From assembly GCF_005144585.1 (NCBI RefSeq), contig NZ_SSMQ01000087.1, forward strand, positions 1 through 49,916: a DNA stretch of 49,916 bases. Direction: 5' to 3'. Below the pieces are notes generated by a model. The model had not been told where the DNA came from and did no database searches. It saw only the letters and a list, made by a program, of their open reading frames with translations. This stretch comes from Polyangium fumosum. Its GTDB lineage: Bacteria; Myxococcota_A; Polyangia; Polyangiales; Polyangiaceae. Below are positions 1 to 49,916 of the stretch, one piece after another; the stretch's first letter is position 1, and the number at the start of each line of letters is the position of its first letter. The translations under genes and the position numbers were made by a program.

Positions 1-252
1 GGGCTCGTGCTACGCCAAATCCTCGGCGCAGGGACGCCGCGGGGTCTGGCCGCGGCCCGGAAGGGCTCCGTCCTTGCAGTTTTGGTGATATGGGCAGCCA
101 TGGTGGCTCTGGTGCGGAGCACGCCGAGGCGGTTGGCACGATTTTCCCGGGATGCGTGGGACGGGATGCGACGGGGTCATGTGCGGGGTGTTGGGCTCGC
201 GATTGGGGTGGCGTAGATCCACGGGCTGTTAGGATGAGCTTAACGCAGACAG
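1..252. other. Window edge, no gene supported
   Basis: A 69-codon open frame on the plus strand lies here, but it lacks a Shine-Dalgarno site and reads like a shadow frame. I see no recognisable domain on either strand. It may be flanking sequence of a gene outside the window. Confidence 0.4.
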
Positions 253-1284
253 TCAAATCCCAGTGAGGGCAATCACGCTGTCGGCAAGCTGGAAGAAGAT
301 GTTTCGAAATTCGTTCCTGCTCACCCGCATGTTGTCAAGGACCATTCCTTGCCGTTCGATCTGCGCGTCTGAGAGGTCCGGGACGGGCACGCTGTGCTTC
401 TGCGACTGCGTAACTAGCGTGTTGAAGTCGGAGATATTGATGAGATTGTACGGTGTGTCGCCAGGCCCCGCTGCCTGAAATTGCGCAGGAGCGATAGCCA
501 TTTGCAGAGGGGTCAATGCAGGCACGAGTGCGCTGTCGACCGATTCCTTTATGCGATTGATCCATCGCTGGAAGCCGGCTCCTGGCGCGCCACCTCTCGG
601 TCGATACTTCTGTGAGATTATGCCCATGAATCGTGGTGGCTGAGTCGGAATCGGATAGGACAATGACGGATCACGGAACTGCTGCACCTCGGTATTCCAT
701 CGTGGAATGACTTTCGCGAGCGAGTGGATGGCTTGCTTGCAGAAGTAGTCGGGCATCGTAGGGATGATAAAGAAATCGCTGCCCATCAGAAGGCACTCGT
801 TGAGCGCGCCGACCGCCGGACTCATGTCGAGCAAGACGAGATCAATCTGGTTCTGTTGCGCTACGTCGCGAATGATCGCGGATACTGCACCCGGGAGGTT
901 CTTGAGGGCGCGGAGCGAAGCCGCTGTCGTCAGCGCCACCGCGAGCTGGGTTTCGATCTCCGAGAGATCGATGTGACCGGCGAGTAGCGACAGGTTTGGA
1001 TAGCGAGTCGCGGCGAGTTGAGCGTGCTGTATCGGTGCCGGTTGACTGTTGAACAGGGGAGCTATCAGACCGGAAATGTTGGAGTAGGGAGACGCCTGAT
1101 AGAACTGTTCGAAGGCATCGTCTTCTTGAAATCCGAGCACCAGGCCAGTCAGGTTGCACTGTGAGTCTGCATCGACGAGAAGAACTTTCTTGTTCCTCTG
1201 GGAGATCGCCCAGCCCAAGTTGAACGCGGTGGTCGTCTTGCTGACTCCACCTTTGTGATTGAACAACGCCAGAACTTTGCTCAT
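253..1284 (-). CDS. ParA/Soj-family ATPase, orphan
   Basis: A 343-residue MinD/ParA-type P-loop ATPase. Such proteins form ATP-dependent dimers on DNA or membrane and position plasmids, chromosomes or protein clusters. The deviant Walker A lies at the N-terminus (KGGVSKTT, residues 11-18), with Ser where Gly is usual in KGGVGKT. An ADS motif (LLVDADSQ) follows near residue 40, and a Walker B-like stretch with VLLDMSP near the middle. The ATG at 1284 is chosen over an upstream in-frame start because GGAGG lies just before it. No parB, CTPase or parS-like partner is visible beside it, so the cargo is unknown. Base composition is visibly less GC-rich than the neighbouring genes, which suggests acquisition by transfer. 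Family assignment is firm; the role is not. Confidence 0.88.
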   Translation of the reverse strand: MSKVLALFNHKGGVSKTTTAFNLGWAISQRNKKVLLVDADSQCNLTGLVLGFQEDDAFEQFYQASPYSNISGLIAPLFNSQPAPIQHAQLAATRYPNLSLLAGHIDLSEIETQLAVALTTAASLRALKNLPGAVSAIIRDVAQQNQIDLVLLDMSPAVGALNECLLMGSDFFIIPTMPDYFCKQAIHSLAKVIPRWNTEVQQFRDPSLSYPIPTQPPRFMGIISQKYRPRGGAPGAGFQRWINRIKESVDSALVPALTPLQMAIAPAQFQAAGPGDTPYNLINISDFNTLVTQSQKHSVPVPDLSDAQIERQGMVLDNMRVSRNEFRNIFFQLADSVIALTGI

Positions 1285-1910
1285 GAAACCTCCGGAATGT
1301 GCCTCTAGCGACGTGCGAACCACGATGATCTATACCCACATCGTTGATCGCGGCCCTCTGGTCGTCAGCCTGCTCGATCGATGATGTCGGGGTCTTACGC
1401 CGTCCCGTGTGGCTCAACCGGAAGTTCGCGACACCCCCGACACCCATAAGAGCCTGTATCGCATGGTCCATCCTGTTTGACAACACAGATCCAGACCCCT
1501 CGGGGAGCACACATGCTGCGCGCCTCGCGCTGCAACACCCGCTTGCGACCGGAGCAAGGACAGGTTGTAGGAGCCAATCGCGATGCATCCATCGCGGCAA
1601 ACGATTCGACAACGATCGGCGCCGTGCTTCACGCAGCGTCAACGTGGGGGCGGACGCGGGCAGCAATTCATCGGCGGAAGCCTCCTGGAGACGGCCATTG
1701 TCCGGCGCGAACCAAGGCGGGATGCGCGAACCGCTTTGAATGTGCTCTAAATCGCAGTTCGCCAGGGGCCACCGGTGGCGGAGACGATCTTCTGTAACCC
1801 GCCCGCGCCTCCGGCCTTGTTCTGGTCATGGGAAGATCTTCGAGCCGACCGACTACCCGCCCGAGCTGGTCGCCGAGATCCTTGACCTCTGCCCATAGGT
1901 CACGCGCCTC
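1285..1910. other. Intergenic stretch, no gene recognised
   Basis: About 620 bases without a convincing gene on either strand. The open frames here lack ribosome binding sites and domains. Its right end (from about 1830) reads in frame into the following sigma-factor gene up to a TAG at 1896-1898, so part of it is probably decayed coding sequence of that gene. Confidence 0.4.
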
Positions 1911-2777
1911 GTGGGCGATGGTCAGGCGTACACACAGGACCCCGCGAACAGCAGGGTGCAGCGCGTCTTCGTGAACGCGCTGCGCAACCTCTGGAGGTAC
2001 ATGCCGCACCCTGACGGCGCCAAGCCGTGGCTCACCGTCATCACGCGCAACGTCGTCCGCGAAGCGCACCGGGGCACGCGGCGCTACGACGCGGTGTTCG
2101 AGCCGGACGAAGGACACGCTGAGACGGCGGTGGCCCCTGGGGTTTCGCCGGAACGGACGGCGGAGTTGCGAGAGGCCATCAACCTGGTGACGGACGTCTT
2201 ACAAGACATGCCGCGCTCGCAGGTCGCGGTGCTCTACCTCGTATGCGTCGAGGAGCGGTCCCACGAGGAGGCCGGGGCGGCGCTCGGCATCTCCGAGGAC
2301 GCCGCGAAGATGGCGCTGTCCCGCGCACGGAAGTACCTGCGCTTGCGGCTGGGCAACGCCCCCTTCGTCATCGTCCCGCCCGTGCCGCTCGCGACACTCG
2401 AACGCCGGGCGCTCCTCCAAAGGCTGTTCGATTACGTATATCCATTCGGGCACGCGTGGGCCGCGCTCATGGCCGTGGTGTTCTACCCGTTCATGTCGCG
2501 CGAAGCCGCGCCCGCACCAGCCGAGCTGCACGCCGTGGCCACAGGCCCGGCGCGCGTTATCGCTGCATCGGCCGCGGATATCGTTCGGGTCGCGGCCCCG
2601 AGCTCGTCGCCTGGGGACGGCCTCCCGGCCGCTCACGTCGAGCCTCCGCTGCCGCGCGTCACGCCAGCTCCACACAGCCGCCATGTGCGGCCGACGGCGC
2701 CGCGAGGATCCACCGCGACGAACCCCGAGCCCTTCGTCCTCCCCCGTAGAAAGGGCTCGGATTTCCGCCCGCGGTAG
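1911..2777 (+). CDS. ECF-type RNA polymerase sigma factor, N-terminally damaged
   Basis: An ECF-like sigma factor of 288 residues from the GTG at 1911. Part of region 2 is seen (RVFVNALRNLWRY, then PWLTVITRNVVREAHR). A clear region 4 helix-turn-helix follows at about residues 100-147 (MPRSQVAVLYLVCVEERSHE followed by GISEDAAKMALSRARKYLR). The usual first helices of region 2 are missing. Upstream sequence in the same frame (PPELVAEILDLCP) ends at a TAG at 1896-1898, and no Shine-Dalgarno site precedes the GTG. After region 4 there is a hydrophobic segment (about 182-200) and a long Pro/Ala-rich tail, an extension seen in some myxobacterial sigma factors. The gene ends one base into the GTG-led frame of the next gene. 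It may be a decayed gene or a truncated variant. Confidence 0.68.
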   Translation: MGDGQAYTQDPANSRVQRVFVNALRNLWRYMPHPDGAKPWLTVITRNVVREAHRGTRRYDAVFEPDEGHAETAVAPGVSPERTAELREAINLVTDVLQDMPRSQVAVLYLVCVEERSHEEAGAALGISEDAAKMALSRARKYLRLRLGNAPFVIVPPVPLATLERRALLQRLFDYVYPFGHAWAALMAVVFYPFMSREAAPAPAELHAVATGPARVIAASAADIVRVAAPSSSPGDGLPAAHVEPPLPRVTPAPHSRHVRPTAPRGSTATNPEPFVLPRRKGSDFRPR

Positions 2778-2839
2778 TGAGGTTCGTCCCGTACACCCCT
2801 CTCGCCTTCGACCGGGCGCCGCGTTATCGTGCGCCGCGC

Positions 2840-4072
2840 ATGCGATCTCTAGGTGTTGCGCTCGTCGTCCTTCTCGGCCTAACGACCACCGCGCTCGCCG
2901 ACGAACCTCGCGACGCGTCACCCGTACCGCTCGATGCGCTCGAAGACGCAGCGAAGAAGGCGCGCTTCACCTCGTACGTGATCGACGGGGATCGCGCGCG
3001 CGCCGCGGGACGAGCGACAGCCGCGGCGAGGGCGTACGCCGCCGCGCTCGACGTGCGCCACGATCCGCTAATCGCCGGCCGCCTCGGCGTCATCCTCGTG
3101 CAGCTCGGGAAGCCCGTGGATGCCGCGGATCTGCTGCTCGACGCGATCCAACGTGCGACGAACGCCGCGGCAGAGGAACGTCAGGGCTTCTTGAAAGCGT
3201 ACGACGCGGCCCGCGCGGAGATGACCTGGGTTGACGTCACGATCTCGCACGCGGGAACCAAGCTCACGCTCGACGGGGAACCGAGGAATCGCGACGGGTT
3301 CTCGGCCTTGTCCATGTTCGTCGCGCCCGGCGAGCACGAGCTGCGGGCGCGTCTCGATGGGTACGAGGACGCGGTGGAGACGTTCACGGCGCGGAAGGGG
3401 CAGGAGCTGCGCATCACGTTGACGCTCCGCGCGTTGCCCGAGCCTCTCCCCCCTCCGTTGAAGCTGCGGCGCGAGAGCCCGCGGAGGCCCGACTTGTCGT
3501 CGCTCGACGAGCCGCCGGAGGATGAGCCGCCGCCGCGGGAGCCGATCGTCGGGGGCGTCATGGGTGAGCCGAAAAAGGCGGGCTTGCGCGGCTCCGTGAG
3601 CGGCGGACCGGTCGTCGTGTTCGGTGTCGCGTCATGGATGCCTGCGGTCGGCGCGATGCTCGGCGGCAGTTTGCGGTTGAACGACTCCGTGTCGATCGGG
3701 CTCGAAGGCCGCGCCGCATGGCTCACGTCGGGCGTCGAGAGTCATCAGATCACCGCCATGACCGCTGGCGGGATCGCGAGTGTGTGCGGGCATTACAGGT
3801 GGTTCTACGGCTGCGCGCTCGGGCACCTCGGCGTGATCAACGTCGAGTTCTCCGCGCAGAGCTACAAACCCGCGAATTTTTCGATTGTCAAGCCCGGCGC
3901 GGGTGGACGTATCGGCGCCAAGGTTCGAGTTACGCAGTCCTTCACGCTCCAGGCGGCGGCCGATGTCCTCGGCTTGTCGAGCGGGGTGAAGGTGGTCGTT
4001 GGTACAACGGTCCTCTCCGATCAGCCGCCGGTGATGCTTGGCGTGCAACTCGGCGGGGGATGGGAGTTTTGA
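2840..4072 (+). CDS. PEGA-domain outer-membrane-type protein
   Basis: A 410-residue exported protein. The N-terminus is a typical signal peptide (MRSLGVALVVLLGLTTTALA). A helical TPR-like region covers about residues 35-125 (alternating Ala/Leu helices, with RAYAAALDVRHDPLIAGRLG). A PEGA-type beta domain follows, with the repeat hallmark of a G-E-H-E-L-R-A-R-L-D-G-Y-E stretch. A Pro-rich linker (PPEDEPPPRE) leads into a C-terminal beta-rich barrel-like domain ending in GGGWEF, an aromatic end typical of outer-membrane barrels. The ATG at 2840 is preferred over the GTG at 2777 because it starts directly at the signal peptide. The following lipoprotein gene begins 2 bases after the stop, so the two are probably co-transcribed and act at the envelope. 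Function is not known. Confidence 0.72.
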   Translation: MRSLGVALVVLLGLTTTALADEPRDASPVPLDALEDAAKKARFTSYVIDGDRARAAGRATAAARAYAAALDVRHDPLIAGRLGVILVQLGKPVDAADLLLDAIQRATNAAAEERQGFLKAYDAARAEMTWVDVTISHAGTKLTLDGEPRNRDGFSALSMFVAPGEHELRARLDGYEDAVETFTARKGQELRITLTLRALPEPLPPPLKLRRESPRRPDLSSLDEPPEDEPPPREPIVGGVMGEPKKAGLRGSVSGGPVVVFGVASWMPAVGAMLGGSLRLNDSVSIGLEGRAAWLTSGVESHQITAMTAGGIASVCGHYRWFYGCALGHLGVINVEFSAQSYKPANFSIVKPGAGGRIGAKVRVTQSFTLQAAADVLGLSSGVKVVVGTTVLSDQPPVMLGVQLGGGWEF

Positions 4073-4074
4073 AT

Positions 4075-5229
4075 ATGCGAAAGGCTCTTCTTTTTTCGCT
4101 CGTTTTCAGCTTCGGACTTATCGTTGCGTCGTGCAGCACGGTGCCCTCCTTCGTGCCGGGGGAGTGCGATCCCGAGGCCCCTTTCCCCGATCCCGTGTGC
4201 GTCGACGCCGGCACGGACGCGGGAGACGCCGGGACGGATGCAGAGGTGGGCCCCGACGACGCGGGGCAATCTGCATGCACGGGGCGCTGTGTTCCCGTGC
4301 CGAGCGGCAACGCGGGCTACTGGACGGAGATGGCGATCTCGTTGTTCGTAGCGGCGCCTGGCGCCCTTCCGACCGAGTGTCCCTCTGGCACTTCGAGCGA
4401 GAAGTTCCGCCTCTTCGCCGACCTCGACGCGCCAGCCGCGGAGTGCGCGCCGTGCGAATGCGGGGCTTCGGGCGCATGTACTGGGTTGCCCGAGAAGATC
4501 GAGATCCGCGCCGGTGCGTGTGGAGAAAGTGGAGTCGTCTCCCTCCCTTTTGATGAACCGGCCGGTTGGGATGGCTCGTGTACGAGCAACAATGCCCTTC
4601 CGGCCGGTGCGCAGTGCGGGAGCGAGCCGTGTGCTCAATCTGTGTGGTTGTCCCCGCTCCCGGGTCCGACGAGCGAGTCATGCACCCCCAAGAGCGAGAC
4701 ACCCGCGATCACGAAGAAAACGGAGTGGAAGCTCGCCGGCCTCGCATGCATGTCCAACACGAATGACGATGCGTGCTATTCGGACGGGGGGACGGAGTAT
4801 TGTGTGAGCGATCCCGGACCAGGGTCGCTCCAGTGCGTCGTTCGTGAAGGCGTGGATATTCCCTGTCCAGACAATTACAATTATGCGCGTTACGAGATGT
4901 TCCCGGAGGACGGGGTCGTTGATGAGCGCGGATGTGCCAAATGCGAATGCGGTCAACCCGAGGGAGGTGGATGCACGGCGTCGCTGCATCTCTACAAGGG
5001 GCCCGCATGCTCCTCGCAGTCCGAGCAGGGCGGCCTCCAGTCCCCGTACGACCAGTGCGTCAACATTTTTCCCGTAGGCCACGCCATCTCCGGCAAGGCG
5101 ATCACGGACCTGGCCTACGTGCCCGGGAGCTGCGCGGCGACTGGCGGGACGCCCGCTGGCAGCGCCGTGCGTGACGTGACGAGGGCGGTCACGTTCTGTT
5201 GCCTGCATCCCTTCTACGAGATCAAGTAG
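4075..5229 (+). CDS. Cys-rich lipoprotein, function unknown
   Basis: A 384-residue predicted lipoprotein. The signal peptide ends in a lipobox with Cys20 (LIVASC), so the mature protein should be anchored to a membrane. A low-complexity DAGTDAGDAGTDA stretch follows, a linker common in myxobacterial surface lipoproteins. The rest is very rich in cysteine (for example CAPCECG, CAKCECGQ, FCCLHP), with pairs that suggest disulfide-bonded modules outside the cytoplasm. The ATG lies 2 bases after the previous stop, with GGGAG upstream, so it is likely translationally coupled to the PEGA protein gene. No enzymatic motif is recognised. Confidence 0.75.
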   Translation: MRKALLFSLVFSFGLIVASCSTVPSFVPGECDPEAPFPDPVCVDAGTDAGDAGTDAEVGPDDAGQSACTGRCVPVPSGNAGYWTEMAISLFVAAPGALPTECPSGTSSEKFRLFADLDAPAAECAPCECGASGACTGLPEKIEIRAGACGESGVVSLPFDEPAGWDGSCTSNNALPAGAQCGSEPCAQSVWLSPLPGPTSESCTPKSETPAITKKTEWKLAGLACMSNTNDDACYSDGGTEYCVSDPGPGSLQCVVREGVDIPCPDNYNYARYEMFPEDGVVDERGCAKCECGQPEGGGCTASLHLYKGPACSSQSEQGGLQSPYDQCVNIFPVGHAISGKAITDLAYVPGSCAATGGTPAGSAVRDVTRAVTFCCLHPFYEIK

Positions 5230-5354
5230 AGGACGAACCGGGCTCGACCCCTCCGCCGGAAAATCGACACCGCATTGGAGGCTGCGTGCAAGCACGGTGC
5301 ATCCCGAGCCGTGCGGGACACGTTCGTGGATCCGCCCTCTGCGTGGAGCCGCGC

Positions 5355-5696
5355 TTACGTCGCAGGCTCGTGCGTCGCGCGCGCTTCGAGGTCTTTCCGA
5401 AGCTTCCGGCGCTCGCCCTTCGGCACCTTGCGAGCGAGATCGGCGATACGATTCACCTCGTCGTCCGCCGGGAAGGTCATGATGCAAAAGGGGGGGACGT
5501 CGAGCGCGCGTGCAATGCGCTCGACCGTCTCGATGGTGATCGCCGCGAGGCCCTGCTCGATGCTCGACAGGTGGCCTTTGGATGTCGCGGAAGCGACGGC
5601 GAGGTCCTGCAAGGACATGCCGCGCTCTATTCGTAGCTCGTGGATACGGGCGCCAACCTTCAGGCAGAATGGCTTCGCTTCGGTTCGTCGGGGCAC
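5355..5696 (-). CDS. XRE-family helix-turn-helix regulator
   Basis: A 113-residue DNA-binding protein. The HTH_3/XRE domain spans about residues 12-70, with the helix-turn-helix MSLQDLAVASATSKGHLSSI followed by EQG. The remaining C-terminal part is short, charged and contains no ligand domain. It begins at a GTG at 5696, preceded by a good GGGAGGA site. It is divergent from the sigma-54 activator gene across 284 bases, so it may control that gene or itself. The usual XRE role is repressor; its target is not known. Confidence 0.85.
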   Translation of the reverse strand: MPRRTEAKPFCLKVGARIHELRIERGMSLQDLAVASATSKGHLSSIEQGLAAITIETVERIARALDVPPFCIMTFPADDEVNRIADLARKVPKGERRKLRKDLEARATHEPAT

Positions 5697-5791
5697 AGCT
5701 TCCTCCCTTCCTCGCGCATGAGGGGTGTTCCGACGTCCCTACCACAGACTCAGTGTCAAGACAAACCCCCGGACAAACGTTCCCACGAGCC

Positions 5792-5811
5792 CCCCCTCGG
5801 ATGCGAGGGGG
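5792..5811. repeat. Perfect hairpin in the divergent XRE/activator intergenic region
   Basis: An 8-bp perfect stem (CCCCCTCG / CGAGGGGG) with a GATG loop. It lies between the divergent regulator genes. It could be an operator or a structure in one of the leaders. No T-tract follows. Confidence 0.4.
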
Positions 5812-5980
5812 CCCCAAGGGCGGCCACGCGGTCCGAAGTGGCACCACCCCGCGCCAACGATGCTGCTCCGTCGCCAGCCGGACGCGGATCCCGCGCGTTA
5901 CGCCGCGTCAGGTGTGCCAGAACCGTTCTCGAAGGGTGAACCAGCCGCGCCGTGCCACACTCGAACACCACGAGGACCGG

Positions 5981-7348
<1,368 letters not shown>

Positions 7349-7352
7349 CCTT

Positions 7353-7415
7353 CGAGACGTGAGTCCCAGTGCGACACAACGTCGCACCTGGGACCGGGCG
7401 TCGCACGGTGTCTCG
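7353..7415. promoter_or_regulatory. Nested inverted repeat between the activator and secretion operon
   Basis: An inner near-perfect palindrome at 7363-7394 (GTCCCAGTGCGAC / GTCGCACCTGGGAC around ACAAC, one unpaired G) is framed by CGAGAC (7353-7358) and GTCTCG (7410-7415). A third GTCGCAC lies at 7400-7406. It is either the end structure of the activator transcript (no T-tract) or an operator for the ABC exporter operon. Confidence 0.45.
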
Positions 7416-7489
7416 GGCGAAGCCCCGCAGAACGGGCGGCGGGAGGCTCGTCCGCGGCTGGCACGGGAGGTGAAAAGGGCCGGGCACCC

Positions 7490-9778
7490 GTGACCTCCCC
7501 GGACATCGACCCGCCCCCCCGCCGTCCTTCGCCGCCCCCGCCGTGCGCGCCGCCCCCGCCGCCGGAGACGCAGGAAACAACTCCGCCTCCGTCGTCGGAC
7601 GAGCGTTCGGCCGCGGTGAAGGCCGCCGGGGATGCCGACCTCACGGAGCCCCTGCTCCAAGCGCTCGAGTTCCTGGGCCAGAACACCAGCGTCGAGGTCG
7701 ACCGCTCGACGGCACGCCGCGCGCTCGACGAGGCCAGGCAAGAGAAGGCGTTCGTGGGACCGGACGCCTGGTTCGACGAGCTCGCGCGCGCGGGCGCCAC
7801 GGTCGGCCTGCGCATCCGCACCCTCCGCCGATCGAGCGTGGACGCCGTGGCCGGCGCGCGTGCGCTCGTGCCGGCCGTGTCGCTGGCGGCCGGCGCGAAC
7901 GGACCCGTGTACGCCGTGGGCATCGTCGCGCAGCGCCCCGGCGCGGTGTTCGTGGTGCCCGCGGGCAGCGCGGACAAGCCCACGTGGGCCGGGCCCGAGA
8001 GGCTCGCGGCGATCGTGGGCGCGGCGAGCCAGGCCGAGGCCGTGACGTGGGCCATCGCCGATCCCCTCGAACCCTTGGGGACGCTCGGCGGCGGCGGTCC
8101 CGGCGGCCCCAGCGCGCCCTCGCCGTGGAAACGGCTCGTCTCCTTGCTCCGCCTCGAACGCGACGACATCGGCGTCGCCCTCGTCTACGCGATCGGCGTC
8201 GGCATCGTCTCGCTCGCCGCGCCCATCGGCGTGCAGGCGCTGGTGAACACGGTCGCGTTCGGCGGGATGCTCCAGCCCCTCGTCGTCCTGACCTTGCTGG
8301 TCTTCGTTGGGCTCGCGTTCGCCGGCATCCTGCGCGCGCTCTGGGCGTGGGTCGTCGAGCGTATCCAGCAGCGCATCTTCGTGCGTGTCGCGGTGGACCT
8401 CGCGCACCGGCTGCCGCGCGTCCGATCGGACGCGCTCGGGGGGACGTACGGGCCGGAGCTCGTGAATCGCTTCTTCGACGTGCTCACGGTGCAGAAGGGC
8501 GCCGCGACGCTCCTCGTCGACGGCGTCTCCATCGTCTTGCAGACGGCCGTGGGCATGCTCGTGCTCGCGTTTTACCACCCGCTCCTGCTCGCGTTCGACG
8601 TCGCGCTCGTGCTCGCCGTGTCGTTCGTCGTGTTTGGGCTCGGGCGCGGCGCGGTGTACACCGCCGTGAAGGAGTCGAAGGCGAAGTACGCGGTCGCGGC
8701 GTGGCTGGAGGAGATGGCGCGCCACCCGGCCGCGTTCCGCTCGGGCGGCGCCGCGGGCTTCGCGCGCGCCCGCGCCGAGGACCTGCTCCACACGTGGCTC
8801 GGCGCGCGCCAGAAGCACTGGAAGGTGCTGTTCCGGCAGATCGTGGGATCCCTCGTGGTGCAGGCGACCGCCAGCGCCGCGCTGCTCGGGGTCGGCGGCT
8901 GGCTCGTCATGGGCGGCAAACTCACGCTCGGCCAGCTCGTCGCGGCGGAGCTGATCGTGACCACGGTCGTGGCCGGCATCGCGAAGTTCGGCAAGACGCT
9001 GGAGAGTTTTTACGACCTGCTCGCGGGCGTGGACAAACTCGGGCAGCTCGTCGATCTGCCCCTGGAGGTGCCCGGCGGCGCGCAGGTCCCGCCGAGCGAG
9101 AAGGGCGCGCGCGTGCAGCTCGTCGACGTCGGGTTCGCGTACCCCGGCAAGGAGCCGCTGCTCGAAAACGTCTCGCTCTGCCTGGAGCCCGGCGCGCGGG
9201 TGGCCGTCGTCGGCCCGAGCGGCGCGGGGAAAAGCACGCTCGTTCAAATCTTGTATGGCCTGCGCGCGCCCACGCGCGGCCGCGTCGACATCGACGGCAC
9301 GGATATGCGCGACATCGATCTCTGTTCGCTGCGCGAGTACATCGCGACCATCCGCGACGTCGAGATCTTCGACGGCACGATCGCCGAGAACGTGCGCGTG
9401 GGCCGGCCCGCGGTCCAGACCCGGGACGTACGCGCGGCGCTCGAAGCGGTGGGGCTCTGGGCGTACGTCGCGGCGCTGCCCGAGGGGCTCGAGACGCACC
9501 TGCCGACGGGCGGGCCCCTCCTCTCGCGCGGGCAGGCCATGCGCCTCTGCGTGGCCCGCGTCATCGCCGGCCGGCCCCGCCTCGTCGTGCTCGACACGGC
9601 GCTCGCGGAGCTCGATCCCGCGTCGCGCAAGGAAATCCAGGCCGCGCTGCTCGACCGCAAGGCGCCGTGGACGGTGCTCGCCATCACGCACGACCGCGAC
9701 GTCCTCCGGAGCTGCGACGAGATCTTCATGCTCGACGCGGGCAGGGTGCGCCCCCTGCGCGCGGGAGACCTCCCTTGA
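7490..9778 (+). CDS. Type I secretion ABC exporter (HlyB-like)
   Basis: A 762-residue ABC exporter of the inner membrane. A Pro-rich leader (1-40) precedes a C39-peptidase-like domain (about 48-200) with no evident catalytic Cys, so it is probably a substrate-docking domain. A type-1 six-helix membrane domain (about 225-520) and a nucleotide-binding domain (about 540-762) follow. Walker A GPSGAGKST is near residue 574, and the H-loop AITHDRD near 732. Three motifs deviate from consensus. The signature is LSRGQ. The Walker B region reads LVVLDTALAELD, with Thr where the catalytic Glu is normal. The Q-loop region reads IATIRDVEIF, without the usual Gln. It heads a three-gene operon with the adaptor and the outer-membrane channel. 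The substrate is unknown. The GTG start is the best available, though the Shine-Dalgarno GGGAGG is about 20 bases away. Confidence 0.88.
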   Translation: MTSPDIDPPPRRPSPPPPCAPPPPPETQETTPPPSSDERSAAVKAAGDADLTEPLLQALEFLGQNTSVEVDRSTARRALDEARQEKAFVGPDAWFDELARAGATVGLRIRTLRRSSVDAVAGARALVPAVSLAAGANGPVYAVGIVAQRPGAVFVVPAGSADKPTWAGPERLAAIVGAASQAEAVTWAIADPLEPLGTLGGGGPGGPSAPSPWKRLVSLLRLERDDIGVALVYAIGVGIVSLAAPIGVQALVNTVAFGGMLQPLVVLTLLVFVGLAFAGILRALWAWVVERIQQRIFVRVAVDLAHRLPRVRSDALGGTYGPELVNRFFDVLTVQKGAATLLVDGVSIVLQTAVGMLVLAFYHPLLLAFDVALVLAVSFVVFGLGRGAVYTAVKESKAKYAVAAWLEEMARHPAAFRSGGAAGFARARAEDLLHTWLGARQKHWKVLFRQIVGSLVVQATASAALLGVGGWLVMGGKLTLGQLVAAELIVTTVVAGIAKFGKTLESFYDLLAGVDKLGQLVDLPLEVPGGAQVPPSEKGARVQLVDVGFAYPGKEPLLENVSLCLEPGARVAVVGPSGAGKSTLVQILYGLRAPTRGRVDIDGTDMRDIDLCSLREYIATIRDVEIFDGTIAENVRVGRPAVQTRDVRAALEAVGLWAYVAALPEGLETHLPTGGPLLSRGQAMRLCVARVIAGRPRLVVLDTALAELDPASRKEIQAALLDRKAPWTVLAITHDRDVLRSCDEIFMLDAGRVRPLRAGDLP

Positions 9779-9786
9779 ACGGGCGC

Positions 9787-11151
9787 ATGCGAGAGAACGA
9801 GATCCCCATGCCCGAACGCTCGAAGCCCTACCCGACGATGGCCCTCGAAGGCGAGAGCGACGTGCTGCGCCTCGTCCGGGCGCCGCGGCTGACGCGCACG
9901 ATCGCGCGGATGCTGATCGCGCTGCTCGTGCTCGTCGCCGTCGCCCTCGTGGGGGTGCCCTGGCAGCAGAACTCGCCCGCGCACGGGCGGGTGATCGCCT
10001 TCGCCCCGCTCGACCGCCAGCAGACGATCGAGGCGCCCGTCGAGGGCCGCGTCGTGCGCTGGTACGTGAACGAAGGCGACCACGTCGAGGAGGGCGCGCC
10101 GATCGCCGACATCTCCGACAACGATCCCGAGATCGTCCCGCGCCTCGAACGCGAGAAGGCCGCGGTCGACGCGCGCATCGAGGCGGCCCGCGCGCGCACC
10201 GGCGCCGTCGAGGGCCGCATCGAGTCGCTCGCGTCCTCCCGCGACAGCGCGCTCGCGGCGGCCTCGTCCCGCGTGAAGATGGCCAAGGATCGCACACGCG
10301 CCGCCGAGCAGACGATCGTCGCGGCCGAGGCCGCGCACAAGACGGCCGAGCTCAACCTGAACCGACAGCGATCGCTCTTCGAGGAGGGGCTCTCGTCGAA
10401 GCGGCAGGTCGAGCTCGCCGAGCTCGAGGAGGCGCGCGCGCGCACCGACAAGGATCGCGCCGGCGCCGCGCTCTCGGCGGCCCGCGCGGAGGAGGCTGCG
10501 CTCGCCGCGGACCTCTCCAAGATCAAGAACGACGCGAGCGCCTCCATCAACGACGCCACGGCGTCGCGCGCCACCGCCGAGGCCGAGATCGCGGTGGCGA
10601 CCGCGGAGCTCGCGCGCATGGAGGTGCGGCTCGCCCGGCAGCTCACCCAGAGCGTGAAGGCGCCACGCGCGGGCACGGTCTTGCGGGTCGTCGCCAAACA
10701 AGGCGGGGAGATGATCAAGTCGGGCGAGGTCCTCGCGATGCTCGTCCCCGACACCGACGACGTGGCCGTCGAGCTCTGGGTCGACGGCAACGACGTCAAC
10801 CTCGTCACGCCGGGGCGCAAGGTGCGCCTGCAGTTCGAGGGGTGGCCCGCCATCCAGTTCTCCGGCTGGCCCTCGGCGGCCGTCGGTACCTACGGCGGCA
10901 AGGTCGCGTTCGTCGACGCCACGGACGACGGCGCTGGCAAGTTCCGCGTGGTCGTCGTGTCCGACGGCGACGCGCCCTGGCCCAGCAAGCAATACCTGCG
11001 GCAGGGCACGCGCGCGAACGGCTGGATCCTGCTCGACCGCGTCTCGCTCGGCTACGAGCTCTGGCGCCAGTTCAACGGCTTTCCCCCCCAGTGGCCCGCG
11101 CCGCCCGCGGACGGGTCCAAGGGCGACACGAAGAAGGGAGGCGGCAAGTGA
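9787..11151 (+). CDS. HlyD-type membrane fusion protein of type I secretion
   Basis: A 454-residue periplasmic adaptor that links the ABC exporter to the outer-membrane channel. A short cytoplasmic tail precedes one membrane helix (about residues 41-58, RMLIALLVLVAVALVG). A split biotinyl/lipoyl half-motif follows (APVEGRVVRWYVNEGDHVEE), then a long Ala/Glu/Arg-rich coiled coil (about 115-290). The second half-motif (KAPRAGTVLRVVAKQGGEMI) and a C-terminal beta-barrel complete it. The start is 8 bases after the exporter stop; an ATG at 9808 is an alternative. It overlaps the next gene by 4 bases, so all three secretion genes are likely one transcript. Confidence 0.9.
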   Translation: MRENEIPMPERSKPYPTMALEGESDVLRLVRAPRLTRTIARMLIALLVLVAVALVGVPWQQNSPAHGRVIAFAPLDRQQTIEAPVEGRVVRWYVNEGDHVEEGAPIADISDNDPEIVPRLEREKAAVDARIEAARARTGAVEGRIESLASSRDSALAAASSRVKMAKDRTRAAEQTIVAAEAAHKTAELNLNRQRSLFEEGLSSKRQVELAELEEARARTDKDRAGAALSAARAEEAALAADLSKIKNDASASINDATASRATAEAEIAVATAELARMEVRLARQLTQSVKAPRAGTVLRVVAKQGGEMIKSGEVLAMLVPDTDDVAVELWVDGNDVNLVTPGRKVRLQFEGWPAIQFSGWPSAAVGTYGGKVAFVDATDDGAGKFRVVVVSDGDAPWPSKQYLRQGTRANGWILLDRVSLGYELWRQFNGFPPQWPAPPADGSKGDTKKGGGK

Positions 11152-12632
11152 CGAGCCCCGTACGAACCCTCGCGCTCGCGCTCGCGCTCGTGTGGCCGGG
11201 CGTCGCGAGGGGACAAGCGCCCTCGGCGGCCACGGACGCGACCACGTCCGCGCGGGCGCCCGAGGGCCCCGCGACGACGGCCTCGACGAGCGTCGGCGAG
11301 CTCCGTCTGGAGGAGCTCGTCCGTTCGGTCGAGCAGCGCTTCCCGCTCATCCTCGCGGCAGCGCAGGAGCGCGCCGCGGCCGAGGCCGATCGGATGACCG
11401 CGTCGGGCGGGTTTGATCCATCCTGGCGAACGACCGCGGCCGTGATCCCGATCGGGGGGTATCCCTCGCAGCGGATCGACACGTTCGTCGAGCAGCCGCT
11501 GCCGTGGTGGGGGTCGAGTGTCTTCGCCGGCTACCGCATCGGCCGCGGCGAGTTCCCGGTCTACGACGGCAAGCTCGCGACGAACGAGTACGGCGAGGTG
11601 CGCGCCGGCGCGCGCCTCAACCTCTGGCGCGACGGCCCGATCGATCGGCGCCGCGCGAACATCCAGCGCGCCGAGCTCGGCGTCGACGCGGCGACCCAGG
11701 GCGCCGATCAGCAGCGGATCGAGGCCACGCGTGTCGCCTCGTTCCGGTACTGGGACTGGGTCGCGGCGGGCCAGCGGATCGCCGTCGCGCGCACGTGGCT
11801 CGACCTCGCGCTCGTGCGCGACGAGGGGCTCGCGCGCCGCGTGGAGGCGGGCGACGTCCCCGCGTTCGAGCGGCAGGAGAACCAGCGCGTGATCCTCCAG
11901 CGCAGGGCGCAGCTCGTCTCCACGCAGCGCGCGCTCGAACAGGCGGCCATCGAGCTCTCGCTTTTTCTGCGGGCCCCGGATGGTTCGGCCCTCCTGCCCG
12001 AGGCCTCGCGGCTCCCGAGGCGTCTGCCCGAGCCCACGCCGCTCGACGTCGCGCGTGTCCGGGCGGACGAGCGGGAGGCGATCGAGCGCAGGCCGGAGCT
12101 CAAGCGCCTCGACGCGCAGAAAGAGCAGGCCGAGGTCGAGCGTCGCTGGGCCGAGAACCAGAAGCGCCCCGCGATCGACCTCGTGATCGTGGGCTCGCAG
12201 GACCTCGGCCCGGGGGATCCCAAGCAAGCGAAGCCCGTGCTCGAAGCCGCCGTCGTCGTCGACATCCCGCTGCTCAACCGCGTCGCCAGCGGGCGCGAGC
12301 GAGCGGCGGCGGCGCAGGTCTCGCGGATCGAGGCCCAGGCGCGGCTCCAGCGGGATCGTGTCGTGGCCGACGTGCGCGACGCGGCCTCGGCGCTCGCAGC
12401 GGCCGAGCAACGCGCGGACGTGGCGCGCACGGAGGTCGATGTCGCGCGCAAGCTCGCCGAGCAGGAGCTTCGGCGCTTCGAGCTTGGCGAGGGCACGCTC
12501 CTGCTCGTGAACCTGCGCGAGCAAGCCGCGCTCGAAGCCGCGCTCCGGCAGGTGGACGCCGTCGCCGACTGGCAAAAGGCTCTTGCTGCTTACCGCGCTG
12601 CGACCGCGGGCGCGGCGAGTGCTGTGCGGTGA
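11148..12632 (+). CDS. TolC-type outer-membrane efflux/secretion channel
   Basis: A 494-residue outer-membrane factor. A signal peptide (MTSPVRTLALALALVWPGVA) starts at a GTG that overlaps the adaptor stop (GTGA) and has GGGAGG upstream. The OEP fold is shown by two long Ala/Arg/Glu-rich coiled-coil halves (about 55-300 and 320-490) and a porin-like strand region with many aromatic residues (WWGSSVFAGYRIGRGEFP). The C-terminal half has the typical RAAAAQVSRIEAQARLQRD helix. It completes a type I secretion conduit with the two genes before it. The unpaired substrate gene is not in this operon. A palindromic repeat element follows about 95 bases downstream. Confidence 0.9.
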   Translation: MTSPVRTLALALALVWPGVARGQAPSAATDATTSARAPEGPATTASTSVGELRLEELVRSVEQRFPLILAAAQERAAAEADRMTASGGFDPSWRTTAAVIPIGGYPSQRIDTFVEQPLPWWGSSVFAGYRIGRGEFPVYDGKLATNEYGEVRAGARLNLWRDGPIDRRRANIQRAELGVDAATQGADQQRIEATRVASFRYWDWVAAGQRIAVARTWLDLALVRDEGLARRVEAGDVPAFERQENQRVILQRRAQLVSTQRALEQAAIELSLFLRAPDGSALLPEASRLPRRLPEPTPLDVARVRADEREAIERRPELKRLDAQKEQAEVERRWAENQKRPAIDLVIVGSQDLGPGDPKQAKPVLEAAVVVDIPLLNRVASGRERAAAAQVSRIEAQARLQRDRVVADVRDAASALAAAEQRADVARTEVDVARKLAEQELRRFELGEGTLLLVNLREQAALEAALRQVDAVADWQKALAAYRAATAGAASAVR

Positions 12633-12831
12633 GGCGAAGTCATTTCGTGAAGCGTCCACGAGCCTCCTGAGGAACCAAACGGCATCGCATTGCCGGCCTG
12701 GCCGCCCTGCCGGTCCTGGCCATGGGCTGAGCATTGGTCTCATCGCAAGCCGCCGCGCCGGGGCGCTGCCCCGGGCCCCGCGGGGGCTCTTCGCCCCTCG
12801 ACCCGAACCAGGGCCCGCCCTGGACCCTTTG

Positions 12832-12862
12832 GGGAAGAACTGCGCGATGCGCAGTTCTTCCC
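12832..12862. repeat. Hairpin core copy 1 of the palindromic repeat
   Basis: A perfect 14-bp stem with a 3-base loop, centred on GCGCGATGCGC. The arms extend into GGGAAG/CTTCCC. It lies about 200 bases after the TolC-type gene, so it could also end that transcript. Confidence 0.8.
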
Positions 12863-12939
12863 ACAGGCCGTTGGGACCGCGTTGCCGGCTGAACCGTCAG
12901 CGCTGCCGTCTTGGCTGGCGGGGTCTTGACTCGGCCCGT

Positions 12940-12970
12940 TCGATGAACTGCGCGATGCGCAGTTCATCGA
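12940..12970. repeat. Hairpin core copy 2 of the palindromic repeat
   Basis: A perfect 14-bp stem with a GAT loop and the same core as copy 1. The outer arm bases are TCGATG/CATCGA instead of GGGAAG/CTTCCC. The arms have changed together, so base pairing was kept. Confidence 0.8.
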
Positions 12971-13148
12971 CCCAGGATCCAGCGCCTCGCTGGTCCGGGT
13001 CCCGGGGCGGATAGCCCCGGGTGGGGCCTGGGGCAACGCCCCAGCGAAGCGCTTCCCAGATGAGACCAATGCTCAGGGCCATGGGTGGTATTGGATTCAC
13101 GTCGAGCTCGAACCGTCATGGGACGCTCGGTTCCCGGGCGTATCGTGA

Positions 13149-13574
13149 GCCCCCTGGTTCATTTTCCCTTGTCGCTCGGCCGATCAACGTGCGATTCGGC
13201 ACCACAAGGGCGAGATTCACTCCGACCTCGCGGGCTTCACGTACCCTTGTGGAGTGGATGAGAACTGCAAGCCAAAGACCTGCACCGAGCCGCTCGTCCT
13301 CAAAGCTCCGGCTGATAAAACTACGTCCCCAAATGACCAAGACGCCGCGCAGGTGCACCACGTCGTGCGCAGGAAGGACAAGCGCCTATGCCCGTGGGGC
13401 ACGAACTCGAACAAGAACGCGGCGGTCATCTCGGGCAAGCTCAACAGGCATCTAACGAACAACCCGCCGTCGGAGGACGAGGTGGATCAGATCAACAAGG
13501 TTCTGCCGTACACGCCGTGACACGGCTGGCACGTTTGCAGCGAGCACGTTGACGCCGCCACCAACGAGGTCTAG
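13149..13574 (+). pseudogene. C-terminal fragment of a secreted toxin/nuclease-like protein
   Basis: A coding-like frame without a credible start and interrupted by stops at 13146-13148 (TGA) and 13518-13520 (TGA); it ends at TAG 13572-13574. It reads as a toxin tip: AIRHHKGEIHSDLAGFTYPC near the start, then VHHVVRRKDKRLCPWGTNSN, NAAVISGKLNRHLTNNPPS, and after the inner stop HGWHVCSEHVDAATNEV. The HH pair followed by an N-rich segment is reminiscent of His-Me/HNH-type nuclease tips of polymorphic toxins, but I cannot assign a family. The inner TGA probably replaces TGG. The next gene begins 10 bases after the final stop, the arrangement of a toxin and its immunity protein. Loss of the N-terminal body adjoins the inverted repeat element. 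Confidence 0.45.
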
Positions 13575-13584
13575 GCGAAACACG

Positions 13585-14388
13585 ATGATCGAACGGGTCA
13601 CCCCTCGCTTCGGACGCCTCGTCTTCGACCGAGACGCCATCGTCCGCGCCGCTCTGCGCGCCTACGTGGAAGGCGCCCTCGCTGGGCTCGCGCGCTTTGC
13701 CTTCCCGGCCGCCGCCGGCGCGATTTGGGTCGGCGACCTCCAGCAGGGCACCTTCCGCAACGACGACGGCTGCGGAGCGTACGAGGTCGTGGCGTGGACC
13801 GAGGCGGGCGTCGTTGGCCTCGCGTACGAGCTAGGGGCCGGTCCGATCGAGCAGCTCGGCCTGTCGGTCGACGCGGTAACGGGTGGCCCGGACGACGTGC
13901 GCGCGGCGCTGCCGGAGCTTCCTTTTAAGCTGGAGCCCGCGCTCGTGATGGCCGTCGACATGCTTGGAGTGGGACCCGAGCATGGGCAGAGGGATGCGGG
14001 CGTCGGCTTCTGGCTGCTCGGCGATCACGTCGCCGGCACGATGTTCGACGACCCAACCTTGCTGGGCGCCTCCCGGCTGGCCGCGTGGGGCTTGCTCCAC
14101 AACGGGCGGCTGTTGCCGCTGTCTTGTGAGGCTTCGTCTTATCCACGCCCTGGGGGGATCGTCGTCGACTACGCCCGCCCGCAAGACGCCCCCGCACACG
14201 CGATCATGGACGCAGTGGTCGATCGGAGGCTGAAGGGCCCCACGGAGTTCACGACCGACGAACTCGCCACGCTCCTTCATCCCCTCCCCACCCCCGCTTC
14301 GAAGCCTGTGCTTGGCGCTCAACGCATGCTTCAGAGGGTGGGCATCACCTGGCCCGGCTCGCCCGAGATCTCCGCGGAGCCGACATAA
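13585..14388 (+). CDS. Unknown protein, possible immunity protein
   Basis: A 267-residue soluble protein without a signal peptide or transmembrane segment. It starts at the ATG at 13585; the Shine-Dalgarno site is weak. It is mixed alpha/beta, with repeated hydrophobic strand-like stretches (AYEVVAWTEAGVVGLAYELG; GVGFWLLGDHVAGTMFDDP). The C-terminal third is Pro-rich. I do not recognise a family. Its position right after the toxin-like fragment, in the same direction, suggests an immunity or toxin-neutralising role, which would explain why it stays intact after the toxin decayed. It could equally be an unrelated gene. Confidence 0.6.
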   Translation: MIERVTPRFGRLVFDRDAIVRAALRAYVEGALAGLARFAFPAAAGAIWVGDLQQGTFRNDDGCGAYEVVAWTEAGVVGLAYELGAGPIEQLGLSVDAVTGGPDDVRAALPELPFKLEPALVMAVDMLGVGPEHGQRDAGVGFWLLGDHVAGTMFDDPTLLGASRLAAWGLLHNGRLLPLSCEASSYPRPGGIVVDYARPQDAPAHAIMDAVVDRRLKGPTEFTTDELATLLHPLPTPASKPVLGAQRMLQRVGITWPGSPEISAEPT

Positions 14389-14497
14389 CGGGCCGACCGA
14401 GGTTCGTCCAGGACCCACACTCTTCAGGTGCCGGACGGCGGAAGCGGCCCGTCCGACGCGTCGGCGTCCCGGGCCGCTGCTCCACCACGGGAGATGC

Positions 14498-14770
14498 CTG
14501 ACCGGGGAGCGCGTGGAGCTGACCGGGGAGCGCGTGGACCTGACCGGGGAGCGCGTGGACCTGACCGGGGAGCGCGTGGACCTGAGCCGGGAGCGCGTGG
14601 ACCTGACCAGGGAGCGCGTGGACCTGACCAGGGAGCGCGTGGACCTGACCAGGGAGCGCGTGGACCTGACCGGGGAGCGCGTGGACCTGACCGGGGAGCG
14701 CGTGGACCTGACCGGGGAGCGCGTGGACCTGACCGGGGCGCGCGTGGACCTGGCCGGGGCGCGCCTGGAC
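14498..14770. repeat. 21-bp tandem repeat, 13 copies
   Basis: Thirteen head-to-tail 21-bp units (13 x 21 = 273 bp) with the core ACCGGGGAGCGCGTGG. Inner units carry only a few substitutions: AGG for GGG in three, GCC at 14585-14588, and CGC near the 3' end. Because 21 is a multiple of three, several frames stay open and give heptapeptide arrays (LTGERVD on plus; QVHALPG on minus), but no start or ribosome site supports a gene. It lies in the gap between the end of the possible immunity gene and the end of the convergent glycosylase gene. Confidence 0.95.
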
Positions 14771-14826
14771 CTCATGCGGGATCCCACGGACCGCTCGGGA
14801 TGGCGGGCGGCGTCGTGGCGCCTTCG

Positions 14827-16038
14827 TCACGCAGAGAGGCCCTTCAAAGCGGACTTGAGCGCCCCCGCGAGTTTCCCCCGTCGCGCCACCTCGACCCGCT
14901 CCAGGCCGAGCCACGCGGCCATCCTCGAAAGCTCCGCCGCCAAGAGGTCGGGCGTGTCCGGGCCCGCGCCCGGCTCGGTGTGAGAGGCCTGCACCCGCAG
15001 CACCTTCTCTTTGCGGTCGGCTTTCAGGTCCACGCGCGCCGTGATCGTGTCGCCTTCGAGGAAAGGCAAAACGTAATACCCGTGGGTGCGCTTCTCGGCC
15101 GGCGTATAGATCTCCAGCCGGATCTTCACCCCGAAGAGCCGCTCGGTGCGGTCGCGGAACCAGATCAGGTTGTCGAACGGCGAGAGCAATGCGCGGGCGG
15201 CGATCTTGCGCGGCGTCTGCGCCTCGGGGTGCAGGTAGGCCGGCTTGGAAAACCCCTCGACCTTGACGGGCAGGAGCTCGCCGGCCTCGACGAGCTCTTG
15301 CACGCGGGCGCGAGCGCCCTGCAAAGGGAGGCGGAAGTAATCGCGCAGGTCGGCCTCGGTCGCGACGCCCATGGCGCGGGACGCAATGCGGACGAGCGCG
15401 CGCTGGGCGTCGGCCTCGGGCGGCGTGGGCATGCCGTGGATTTCGGCAGGGAGGACCCGCGCGGTCAGATCGTAGACGCGCTCGAAGCCACGCCGCGTGG
15501 CGGTCGTGACGTAGCCGGCCCAGAACAACCATTCGAGCGCGCGCTTGCCCTCGGACCAGGACCACCAGCCCGACGCGCCGCGCGGGCCGGTGGCGAAATC
15601 GCCGCCCGTCACCGGACCTCGTTTCTCGATTTCGGCGAGCACGCTCTCGATGTACGGGCGCCGCTCCTTGCCGAAGCGCGCGAGGCCGCCCCATTGCTCG
15701 CCCGCCTCCGCGCGCGCCATGCGCCATCGCAGCAAGGGCTGGAGCGCGAGCGGCAGGAGCGAGGCCTCGTGCCCCCAGTATTCGAAGAGCGAGCGCTTGT
15801 TCCCCCAGGCCTCCTTCTCCAGGAGCGCCTGCGGATACACGCCGAGCCGCGAGAAGGCGGGCAGGTAGTGGGTCCGGACGATGACGTTGACGCTGTCGAG
15901 CTGGATCACGCCGAGTCGCTCCGCCGTCTTCGCGAAGTGACGCCGGTTCACGCTGGCCGGCCGCGCTTCGCCAAACCCTTGTGCTGCCAGGGCGATACGC
16001 CGCGCTTGGTTGGCCGAGAGGTCGAAGGTCTCCTTCAT
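14827..16038 (-). CDS. ycaQ: YcaQ/AlkX-type DNA glycosylase (winged-helix, HTH_42)
   Basis: A 403-residue protein close to the length of E. coli YcaQ. This family cuts alkylated bases and unhooks DNA interstrand crosslinks. The N-terminal winged helices contain the catalytic motif Q46-L47-D48 (GVIQLDSVNVIVRTHYLPAF), the Q-x-D form known for the YcaQ branch rather than Q-x-Q of the AlkZ branch. Later landmarks are FEYWGHEASLLPL and PFDNLIWFRDRTERLFG, both typical of the family. The ATG at 16038 gives the expected N-terminus (MKETFDLSANQARRIAL), with no strong Shine-Dalgarno site. A repair enzyme of this type is sometimes found near genes for alkylating natural products; the N-nitroso cluster here is 4 kb away. 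Confidence 0.9.
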   Translation of the reverse strand: MKETFDLSANQARRIALAAQGFGEARPASVNRRHFAKTAERLGVIQLDSVNVIVRTHYLPAFSRLGVYPQALLEKEAWGNKRSLFEYWGHEASLLPLALQPLLRWRMARAEAGEQWGGLARFGKERRPYIESVLAEIEKRGPVTGGDFATGPRGASGWWSWSEGKRALEWLFWAGYVTTATRRGFERVYDLTARVLPAEIHGMPTPPEADAQRALVRIASRAMGVATEADLRDYFRLPLQGARARVQELVEAGELLPVKVEGFSKPAYLHPEAQTPRKIAARALLSPFDNLIWFRDRTERLFGVKIRLEIYTPAEKRTHGYYVLPFLEGDTITARVDLKADRKEKVLRVQASHTEPGAGPDTPDLLAAELSRMAAWLGLERVEVARRGKLAGALKSALKGLSA

Positions 16039-16121
16039 TGGGGACGCGCATGGTAGCCGTAGTGCGTCCGAGGGCCAACCAGGGCGCGCGCGTCGCAGCA
16101 CGCAAGCGACCGCGGGGGCGC

Positions 16122-16149
16122 TTGACAAGACGCCCTGCCCGCCTGCAAA
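16122..16149 (+). promoter_or_regulatory. Candidate housekeeping promoter before the Phe-rich mini-ORF
   Basis: TTGACA at 16122-16127 and TGCAAA at 16144-16149 are 16 bases apart. The mini-ORF starts 14 bases downstream. The -35 is a perfect match and the -10 is a moderate one. Confidence 0.45.
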
Positions 16150-16163
16150 CTCCCGCCGCCGCC

Positions 16164-16184
16164 ATGTTCTTCTTCTTCGTGTAA
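16164..16184 (+). CDS. Phe-rich leader-like mini-ORF (MFFFFV)
   Basis: ATG, four TTC codons, GTG, then TAA. No Shine-Dalgarno site precedes it. A hairpin-forming stretch follows (CCGTCCG at 16192-16198 with CGGACGG at 16237-16243, and an inner CGCCCCTGG/CCCAGGGCG pair). Codon run plus downstream alternative hairpins is the plan of an attenuator leader peptide, sensing phenylalanine, but the next gene (16337) is not a recognised phenylalanine gene. Whether it is translated is unknown. Confidence 0.35.
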   Translation: MFFFFV

Positions 16185-16336
16185 GCGCGGGCCGTCCGTT
16201 CCCAATCGTCGCCCCTGGTGTCTCTCGTACCCAGGGCGGACGGGGACGGCTGCGCGCTGCACGTGAACTGCTGGCCATTCGAAGCCGCGTCACGCGTGCG
16301 CGCCATCCGTCCGCCTCCGCCCCGAAGGAGGAGCGC

Positions 16337-19300
16337 ATGGACTCCGTCTATGGCGCGTCGAACCCGTTTGCCACGGGCTCGATGGCGCGCGGGATCGTTT
16401 TTGTCCGTCGAATGGTATCCGTGTCTGCAAAGCTCCGTCGGCCCGCCGTGCGCGCCGTCGTTTTGATTCACCTCGCCGCCGCGGCGCGCGCGCTGGAGCG
16501 GCGATATTTGGGCGCCCCGACCTGTGAAGGCGAGCTCTCCGGCGGGATCCTCGCGGAGCTTCGTACGCTCGTCGGCGCGCGCGAAGGCTGTGAGGCGGGC
16601 CCGGCGGGAGCGCTGCTCGTGGCGTATCTGGAGGAGCGGTTCGCCGCAGAGGAGTGCCTCACGCCGCGGGCGCTCACGCGGATCGCCGCGCGCGCGGAAG
16701 GGCTCTTCGGCAGCGTCGAAGCTGCGCGGCTGCATCGCTTCAGCGTCGAGCTTGCGAGCGGACGGCGGCGAGAGGCGCTCGAACGCGCAAGGGCCTTGCC
16801 CGAGGGCGCGGTGCGCGCGCGTGCCCTTGCGCGGATCGAGGATGGACTCGAGCATCACCCGGGGCGCGAGCGCGCGTGTTCGTTCGTGGGAAACCTCGAT
16901 TCACTGGAGGAGGCGCGTCTGTATCGACCGTCCTTGCCGCTCGTGCGGGAGCTGCTCGTCATGGGCGGGGATGCGCTTCGTCTCGCCGAGGAAATGGTGC
17001 CTCGCATCGAAGGCAGCGAAGGACAGGAGGCGCGCGCGCTTTGGGCGATGGCGATGTATCCGGAACGCGGGCCCGCGGGGGCCATCGACCTTTTGCGCGC
17101 CGTGCGCCATCGCAATGCGTGGAACCATGGCTGGCTCGGCCTGATCGGGGGCGCGCTCCACGCGGGACGCCTGGATCACGCCGAGACGTTGCTCGCGCAC
17201 GCGCCGGGGCGATATCTACGCGGTCGCGCGGAGCTCGCCCTCGCGACCTTTCTCGCCGATCAGGGCGATCGGCTTTCGGCGCGGCGCAGGCTCCAGCGTG
17301 TGGACGATCCCGCGCTCGGGCCTGCGATCCAGCTCTTGCTCGCGCGCCTCGACCTCGACGCGGGCCTCGTACGCCGTACCATCGCGCGCGTGCTTGCATT
17401 GCCAATGGCGCTGCTCCGCCCGTCACGGCGTGCCGCGCTGCACGCGCCGCGGCTCGTCGGCGAGCCCGAGCCGATGGAGACCACGCTGGCCCGCGACGCA
17501 TGGCTCCTGCGGATCGCGCTCTCTTGGGGGCGCACGGACGACGATCGCGACGATCTGCTCCCGCGCGAGCTCGTGGATCGCGCTTTCGCGGATGCTTCGT
17601 TGCGACGCGCGTTGTTTCATGCCGGACACTGGAATGACCTGCTTTTTCCCGACAAAGGAGAGCCGCACGTGGTGCGCTGGTGGAAGGAGCAAGAGGCCAA
17701 CGCCACGTGGATCACGGAGCATTGCCTTGCTCTCCTCCGGAACGCTCCCACGCAGAGGGACACGCTCGCCGATCTCGAAGGCGACGGCCCCGTCACGCCC
17801 GAGGCGGCCTTCGCGCTCGGCGTGCTCGGCCCTGCGTCGAGCTGGGATCGTTGTCGTCAGGATCCACGTTTCCGTGACGCCCTCGGCGCCGCGCGCGCCC
17901 ATTACGACGAGGGGATCTCGCTCACGAGCAGCCGCAAACGGCGCCGCGTGGCGCTGATCGACGCGGCCCGCGCCCACCTGCGCCGCGTGCTCGACATGGA
18001 TCCCGTGCGCGGCGAGGAGGCGCGTGTCGCCACGACGTCGCGCATTCGGTGCCTCCAGAACCTCGGCGGAGAGCAGGCCACCACCATTCAGCACCACGCG
18101 CTCGTGCGATCCATGGAACGTGGCGGGCATTCGCAGCTCCGAAAAGCCCTGTTCCACGCGCTCGCCGCGCTCGCTCCGCAGCGCGCGACGGAGGTCTTCG
18201 TCGAGCGGTACGAGGTCTTCGCGCGGGATGGGCAGGCGCCCTGGGCCGCGGAGCAGATCGAGGCGCAGGGCCTCTTCCCGCCCGGCACCACGAAGGGGCA
18301 CGACAGCGCCTTCACGCACCTCACCGAGCGCCTCGGCGATCGAGCGGCTTCCGTATGGCTCGCCGACTTCGTGCAGACGTTCGCGCGGGACGTCGGCACG
18401 CCCCCCGGCCCCGAGGTGCTGGCGCTCGTGGACACGCCCGATCTGCCGGCGACCGGCGAAGCGCGGGTGCGACAGATCCTCGAACATCGGGAGACGTTGC
18501 TCCGTGGGGATGTCGAGGACTTCGTGCGTGGTCTCGTCAAGGCGCCCGAGCGGATGGGGCTGCTCTCCGCTGTTTGCCCCGTATCACCGGGGCGCCACAC
18601 GGAGGTCTGGAGCTCCAACGATTGGGCGGACCTCGTGGTTCAACTCCAAAAGGACGTCGGCGTCGTCGCCGGCGGCCCGATCCTGCGCCTTCGCCGGCAT
18701 TTGCCCGGCGCCGAGCACGCCGTGCAGGCGCTCGTCCAGGGCGCGCCGCCCGTGCCCGCGCTCGCGCGCCCGCTGCCCCTCGGATCGAGCGGCGTCTTCA
18801 CGCTTCGGTACCTGGACAAACGGCGCGATTTTTTGGCGTTCTTGCGCTTCGCCGACTGCGTGCCCTGCTGCTTCAACAGCACGAGCTGGATGTACAGGTA
18901 CGGAGACGAAAAGAGCACCAAGCACATGGTGCTCTCGCTCTGGAAGGACCCGCTCTCCTTCTGCTTTCAGCTCGTGCGCGCGCCTCACGCGGGCGTGGCC
19001 GAGGCGCAAGGGTTCGTGTTTGGTGGCTTCGGGCTCTGCGAGGATCGCCCCGCGCTTCTCTTGAACGGCCTCTATTTGCGCCGCCAGCTCCCATGGCTGC
19101 GCTTTGCAATCGTCGAGGCCATCGAGCAAGCGTTCTGCCGGCCGCTCGGCATCCGCCTCGTCGCCATCGCCGCGCGGTACGGCGGCGCGGGCCCGCTGCC
19201 GCCGGAATACAAGACGCAGCGAGGGCGCACCGTGCATCGGCTGCGGGCGCTCCGCGCGCCGAGCGGCGTCCTCGTGACGCGCGTGTACGACGACCTTTCG

Positions 19301-19360
19301 TCGCGGATCAATGGCGACATCACGTCGTCGTACGACATGTACTGGAAAGAAATCGCGTGA
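16337..19360 (+). CDS. Large TPR-like protein with unknown C-terminal domain
   Basis: A 1007-residue protein with an excellent start (GGAGG 7 bases before the ATG). Residues about 40-700 are an all-helical, Ala/Arg/Leu-rich solenoid with TPR/HEAT-like pairs (HAGRLDHAETLLAHAPGRYL; GRAELALATFLADQGDRLSA). Residues about 830-1007 form a compact domain with YLDKRRDFLAFLRFADCVPC, CFNSTSWMYRYG, and LRFAIVEAIEQAFCRPLGIR. This looks like a folded catalytic or binding domain, perhaps acyltransferase-like in its helix-strand layout, but I cannot name it. There is no signal peptide or membrane helix. The solenoid suggests protein-protein interaction. The gene stands alone in its direction. Confidence 0.75.
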   Translation: MDSVYGASNPFATGSMARGIVFVRRMVSVSAKLRRPAVRAVVLIHLAAAARALERRYLGAPTCEGELSGGILAELRTLVGAREGCEAGPAGALLVAYLEERFAAEECLTPRALTRIAARAEGLFGSVEAARLHRFSVELASGRRREALERARALPEGAVRARALARIEDGLEHHPGRERACSFVGNLDSLEEARLYRPSLPLVRELLVMGGDALRLAEEMVPRIEGSEGQEARALWAMAMYPERGPAGAIDLLRAVRHRNAWNHGWLGLIGGALHAGRLDHAETLLAHAPGRYLRGRAELALATFLADQGDRLSARRRLQRVDDPALGPAIQLLLARLDLDAGLVRRTIARVLALPMALLRPSRRAALHAPRLVGEPEPMETTLARDAWLLRIALSWGRTDDDRDDLLPRELVDRAFADASLRRALFHAGHWNDLLFPDKGEPHVVRWWKEQEANATWITEHCLALLRNAPTQRDTLADLEGDGPVTPEAAFALGVLGPASSWDRCRQDPRFRDALGAARAHYDEGISLTSSRKRRRVALIDAARAHLRRVLDMDPVRGEEARVATTSRIRCLQNLGGEQATTIQHHALVRSMERGGHSQLRKALFHALAALAPQRATEVFVERYEVFARDGQAPWAAEQIEAQGLFPPGTTKGHDSAFTHLTERLGDRAASVWLADFVQTFARDVGTPPGPEVLALVDTPDLPATGEARVRQILEHRETLLRGDVEDFVRGLVKAPERMGLLSAVCPVSPGRHTEVWSSNDWADLVVQLQKDVGVVAGGPILRLRRHLPGAEHAVQALVQGAPPVPALARPLPLGSSGVFTLRYLDKRRDFLAFLRFADCVPCCFNSTSWMYRYGDEKSTKHMVLSLWKDPLSFCFQLVRAPHAGVAEAQGFVFGGFGLCEDRPALLLNGLYLRRQLPWLRFAIVEAIEQAFCRPLGIRLVAIAARYGGAGPLPPEYKTQRGRTVHRLRALRAPSGVLVTRVYDDLSSRINGDITSSYDMYWKEIA

Positions 19361-19380
19361 TCTGCGGAGATCCCAGTCTC

Positions 19381-19620
19381 TCAGGCAGGCAGCGTATACA
19401 CGCCGACGTCACCGTGCTCGGTGCCGACGACGAGCGTGTTGCCGCGGAAGGCGCAGAACGCGCGCTCGCCGTGGACGCTCCGACGGCCGAGGATCGGGCC
19501 GGTCCACGCGGCGATCGTGCCCTCGGGATCGCAGAGGACGACGCCGAGCGCGTGGCTCTTCGGCGGCAGGGCCAGATCCGATGCACGGGACAAATGGGGC
19601 CAGCTCTTCGACTTTGCCAT
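19381..19620 (-). CDS. Small beta-propeller-like fragment protein
   Basis: A 79-residue protein starting at an ATG with GGGAGAGG upstream. The sequence HALGVVLCDPEGTIAAWTGP and RAFCAFRGNTLVVGTEHGDV, ending VYTLPA, looks like two WD40/quinoprotein-type blades. That is too short for a complete propeller, so it is a peptide-sized product, a partner that pairs with another chain, or a gene remnant. It converges with the large TPR protein gene (21 bases apart) and follows the unknown 19757 gene in the same direction. Confidence 0.55.
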   Translation of the reverse strand: MAKSKSWPHLSRASDLALPPKSHALGVVLCDPEGTIAAWTGPILGRRSVHGERAFCAFRGNTLVVGTEHGDVGVYTLPA

Positions 19621-19756
19621 GACCTCTCCCGTAGGGCGCGGTCTCATACAGCACCGCTGTCTTTTTGCCCCAGCCGTGAGCATGATTTTGACGCGCGCTC
19701 GTGGTCTCGGCCACGCAATGAGGCGAGACGTCGCGGCTCGTCGCGAACAACGCCTC

Positions 19757-20245
19757 TTATGCGTCTTCCGTCGCCGGACGCGGTGACGTGAACATCCCGA
19801 GGATTCCGGCCCCGTCCCCCGACACGGTGACGCACGTGGCCTCGTCCCCGAGCAAGCCCCGCTCCCGCGCGAGCGCCTTCACGGCCCTGTCAGCATTCTG
19901 GAGCTGGAGCCCCACCGCGCCGCCGCCGATTCGCACGGGCATCCCTCGTTTCAGCTCGATCACGTACGCCCGCCGGCGCGCCCGCCGCGGGTTCGACATG
20001 TCGATGGCCAGAAAATCGCCGCAAAAGGCGCGCTGGTTTGCCCGAAAGAGCCAGAGCTCGGTGCGGCGGGAGAGGAGCTCACGGGCGAATGTGTGCTCGT
20101 CGGCCTTGAACGCGAATGCATGAAAGGCGAAGGCCGCCTCGGCCTGGGAAGGTTTGGTGATTTTCTGGACGAGCTCGCAGAAGAGGTCGCGCCGCGCGAC
20201 GGCGCGGCGGGTGAGCTTGATCGTAAGCGGAAGACGGGGCGCCAT
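19757..20245 (-). CDS. Unknown protein with PD-(D/E)xK-like signature
   Basis: A 162-residue soluble protein, starting at an ATG preceded by GAGGACC. The core reads FCGDFLAIDMSNPRRARRRA then YVIELKRGMPVRIGGGAVGL. The order D...ExK (Asp in AIDM, then ELK) is the pattern of PD-(D/E)xK phosphodiesterases, although no family assignment can be made from that alone. A basic N-terminal region (KLTRRAVARRDLFCELV) could bind nucleic acid. It is upstream of the small propeller-like gene and the two probably share a transcript. Confidence 0.55.
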   Translation of the reverse strand: MAPRLPLTIKLTRRAVARRDLFCELVQKITKPSQAEAAFAFHAFAFKADEHTFARELLSRRTELWLFRANQRAFCGDFLAIDMSNPRRARRRAYVIELKRGMPVRIGGGAVGLQLQNADRAVKALARERGLLGDEATCVTVSGDGAGILGMFTSPRPATEDA

Positions 20246-20444
20246 GAGGTCCTCGGGGGCGAAGGTCGAACGCAAGGCTCGTTCGCTCGCGCCATGGGAG
20301 CGCGGGACGAACGGCGATGGAGCGCGCCGGGGAAAGCAACGCGGGCGGCGGAGGGACCCGCCCGGCGAGAGGACCGCGTTGCTACCGGAAGACCTTCATG
20401 GCGCCACCTGAATGCGCCGAGCCTACACCCGGCGCGGGATCCGG

Positions 20445-20774
20445 TCAACGGCGCGTCGCAAGGACCAGGCGACCGTCGACCGTGATGGGCTCGCCGCCCG
20501 GATCCGGCACGACCGCCGTGGCGCTGCCCGGGCGCACGACGAGCGGCGCGGCGTCGCGCTGCAGGCATCGGAGCGAGACTTCGCCGTCGTGCCACGGGCA
20601 ACGAATCGTGCCCGCGTCCGCGTCGAGCTGCCCGAGGTGCAGCGGCCCGCCGCGGTGCGGGCACGCCGCCCGCAGCAGGTGAAAGACGTGCCCGTCCGTC
20701 GTGCTCAGGAAAAAGCGCAGGTTCCCCGCGATCACGAAGCGCGCGTGACCCGGATCGAATGTCACGACAGCCAT
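20445..20774 (-). CDS. Rieske-type [2Fe-2S] ferredoxin
   Basis: A 109-residue stand-alone Rieske protein. The cluster ligands are Cys38/His40 (CPHRGG) and Cys59/His62 (CPWH), with 18 residues between the pairs, as in the soluble ferredoxins of oxygenases and NirD-type proteins. It has no signal peptide and is probably cytoplasmic. Its start overlaps the end of the SznF-type gene by 13 bases, so expression is coupled to it. The obvious role (inference) is to deliver electrons to the diiron N-oxygenase next door, which needs two electrons per O2 in each hydroxylation. No ferredoxin reductase gene lies in the cluster; a genomic one would have to serve. Confidence 0.9.
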   Translation of the reverse strand: MAVVTFDPGHARFVIAGNLRFFLSTTDGHVFHLLRAACPHRGGPLHLGQLDADAGTIRCPWHDGEVSLRCLQRDAAPLVVRPGSATAVVPDPGGEPITVDGRLVLATRR

Positions 20775-22204
20775 CGCTGAACCTCGCCGATCGAGTGGAT
20801 GTCGTACGTGCATTCGTCGGACTCGATGATCGCGCCGTGCAGCCGATTGCGCCGGATCACCGTGCCCTCCCCCGCGTGCAGTAGCACGGACCGCTCGTGC
20901 CCGGTCACGAACCGCATGGTGCCGGACTGGATGAAGCATAGCTCGTCGCCGTCGTGCACGTGCGTCACCGAGAGCTCGCCGCGCGGCTCGACGAACCGCT
21001 GCACCCTCGGCTTGTCGTGGCTCTTCTCGATGTTCCGGTGAATCGCCGGGGCCAAGGATTTCCAGTGGGCGCTGCCGTCGGACCAGGCGACCTGATCGAT
21101 GAAGTCCTGCGTCGCAATGTCGGTGAGCAGCTTGCCCTCCTCGAACCCTCGCACGATGTCCGGGATGATCCCCTCCCCGAACATCTCCACGGCCGGCAGG
21201 ATCATCTTGTCGTAGACCATCCGGCTGTGGTGCCCATCGATATGGGCGTGCTCCTGGAAGTAGCGGACATCGACGCGCGGGCCGAAGATCTGGCGGAGCG
21301 TGTCCGCCATGCGTCGGCAGAGCGCGATGAAGGCGGTCTCGGCCTGGAAGAGCGCGCCGAGGTACCGGAAAAACCGGCCGTGGTTGCGGCAGACATAATT
21401 GTAGTAGTTGTTCAGGAGGAGCGACGATCCCAGGTAAAACTGCCAGTACGTGTGTGGCGTCGAGGCGAGGCCGACGCTCTCCAGGGCGCCCTCGTAGAGC
21501 GAGCTGTGCCGGGTCTGGTGGACGCCGTAGCCGAGCTCGTCGATGAGGATCTTGAACATCTCCGACTGGAGCGGCCCGTAATGGCCGCCCGCGTTCCGCC
21601 CCATCGCCGACGATTCGAGGAGGAAATCCCCCGCGAGCTGGAGGAGGCACGTCCGGGCCGCGTGCGCTGGGTCCGCGGAGGCGAGGAGGGTGCTCGCCAT
21701 GGGACACTCGGTGCGCCGCCGCTCCTCGGCGAGGAAGCTCTCGAAATATTCTTTCATCGAGGCGAGCGTCCAGCGCCCGGAGACCGAGATCGTGTCGTCG
21801 AGGAAGCTGAACAGATACGACTCGAGCCACGGCCGCACGACGGCGCCGAGGACCTGCGCGCGCCGCCCGTAAAACTCCTCGAGATCGGCGCGCTTCGAGG
21901 CAAGGTCGCGGCGCGGGAGCAGGACGAAGTCGCTCTCGTACAGGGTGAGCAGCGTGCGGCTCGCCGTCAGGCTCGTGTAGGTGAGCAGCTCCTCGCGGGT
22001 GAGCGGCTTCCGGAAGTCGAGGTACTTGAACACGTGCGGTCGCAGCGGGCGGCGGTACGGGTTGTCCTCGACGAGCCAGGTCTCGATGTCGGCGTAGAGG
22101 TCGCTCTCGCCGTACGCCTGCAGGCATTGGGCGAAAACGTCGTAATCTTCGACGACAGGGGATTTCGAGCGTTCGTCCAAGGGGATGTGTTTCTTGTGCT
22201 GCAT
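20762..22204 (-). CDS. sznF-like: SznF-type N-nitrosating metalloenzyme (HDO diiron + cupin)
   Basis: A 480-residue homologue of SznF, which converts N-omega-methyl-L-arginine (L-NMA) into an N-nitrosourea: a heme-oxygenase-like (HDO) diiron domain hydroxylates the guanidine nitrogens and a cupin domain performs the oxidative rearrangement. All SznF ligands I recall have a counterpart exactly +8: E197 (E189), E223 (E215), H233 (H225), E289 (E281), H319 (H311), D323 (D315), H326 (H318) in the HDO domain, and H415, H417, H456 (H407, H409, H448) in the cupin. Landmarks are DELGYGVHQTRHSSLYEGA, EHAHIDGHHSRM, SVTHVHDGDEL and RNRLHGAI. The ATG at 22204 is chosen for GGAG upstream; a GTG 6 bases earlier is possible. 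It lies 30 bases after the SznE-type gene and overlaps the Rieske gene. Length and ligand spacing match the family throughout, so function is highly likely the same or very close. Confidence 0.94.
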   Translation of the reverse strand: MQHKKHIPLDERSKSPVVEDYDVFAQCLQAYGESDLYADIETWLVEDNPYRRPLRPHVFKYLDFRKPLTREELLTYTSLTASRTLLTLYESDFVLLPRRDLASKRADLEEFYGRRAQVLGAVVRPWLESYLFSFLDDTISVSGRWTLASMKEYFESFLAEERRRTECPMASTLLASADPAHAARTCLLQLAGDFLLESSAMGRNAGGHYGPLQSEMFKILIDELGYGVHQTRHSSLYEGALESVGLASTPHTYWQFYLGSSLLLNNYYNYVCRNHGRFFRYLGALFQAETAFIALCRRMADTLRQIFGPRVDVRYFQEHAHIDGHHSRMVYDKMILPAVEMFGEGIIPDIVRGFEEGKLLTDIATQDFIDQVAWSDGSAHWKSLAPAIHRNIEKSHDKPRVQRFVEPRGELSVTHVHDGDELCFIQSGTMRFVTGHERSVLLHAGEGTVIRRNRLHGAIIESDECTYDIHSIGEVQRWLS

Positions 22205-22234
22205 CGTCACTCCGTGGGGAATCGGCTTTGGGTA

Positions 22235-23368
22235 TCAAGAGAGCGAGAAGCGAAGGCTCGTGTCGTCGTGCCTGCACGTGACGGTCACGACCTCGGCGCG
22301 CTCGACGTCGATCGGCGCCTCGAAACATTGGACGGCCTGCATCCAGTGGCTCTGGGGGTTCGTCGGGGCGTTCGTCAGGACGACCCCGCCGCCGAGGTCG
22401 AGCTCGAACCAGAACGCGATGCCGTGGACGCGGCCGCGCCGGCTCGTCGTGACCGAGACCGCGCAGGTGCGCGGATCGAGGGGACCCCGCGCGAAGTCGA
22501 ATTCGAAGGCCTCGGCGGCGGAGCTCAGGAAGACGTGCGGGTGCGCGCGCAGGCGCACCGGAAAATACGATTTCGTCGAGACCTGGTTGAACAGGCTCAC
22601 GTCGAAGCCGCCCGCCTCGAAGGCGAAGTTGTTGCGGTGGACGGCGTCGCTTTCGAGGAGCTGGAAGCGGACCTTCGCCCGCCCCGGGATGATCGTCGCC
22701 CCGGGTCGCAAGAGCTTTTCCCGCGCGTGGCGGACGATCGGAAGAATCCCTTCGCCGAGCAGCCCACAATCGACGGTCTCGGTCACCAGCACATCGGCGC
22801 GCCTCGGCATGTCCCGGCCGACGACGAGGTCGGTCGATGCCTTGGGGATGACCGAGATGTGAGGGTCGAGCTTGTTCTCCGTGATGATCCGCCGCGCGAG
22901 CCGCGCGATCGCCGCGACCGACTCGCAAGTGAACACGGCCCCTGCCCCCGCGCGTGCCGCCATCATGGAAAGGAGCCCCGTCCCGGAGCCCACGTCGAGC
23001 ACCGTGCAATGCGAGTCTCCGATGGCGGTCCCGAGCGCTCGCTCGAAGGCCTGGTTGCGCTCGTGATCGTTCAGCATCGCGAAATGCCAGCGCGGAATGA
23101 GCTTGCGCTGGAGCCCGTTCATCGTCAGGAGGAGGGCCTCGTTGCCTTCGTCGAGCGTCGAGGCCTCCTCGAATCGTTCGAGGGCCCGCTCCAGTTGAAA
23201 ACTCGCGGCGAGGCGGCGGCCCTCTTCGACGAGGGCGCTTGCGCGCGCTCGATCGGCCACGACGCGTAGCTTCGCGCGAGGCGCTCGCCGTTGCTCCTTG
23301 CTCGACTGCGGGCCGACAGCGGACGCGGTCGGGTTTTCCTGCGCGCCCATTCCATTGTACAACTTCAC
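22235..23368 (-). CDS. sznE-like: SznE-type PRMT-like arginine N-methyltransferase
   Basis: A 377-residue SAM-dependent methyltransferase of the protein-arginine methyltransferase (PRMT) fold. Motif I is VLDVGSGTG (123-131). The double-E loop reads TETVDCGLLGEGIL (E197, E206). The THW-type loop is S340-H341-W342. A TPR-like helix pair (about 42-80) precedes PRWHFAMLND (92-101), a junction like that of PRMT7/PRMT9. In streptozotocin biosynthesis the homologous SznE methylates free L-arginine to L-NMA, the SznF substrate. Here the gene is directly upstream of the SznF-type gene (30 bases). The GTG at 23368 has a near-perfect AAAGGAGG 7 bases upstream, better than the ATG at 23350. A sigma-54-like promoter lies 44 bases further upstream. 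Free arginine is the likely substrate, by context. Confidence 0.92.
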   Translation of the reverse strand: MKLYNGMGAQENPTASAVGPQSSKEQRRAPRAKLRVVADRARASALVEEGRRLAASFQLERALERFEEASTLDEGNEALLLTMNGLQRKLIPRWHFAMLNDHERNQAFERALGTAIGDSHCTVLDVGSGTGLLSMMAARAGAGAVFTCESVAAIARLARRIITENKLDPHISVIPKASTDLVVGRDMPRRADVLVTETVDCGLLGEGILPIVRHAREKLLRPGATIIPGRAKVRFQLLESDAVHRNNFAFEAGGFDVSLFNQVSTKSYFPVRLRAHPHVFLSSAAEAFEFDFARGPLDPRTCAVSVTTSRRGRVHGIAFWFELDLGGGVVLTNAPTNPQSHWMQAVQCFEAPIDVERAEVVTVTCRHDDTSLRFSLS

Positions 23369-23411
23369 GAGGTGTCCTCCTTTGGGGCAGTGTGCCGCGA
23401 GCCTCCCCACA

Positions 23412-23426
23412 GCATTCCGTGTGCCA
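23412..23426 (-). promoter_or_regulatory. Candidate sigma-54 promoter for the sznE/F arm
   Basis: Read on the minus strand: TGGCACACGGAATGC. It matches TGGCAC-N5-TTGC with a single mismatch and has the required GG-N10-GC spacing. Transcription would start near 23400, some 30 bases before the GTG of the methyltransferase gene, leaving room for its Shine-Dalgarno site. Confidence 0.6.
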
Positions 23427-23628
23427 GACACAACTCGCGGCGTTCCGGGCCGTGCGGCGCGCCGCCACCCGCGCCGCCGCGCCGCGTACCTGCCGAGCCC
23501 GAGCGTGCTGCGGCATTGCGTTCCCCTGCAGGGTTTTGCGTGACCGTGCAAGCAAGCTTCGTTCGTCCGGCCAACAAACCCCGCGACAAATGCGCTGGAT
23601 CCCGCGCCGCGAGGGGATCCGGGCCCGA

Positions 23629-23643
23629 TGGCACGAGGCTTGA
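23629..23643 (+). promoter_or_regulatory. Weaker sigma-54-like site for the ATP-grasp arm
   Basis: TGGCACGAGGCTTGA matches TGGCACG-N4-TTGC except that the conserved -12 C is A. Transcription would start near 23655, 40 bases before the ATG at 23696. The mismatch at a highly conserved base makes it doubtful on its own. Confidence 0.4.
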
Positions 23644-23695
23644 GGGAGCCGGCGCCGAGGGGCTCGGCCCCACGACGAGAAACCAGGAGACCACG

Positions 23696-24976
23696 ATGCC
23701 TACGACCCGCCCGAACGCAGACCCGAACGGCCGCCCCACCATCCTGCTCGTGAGCAGCGGCTATCACCTGTACCGCGAGTACCTTCTGCGAATGATCTCC
23801 GCGTCCGCGCGGGTCTTTCTTTTCCTCGACCGGGAACCCACGTGGGAACGGTCGTACATCGCGGATCACCAGATCGTCGACACGCTCGACGCGGAGGCCA
23901 TGATCGCCGCCGCCCGCGAAGTCGCGGCGCGCATCGCGATCGACGGCGTGATCTGCTGGGACGAGATTCGCATGGTGCACGCGGCCCGCGTCGCGGAGGC
24001 GCTCGGGCTGCCGGGCACCTCGCCGGTCGCGGTCGGCCGGTGCCGTGACAAACATCAGACGCGCAGTGCGCTCGCCGCGGCCGGCGTGCCGCAGGCGATC
24101 TCCAAGCTGGTATCGTCCGTCGAGGAAGCGGCGAAGACGGCGTGGCAGATCGGGTATCCGGTCGTGGTCAAGCCACGAGCGCTCGGCGCGAGCATTGGCG
24201 TGAGCCGCGTCGAGAGCCCCGACGAGCTCGCCGCCGCCTATCACCACGCGAGGACGTCCACGGAGGACGGCGTACCCCATTACGACGCGAGCGTGCTGAT
24301 CGAGGAATACCTCGAAGGGCCGGAGATCAGCGTCGACGCCGCGTGGGTGAACGGCCGTCTGGTCCCGCTCTTCATCGCGCGCAAGCTCCTCGGCTTCCCC
24401 CCGCATTTCGAGGAAATCGGGCACGTCGTGGACGCGCGGGATCCGCTCCTGCTCGACCCGGCGCTGCTCCGCGTGCTCGACGCGGCGCACCGCGCGGTCG
24501 GCTTCCGGACCGGGATCACGCATACCGAGCTGCGCCTCACCGAGGCCGGTCCCAAGGTGATCGAAATCAACGCCCGGCTGGGCGGCGACCTCATCCCCTA
24601 CGTCGGCTGGGTCGCCACCGGCATCGATCCGGGGCAAGTCGCGGTGGACGTCGCTTGTGGACGCCCGCTGCGCATCACGCCGACCCGGCTGCGGGTCGCC
24701 TCGGTGCATTTCCTCTATCCGGCCGAGGACACGACGGTCTCCGCCGTCGAGGTGGACCAGACCGCGCTCCCGGTGTCCGTGGACGTCGCGGCGACCCTCG
24801 CGGCGCCCGGGCAACACCTCGAGCTGCCGCCGGCCGGCCATGTCACGAGCCGGTATGCGTATGTGGTCCTGTCCGGAAAGACGGCCATGGAGTGCGCCGT
24901 CGGCGCCCAGGTGGCCGCGCACGCGATCAAGCTGCACGCCAAGGTGGCATCCAAGGCTGCGGGAGGAGGACAATGA
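23696..24976 (+). CDS. ATP-grasp ligase 1 of the N-nitroso cluster
   Basis: A 426-residue carboxylate-amine ligase of the ATP-grasp fold, which joins a carboxyl group to an amine through an acyl phosphate. An N-terminal Rossmann-like domain (ILLVSSGYHLYREYLLRMIS) precedes the grasp domain with its nucleotide Lys (GYPVVVKPRALGASIGVSRV), the hinge region (VLIEEYLEGPEISVDAAWVN) and metal-binding end (KVIEINARLGGDLIP). A C-terminal domain of about 90 residues resembles that of L-amino-acid ligases (BacD-like). AGGAGA precedes the ATG. It opens the plus arm and is followed by the MFS gene 1 base after its stop. It could ligate the nitroso amino acid to another amino acid. Substrates are unknown. 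Confidence 0.88.
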   Translation: MPTTRPNADPNGRPTILLVSSGYHLYREYLLRMISASARVFLFLDREPTWERSYIADHQIVDTLDAEAMIAAAREVAARIAIDGVICWDEIRMVHAARVAEALGLPGTSPVAVGRCRDKHQTRSALAAAGVPQAISKLVSSVEEAAKTAWQIGYPVVVKPRALGASIGVSRVESPDELAAAYHHARTSTEDGVPHYDASVLIEEYLEGPEISVDAAWVNGRLVPLFIARKLLGFPPHFEEIGHVVDARDPLLLDPALLRVLDAAHRAVGFRTGITHTELRLTEAGPKVIEINARLGGDLIPYVGWVATGIDPGQVAVDVACGRPLRITPTRLRVASVHFLYPAEDTTVSAVEVDQTALPVSVDVAATLAAPGQHLELPPAGHVTSRYAYVVLSGKTAMECAVGAQVAAHAIKLHAKVASKAAGGGQ

Positions 24977-24977
24977 G

Positions 24978-26300
24978 ATGACGACACAGACGAGCGACGC
25001 CGCCGCCTCGGCCCGGCGTGATTTCCGCGTGTTATGGGCCGGCCAGTCGCTGAACCTGCTCGGTGATCACTTCATGGTGCTCACGCTGCCGCTCTTGGCC
25101 GTCACGGTGATCGGCGCCTCGGCCGCGGAGGCGGCGCTGCTCCCCTTTGCCCTCTTCGTCCCCTTTTTGCTGTTCGGCCTGCCGGCCGGGGCCGTCGTCG
25201 ATCGATTGCCGCGGCGCCGCACGATGATCCTCTGCGACGCCGCGCAAGCCGCGATCTTCTTGACGATCGCGGCGCTCGCCGCCACCTCCGTGCTCTCGCT
25301 GCCGTGGCTCCTCGTGCTCGTCGGCCTCGCCGGCACGGCGACGCTCTTTTTCCAGGTCGCGTACACGTCGTATCTGCCCGAGCTCTTCCCGGACGCGCGT
25401 GATTTGCAGCGGGGCAACGCGCGCCTGTTCTTCTCCGAATCCGTGTCGCGGACGCTCGGACCGGTGCTGGCGGGGCCCGTCATCGCCGTCCTCGGGCCCG
25501 TCGTCGCGGTGGCCGCCAATGCAGGCTCATTCGTGCTCTCCGTGCTCTCGGTCGCCGCGATCCGGCACCGCGAGCCGGCGCGCGCGCCGAGGGCCCGCAA
25601 GCCCGGCTGGATGCTCGACGACATCCGCGAGGGCCTCCGTTTCGTGTTCGGCCATTCCGAGCTCGAGCCCGTGATTCTGTGCGGCGCCGTCTACGTGCTC
25701 TTCCTCAGCATGATCGAGGCGAGCCTCGTGCTCTATTGCCGCCACGTGCTGGGCCTCGGCCCGACCGGCAGCGGCGTGGTCGTCGGCGCGGCAGCGCTCG
25801 GCTTCCCGATCGGAAACCTGCTCTCGTCCCGCCTCGTCGACCGGCTCGGCGTCGCCTCCACGCTCGTCGTCAGCGCTTGCGTGTCGGTCACGGGCCTCGT
25901 GCTCATCCCGGTCGCCGGGAGCGCGGGCTCGGCCGTCGCCCTCGTCGCGGCCAGCGTGCTGCATGGCACAGGCGAGGGCGCGTTCGGCCCGACCTCGCTC
26001 ACGTTGCGCCAGACGGCCACGCCTGCGCACCTGCTCGGCCGGATCAACGCGGTCCAGCGGTTCTTGTTATGGGGAACGATCCCGCTCGGCAGCCTGATCG
26101 CGTCCCTCGCCATCAAGCTCATCGGCCTCCGCGGCGCCGTGTGGATCGGCGGCCTCGGGACCTGCCTCTGCCTGCCGGTGCTGCTCCGCCGCGGCATTCG
26201 CGACGGCCTGGCCCAGCGCTGGGCCGCCGCGCGTGGCCGCGCCCTTTCGCCCTGCCCTTCGACCCCGACCGGCGCCCCGCGCGCCCCCGAGGAGGATTGA
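24978..26300 (+). CDS. MFS exporter (MFS_3-like)
   Basis: A 440-residue integral membrane protein with about 12 hydrophobic segments, from FRVLWAGQSLNLLGDHFMVL to the last (GSLIASLAIKLIGLRGAVWI). The sequence GLPAGAVVDRLPRRRTMIL carries the loop 2-3 MFS signature D-R-x-x-R-R. The N-terminal layout is typical of the MFS_3 group of efflux pumps that export small molecules. The start has GGAGGAGG upstream and lies 1 base after the ligase stop, so it is translated with it. In this position it probably exports the product or protects the producer from it. A Pro-rich cytoplasmic tail ends the protein. Confidence 0.88.
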   Translation: MTTQTSDAAASARRDFRVLWAGQSLNLLGDHFMVLTLPLLAVTVIGASAAEAALLPFALFVPFLLFGLPAGAVVDRLPRRRTMILCDAAQAAIFLTIAALAATSVLSLPWLLVLVGLAGTATLFFQVAYTSYLPELFPDARDLQRGNARLFFSESVSRTLGPVLAGPVIAVLGPVVAVAANAGSFVLSVLSVAAIRHREPARAPRARKPGWMLDDIREGLRFVFGHSELEPVILCGAVYVLFLSMIEASLVLYCRHVLGLGPTGSGVVVGAAALGFPIGNLLSSRLVDRLGVASTLVVSACVSVTGLVLIPVAGSAGSAVALVAASVLHGTGEGAFGPTSLTLRQTATPAHLLGRINAVQRFLLWGTIPLGSLIASLAIKLIGLRGAVWIGGLGTCLCLPVLLRRGIRDGLAQRWAAARGRALSPCPSTPTGAPRAPEED

Positions 26301-27248
26301 ATGCACCTCGCCGACGGCCTCCAGACATTCATCGACCGATGCAATCGCGCCATGCCGCCCGACTTCTACACGCGCCCCCTCGCGGAGCAGCGCGCCCTCT
26401 ATCTCGGGCTCACCCGGGAGTTCCCGTATGAAATTCCGCCGGACGTGACCCTCACCGACGACGTGGTCGCCCACGGGCGGCGGCGCGTGCGGGTACGCGT
26501 CTACCGCCCGCGTGCCCCGGTGGGCCGCGGCCTGCTCGTCTACCTTCGCGGCGGCGGGTTCGTGGTCGGCTCGCTGGAGACGCACGATACCGTCGTCGCC
26601 GAGCTTGCCAGCCGCTCAGGGCTCGTCACTGTCGCGCCCGACTTCCGGATGGCGCCCGAGCACCCGTTCCCGGCGGCCCTGGAGGATTGTTATGGCGCGC
26701 TCTCGGGCATCGTCGTCGAGGCCGCGCGGCTCGGCGTCGATCCGGACCGCATCGTGATCGCCGGCGACAGCTCCGGCGCGAACATGGCCGTCGCCGTGGC
26801 CATGATGGCCCGGGACCGCGGCGGCCCCTCGCTCCGCGGCCAGGCCCTCATCAGCCCGGTCCTCGACTTCACCCGCTGGCGCCGCGGCGGCGCCGACGCG
26901 CCGCTGCTCACAGGTGGCGAAATGGAATACTACACAGCCTGCTACACCCCCGATTCCGCGCAGATCGAGCATCCATATGTATCTCCCCTCGTCCGCGGCG
27001 CCTTCCATGGCCTGCCGCCTGCGTACCTGATGGGCGCCGAGCTCGACTCGCTCTGCGTCGACGCGGAAAACTACGCCCGTCGCCTCCGCGAGAATGGCAT
27101 CCCCGTCGACCTCGTGATCGAGCCCGGGCTCGTGCACTCGGCCGTCCGCGCGCGAGGGCTCTGCCCTGCGGTCGAGGACGCGTGGGCAAGGTTTTGCAGC
27201 CGGGCGGCGCGGCTCGCCTGCGTGGAGGGCGACCATGCCTCGAAGTGA
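26301..27248 (+). CDS. HSL-family alpha/beta-hydrolase (esterase/amidase-like)
   Basis: A 315-residue hydrolase of the hormone-sensitive-lipase family. The nucleophile Ser157 is in GDSSGAN; Asp249 (AELDSL) and His279 (GLVHSA) complete the triad. The oxyanion loop reads Y-L-R-G-G-G (83-86), so the usual His of HGGG is Arg. The remaining family marks are present (APDFRMAPEHPFPAALED). The ATG follows the MFS stop directly and the end overlaps the second ligase gene by 14 bases. It may hydrolyse an ester or activated intermediate, or act as a transferase; the changed oxyanion loop leaves catalytic competence uncertain. Confidence 0.85.
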   Translation: MHLADGLQTFIDRCNRAMPPDFYTRPLAEQRALYLGLTREFPYEIPPDVTLTDDVVAHGRRRVRVRVYRPRAPVGRGLLVYLRGGGFVVGSLETHDTVVAELASRSGLVTVAPDFRMAPEHPFPAALEDCYGALSGIVVEAARLGVDPDRIVIAGDSSGANMAVAVAMMARDRGGPSLRGQALISPVLDFTRWRRGGADAPLLTGGEMEYYTACYTPDSAQIEHPYVSPLVRGAFHGLPPAYLMGAELDSLCVDAENYARRLRENGIPVDLVIEPGLVHSAVRARGLCPAVEDAWARFCSRAARLACVEGDHASK

Positions 27249-28512
27249 CCCGAATGGGCCGGCGGTGATCGTCGACCCCTACTCCTCGGGCGCTCTCTTT
27301 GCGCCCGCATTCAAAGCGGCCGGCGTCCCCGTGGTGGCGGTCGTGTCGAGCCCCGCGCCGCCGGCCGTCTACGCGGCCTCCTACCGGCCGGAGCACTTCC
27401 AGACGATCCTCACCGCGAGCGAGGACCTCGAGCCCCTCGTGGAGCGCCTGCGGGCCCTCGGCCCCCGGTGTGTGCTGCCGGGCTGCGAGTCCGGCGTGGA
27501 GCTCGCGGACGCGCTCGCGCCCCTCGTCGTCCCGGACGTCGCCAACGACCCCGAGAAGGCGAGCGCGCGCCGGCACAAGGGCGACATGGCGGCGGCCGTG
27601 GCCCGCGCCGGCCTCCCCATTCTCCGGCAGCTCTGCACGAGCGACGCCGACGAGGCCGAGGCGTGGCTGCGCCGCTCGAGCCTCGCCGGCCGGGATCTCG
27701 TGATCAAGCCGCCGAAGAGCGCCAGCACCGACGGCGTCACCCGCGTGCCCCGCGGCGAAGGGTGGCGGGACGTCTTCGATTCGATGCTGGGTCGCCCGAA
27801 CCGCCTCGGCATCGTCAACGATCGGCTCCTCGTGCAGGAATACGTGACCGGCACCGAATACGTGGTGGACACGTTCAGCTACGAGGGAAACCACACCGTC
27901 ACCGACGTGTGCCGCTACCACAAGGTGGACAACGGCCCGTACATGGCGGTCTACGAGCGCATGGAATGGTTGTCCCCGAAGACGCCGGGGATCGAGCGCT
28001 TGATCGGCTACACGCGCGGCGTGCTCGACGCGGTCGGGATCCGGTTCGGCGCGGCGCACGTGGAGCTGATGCTCACCCGCGAGGGCCCGCGGCTCATCGA
28101 AATCGGCGCGCGCCCGCACGGCGGCGGCCAGCCGAGGTTCTGCCGCGTCGCGACCGGCGACAGCCAGGTGGACCGGACCGTGCGTTATTTCGCCCGGCTC
28201 GGGCACGTCCGGGAGGGGTTTGGCCTGCAAACCCACGTCCTCGTGGTGTTCCTGATCGTCCGGAGGCCGGGCATCGTGCGGAACGTCGAGGTCTTCGGCG
28301 AGGTCGAGTCGCTCGTGAGCCACCATTTCTCGGCCATCCGCTTCCGGAACGGCGATTGTCTCGAGCCCACGAGGGATCTCTTCGGCAGCCTGGACCTCGG
28401 CTTCGTGGTCCTCGCGCACGCGGACCGCTCCCAGGTGCACGCCGATTACCACAAGATCCGTGACATCGAGCGGCGGCTCTGGCTCGACGATTCCAAGGGA
28501 GCGCAAGCATGA
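27235..28512 (+). CDS. ATP-grasp ligase 2 of the N-nitroso cluster
   Basis: A 425-residue ATP-grasp protein, distinct from ligase 1 (the two share fold landmarks but not close sequence). Landmarks are GRDLVIKPPKSASTDGVTRV, the substrate/hinge segment LVQEYVTGTEYVVDTFSYEG, and the metal site VELMLTREGPRLIEIGARPH followed by GGGQ. The N-terminal domain starts with AVIVDPYSSGALFAPAFKAA and contains a glycine-rich serine motif. This architecture is seen in L-amino-acid ligases and in resistance or tailoring ligases. The ATG has GGAGGG upstream and overlaps the esterase gene. Two ligases imply two amide bonds, or one bond plus a protecting group. This is inference. Confidence 0.88.
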   Translation: MPRSDPNGPAVIVDPYSSGALFAPAFKAAGVPVVAVVSSPAPPAVYAASYRPEHFQTILTASEDLEPLVERLRALGPRCVLPGCESGVELADALAPLVVPDVANDPEKASARRHKGDMAAAVARAGLPILRQLCTSDADEAEAWLRRSSLAGRDLVIKPPKSASTDGVTRVPRGEGWRDVFDSMLGRPNRLGIVNDRLLVQEYVTGTEYVVDTFSYEGNHTVTDVCRYHKVDNGPYMAVYERMEWLSPKTPGIERLIGYTRGVLDAVGIRFGAAHVELMLTREGPRLIEIGARPHGGGQPRFCRVATGDSQVDRTVRYFARLGHVREGFGLQTHVLVVFLIVRRPGIVRNVEVFGEVESLVSHHFSAIRFRNGDCLEPTRDLFGSLDLGFVVLAHADRSQVHADYHKIRDIERRLWLDDSKGAQA

Positions 28513-29456
28513 ATACGGACAAACCTGCCGCGCCCGTGGAGCCTCGATCGTTCGTTCACCCGGACGGGCGGCTCCACGACGTCGGCGGGCATCACCTCTG
28601 GGTGGAGCAGGCCGGCGCGGGCGAGACCGTGGTCTTGCTCTCCGGCCTCGGCCCCGCCGGGTCGCACGTGATCTTTCACCCGCATTTCGACGCGCTCGCC
28701 GCGGACCATCGGGTCGTGTACGTCGACCTTCATGGGCGTGGCCGTTCGGACGTCCCCGCCGATCTGCGGGCGATCACGTTCGAGAGCGACGTGGCCGACG
28801 TGGCCGCGCTGCTCCGGTCCCTCGACGTTGGTCCCGTACATTTGTACGGATTTTCGTACGGCGGCCTCCTCGCCCAGGCGCTCTCCCTCGACCACGCGGC
28901 CCTCGTACGCACGCTCGTGCTCGCCAACAGCCTGCACAGCCCGGAGATGTGGCAGCAAAACCATGCCAACATCAACCGGGAGCTCGCGAACCAATGCCCC
29001 GATGTTTGGGCGCGGATCGAGGCGATGCGCGCCGAGGGCATTGCCTCGACCGATCCGCGCATGCAGCGGGAGTTTGCCGTGGCCGCGCCGCTCGTGCGGT
29101 TCTTCAACCCCGAGAGCGCCCGCCGGCTCGCCACGGAGCCGGGCGCCCGCAACGCAGAGCTCTATCCGCTGTTTTGCGGGGACGACGTCGATTTCATCAT
29201 CGGCGGCGAGGTCGCCCGCATTCCGGACTTCCGGCCGCGGCTCAAAGACGTGGCCGTCCCCATGCTCGTGCTCGCCGGCCGCTTCGACCGGGCGCTCTAC
29301 CCTGCCCTGCAGCGCCAGTTCCTGACCTTCGCGCCCTCGGCCGAGTTTCGCGTGCTCGAGCGCAGCGGCTCGTTCGCGCACGTCGAGGAGCCGGACGAGG
29401 TGCTCCGGATCCTGCGCGCCTTCTGGGCGCGCGCCGAAGCGCCCCGCGTTGCCTGA
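28509..29456 (+). CDS. Alpha/beta-hydrolase, proline-iminopeptidase-like (S33)
   Basis: A 315-residue hydrolase of the S33 type. The nucleophile Ser116 lies in GFSYGG, with Asp260 (GRFDRAL) and His291 (SFAHVEEP) as the other triad members. The opening segment (HLWVEQAGAGETVVLLSGLG) and YVDLHGRGRSD are typical of the fold. The ATG overlaps the ligase stop (ATGA) and has GGGAG upstream. It is the last gene of the plus arm. Such enzymes trim N-terminal residues or hydrolyse activated esters, so this one could release a protecting residue from a stored inactive form after export, as in other peptide warhead pathways. That is inference. Confidence 0.85.
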   Translation: MNTDKPAAPVEPRSFVHPDGRLHDVGGHHLWVEQAGAGETVVLLSGLGPAGSHVIFHPHFDALAADHRVVYVDLHGRGRSDVPADLRAITFESDVADVAALLRSLDVGPVHLYGFSYGGLLAQALSLDHAALVRTLVLANSLHSPEMWQQNHANINRELANQCPDVWARIEAMRAEGIASTDPRMQREFAVAAPLVRFFNPESARRLATEPGARNAELYPLFCGDDVDFIIGGEVARIPDFRPRLKDVAVPMLVLAGRFDRALYPALQRQFLTFAPSAEFRVLERSGSFAHVEEPDEVLRILRAFWARAEAPRVA

Positions 29457-29598
29457 TCACGCAAGGTTCTGCCCCCCCTGCTCCCGCCTCCCTCCCACGA
29501 ACAACAGCCGAGCCGAGCGCCGCGAGATCGACGCGGGCGGGTGTTGTTTCGGTGCCCCTCGAACAAGCCGCGGCCGCTGGGGCGCTCGGCGGCGCGCG

Positions 29599-29613
29599 TG
29601 GCCTCATGGTTGC
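29599..29613 (+). promoter_or_regulatory. Near-consensus sigma-54 promoter before the patatin operon
   Basis: TGGCCTCATGGTTGC, followed by A, matches TGGC-N7-TTGCA with GG and GC correctly ten bases apart. Transcription would start near 29625, and the ATG at 29647 has a G-rich Shine-Dalgarno site at 29631-29640. It is one of the best sigma-54 matches in the window. Confidence 0.6.
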
Positions 29614-29646
29614 AACTTCGGCGTGAGGCGTGGGGGGGAACGCGGT

Positions 29647-31623
29647 ATGAACGATCGAGCAAGCAGCGATTGCAATGAGGTCTACCGGCGCGTGCCGGAC
29701 GACGACGACGCTCGGTGTGACCTCGTCATGAAGGGCGGCGTCACGAGCGGCGTCGTGTATCCGTCGGCCGTCCTCCGGCTCGCCAAGCAGCGCCGCTTCC
29801 GTTGCATTGGCGGCGCCTCGGCCGGAGCCATTGCGGCCGCGGCCGCCGCAGCGGCCGAGTATGGCCGCGCCGACGGAGGTGGCTTCGCCCGGTTCGAGCG
29901 CATGCAAGAAGACCTCGACCGCGAGGGCTTTTTGATGGGCCTCTTCCAGCCGACCGCGCGGGCGCGCCCGATCTTCGAAGTGCTCCTCCTCGCGAAGCGC
30001 CTGCGTGACCGGCAGCGGCGCGACGGTGCGCAAGGACGCATGCGCCGCCCCGCTCGGCGCCTCTTCGCGGAAATGCGAAAGGCCGAGCTCGATTCCATCT
30101 GCGCCGAAAGCCCCGGCGAAGGCTACACGCGGGGGCGGCGGTGGGGCGCGTGCGCCGGCGCGCTCGCCGCCCTCATCGTCGTGGCCCCGGCCGCAGCGCT
30201 CTTCACGTTCGTATTGCACGACGCCTCGACGGCGCGCGCGGCCGAGCTCTCGTGGCTCCCCCTGCTCCTAGGTTTGTCCCTCTGCGGGGTTTTCCTCGTC
30301 TCCGGCGCCTATCTCGGTGGAATCGCGGGGACGCTCCTCGCGAGCGCCCGGTACGTCCACGGCGACGAGGGCAAGAGCCTGTTTGGCCTGTGCACGGGAT
30401 CCACCGAGGGAGACGTGATCTCCGGCCAGGTCCCGCTCACCGCATGGATGCACGAGGGCCTCCAGGAGATGGCCGGCCTGCCCAAAGACCGGCCCCTCAC
30501 CGTGGGAATGCTTCATGCGAGAGGCATTCGCTTCAAGGCGGTCACGTCCGACCTCAACGTCCGGCAGCCACGCGCGGTGCCCGAGGAGGAGCTCGACGGG
30601 ACCATCAAAAAAGACCGCTCGTTCGTCTTCGCGGAGCACGAAATGCGCCGCCTCTTCCCCGAGAGCGTCGTCCGCTTCATGGTGGACACGGCGCCCGCGC
30701 CCGAGGGCGCAGCGCTCCCGCCCGGCTACCACGTCTTCCCGATGGACGAGCATTTGCCCGTGATCGTGGCGATGCGCATGAGCCTCAGCCTCCCCGTGCT
30801 CCTCTGCGCGGTGCCGCTCTACGCCGTCGAGGCGTCGGGCGAGCTCCGGCGCCATTGGTTCAGCGACGGCGGCATCGGCATCAACTTCCCGATCCACTTC
30901 TTTGATAGCTGGTTCCCCCGCTTTCCGACCTTCGGGATCAACCTGCGGGAGAAGGCGCCGCATTCGAAGGAGAGCCGCCACGCGGAGGACGAGGACGTGT
31001 CCTTGCCCGAGCCGCGGGACGGCCACACGTCGAGCCCATCGTTTCGCGAGATCACCGACATGAAGGATTTTTTATGGGCGGTCTTCGAGCTCGCGCAGAG
31101 CTTCCGAGACGACAGCCAGGCGGCGCTGCCCGGCTACCGCGAGCGTGTCGCCCACGTCTTCCTCGAAAAAAACGAAGGCGGGCTCAACCTGGACATGAAC
31201 GTCGCGACCATCGCGAGGCTCGTCGAGAAGGGCGACACCGCGGGGCGCCTCTTCCTCGAGCGATTCGATTTCCCGCAGCATCGATGGGTGCGCACGTTGC
31301 TCCTGATGTCCCGCATGGAGGTCGAGCTCGGGCACCTCTGCAAGCGTTTCACCCCGCGTGGCCTCCGGCAGGAGCTCCACGAGCTCCTCGAAAAGGAGCA
31401 AGATGCGTATCGCAACGACCGACCGTGGTACGGCGCCGTGAGCCCCTCCGAGGAGGAATGGTTCCGCCAGGCCCGGGCGCGGATGGATGCGCTCGTCGAT
31501 CTGATGGCCCGGTGGTCCGAGCTCCAGGAGACCTGGCGACAGCACCACCCGACCGAGGAGTTCTTCTTCGCCGAGCGAAGGCTCAGCCCGGCGGGGAAGC
31601 TGCGGTTCACGCCCGAAGTATGA
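29647..31623 (+). CDS. Patatin-like phospholipase with membrane segments
   Basis: A 658-residue patatin-domain lipase. The oxyanion loop reads KGGVTSGVVYP (29-39), the nucleophile Ser58 is in GASAG, and the dyad Asp407 is in DGGIG. Between them lie two membrane-spanning stretches (about 167-191 and 201-230; ALAALIVVAPAAALFTFVL and LLLGLSLCGVFLVSGAYLGG), an insertion that would hold the lipase in a membrane. The C-terminal 200 residues are helical and charged with no recognised domain. It starts an operon with the 240-residue protein (45 bases) and the peroxidase/P450 fusion. Release of fatty acids by this enzyme could feed the oxygenase (inference). Confidence 0.85.
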   Translation: MNDRASSDCNEVYRRVPDDDDARCDLVMKGGVTSGVVYPSAVLRLAKQRRFRCIGGASAGAIAAAAAAAAEYGRADGGGFARFERMQEDLDREGFLMGLFQPTARARPIFEVLLLAKRLRDRQRRDGAQGRMRRPARRLFAEMRKAELDSICAESPGEGYTRGRRWGACAGALAALIVVAPAAALFTFVLHDASTARAAELSWLPLLLGLSLCGVFLVSGAYLGGIAGTLLASARYVHGDEGKSLFGLCTGSTEGDVISGQVPLTAWMHEGLQEMAGLPKDRPLTVGMLHARGIRFKAVTSDLNVRQPRAVPEEELDGTIKKDRSFVFAEHEMRRLFPESVVRFMVDTAPAPEGAALPPGYHVFPMDEHLPVIVAMRMSLSLPVLLCAVPLYAVEASGELRRHWFSDGGIGINFPIHFFDSWFPRFPTFGINLREKAPHSKESRHAEDEDVSLPEPRDGHTSSPSFREITDMKDFLWAVFELAQSFRDDSQAALPGYRERVAHVFLEKNEGGLNLDMNVATIARLVEKGDTAGRLFLERFDFPQHRWVRTLLLMSRMEVELGHLCKRFTPRGLRQELHELLEKEQDAYRNDRPWYGAVSPSEEEWFRQARARMDALVDLMARWSELQETWRQHHPTEEFFFAERRLSPAGKLRFTPEV

Positions 31624-31668
31624 GTGTTTCGGGGGCATTCCGCCCGGACGAACGAACAAGGAGACGTC

Positions 31669-32391
31669 ATGCGTGAAATGGAAACCCTCGCCCCGCCCCC
31701 GCGCGTGCGATCCCTCGTGCTCGTCACGCCGATCTTGCAGGGCTTCGTCCCCTCGCTCCCCGCGCTCCGGTACGTCGAGCGCCTCCAGGGCGTCCTGCAT
31801 GGGCCCGCGGAGAGCAAGGAGGCGGGGCCGAGCGTGCTCGACATCATCGATTCCGTGCATTTCGCCCAGTGGTCCATCCTCGACGGTGGCCGGCGGCTTT
31901 TGTTCGTCTCGATGTTCGTGGGCGAGCTCGAGCCGTACCTGAAGGATTTTTCGGTTCGTATGGCCTGGGGCCTCGATCTCGTCTGGATGCATTGCGAGGG
32001 CTACCCGGGGGCCGCGCAGTTCGAGCCGTTCGTCGCCTGGGTGAAGCGACACATGGTGCAGGCCGACCGATTCCACGCGGCGAACCCGGACGTGACGGTC
32101 GTCGACGTCCGGTGGTGGAAGGCGCAGCATGCGCAACTCGAAGCATTCCGGCGCAAGGTCCACTGCGGCGGCGATCTCGGCGCGCTCTTCGCCGAGCTCG
32201 AACGGGGGCTCGCGCGGCTCTCCGCCGTCGACGAGGAGGCCGAACGCCGCTTCCTCCTGTCGATTGAGGACAACATACGCGCGAGCCTCCGGGATCTCCG
32301 GGAGAAACGGCTCTTCTCGCCGGCCGAGATCGATCCCATCGAGCGCAATTTCGAGCAGGTGATGGCGAGCCTGGCAGGGGAACAATCATGA
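31669..32391 (+). CDS. Unknown protein between lipase and peroxidase-P450
   Basis: A 240-residue soluble protein. The ATG at 31669 has AAGGAGA 4 bases upstream; an ATG at 31678 is also possible. A beta-alpha-beta-like pattern is seen, with conserved-looking LLFVSMFVGELEPYLKDF and GLDLVWMHCEGYPGAAQFEP. These resemble dimeric alpha/beta-barrel (DyP/chlorite-dismutase-like) folds, but I cannot confirm that. The C-terminal 80 residues are helical. Its stop overlaps the fusion gene start (ATGA), so the two products are made together and may interact. Confidence 0.7.
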   Translation: MREMETLAPPPRVRSLVLVTPILQGFVPSLPALRYVERLQGVLHGPAESKEAGPSVLDIIDSVHFAQWSILDGGRRLLFVSMFVGELEPYLKDFSVRMAWGLDLVWMHCEGYPGAAQFEPFVAWVKRHMVQADRFHAANPDVTVVDVRWWKAQHAQLEAFRRKVHCGGDLGALFAELERGLARLSAVDEEAERRFLLSIEDNIRASLRDLREKRLFSPAEIDPIERNFEQVMASLAGEQS

Positions 32392-34955
32392 AAACGAAGG
32401 ACGAATCCAGGATCGAGCTCGACGACGTGCAGGGCCACCTCCTGCTCTCCTATGGCAAGACGTTCGGCATGCGCCACGCGCGCTTCGTGTTCCTGCATTT
32501 CGAGGACGTCGCCGCCGGGCGGCGGTGGATCGCCGCGAAGATCCCCGACATCACGACGGCACGCACTGCGCCGCCGGGACCTGCTTCCACGCTGAACCTC
32601 GCGTTCACGTTCGAGGGGCTCGAGGCGCTGGGGCTCGCCGCCGAGGAGCTCGACAGCTTCCCGGAAGAGTTTCGCGAGGGAATGGAGAAACGCGCGGCGT
32701 TCCTCGGCGACGTCGGCGAGGACGCGCCCGATCGTTGGGACCTCTTGCCGCGAGGCGCGCCGCCCCTGCACGCGATGGCCATCGTTTATGCGCGCAGCCA
32801 GGCCGAGGCGGACGCGCGTGCAAGCGAGCTTTGCGCCGAAATCGAGGCCACGCGGACGCGTATCCTCCACGTGCAGACGGCGGCTGGGCTCGAAGGCGGA
32901 CGGGAACATTTTGGGTTTGCCGACGGCGGCAGCAACCCGAGCGTGGCCGGCGATGGGAGCGGCGCGCCGCCGGGGCGCGTACTCGAACCCGGCGCGTTCC
33001 TGCTCGATCATCCCGACGATTTCGGCGCCGTCGCCTCCCGCCCGACCCCGAAGGAGCTGCGCCGCAATGGCACGTACCTCGCCTTGCGCAAGCTGCGCCA
33101 GGACGTGCCCGGGTTCCGCCGGTTCGTCGCGGAAAACGCGGCGATGCTGGGCATGGACGCGGAGCTCGTCGCCGCGAAGCTCATGGGGCGGTGGCGGAGC
33201 GGCGCGCCGCTGGTGCTCGCCCCCGAAAAGGACGAACCGAACATGCCCCCCGAGCGGCGCGACCATTTCGCCTACCGGACCGAGGATCCGCAGGGCCTCC
33301 GCTGCCCCTTCGGCGCGCACATCCGGCGCGCCAACCCGCGCGACGCCATGCCCGTCGCGAGGCGCACCGCGGTCCGCACGCACCGGCTCCTCCGACGCGG
33401 GATGGCCTATGGCCCGCCGCTGCCGGAGGGCCAGGGCGAGGACCACGTGGATCGTGGGCTCATCTTCATCGCCTATTGCGCATCGCTCTCGCTCCAGTTC
33501 GAGATCGTGCAGCAATGGCTGAACAACGGGAACGTCAGCGGCGAGCCGAGCACGGTCCACGACCCCGTCGTCGGATCTTCGTTCTCCCAAGGGACGTTTA
33601 CCGTGCCCGTGGCCGGCCCGAACGGCGAGCTTGCCTCCGTTCATACCCTCTGCGGGCTGCCAAGCTTCGTCCGGGCGCGTGGCGGCGCGTATTTCTTCGT
33701 GCCCGGCATCCACGCGCTCCGTTACCTCGTGAACGTGGCCCCACCCGAGACCCAGCCCATCGAAACGTTCCTCCAATCCTATACGCTCGCGCAAAACGAC
33801 GAGGACAAAAAGGATTCCGTCGAGGCCTGTCTGCTGGACCCTGTGACCGCGCGGCGGCCGTTCTGCGACACCGCGGAGAGCTGGCGCGCGCTGCGCAAGC
33901 AGGCGCCGATCTTCGAGACCCCGCACGGCGTGCTCGTGTCGCGCTTCCGGGACGTGCAGGAGGTCCTCGCCAAACCCGAGGTCTTTTCGGTCCAGGAATA
34001 CGACGCCCGCATGGCGGCCACCGTGGGGCCGTTTCTCCTGGGCTTCGACGGCGAGCGCCACAAGCGCGAGGCATCCCTCGCGCGCCTCGTCCTCCGGCCG
34101 CGGGATCTGCCGCGCGTGCTGGAACGCGCCCGCTTCGTCACGCACGTGCTCCTCGATCTCGCCCAAAAACGGGCGAAGGGCGAGCCAAACTTCGTTCCCC
34201 AGGTCGTCATTGCCTCGGTCGTGCGGACGGCGGGCGAATATTTCGGCGTCCCCGGGCCTTCCGACGAGGATTTGTTCCTCTGGCTCAGCGTGGCGTCGGC
34301 CTACATCTTTTTCCCGCTCCCGAACGACGAGCGCGCGGCCGCCGGCGCCGCCGCCGGCATTGCATTCCAGCAGTACCTCGACGAGCTCCTGCGCGCGCGG
34401 GAGGCCGCGATCGCCGCCGGAACCTCCGCGGAGGACGACGTGCTCGGCCGGCTCCTCGTGCTGCCCGCGGCGCACGGGCTCGACCGCGCCGGCATTCGTC
34501 GAACCCTGGGCGGGCTCGTCTCCGGGACGATCATACCGACCGCGATGACCCTCCTCCATGCCCTGGCGTACCTCCAAGGCGCGCGCGAGGCCGGCGAGCA
34601 AGCGCGCGAGGCCGCGACGAAGCGGGACATGGATCGGCTGAAAGACATCCTGCTCGAAGCCGCGCGGTTCGACCCCTATCCGTCGCTGCTCTACAGGACC
34701 GCCATGGCCGATTGCGAGCTCGCCGCGGGGACGCCCCGCGCGACCCGGATCGGAAAAGGCAGCCGGGTCATCGTCTCGCTCGGCTCGGCCATGGACGACG
34801 AGGAGGCCCTCGAACACCCCGAGGCCTTCCAGCCGGGCCGCCCGGACGAGCATTATCTCCTCTTCGGCCACGGATCCCACGCTTGTATCGGGCGATTCCT
34901 GGCCGGCCCATTGATGGCCGAAATCGCGGCCCCGCTGCTCACCCTGGGGGCCTGA
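32388..34955 (+). CDS. DyP-type peroxidase fused to cytochrome P450
   Basis: An 855-residue double heme protein. Residues about 10-450 are a DyP-type peroxidase: distal motif GFADGGSNP (Asp179, versus the usual GFxDG) and proximal heme His311 in CPFGAHIRRANPRD. A short linker (about 450-480) leads to a cytochrome P450 (about 480-855): ExxR at Glu757/Arg760 (LLEAARF) and the heme-thiolate loop FGHGSHACIG with Cys833. The P450 I-helix reads GGLVSGTIIPTAMT, without a clear AGxxT. The fusion resembles, in arrangement only, fungal Ppo enzymes, where a heme peroxidase/dioxygenase oxidises a fatty acid and a P450 rearranges the hydroperoxide. The patatin lipase in this operon makes such a role plausible (inference). 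It could also act on a natural product. Confidence 0.9.
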   Translation: MKTKDESRIELDDVQGHLLLSYGKTFGMRHARFVFLHFEDVAAGRRWIAAKIPDITTARTAPPGPASTLNLAFTFEGLEALGLAAEELDSFPEEFREGMEKRAAFLGDVGEDAPDRWDLLPRGAPPLHAMAIVYARSQAEADARASELCAEIEATRTRILHVQTAAGLEGGREHFGFADGGSNPSVAGDGSGAPPGRVLEPGAFLLDHPDDFGAVASRPTPKELRRNGTYLALRKLRQDVPGFRRFVAENAAMLGMDAELVAAKLMGRWRSGAPLVLAPEKDEPNMPPERRDHFAYRTEDPQGLRCPFGAHIRRANPRDAMPVARRTAVRTHRLLRRGMAYGPPLPEGQGEDHVDRGLIFIAYCASLSLQFEIVQQWLNNGNVSGEPSTVHDPVVGSSFSQGTFTVPVAGPNGELASVHTLCGLPSFVRARGGAYFFVPGIHALRYLVNVAPPETQPIETFLQSYTLAQNDEDKKDSVEACLLDPVTARRPFCDTAESWRALRKQAPIFETPHGVLVSRFRDVQEVLAKPEVFSVQEYDARMAATVGPFLLGFDGERHKREASLARLVLRPRDLPRVLERARFVTHVLLDLAQKRAKGEPNFVPQVVIASVVRTAGEYFGVPGPSDEDLFLWLSVASAYIFFPLPNDERAAAGAAAGIAFQQYLDELLRAREAAIAAGTSAEDDVLGRLLVLPAAHGLDRAGIRRTLGGLVSGTIIPTAMTLLHALAYLQGAREAGEQAREAATKRDMDRLKDILLEAARFDPYPSLLYRTAMADCELAAGTPRATRIGKGSRVIVSLGSAMDDEEALEHPEAFQPGRPDEHYLLFGHGSHACIGRFLAGPLMAEIAAPLLTLGA

Positions 34956-34964
34956 CCCCCTATG

Positions 34965-37900
34965 TTATGCCGCGCGCGTGCTCCCCGGAAGGGCGATCGA
35001 TTCGAGGAGCGCGCGCGCCTCGCCGGCGAACCCGGCCATTCCCATGGCCTCGAACGCAGCGAGCGCCGCGGCCGCTTCCTGCGCCGCGGCGGGCGTCCCT
35101 TCGTCGTGAAACACCCTCGCCGCGCAGAGGTGGGCGAGCGCCTCCTCGCGTGGTGATTTTTTCTGGCGCGCCGCATCGAGGGCCGCATCGAGGTGCTCGC
35201 GCGCCGCGTCCCCGCGCGTCGCGAGCGCGAGCGCCCGGTGCGCGGTCGAGAGCCCGATGCGATCCCCCGCCTCGGCCCGCGCGAGCGCCGCGCGCGCATA
35301 CGTGGCCGCCTCCTCGGCCCGCCCCGAGAGCGCGAGCGCCTCGGCCAGCGCGCCGTAGCTCCACGAGACGTTGAGCCGGGTCCCGGTGGCCTCGATCCAT
35401 TGCACTGCTTCCCGCAGGAGCGCGAGCCCGTCCTCCCGCTTGCCCAGCGAAAAGAGAGAAAGGCCCTCGGCGGTGTTGCTCATGGCCGCGACGTACGGCG
35501 CGCCCAGGATCTCGGCCAGCGTCCGCGCGCGCGTTGCCGTCGCCGCGCACGCCTCGAAGGCGCCTTGCCACCCCTCGACCATCGCGCGCTGCACGAGCAC
35601 CGAGTCTTCGAGCGAGCGGCGCCCGAGCTCGGCGGTGATGGCGAGCGCCGTGTCGAGGTAGGCGTGCGCCTCCGCGAATTCGCCGCGGTCGCCGTGGATC
35701 ATGCCCAGGTACCCGTAGCCGTACGCGCACCCCGCGGTCCGCCCGCCCCAGGGCGATTGCTCCTTCATCGAAATGCCCTGGCGGATGGACGCGAGGGCCT
35801 CGTCGTACGCCCCGCCCGCGGCGTAGTTCTGCCCCAGGTTCAGCACGAGCTGGTAGAGGAGCTTGTGATCGCCGAGCGCGCGCGCCTCGTCGATCGCTCG
35901 CTCCGAGATCCGAATGGCCCCCGCGTGATCACCGAGCGCATACGCGATCCAGCTCGCCCAGTAATCACAAAGCAGAACCCCGCCTGCGTCCCCGATCCTT
36001 GCCGCGATCTCCCGCGCCTCCGCGAGCACCTCGATCTGCCGGAGCGACGGCTCGTACAAGCACGCCTCCGCCCAGCGCACCGTGGCGCTCACGCGCCGCC
36101 GCGACACGTCCTCCGTCTGGGGGATTTTTTCGAGCCACACGAGCGTATCGCCGTACCGCCGCCGCGCGTCGTCGAGCGCGTACGCGCGTGCCGCCTTCGC
36201 CGCGGCCTCCTCGGCATAATGCGCCGCTCGCTCGATCTGCCCGCTCTCTCCATAATGGTACGCGAGCGCCTCGACGTGATCGATCCGCTGCTCGTCCGGA
36301 TACACCTCCTCCAGCGCCCGCCCCACGCGCGCGTGCACGTCCCTCCGCTCGTCCTCGGGGATCTCGGCGTAGGCGCGCTCGCGGAGTTTTTCGTGAAGGA
36401 ACCGGAGCCGCCCGCCGCCGCCGTCTTCGAGCACGTAGGCGCGGCGCAGGCTGCCGAGCGCGTCCATCAGCGTGGCCTCGGGCAGGCCCGCCGCGCGACG
36501 GAGAACCTCCTCGTCCACCTCGCGCCCGATCGTCGCGGAGAGCCGGGCGAGCCTTTGGCTCGGCGCGTCGAGCCCGGCGAGGTGCCGCTCGAGGAGGCCC
36601 GCGAGCGACCGCGGCAAACGGAGCGCCGCGCGCACGGCGCTCGGATCCTGTCCCCGCGCGGCGATACGGAACACGCCGCCGGCGTCCCGGTAGACGAGCC
36701 CCTCGGACAGGGCGGTGCGCAAGTATTCAGCCAGGAAAAACGGATTTCCGTCGGACGCGTCGGCCAGGAAATCGAGGAAGGCCTGGGGCATCTCGGGGAG
36801 CGCGAGCATGTCGCGGGCGACCTGCCGCGTGCTCGCCGGATCGAGGGCGCCGAGCTCGACGCGGCTCGCGCCGGGCGCCGCGAGCAGGCCCGCGAGCGCC
36901 TCGCCCACCTCGTCCGTGCGGTACGTCCCCACCACGAGCATGCGCCGCCCCACGAGCGGCGTGAACACGAGGTCCCGCAAGAATCGCAGGGAGAGCTCGT
37001 CCGCCCATTGAAGATCGTCGATCGCCAGAAGCAGCGGCTCGGTCTCGGCGTAAGCGAGCAACGTCTCGGTCAGGCCGGCGACGACCCGCTGCCGGGCCGT
37101 CCGCGAGGGCAAGATCGACAGCGGCTCGGCCGCGGCCTTCGCGGGCGCGAGCGTGGCGAGCGTGGGCTCGTAGGCGGCGAGCATGGTCGCGCGCTCGCCC
37201 AGGATACGCGCCGTCTCGGCGGGGCCCGTGTGCCGGCAATGGTCGGCGATCGCGAGCAAGAGCGGTCGAAACGGATGGAGCGGCGCCGCGCCGGCCCCGT
37301 GCGCGCCGAACGCCACGCATTCCCCGGTCACCACCGTAAAACCCGCCCGCTGGGCGAGGCTCGCGAGCTGGGCGACGAGGCGCGTCTTGCCGATGCCGCT
37401 CTCGCCGCCGATGAACACGCTCCGCCCCTCCCCGCTTCGCGCGGCGCCGAGGTGCGCTTGCAGCTTCCAGACGACGTCGTGCCGCCCAATGAAGCTCGGC
37501 CGGTAGAGATAAGGCTCGGCCCAGCACCGGCGCGTGGGCTCGGCGGGCGCGAACGCCGCGAGCGCGGCCGCCACGTCCTCGGCATACCCCATTCGATCCT
37601 GCGGCCGTTTGGCGAGCAGCACGAGGACCAGGCGATCGAGCGCCGCGGGAAGGCCGGGCACGCTCGCCGAGGGCGGCGCCGGAACCTCGCCGAGGTGTTT
37701 TCCGATCACGTCGCGGGGCGTGGGCCCCTCGAACGGCGGATGGCCGGTCAGGCATTCGTGCAGGATGCAGCCGAGCGCATACAGATCACTCCGCGCGTCC
37801 ACCAGATCCCCGCGGATCTGCTCGGGCGACATATAGGGCGGGCTGCCCGTCACGACGCCCGTTTCGAGCGCGTCGCGCCCGCTCGCTCCGGAGAACCTGG

Positions 37901-38387
37901 CGGCGATCCCGAAATCGACGAGCACCGGGGCGCCGTCGTCGCGAAGGAAAATGTTCTCCGGCTTGAGATCGCGGTGAACGAACTCGGCGCCGTGCAGGCA
38001 CGACAGCGCCTCGCAAAGGCGGCGCATGACGCCGCAGATCGTCGCGAGCTCCTCGTGCGACAGGGGCTCGCCCGGGCGCCGCGCCTCGATGAGCGCGCGC
38101 AAGGTGCGTCCGCGGAGCAGCTCCATGGCATACCACGGCCGCCCGTCGTCCACGCCCTGGGCGAGGATCTGCACGATGCCGGGGTGGCGGACGCGGCCGA
38201 GGGCGTGGATTTCGCGGCGAATGCTGGCGATCACCTGCCCAAAGGCCGCCTCGACGGTCTTGATGGCGACCTCTTGCCCCGTGTCCCGGTGCTCGCCCCA
38301 GTAGACGATCCCCATTCCCCCGCGCCCGAGGGTGCCTCGGACACGGTAGGGTCCGAACGCCGCGGGCTCGTCCTGCCCTCTGGACAT
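34965..38387 (-). CDS. Ser/Thr protein kinase fused to AAA ATPase and TPR domain
   Basis: A 1140-residue signalling protein. The kinase domain (about 12-290) has GRGGMGIVY (21-29), Lys43, HRDLKPEN (138-145), DFG (158-160) and SPPYMSPEQ. It is followed by an AAA/STAND-type ATPase (FIGRHDVVWKL, then Walker A GGESGIGKTRL and DDLQWADELS). The C-terminal half is a TPR solenoid of about 500 residues. This fusion is common in myxobacteria and probably couples a sensed ligand to phosphorylation. No strong Shine-Dalgarno site precedes the ATG; the promoter match suggests a leaderless transcript. It converges with the DyP-P450 gene with a 9-base gap, which leaves no room for a terminator. Confidence 0.9.
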   Translation of the reverse strand: MSRGQDEPAAFGPYRVRGTLGRGGMGIVYWGEHRDTGQEVAIKTVEAAFGQVIASIRREIHALGRVRHPGIVQILAQGVDDGRPWYAMELLRGRTLRALIEARRPGEPLSHEELATICGVMRRLCEALSCLHGAEFVHRDLKPENIFLRDDGAPVLVDFGIAARFSGASGRDALETGVVTGSPPYMSPEQIRGDLVDARSDLYALGCILHECLTGHPPFEGPTPRDVIGKHLGEVPAPPSASVPGLPAALDRLVLVLLAKRPQDRMGYAEDVAAALAAFAPAEPTRRCWAEPYLYRPSFIGRHDVVWKLQAHLGAARSGEGRSVFIGGESGIGKTRLVAQLASLAQRAGFTVVTGECVAFGAHGAGAAPLHPFRPLLLAIADHCRHTGPAETARILGERATMLAAYEPTLATLAPAKAAAEPLSILPSRTARQRVVAGLTETLLAYAETEPLLLAIDDLQWADELSLRFLRDLVFTPLVGRRMLVVGTYRTDEVGEALAGLLAAPGASRVELGALDPASTRQVARDMLALPEMPQAFLDFLADASDGNPFFLAEYLRTALSEGLVYRDAGGVFRIAARGQDPSAVRAALRLPRSLAGLLERHLAGLDAPSQRLARLSATIGREVDEEVLRRAAGLPEATLMDALGSLRRAYVLEDGGGGRLRFLHEKLRERAYAEIPEDERRDVHARVGRALEEVYPDEQRIDHVEALAYHYGESGQIERAAHYAEEAAAKAARAYALDDARRRYGDTLVWLEKIPQTEDVSRRRVSATVRWAEACLYEPSLRQIEVLAEAREIAARIGDAGGVLLCDYWASWIAYALGDHAGAIRISERAIDEARALGDHKLLYQLVLNLGQNYAAGGAYDEALASIRQGISMKEQSPWGGRTAGCAYGYGYLGMIHGDRGEFAEAHAYLDTALAITAELGRRSLEDSVLVQRAMVEGWQGAFEACAATATRARTLAEILGAPYVAAMSNTAEGLSLFSLGKREDGLALLREAVQWIEATGTRLNVSWSYGALAEALALSGRAEEAATYARAALARAEAGDRIGLSTAHRALALATRGDAAREHLDAALDAARQKKSPREEALAHLCAARVFHDEGTPAAAQEAAAALAAFEAMGMAGFAGEARALLESIALPGSTRAA

Positions 38388-38393
38388 ATCCGC

Positions 38394-38422
38394 AGTATAA
38401 TCCGCGCCTCGGTGGGGTCGAA
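38394..38422 (-). promoter_or_regulatory. Promoter for the kinase, possibly leaderless transcript
   Basis: On the minus strand, -10 TATACT (38394-38399) and -35 TTCGAC (38417-38422) are separated by 17 bases. The expected start point falls on or next to the ATG at 38387, which would make the mRNA leaderless and explain the absent Shine-Dalgarno site. Confidence 0.4.
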
Positions 38423-38489
38423 CCCGCGCCGGTCCAAGGACCCGCACGGCGCCCGGCCGCTCGAAGACGGAGCCGCCGAGCGGCCCACC

Positions 38490-39281
38490 TCAGCGTTTCA
38501 ACGGAATCCCTACGATGACGCCGGCGCTGAACGTGCCGGCATCCACGCGCCCGGTTCCTGGCGTGTAAAACTGCGGCCCGCTGACGTGGGGCAACACGAA
38601 AAAGCGCTTGGCCCTGTACCGCAATGCAATGCCGAGCGGCACGACCGCCGGCGATTCTCCGAGCTGGTTCACGTCGAGCCCGCTTTCGATTCGCACCTCG
38701 ACGCGGCGTGACAGCGGCACGTGGGCGCGGATCGGGAGGGACAATCCGAGGCGCGGCTCGGGGCCCGTGGAAATGGGCAGGTGGAGGCCCGCGTCGAACC
38801 AGAGCCGTTCCTCGGCGCCGGCCGCGGCCACGAGGCCGGGCTGGACCGTGGAGAGCACGGGGATGCGGCGGCTCGTGTCGAGCGACATCGAGAGGCTGCC
38901 GCCGAGCTCGAAGCGCCTCGTGTGCAGGAGCCCGCGCGTGATGACGAGGCGATGCGGCCCCTGCCCTTGCGCCGGACCGAGGTGAATCGGCCCGAGGTGC
39001 GCCTCGATTTGCAGGTCGTCCGTGGCGCCCCACAAGACGCCGAGCCCGAGGTCGATCTGGCGCTCGCCCGAGGGGGCGCCGTCGATCGACGTGGAGGCAT
39101 AAGGAACGACCACCCCGGGGGGAAAGAGCAGAAAACTCCCCGCGGAGGGCGTCTTGGAGGGCGCCGCGCGCTTGGCCTCGGAAGCCCTGCCCCGGTCCGC
39201 TTCGGCGGACGCTGCATGCGCATGGGTGGCGAGGGCGAGCACGGCGCCGAGCCGCACCCCGGTTCGGGATGAAAAACGCAC
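38490..39281 (-). CDS. Outer-membrane beta-barrel-like protein
   Basis: A 263-residue exported protein. A GTG at 39281 with AAGGGAG upstream gives a signal peptide (VRFSSRTGVRLGAVLALATH then AHA). The mature part is strand-rich with alternating hydrophobic residues: DLGLGVLWGATDDLQIEAHL, PIHLGPA, LHTRRFELGGSLSMSLDTSR, and a terminal FSAGVIVGIPLKR. This is the look of an outer-membrane porin-like barrel with extended strands. It lies upstream of the 1140-residue kinase gene in the same direction, 102 bases apart. Its function is unknown. Confidence 0.65.
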   Translation of the reverse strand: MRFSSRTGVRLGAVLALATHAHAASAEADRGRASEAKRAAPSKTPSAGSFLLFPPGVVVPYASTSIDGAPSGERQIDLGLGVLWGATDDLQIEAHLGPIHLGPAQGQGPHRLVITRGLLHTRRFELGGSLSMSLDTSRRIPVLSTVQPGLVAAAGAEERLWFDAGLHLPISTGPEPRLGLSLPIRAHVPLSRRVEVRIESGLDVNQLGESPAVVPLGIALRYRAKRFFVLPHVSGPQFYTPGTGRVDAGTFSAGVIVGIPLKR

Positions 39282-39547
39282 GAAGGCTCCCTTCGCGTGA
39301 GGGCCCGCTCGGCGCGCATCACGCGTTCTGGTCGAGGGGCGCCCGAGCAAGGCGCGATCCACGCCCCGCGCGCTCGAGGATCGACGCGCTTCGCGGGGAA
39401 TTCGAGGCCCGCTGCGGCGCGCGCCGAGGCGACCGAGCGGCAGCGCGCCCCTTTTCTTGCCTGACCACGCAAGGGGCCAAGCGACCGAGCAGGCACGATC
39501 AAATGCGCGTTACGCGTGGATCCGGCCAAAGAAAGGGGCGCGGGCCG

Positions 39548-39562
39548 TGGCACGGTCGATGC
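39548..39562 (+). promoter_or_regulatory. Sigma-54-like promoter before the histidine kinase
   Basis: TGGCACGGTCGATGC matches TGGCACG-N4-TTGC with one mismatch and correct GG-N10-GC spacing. The expected start near 39574 leaves 18 bases, including GAGGAG, before the ATG at 39592. The divergent 310-base region (39282-39591) holds no other gene; the convergent neighbour of this kinase is itself a sigma-54 activator. Confidence 0.5.
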
Positions 39563-39591
39563 CCAAGGGAAAACCGTCGAGGAGTCCAACC

Positions 39592-40503
39592 ATGTGTGCT
39601 CGGCATCCCTCCCCAGTCCTCGCTGCCCGATCGGGCTCCCCCATCGAGGCACGACAACCCCCGCCTTGCACGCGGGCGCCGTGTGACGAGTTCATCTCGC
39701 TCGCCTCCCATGAGCTCTTGACCCCGGTCACCGCGCTCCGGCTTCAGGCGCAGCACATTCGCCGCCTCCTCTCGCAGCACCCGGAAGAGGTGCCCGCGCG
39801 CATTCCGAGCATGGTGGAGACCTTCGACCGCCAGCTCGGGCGGCTGGCCCTCCTCTGCGACGAGCTCCTGCACGCCACGCAAATCGTGGCGAGCGAGCTC
39901 CCGCTCGCGTGCGAGGACGTCGACCTCGCCACGCTCGTCGGCGAGATCGTCGACCGCGTGGAGCCGCGCCCGAACGTCCGCGCGCTCGTCACGATCAAGG
40001 TCTCCGGCGCGCCGCGGGGGCAATGGGACCGCATGCTCGTCGAGCAGCTCGTCCTGCACCTCGTCCGCAATGCGCTCGTGTATGGCGAAGGCAGGCCCGT
40101 GGCCATCGACGTCGCGCAGGTGGAAGGCGGATCCCGGCTCCTCGTGAAGGATCACGGCATTGGCATCGCAGAGGAGGACCAGGCCCGCATCTTCGAGCGA
40201 TTCGAACGAGCGGTCTCTCCTTCACGGTTCGGCGGCCTCGGCCTCGGCCTCTACATCGCGCGCGCGGCCGCAGAGGCGCACGGCGGCTCGATTCGTGTCG
40301 AGAGCGCGCCGGGCAAGGGCGCGACGTTCGTCGTCGAGCTCCCGACCGAGCCCGGCGTGGCGCGGCGGGCGCGGGAACAAGCCCTCCCCCACGCCGCGCA
40401 CGCGTTCGGGTTCACACGGGAAGGTCGTCGTCGCTCCCACCCTCGTCGTCGGACGGGGGCGGTTGCGAGGGCGGCTCGGGCGTCCCGAATCCGAGCTTTT
40501 TGA
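39592..40503 (+). CDS. Soluble sensor histidine kinase
   Basis: A 303-residue kinase without membrane segments or recognised sensor domain. The dimerisation/phosphoacceptor box is SLASHELLTPVTALRLQ with His40. The ATPase domain carries an N-box (HLVRNALVYGEG, Asn160), G1 (DHGIGI), F-box (FERFERA) and G2 (FGGLGLGLYIA). The short N-terminal 30 residues may contact a partner. GAGGAG precedes the ATG. The last 92 bases overlap the 3' end of the sigma-54 activator gene on the other strand, so the Arg-rich tail may not be functional. It may phosphorylate an unlinked regulator. Confidence 0.9.
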   Translation: MCARHPSPVLAARSGSPIEARQPPPCTRAPCDEFISLASHELLTPVTALRLQAQHIRRLLSQHPEEVPARIPSMVETFDRQLGRLALLCDELLHATQIVASELPLACEDVDLATLVGEIVDRVEPRPNVRALVTIKVSGAPRGQWDRMLVEQLVLHLVRNALVYGEGRPVAIDVAQVEGGSRLLVKDHGIGIAEEDQARIFERFERAVSPSRFGGLGLGLYIARAAAEAHGGSIRVESAPGKGATFVVELPTEPGVARRAREQALPHAAHAFGFTREGRRRSHPRRRTGAVARAARASRIRAF

Positions 40504-42322
40504 TGCCGAGCACCTTCATGCGGTGGACCAGCGTCCGGAGCGGCATGTCGAGCCGGCGCGCCGCCTCCGTCTGGTTCCACTGCGACGCCCGGAGCGCCTC
40601 CACGATGACCTGCGCCTCGTAATTCTGCATTCGCGTGCGGAGCCCGCCTGCGTCGTTCGCCGGGGCGGGCTCCGCAGACGCGACGAGGACCTCTTTTTCG
40701 TGGTGCGCATTGAGCCGCCCCGCCGCGCGGACGCGCTCGGGCAGGTCGTGCACCGAGATGGAATCCCCCTCCGCGATGACCACGGCCCGCTCGATCGCAT
40801 TGCGCAGCTCCCTCACGTTGCCCGACCACCCATACCCTCGAAGGAGGGCGAGCGCGTCGGGCTGGATGCGCTGGATCCGGCGCTCGTTCGCCTGGTTGGC
40901 GAGCTGCAAGAAGCGCATCGCGAGCGGCTCGATCTCCTCCATGCGCTCCCGGAGCGGCGGGATGTCCAGCGTCATCGTGTTCAGGCGGAACAGGAGATCC
41001 AATCGAAAGCTGCCGGACGTTGCCATCGCTTCGAGGTCCCGGTGCGTCGCCGCGATGAGCCGCACGTCGACGTCGATCTCCTTCGTCGAGCCCACCCGCG
41101 CCACGCGCCTCGTCTCGAGCACGCGCAGGAGCGCCGCCTGCGCCGCGAGCGGCAGCTCTCCGACCTCGTCGAGGAACACCGTCCCGCCCTCCGCGGCCTC
41201 GAAAATGCCCTTTTGCTGTTGCAGCGCCCCGGTGAACGCGCCGCGCTCGTAGCCGAACAGCGTGCTCTCGACGAGCTGCTGCGGGATCGCGCCGCAGTTC
41301 ACGCATATCATCGGCCGGGCGTGCCGTGGGCTCTGCTCGTGCAGCGCCCGCGCGATCACCTCCTTGCCCGTCCCCGTCTCGCCCTGCAAAAGGACCGGGA
41401 TCGACGAGCGAGCGAGCCGCGCGACCGTCAGGAAGACCTGGCGCATGGCCGCGCTCTCCACCACGGGCTGCTCGCCCGTATTGGGTTGTCCGGACGGTCC
41501 TCCCCCTGTCCACGGGCCGCCCGGCATTGCATGCACGGGCCGCCCGGGCGCTGCGCGTTGCAGGGCCGCGCGGCAGCCTTCGAGGAGTTTTTCGGCGGAC
41601 GTCGCGGTCTCGGGCGAGGCGGCCACGCCGACGAGCAACGTCGGGCCTCCCTCCTTCGGCTCGCTGATCCGCTGCGCGATGTCGCAGGCGGCGCTGAGCG
41701 TCGCTTCCGGCAGGAGGACGGCCACGGCGTCGAGGCTATAGAGGCCCACCTTGTCGATGGGGCGCAGCTCCGTTTCCACGCGCGCGAGCCATCGACTCAC
41801 GTGTGCGCCCTCGCGACCGCCCGCCCGCACCATCAGGATCGCGGCGCTGCGCCCGAAGAACCGCGCCCGGACGACCTCTTCTTCGAGCGTGCTCCGCAGC
41901 CGCTCGTAGCTCGACAGACCGGGCAAGAGGCTCGCCTCCGGCGCGCGCTCCTCGATCGTGATGATCACGCGTCCGAGCATCACCTCGTCGCCGCTCCGCG
42001 CCACGCCGTCCGTCACCCGCTCGCCCTGCACCCACGTGCCGTTCAGCGAGCCGAGATCCTCGACGCGCACCCCCCCATTTTCGAGGAGCGTGAAACGAGC
42101 GTGCTGACGCGACAAACTATCGTCGTCGATTTGCACGTCGGAAGGGGACGTCCGCCCGATGACCTGCCGGGCGCCCGGCCGGAGCTCGACGAGCTCCGTT
42201 CCATCCCGATGATAGACGAGCAAGGTCGGCCAGGTGCGCGCCTGCCGGAGGGGCGCGCCCACCTCGCGTCCGCCCGGCGGGAGAGGGATGGTTTCCGTGA
42301 TCTGCGCTGCGCGTGAGCCCAT
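40412..42322 (-). CDS. FHA-domain sigma-54-dependent activator
   Basis: A 636-residue enhancer-binding protein. An FHA domain (about 32-115) has GRT (56-58), SRQHAR (71-76) and SLNGTW (92-97), the residues that contact phospho-threonine. A middle domain (about 125-260) with LRSTLEEEVVRARFFGRSAA and EATLSAACDIAQRI resembles a degenerate GGDEF-type cyclase fold. The AAA+ domain has Walker A GETGTGKE, an intact sigma-54 loop GAFTGA and Walker B GGTVFLDE. The Fis-type helix-turn-helix follows (EAARRLDMPLRTLVHRMKVL). FHA activators are usually controlled by Ser/Thr kinases rather than receiver domains; a kinase gene is divergent from this one, 153 bases away. The ATG at 42322 lacks a strong Shine-Dalgarno site. 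Confidence 0.9.
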   Translation of the reverse strand: MGSRAAQITETIPLPPGGREVGAPLRQARTWPTLLVYHRDGTELVELRPGARQVIGRTSPSDVQIDDDSLSRQHARFTLLENGGVRVEDLGSLNGTWVQGERVTDGVARSGDEVMLGRVIITIEERAPEASLLPGLSSYERLRSTLEEEVVRARFFGRSAAILMVRAGGREGAHVSRWLARVETELRPIDKVGLYSLDAVAVLLPEATLSAACDIAQRISEPKEGGPTLLVGVAASPETATSAEKLLEGCRAALQRAAPGRPVHAMPGGPWTGGGPSGQPNTGEQPVVESAAMRQVFLTVARLARSSIPVLLQGETGTGKEVIARALHEQSPRHARPMICVNCGAIPQQLVESTLFGYERGAFTGALQQQKGIFEAAEGGTVFLDEVGELPLAAQAALLRVLETRRVARVGSTKEIDVDVRLIAATHRDLEAMATSGSFRLDLLFRLNTMTLDIPPLRERMEEIEPLAMRFLQLANQANERRIQRIQPDALALLRGYGWSGNVRELRNAIERAVVIAEGDSISVHDLPERVRAAGRLNAHHEKEVLVASAEPAPANDAGGLRTRMQNYEAQVIVEALRASQWNQTEAARRLDMPLRTLVHRMKVLGIKKLGFGTPEPPSQPPPSDDEGGSDDDLPV

Positions 42323-42475
42323 GTTGTTATCCAACAATCTTGTCGATCGCCACGCGCGGGTCGATGGGCGAAGTGCGGGCGCCGGGCCGGCCGACGTGGC
42401 CGCGTGAATTCGCGGGGCTCGCCGGATGCGGAACGGCCTCCCCGGCTCCATGAGGCCGGGCGCGTCGCGGACATC

Positions 42476-45400
42476 ATGGGCGTTCCACGCAAAGAGAACG
42501 AATCGAGCGAACGATTCTCGATCCTGCGCCGCCTCGGCGCCGGCGGGTTCGGCGTCGTGTACGAGGCGATCGACCTCCGGTACGGCGCGCGCGTCGCCCT
42601 CAAGGTCCTTTACCAGGACGACGCGGCGGCGCTGCTCCGCTTCAAGCAGGAGTTCCGCGTGCTCGCGGACATCACGCACCCGAACCTCGTGATGCTCCAC
42701 GAGCTCATCTATGACGAGGGCCGCTGGCTGCTCTCGATGGAGTTCGTCGAAGGCGAACATTTGCTGAGCAGCTTCGTCCCGGGCCGCACGGGCGACCTCT
42801 CCGCGTCGTTCGTGCGACGCAAGCCTGCCCGCGACGTCGAAGAGCGCGCTCTCCTGCGCGCGGCGATGCGCCCGCTCGACGTGGGGCGGCTCCGCTTCGT
42901 ATTCTCCCGCCTCGTTCGTGGCGTGCGCGCGCTCCACGCCGCCGACGTCTTGCACCTCGATCTGAAGCCGTCGAATGTGCTCCTCACGAAGGCGGGCCGG
43001 GTCGTGATCCTCGATTTCGGGCTCGCGCGGGAGCTCTCGCCTTTGCCGTCCGGTGATCTCTCGGCCTTGCACGAGGGCATCGTCGGCACGCCTGCGTACA
43101 TGGCGCCCGAGCAGATCCTGGGCGAGCCGGGGAGCCGCGCCAGCGATTGGTACAGCGTCGGCGTGATGCTTTATGAGGCGCTCTCCGGGCATCTCCCGTT
43201 CGAGGGCAGCGTGGAGGATGTCCTCTGCGGCAAGCTCACGACCCGCCCGATGCCCCCGTCGCTCGTCGCCGAGCACGTGCCCGAGGATCTCGAAGCGCTC
43301 TGCCTCGCGCTCTTGCGCAGCGATCCCCGCATGCGGCCGTCGGACGAGGAGATCGCCGCTCGGCTCCAGGGGGCGGAGGGGCCTGCCGAGGTCGCGCACC
43401 CTCGGCTCGTCGAGATCCGGCAAAGGCACGCGCTCGTCGGGCGCGAGCACGAAAGGGCGGCGCTCTTCGAGGCCTTCCGGGAGAGCACGGCCGGCCGCGC
43501 CGTGCTCGTCCGCCTCTCGGGCGCGTCCGGCGTGGGAAAAAGCGCGCTCGCGTCGACGTTCCTCGCGGCCCTCCGGCGCTGGGAGGGCGTCCTCGTCCTC
43601 CGGGGTCGTTGCCACGACCGCGAATCGGTGCCGTACAAGGCGCTCGATAGCCTCGTCGACGTGCTCGCGCGTCACGTGAAAAGTCTTCCGCCGGAGGAAG
43701 CGAGGGCGTTGGTCCCGCCGAATCTGCACGACCTCGAGCGAATCTTCCCCGTGCTCGGGCTCATCGACCCCGCCCCGCTGGAGGAGCGCGCCGAGGCCCT
43801 CGATCCGCCGCGGGCGCGTCTTCGCGCGTTTCAGGCGCTCAAGGACCTCCTCCGGCGCCTCGCCGCGCGTGGCCCGCTCGTGCTCTGCATTGACGACCTG
43901 CAATGGGGCGACGTCGACAGCGCCGAGCTGCTCTTCGAGCTCCTCTCGCCCCCCGACGCGCCGCCGATGCTCCTGCTCGCCTGCCACCGCAGCGACGACG
44001 ACGTCTTTCGGAGCGTCTTCGTGGCGCGCTTCGGGCAGCTCGTCGCCGCCGCGGGAGGCAGGATCCGCCTCCACGATGTCGACCTCGGGCCCTTGCCACA
44101 GGATCTCTCGCTCGCGCTCGCGCGGGATCACCTCGGGCCCTCGGCGGACGAGGCGACGGCGGGCGCGATCGTGCGTGAATCCGAGGGCAATCCTTTCTCG
44201 ATCGAGGAGCTCGCGCGGCACGTCCGCGCGGCAGGGCCACGCGCCGCGCCGCGGGTCGATCTGCGTGAGGCGATACGCGCGCGGCTCAGCGCGGCCCCGG
44301 CGCCGTCGCGGCGGCTGCTCGAAATCGTGGCCGTCGCCGGGCGCCCGCTCGAACAAGACATCGCGTTCGCCGCGGCCGAGCTCGCCGACGAGGCGCTCGC
44401 TTCGCTGACGCCGTTACGCTCGGCGGGGTTGCTCAGGGTATGCAGCGTGCATGAGCGCCCGGGCTGCGAGGTCTCCCACGAACGTCTCCGCGATGCGATC
44501 CTCGCCGCGCTCGACGTCGAGGCGCTCGCCGCGCGACATGAGCGCCTGGCTTCCGTGCTGGAGACGTCGCCCGAGGTCGAACCGGAGGAGCTCGCGATGC
44601 ATTTCCAGAGTGCCGGAGAGAGATACAAGGCGGCGCATTACGCGATCGCCGCGGCCGACCGGGCGAGCGACGCGCTGGCCTTCGCCCACGCGGCAGAGCT
44701 CTACGCGCTCGCGCTCGATTGGGGGCGCGGCGGACCCGCAGATACCCCGGAGACGACCCACGAGCTCAAGGTCCGACGGGCCCACGCCCTGGCGAATGCG
44801 GGCCGGTGCCGGGAAGCGGCGGAGCTCTACCTGGAATGCGCCGACGGCGCCTCGCCCGAGGAGGCGCTCGATCTCCAACGTCGCGCAATCGAGCAACTCT
44901 TCGTCGGCGGGCACCTCGACGAGGGCAACCGTGTCCTCGCGACGTTCCTCTCCGGGCTCGGCCTGCGTCCGCCCCGGACGACGGCCAGCGTTGCCATGAT
45001 GGCCCTCAAAGGCGTCCTTCGAATCCGGCGCCGCGGAACGCATTTCCAGCCTCGCGCCGCCGCCGACGTCGCTCCGGCTGTGCTCGCCCGGATCGACGTT
45101 TGCATGGCGGTGAGCATGGCCCTGACGGACGTCGATCCGCTGCGATCGTGCGCGTTTTTGATACGCGGACTCGGTCTCGCGCTCGACGCCGGCGAGCCTT
45201 CGCGGGTTGCCCAGGCGCTCGGCACGTATGCGCAATTGTCGCTCTTGCAGGGCGGGCCGTCCGCGGTGGCCGAGGGGGCGCGCCTCCTCGCGCGGGCGGC
45301 GGAAATCGCGAATGACGCAGGGGATCCGGACCTCATGGAGACCGTCTCCATGTACGGCGCCGCGACCACCATGATCGAGGGACGCTGGCGAGAGGCCTTG

Positions 45401-46249
45401 GATCGTTATGACGCCATCGGCCGCCATCTCCGCAGCCGGAGGATCGACCTCGCGAAATATCAAAACATGGCGCACGTCGTCGCCGTCATCGCCCTCGACG
45501 CCATGGGACGCCTGCACGAGCTCGCGGAGCGCACGGCGGCCTGGCATCACGAGGCCACGTCGCTCGGCAATCTCTTCGCGGCCATCAGCGCTTCCAGCGC
45601 GTCCGCGGTGACGAGGATCGCCGCCGACGACGTCGAGGAGGCGCGCCGCCGTGTGCGCGAGGGCGTCGCGTCCTGGACCCGCGGCGGTATGCACGTGCAG
45701 CACATGTATGCGCTCCGCATCGAGGCCTATGCGGATCTCTACGAAGGCCACGCGACCATGGCACGGACGCGCGTCCTCCACGCGTGGGGGGCGATTGTCC
45801 GCTCGCAACAGCTCCGCGTGCAACCGTCCCGGATCGATATGCTCTTCCTCCGCGCGCGCACCGCGATCGCCACCGCGGCGGAGGCTCCCCCGCGCCTTCG
45901 CGCGCGGCTCGCGCGGGAAGCCGAGCGCATCGCGTCGCGGCTCGAACGTGAGATTCGCGCCGACGCGCCTCCCTCCGCGGCCTTGCTCCGGGCCGCCGTG
46001 GCGCGGCTCCGCGGGCAGGACGACGAGGCCCTCGCCTACCTCGACGCCGCCATTCGTGGCTTCGACAGGGCCGAGATGGTGCTCCACGCGGCTTGCGCGC
46101 GCCGCCGCAAGGGCGAGCTCTCCGGCGGCGAATCCGGAGGCGCGCTCGTGGCCGTCGCCGACACGGTCATGGCGCAACGAGGTGTACGGCGGCCCGATCG
46201 CTGGGCCGCGATCTTCGCGCCCGGCCTTGGCATCGAACCACCGCAATGA
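42476..46249 (+). CDS. Ser/Thr kinase-AAA-TPR signalling protein
   Basis: A 1257-residue protein. The kinase domain (about 14-310) has GAGGFGVVYE (21-30), Lys43, and the catalytic loop HLDLKPSN (160-167), where the Arg of HRD is Leu. DFG lies at 180-182 and TPAYMAPEQ follows. A STAND-like ATPase (GREHERAALFEAF; Walker A SGASGVGKSAL; CIDDLQWGD) comes next. The C-terminal half is a TPR solenoid (ALANAGRCREAAELYLE; EALDRYDAIGRHL). No strong Shine-Dalgarno site is seen. It is divergent from the FHA activator, making a phosphorylation pair plausible. The loss of the HRD Arg is typical of kinases not regulated by activation-loop phosphorylation. Confidence 0.88.
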   Translation: MGVPRKENESSERFSILRRLGAGGFGVVYEAIDLRYGARVALKVLYQDDAAALLRFKQEFRVLADITHPNLVMLHELIYDEGRWLLSMEFVEGEHLLSSFVPGRTGDLSASFVRRKPARDVEERALLRAAMRPLDVGRLRFVFSRLVRGVRALHAADVLHLDLKPSNVLLTKAGRVVILDFGLARELSPLPSGDLSALHEGIVGTPAYMAPEQILGEPGSRASDWYSVGVMLYEALSGHLPFEGSVEDVLCGKLTTRPMPPSLVAEHVPEDLEALCLALLRSDPRMRPSDEEIAARLQGAEGPAEVAHPRLVEIRQRHALVGREHERAALFEAFRESTAGRAVLVRLSGASGVGKSALASTFLAALRRWEGVLVLRGRCHDRESVPYKALDSLVDVLARHVKSLPPEEARALVPPNLHDLERIFPVLGLIDPAPLEERAEALDPPRARLRAFQALKDLLRRLAARGPLVLCIDDLQWGDVDSAELLFELLSPPDAPPMLLLACHRSDDDVFRSVFVARFGQLVAAAGGRIRLHDVDLGPLPQDLSLALARDHLGPSADEATAGAIVRESEGNPFSIEELARHVRAAGPRAAPRVDLREAIRARLSAAPAPSRRLLEIVAVAGRPLEQDIAFAAAELADEALASLTPLRSAGLLRVCSVHERPGCEVSHERLRDAILAALDVEALAARHERLASVLETSPEVEPEELAMHFQSAGERYKAAHYAIAAADRASDALAFAHAAELYALALDWGRGGPADTPETTHELKVRRAHALANAGRCREAAELYLECADGASPEEALDLQRRAIEQLFVGGHLDEGNRVLATFLSGLGLRPPRTTASVAMMALKGVLRIRRRGTHFQPRAAADVAPAVLARIDVCMAVSMALTDVDPLRSCAFLIRGLGLALDAGEPSRVAQALGTYAQLSLLQGGPSAVAEGARLLARAAEIANDAGDPDLMETVSMYGAATTMIEGRWREALDRYDAIGRHLRSRRIDLAKYQNMAHVVAVIALDAMGRLHELAERTAAWHHEATSLGNLFAAISASSASAVTRIAADDVEEARRRVREGVASWTRGGMHVQHMYALRIEAYADLYEGHATMARTRVLHAWGAIVRSQQLRVQPSRIDMLFLRARTAIATAAEAPPRLRARLAREAERIASRLEREIRADAPPSAALLRAAVARLRGQDDEALAYLDAAIRGFDRAEMVLHAACARRRKGELSGGESGGALVAVADTVMAQRGVRRPDRWAAIFAPGLGIEPPQ

Positions 46250-46263
46250 GGGGAGCGACAGCG

Positions 46264-47874
<1,611 letters not shown>

Positions 47875-47909
47875 CGGTTCGCTTCTGCAAAGCGGAGGGG
47901 GAGGCACAT

Positions 47910-48476
47910 ATGCTGCTCGCGTTCATCATGAGCCTGGCGCAGGACCCGGACGTCCAGGAGGCCTACCGGCGGGATCCGGTCGCGGTCGTATCCCAGCGGC
48001 AGGATCTCTCGTCGGAGGAGAAGGAACTCCTGCTGTCGAGGGATCCACGTCGTATCCTCGAAGCATTCGCGGAGGAGAGGCGTGGAGCTAGACATAGAGT
48101 TCACATGTTGGCGCCGACGCCGTTGCCCTGGGTCTACGGCCGACAAACGGTGACCGGCTTTTTCTGGGAGCCCGGGGACGGCGAGCTGCTCCTCACCGTA
48201 TTCGGGACGAAGCTCCAGGGCGCTTTCACGCAATGCGAGCTGCGGCACGGGGAGATCCGCATTCGAGGGAACATCGGGCAAGTGGTGGAGACCGCGCCCG
48301 GTCGAGAGAAGGTCACCCTGCGTTTCGCCCTCCCCCCAAACGCGCCCCAGGGCGTGTACTGGGCCTTCGCGAATCCCCGGCGGGAAGAAGGGGACGGGAG
48401 CGCCGCGCTGCAGGCCCTGGAAACCCTCTATCTCGGCTTCGAGCTTCGTGGTGTATCGAAGGGAGGCAAGCCGTGA
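47910..48476 (+). CDS. Unknown protein with helical N-terminal domain
   Basis: A 188-residue protein with a good start (GGAGG before ATG 47910). The first 55 residues are helical (AFIMSLAQDPDVQEAYRRDP; SSEEKELLLSRDPRRILEAF) and resemble the short helical subunit domain of LigA-type/Nif11-like proteins, although this is only a pattern. After a linker, residues 85-188 form a strand-rich domain (TVTGFFWEPGDGELLLTVFG; GEIRIRGNIGQVVETAPGRE; LYLGFELRG). It lies 35 bases after the FG-GAP gene and overlaps the next gene by 4 bases. Confidence 0.65.
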   Translation: MLLAFIMSLAQDPDVQEAYRRDPVAVVSQRQDLSSEEKELLLSRDPRRILEAFAEERRGARHRVHMLAPTPLPWVYGRQTVTGFFWEPGDGELLLTVFGTKLQGAFTQCELRHGEIRIRGNIGQVVETAPGREKVTLRFALPPNAPQGVYWAFANPRREEGDGSAALQALETLYLGFELRGVSKGGKP

Positions 48477-49501
48477 TCGTCGCCCCCGACGCGACACTCG
48501 ACCTCGTCGCGCCCCTCGTCCCCGAAGCGCTGCTCGTCCCCGCCGCCCGGCGCGCGCTCCACGCCGTCACGCGAGAGCTGCCCAAAGCCGCCTCCGGCAT
48601 CGCCCTCGAATGCCGTCTCGACGAAACCACGCGTGTCGATTTCCTGATGTATCTGCTCGCGCGCGCGGATGGACATCGGGCCCTGCTGCGCGACGCTCCC
48701 GCCCGGGGCACGCCGGCCTGGCGCGGCATCCTCGATTTCTGCCAGGAATGGGCCGCATCCGCGTCCCTGCTCCACGCCGAGGTGCCTGCCCTGTGGCTCG
48801 AATTCGACGTAAAAGGAGAGCCCAGCGCCGCGCCGACGCCGCTCCCCTTCCCCTGCATCGAGCGGCACATCATCGACGAGCAGCCGCCGGAGGAGCAAGA
48901 CGAGCGAGGGCGCGCCGTCCGTCTCGACCTCCTCGACCGCGCAACCTCCCTCCTCCTCGGGCACCCGCTCCCCTGCGCCACCTTCGACACAGCCGTCCGT
49001 GTCATCAAACGATTGCCCCGCCGAGGCCGCATCCTCCACGTCGCGCCCCTCGATTCCCGCGGCCTCGACGCGCTCCGTCTCGTCACGACGATCCCCCGCG
49101 ACGAGCTCCCAGCCTATCTCGACCAGATCAAATGGCCCGGCGATCGATCCCAGCTCGATTCGCTCCTCGCCGCCCTGGTCCCCGAAGCCACGCAGCTCGG
49201 CTTTCACCTGGACGTCAGCGCCGGCGTCCTGCCAACGCTCGGCCTCGAACTGCATCATCTCCCCGGAGATCCCCGCTGGCGCCCCCTCCTCGACGACCTC
49301 GTCGCCCGAGGAGCATGCACACCGGCCAAACACGACGCCCTCCTCGAATTCCCCCCCTTCGCGCATCTCGCCCTCCCCAGCCACCGCATCGCGAGCCCGG
49401 TGTCGACCACGCTCGGGATCAAGCTCGTCCTGGCACCAGACGAACCCTTGGCGGCGAAGGCTTACCTCGGGTTCGTTCCGCTCCATCCGCTCTTTGGCTG
49501 A
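48473..49501 (+). CDS. Unknown 342-residue protein
   Basis: A soluble protein starting at a GTG that overlaps the previous stop (GTGA), with GGGAGG upstream. It has no signal peptide. It has a helical N-terminal half (LVPAARRALHAVTRELPKAA; HRALLRDAPARGTPAWRGIL) and a second part with strand-like LWLEFDVKG and GLELHHLPGDPRWRPLLDDL. Repeated short LDR/LD patterns and Pro-rich turns are seen, but I recognise no domain. It is co-transcribed with the 188-residue protein and may act with it. A palindromic repeat unit follows 10 bases after the stop. Confidence 0.65.
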   Translation: MIVAPDATLDLVAPLVPEALLVPAARRALHAVTRELPKAASGIALECRLDETTRVDFLMYLLARADGHRALLRDAPARGTPAWRGILDFCQEWAASASLLHAEVPALWLEFDVKGEPSAAPTPLPFPCIERHIIDEQPPEEQDERGRAVRLDLLDRATSLLLGHPLPCATFDTAVRVIKRLPRRGRILHVAPLDSRGLDALRLVTTIPRDELPAYLDQIKWPGDRSQLDSLLAALVPEATQLGFHLDVSAGVLPTLGLELHHLPGDPRWRPLLDDLVARGACTPAKHDALLEFPPFAHLALPSHRIASPVSTTLGIKLVLAPDEPLAAKAYLGFVPLHPLFG

Positions 49502-49509
49502 GCTGCGTA

Positions 49510-49626
49510 GGGGGCGCCGTGCTGGGGCTTTGCCCCAGGCCCCACCCGGGGCTGTCCGCCCCGGGACCCGGACCAGCGAGGCGCTGGACCCAGGACGATG
49601 AACTGCGCGATGCGCAGTTCATCGAA
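49510..49626. repeat. Third copy of the palindromic repeat unit
   Basis: This unit follows the stop of the 342-residue gene. It has the same order as the left half of the element at 12727-13076: GGGGCTTTGCCCC, a segment GACCCGGACCAGCGAGGCG, CTGGAC, then the hairpin 49596-49624 with core AACTGCGCGATGCGCAGTT (13-bp stem, GAT loop). No 17-bp terminal repeat is seen here, so single units also occur alone. Confidence 0.75.
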
Positions 49627-49916
49627 CAGCCAGGGTCAAGACCGGCGGCGACCCTGCCAGCCAAGGTCGCAGCGCCCCCTCCAGCGCCGCAGGACGGAGG
49701 GCCCAGAGCGCATTCGGGGACCTGCGGCGCCGCAGAACGGGAGGCGGCCTCGCAAAAGGAGACCTGCAGCGCCGCAGGTCAGCGTCTCCTGCGCATTCCG
49801 CTCCACATGGGCACCCGTTCCGCTGGCACCTGGGCACCCGTTCCGGCGCACGTGGGCACCCTCGGAGCGAAGCGACGTTCCCCTGGCCGTGCCCTCGGCG
49901 CATGGTGCTCGGGAGC
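49627..49916. other. Palindrome-rich window edge with direct repeats
   Basis: No gene is supported in this stretch. It holds the palindromes CTGCGGCGCCGCAG and GACCTGC-N6-GCAGGTC. It also holds a direct repeat TGGGCACCCGTTCC at 49808 and 49831, and a shorter form TGGGCACCCT at 49853, at steps of 23 and 22 bases. Arrays of such repeats mark ends of some insertion sequences (IS21-type) or recombinase sites. The rest lies outside the window. Confidence 0.45.

What the first reader, a model, noticed from the sequence alone, without database searches (positions are those of the whole stretch)
20762..23368. SznE/SznF gene pair predicts an N-nitrosourea pathway in a myxobacterium
Seen: a PRMT-like methyltransferase gene directly followed by a gene for an HDO diiron/cupin protein of the SznF length. 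Known: in streptozotocin biosynthesis SznE makes L-NMA and SznF turns it into an N-nitrosourea. Inference: this strain makes an arginine-derived N-nitroso amino acid, by the same chemistry, in a setting without the streptozotocin sugar genes. Few such clusters are described, so the product could be new.
Basis: partly seen in the sequence, partly recalled or inferred. Interest (0 to 1): 0.93.

Follow-up and report, generated by a model that had tools for sequence, protein, structure and literature searches.

The report
Rieske-coupled SznE/SznF N-nitrosourea gene cassette
A soil myxobacterium carries a set of eight genes that very probably builds a reactive N-nitroso compound from arginine by the chemistry known from the drug streptozotocin, joined to peptide-making enzymes and to a small iron-sulfur protein that may be its missing electron supplier.

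Summary
The 20762-22210(-) protein matches SznF over its length (E 4.6e-147; 226 of 449 residues identical) and keeps 11 of 11 checked metal-site residues. 22235-23368(-) is a PRMT7-like methyltransferase. The host genus is Polyangium. N-nitrosourea chemistry from N-methylarginine is the best reading; activity and product are untested.

The pair sits in an 8-gene cassette, 20445-29456, with a Rieske protein, two ATP-grasp ligases, an MFS transporter and two hydrolases. All eight recur in three cyanobacterial loci. Four relatives have Ada repair genes nearby; Polyangium does not.

The most useful new point is the Rieske gene overlapping sznF. It is present in 16 of 16 distinct SznF-lineage loci with intact diiron ligands, three of them without a working cupin; absent in the one locus whose diiron site is lost; and absent at 34 of 34 control HDO loci. 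It may be the electron donor.

szn-type clusters are already known in bulk, so this is a variant, not a new kind.

The parts
20445..20774 (-). Rieske [2Fe-2S] protein, 109 aa, start overlapping the sznF stop by 13 bases; proposed electron donor of the SznF diiron site
   Evidence: Pfam PF00355 E 1.1e-7; C38, H40, C59, H62 invariant in 14 of 14 aligned sequences, window included; overlap
20762..22210 (-). SznF-like N-nitrosating enzyme: N-terminal region, HDO diiron domain, C-terminal cupin (482 aa; ATG at 22204 is the likelier start)
22235..23368 (-). PRMT7-like arginine methyltransferase, SznE-like, proposed to make N-omega-methyl-L-arginine
23696..24976 (+). ATP-grasp ligase 1, L-amino acid ligase type (BL00235/BacD-like)
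   Evidence: Pfam PF13535; PDB 3vot L-amino acid ligase E 8.8e-25
24978..26300 (+). MFS transporter, proposed exporter
   Evidence: Pfam PF07690 E 7.2e-39, PF05977; 66.5% identical to the MFS gene of locus L010
26301..27248 (+). alpha/beta hydrolase of the hormone-sensitive-lipase type, with GDSSG motif
   Evidence: PF07859 E 2.6e-61; motif
27235..28512 (+). ATP-grasp ligase 2, L-amino acid ligase type
   Evidence: NCBIfam NF005543 490 bits, cut-off 302; NF041595 dapdiamide A synthase 148 bits, below its cut-off of 840; PDB 30vh L-amino acid ligase E 1.8e-56
28536..29456 (+). second alpha/beta hydrolase, with GFSYG motif; most conserved cassette gene against L010 (75.5%)
   Evidence: PF12697, PF00561

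Best explanation
The eight genes 20445-29456 form a specialised-metabolite pathway for an arginine-derived N-methyl-N-nitroso (N-nitrosourea) compound. The PRMT-like enzyme methylates L-arginine on a terminal guanidine nitrogen. The SznF-like enzyme hydroxylates it twice at its diiron site and rearranges it at its cupin iron to the N-nitrosourea. The Rieske protein, whose gene overlaps sznF, supplies the electrons that the diiron site needs for each round of O2 activation. One or both ATP-grasp ligases join the product, or its precursor, to other amino acids as a small peptide, the MFS protein exports it, and the two hydrolases trim or release groups. Shown here: gene content, catalytic residues, conservation of the cassette across phyla, and the tight link of the Rieske gene to the diiron domain of this lineage. 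Inferred: substrate, order of steps, electron transfer, peptide nature and export of the product.
For: Full-length SznF match with 11 of 11 checked functional residues. The 10 PRMT-paired SznF proteins of the 15 aligned all keep both metal sites. PRMT catalytic features invariant in 10 of 10 aligned sequences, window included. Eight genes kept at about 47-76% identity between Polyangium and the cyanobacterial loci L010, L011 and L041, with the first three turned round in Polyangium. L-amino acid ligases as best solved relatives of both ligases. Ada genes near four relatives: directly upstream of sznF in L017, about 1.1 kb after the cassette in L010 and L011, about 6.6 kb before the PRMT gene in L014; a PF09859 DNA-damage oxygenase in L010 and homologues in L011 and L014. 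Streptozotocin alkylation is reversed by AlkB and AGT homologues (PMC9040887, passage read). Rieske gene in 16 of 16 diiron-intact SznF-lineage loci, 0 of 1 with a degenerate diiron site, 0 of 34 control HDO loci.
Against: No product or activity is known. SznE was not available for comparison. Intact metal sites do not by themselves mark PRMT pairing: L015, L016 and L050 keep both sites with no PRMT gene seen in the stretch held (L050 is short). No Ada or PF09859 homologue lies in the window or in L004-L009; 6 of 6 Polyangium genomes have three MGMT-type matches and 0 of 6 have PF09859, so this host gives no support for dedicated protection against a DNA-methylating product. No reductase for the Rieske protein is in the cassette. 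In two sister species the cassette is partly deleted, so it is dispensable. The 16 Rieske-bearing loci are not independent: three are Polyangium and five are close cyanobacteria. I could not check whether the streptozotocin cluster has a Rieske gene.
Confidence: 0.75

Rival explanations
1. The pair serves mainly to make nitric oxide: the N-nitrosourea amino acid breaks down and NO is the active output, with the other genes handling by-products.
For: The SznF product can degrade non-enzymatically to NO (PMC11705231, passage read).
Against: A dedicated NO source would not need two amino acid ligases, a transporter and two hydrolases that are conserved across phyla.
Confidence: 0.1
2. The SznF-like enzyme makes a diazeniumdiolate (graminine-type) metal ligand that the ligases build into a small metallophore.
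For: SznF relatives such as GrbD are tied to diazeniumdiolate metallophores (PMC10849742); the Tistrella relative lies by an MbtH gene.
Against: Those pathways use NRPS genes; none of the eight cassette genes is one. A dedicated PRMT points to N-methylarginine, and the diiron site, degenerate in the Tistrella relative, is intact here.
Confidence: 0.06
3. N-oxidation and nitrosation happen, but on a peptide: the ligases act first, and the SznF-like enzyme works on arginine or methylarginine already inside a di- or tripeptide.
For: Two ligases are fixed parts of the cassette. Diazeniumdiolate formation on a protein-tethered substrate is raised as possible for chalkophomycin (PMC10849742, passage read).
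Against: SznF takes the free amino acid (PMC11705231), and the protein is 50% identical to it with all checked residues kept.
Confidence: 0.12
4. The Rieske protein is not the electron donor but acts elsewhere, for example in a later oxidation or as a sensor.
For: No partner is proven, and no reductase lies in the cassette. Stand-alone HDO proteins with the same seven ligands have no Rieske neighbour (0 of 26), so an HDO site does not need one as such.
Against: It stays with the diiron domain when the cupin is absent or has lost its histidines (L046, L013, L043) and is missing in the one locus whose diiron ligands are lost (L018).
Confidence: 0.25

Closest known systems
SznE/SznF (StzE/StzF) of streptozotocin biosynthesis, Streptomyces achromogenes
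   Same: PRMT and SznF together; SznF 50.3% identical over 449 residues with all checked diiron, cupin and Tyr459 residues
   Different: None of the eight cassette genes is a sugar gene; two L-amino acid ligases, two alpha/beta hydrolases and an overlapping Rieske gene. Whether the streptozotocin cluster has a Rieske gene could not be checked.
SznF and 135 other proteins in szn-type clusters (similarity network of PMC10849742)
   Same: The same enzyme family and cluster type in broad terms
   Different: Their list was not seen, so this cassette or the cyanobacterial ones may be among them; the paper's main text has no occurrence of 'Rieske', 'SznE' or 'ATP-grasp'
GrbD/ChmM-type SznF relatives (gramibactin, chalkophomycin, tistrellabactin)
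   Same: SznF fold and cupin
   Different: NRPS/PKS setting; all but one of the network cluster that led to ChmM lack many diiron ligands (PMC10849742); graminine instead of N-methyl-N-nitrosourea
Dipeptide antibiotics made by ATP-grasp ligases (bacilysin BacD, dapdiamide DdaF)
   Same: Ligase family; the pathway roles are recalled
   Different: No N-nitroso group is known to me in that group (recalled)
Rieske ferredoxin of toluene monooxygenases (TmoC type, recalled)
   Same: A stand-alone Rieske protein of about 110 residues beside a diiron oxygenase
   Different: Different oxygenase fold; no sequence link tested

Membership tests
SznF family (HDO plus cupin N-nitrosating enzyme) | Alignment over the whole length of SznF | tested here: met
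   Residues 30-479 of 482, E 4.6e-147
SznF family (HDO plus cupin N-nitrosating enzyme) | Seven diiron ligands (E189, E215, H225, E281, H311, D315, H318) | tested here: met
   7 of 7; six are named as essential in PMC11705231, E189 is recalled
SznF family (HDO plus cupin N-nitrosating enzyme) | Cupin His407, His409, His448 and Tyr459 | tested here: met
   4 of 4
SznF family (HDO plus cupin N-nitrosating enzyme) | Conversion of L-NMA to the N-nitrosourea | not testable with these tools
   needs an enzyme assay
SznE (free-arginine N-methyltransferase) | PRMT fold with paired glutamates and HW loop | tested here: met
   E197, E206, H341, W342 invariant in 10 of 10 aligned sequences, window included; PRMT7 match; the motif names are recalled
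SznE (free-arginine N-methyltransferase) | Closest similarity to SznE itself | not tested
   SznE sequence not in the collections reached
SznE (free-arginine N-methyltransferase) | Adjacency to sznF | tested here: met
   24 bases apart in the window; next to sznF or its Rieske gene in 10 of 16 distinct loci
Streptozotocin cluster | Genes for the glucosamine part | tested here: not met
   None of the eight cassette genes is a sugar or glycosyl-transfer gene by Pfam; flanking genes were only partly scanned
L-amino acid ligase (ATP-grasp) | ATP-grasp domain with amino acid ligases as best solved relatives | tested here: met
   substrates unknown
Rieske ferredoxin | CxH...CxxH cluster ligands | tested here: met
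   Invariant in 14 of 14 aligned sequences

The most novel reading that the evidence does not exclude
SznF-lineage N-oxygenases have a dedicated Rieske ferredoxin as physiological reductant, and this cassette uses it to make a peptide-borne 'Trojan horse' N-nitrosourea, found in both myxobacteria and cyanobacteria: a class of natural product not yet described in the papers I could search.
Probability: 0.35. Interest if true: 0.8.

Novelty: new variant of a known kind. Interest (0 to 1): 0.62.

Why it matters
SznF/StzF is described as the only enzyme known to construct the N-nitrosourea group (PMC11705231, passage read). A compact cassette shared by Polyangium and cyanobacteria, with ligases and no sugar genes, points to a second product class. 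The Rieske gene gives a direct, testable candidate for what reduces the SznF diiron site, a question that the passages I read do not settle.

Tried and rejected
AlkZ-like DNA glycosylase at 14827-16035(-) (PF06224) looked like self-resistance. Rejected as cluster-specific: it is present in G292 and G368, which lack an intact sznF. Its QLD motif suggests the YcaQ-like housekeeping type (motif class recalled; the split into two subfamilies is from passages of PMC9040887).

Extra MGMT/Ada copies as self-protection: not found. Three matches in each of 6 Polyangium genomes (3 with sznF, 2 without, G765 not tested for it), PF09859 in 0 of 6.

A scan of viral contigs with the SznF alignment gave no relative: 126 stretches matched a pattern, none was confirmed. 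NCBIfam gave 0 families for the SznF-like protein. Promoter and terminator scans were uninformative. In the SznF tree the Polyangium group and the group of five cyanobacteria are each well supported, but 8 of 13 inner branches are open, so their relation to each other and to SznF is unresolved and no direction of transfer is claimed.

Paper searches: 'Rieske' with 'SznF' gave one paper, whose two 'Rieske' occurrences are unrelated to SznF (passages); streptozotocin, gene cluster, Rieske, nitrosourea gave 28 papers with three of the four terms, 8 listed, listing only. No report of the link was seen. The founding papers tried by id (Ng 2019, McBride 2020 and 2021, He 2019) are not held, so it may be in print there.

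No actinobacterial genome could be reached as a search centre, so the streptozotocin cluster was not compared gene by gene. The one genome-contig scan used the single protein and found five loci.
Full report
What is there. 22235-23368 encodes a 377-residue PRMT-like protein, 20762-22210 a 482-residue protein with Haem_oxygenas_2 and Cupin_2 domains. The latter matches SznF of Streptomyces achromogenes over residues 30-479 at E 4.6e-147; 226 of 449 aligned residues are identical. The window is a 49,916-base contig of a 12.98-Mb genome in 201 contigs. Same-genus genome G370 is Polyangium sp. 15x6 by its 193,664-base contig.

Residues. I checked eleven SznF positions: seven diiron ligands, three cupin histidines and Tyr459. 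Ten are named as essential or mechanistic in PMC11705231 (passages read); E189 is recalled. All eleven are conserved in the window protein. The AlphaFold model from ten sequences is middling (pLDDT 68.3, pTM 0.76), yet its first 12 Foldseek hits are SznF chains with TM 0.70-0.76, at a large rmsd of 7.5-8.2. The PRMT-like protein keeps two glutamates (E197, E206) and the H341-W342 pair in all 10 aligned sequences, window included; its best solved relative is PRMT7.

The cassette. A Rieske protein gene (20445-20774, minus) overlaps the sznF stop by 13 bases. Across a 327-base gap, divergently, lie ATP-grasp ligase 1, an MFS transporter, an HSL-type hydrolase, ATP-grasp ligase 2 and a second alpha/beta hydrolase. 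Both ligases have L-amino acid ligases as best solved relatives. The order within each block is the same; the first three genes are turned round in Polyangium. Identities between window and L010 run from 47-48% (Rieske) to 75.5% (second hydrolase). No other window gene I searched matched L010 or L011, so the cassette's limits are well set. Two more cyanobacterial loci, L012 and L042, keep PRMT, SznF and Rieske but have other genes after them. On plasmids, Methylobacterium indicum and Pantoea dispersa have PRMT, SznF, Rieske and an ATP-grasp gene, with an alpha/beta hydrolase and an MFS gene respectively.

Distribution (centre genomes counted). sznF was found in 3 of 377 Myxococcota genomes sampled, all in this genus, in 2 of 386 sampled genomes of the phylum of G377, 6 of 217 of its family and 1 of 396 of the phylum of G380, that one being G380 itself. 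A profile search of 388 genomes of the order of G377 reported 117 with a match at E 1e-20, but only four of these were full-length SznF types (618-828 bits); the others scored 74-110 bits over the HDO part. In the genus, 4 of 6 genomes have the PRMT gene; sznF is in 3 of the 5 tested (G765 was not tested for it).

Decay in sister species. In G368 the PRMT, HSL-type hydrolase and ligase 2 genes are intact, sznF and most of the Rieske gene are gone, ligase 1 and MFS are shortened and merged, and the second hydrolase has an internal loss. In G370 sznF, PRMT, Rieske, the HSL-type hydrolase and both ligases are intact but most of MFS and of the second hydrolase is missing. In the stretch from 14.8 to 49.5 kb that aligns with G370, the only losses over 500 bases in G370 fall in these two cassette genes. 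Assembly error cannot be excluded.

The Rieske link. Distinct loci of the SznF lineage with all seven diiron ligands number 16: window, G339, G370, L010, L011, L012, L041, L042, L043, L050, L013, L014, L015, L016, L017, L046. All 16 have a Rieske gene directly downstream on the same strand. L047, L048, L049 and L040 were dropped as repeats of L010, L012, L015 and L013. Fourteen of the 16 went into the Rieske profile, having first been found by BLAST or by the record's annotation; L046 and L050 did not go in and are independent hits (E 1.2e-14; 3.7e-30). Three of the 16 lack a working cupin: L043 and L013 have lost the cupin histidines, L046 (Rhizobium) has no cupin. They keep the Rieske gene. 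The one relative with degenerate diiron ligands, L018 (Tistrella), has none within 9 kb. As control, 0 of 26 stand-alone cyanobacterial HDO loci with the same seven ligands (the best-scoring ones given as loci; flanks of about 1.5 kb or less) and 0 of 8 other HDO loci of Polyangium (six from G000, one each from G370 and G339; about 3 kb flanks) have a Rieske match at E 1e-3. So the Rieske protein follows the diiron domain of the SznF lineage, not the cupin and not HDO proteins at large. The simplest reading is an electron donor, though the control also shows that other HDO proteins do without a neighbouring one. Counts are of loci, not of independent events: three are Polyangium and five are close cyanobacteria. 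Methylobacterium also has, about 330 bases before its PRMT gene, a protein with MOSC, FAD-, NAD- and 2Fe-2S domains, which could feed the Rieske protein; this is inference.

PRMT pairing. A PRMT gene is beside sznF or its Rieske gene in 10 of the 16 loci, and all 10 of those SznF proteins have both metal sites. So do L015, L016 and L050, with no PRMT gene in the stretch held; L050 is only 3.3 kb.

Alkylation repair. Ada genes lie about 1.1 kb after the cassette in L010 and L011, followed by a PF09859 oxygenase (L010) and its homologue (L011); about 6.6 kb before the PRMT gene in L014, with an AlkA-type gene and a homologue of that oxygenase; and directly before sznF in L017. This fits a DNA-methylating product, as streptozotocin is. 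The Polyangium cassette has no such neighbour in the stretches held and the genome shows no extra copies against sisters, so in this host the inference is weaker.

What is new. SznF homologues in diverse bacteria, and SznF with 135 other proteins in szn-type clusters, are reported (PMC10849742: abstract, section 6 and passages read). The pair is thus a member of a known kind. The cross-phylum eight-gene form with two amino acid ligases, and the Rieske link with its controls, were not seen in the papers that my searches listed (most seen as listings only), but key founding papers are not held.

Noticed in passing
G368 (L024) and G370 (L007), same genus: Sister Polyangium species carry partly deleted versions of the cassette: G368 has lost sznF but keeps PRMT, one hydrolase and ligase 2; G370 has lost most of the exporter and second hydrolase genes.
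   Followed up: partly
window 19562-19563: About 1.6 kb that is present at this place in G339, G370 and G368 is missing from the window (block ends): a deletion or an assembly effect.
   Followed up: no
L014 5855-7690; L015 13399-14226: MOSC-domain proteins lie by two SznF relatives, in Methylobacterium fused to an FAD/NAD/2Fe-2S reductase; MOSC proteins of the YcbX/mARC kind reduce N-hydroxylated compounds (recalled), so this may be electron supply or detoxification.
   Followed up: no
L013 7627-11610 (Pyrinomonadaceae): An SznF relative with intact diiron ligands but no cupin histidines sits with a Rieske gene between a class III aminotransferase and an ornithine/aspartate carbamoyltransferase: perhaps a hydroxyarginine pathway.
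   Followed up: no
L046 5488-7049 (Rhizobium leguminosarum plasmid): A cupin-less SznF-lineage HDO with all seven diiron ligands has its own Rieske gene; the record carries no annotation.
   Followed up: partly
L010 18123-18863, L011, L012, L042: A small M24-peptidase-like protein accompanies four cyanobacterial clusters; no match to it was found in the window.
   Followed up: no
window 32388-34955: One 855-residue frame combines a Dyp-type peroxidase-like part with a P450-like part.
   Followed up: no
window 14827-16035: AlkZ/YcaQ-like DNA glycosylase gene, found in five genomes of the genus with or without sznF.
   Followed up: yes
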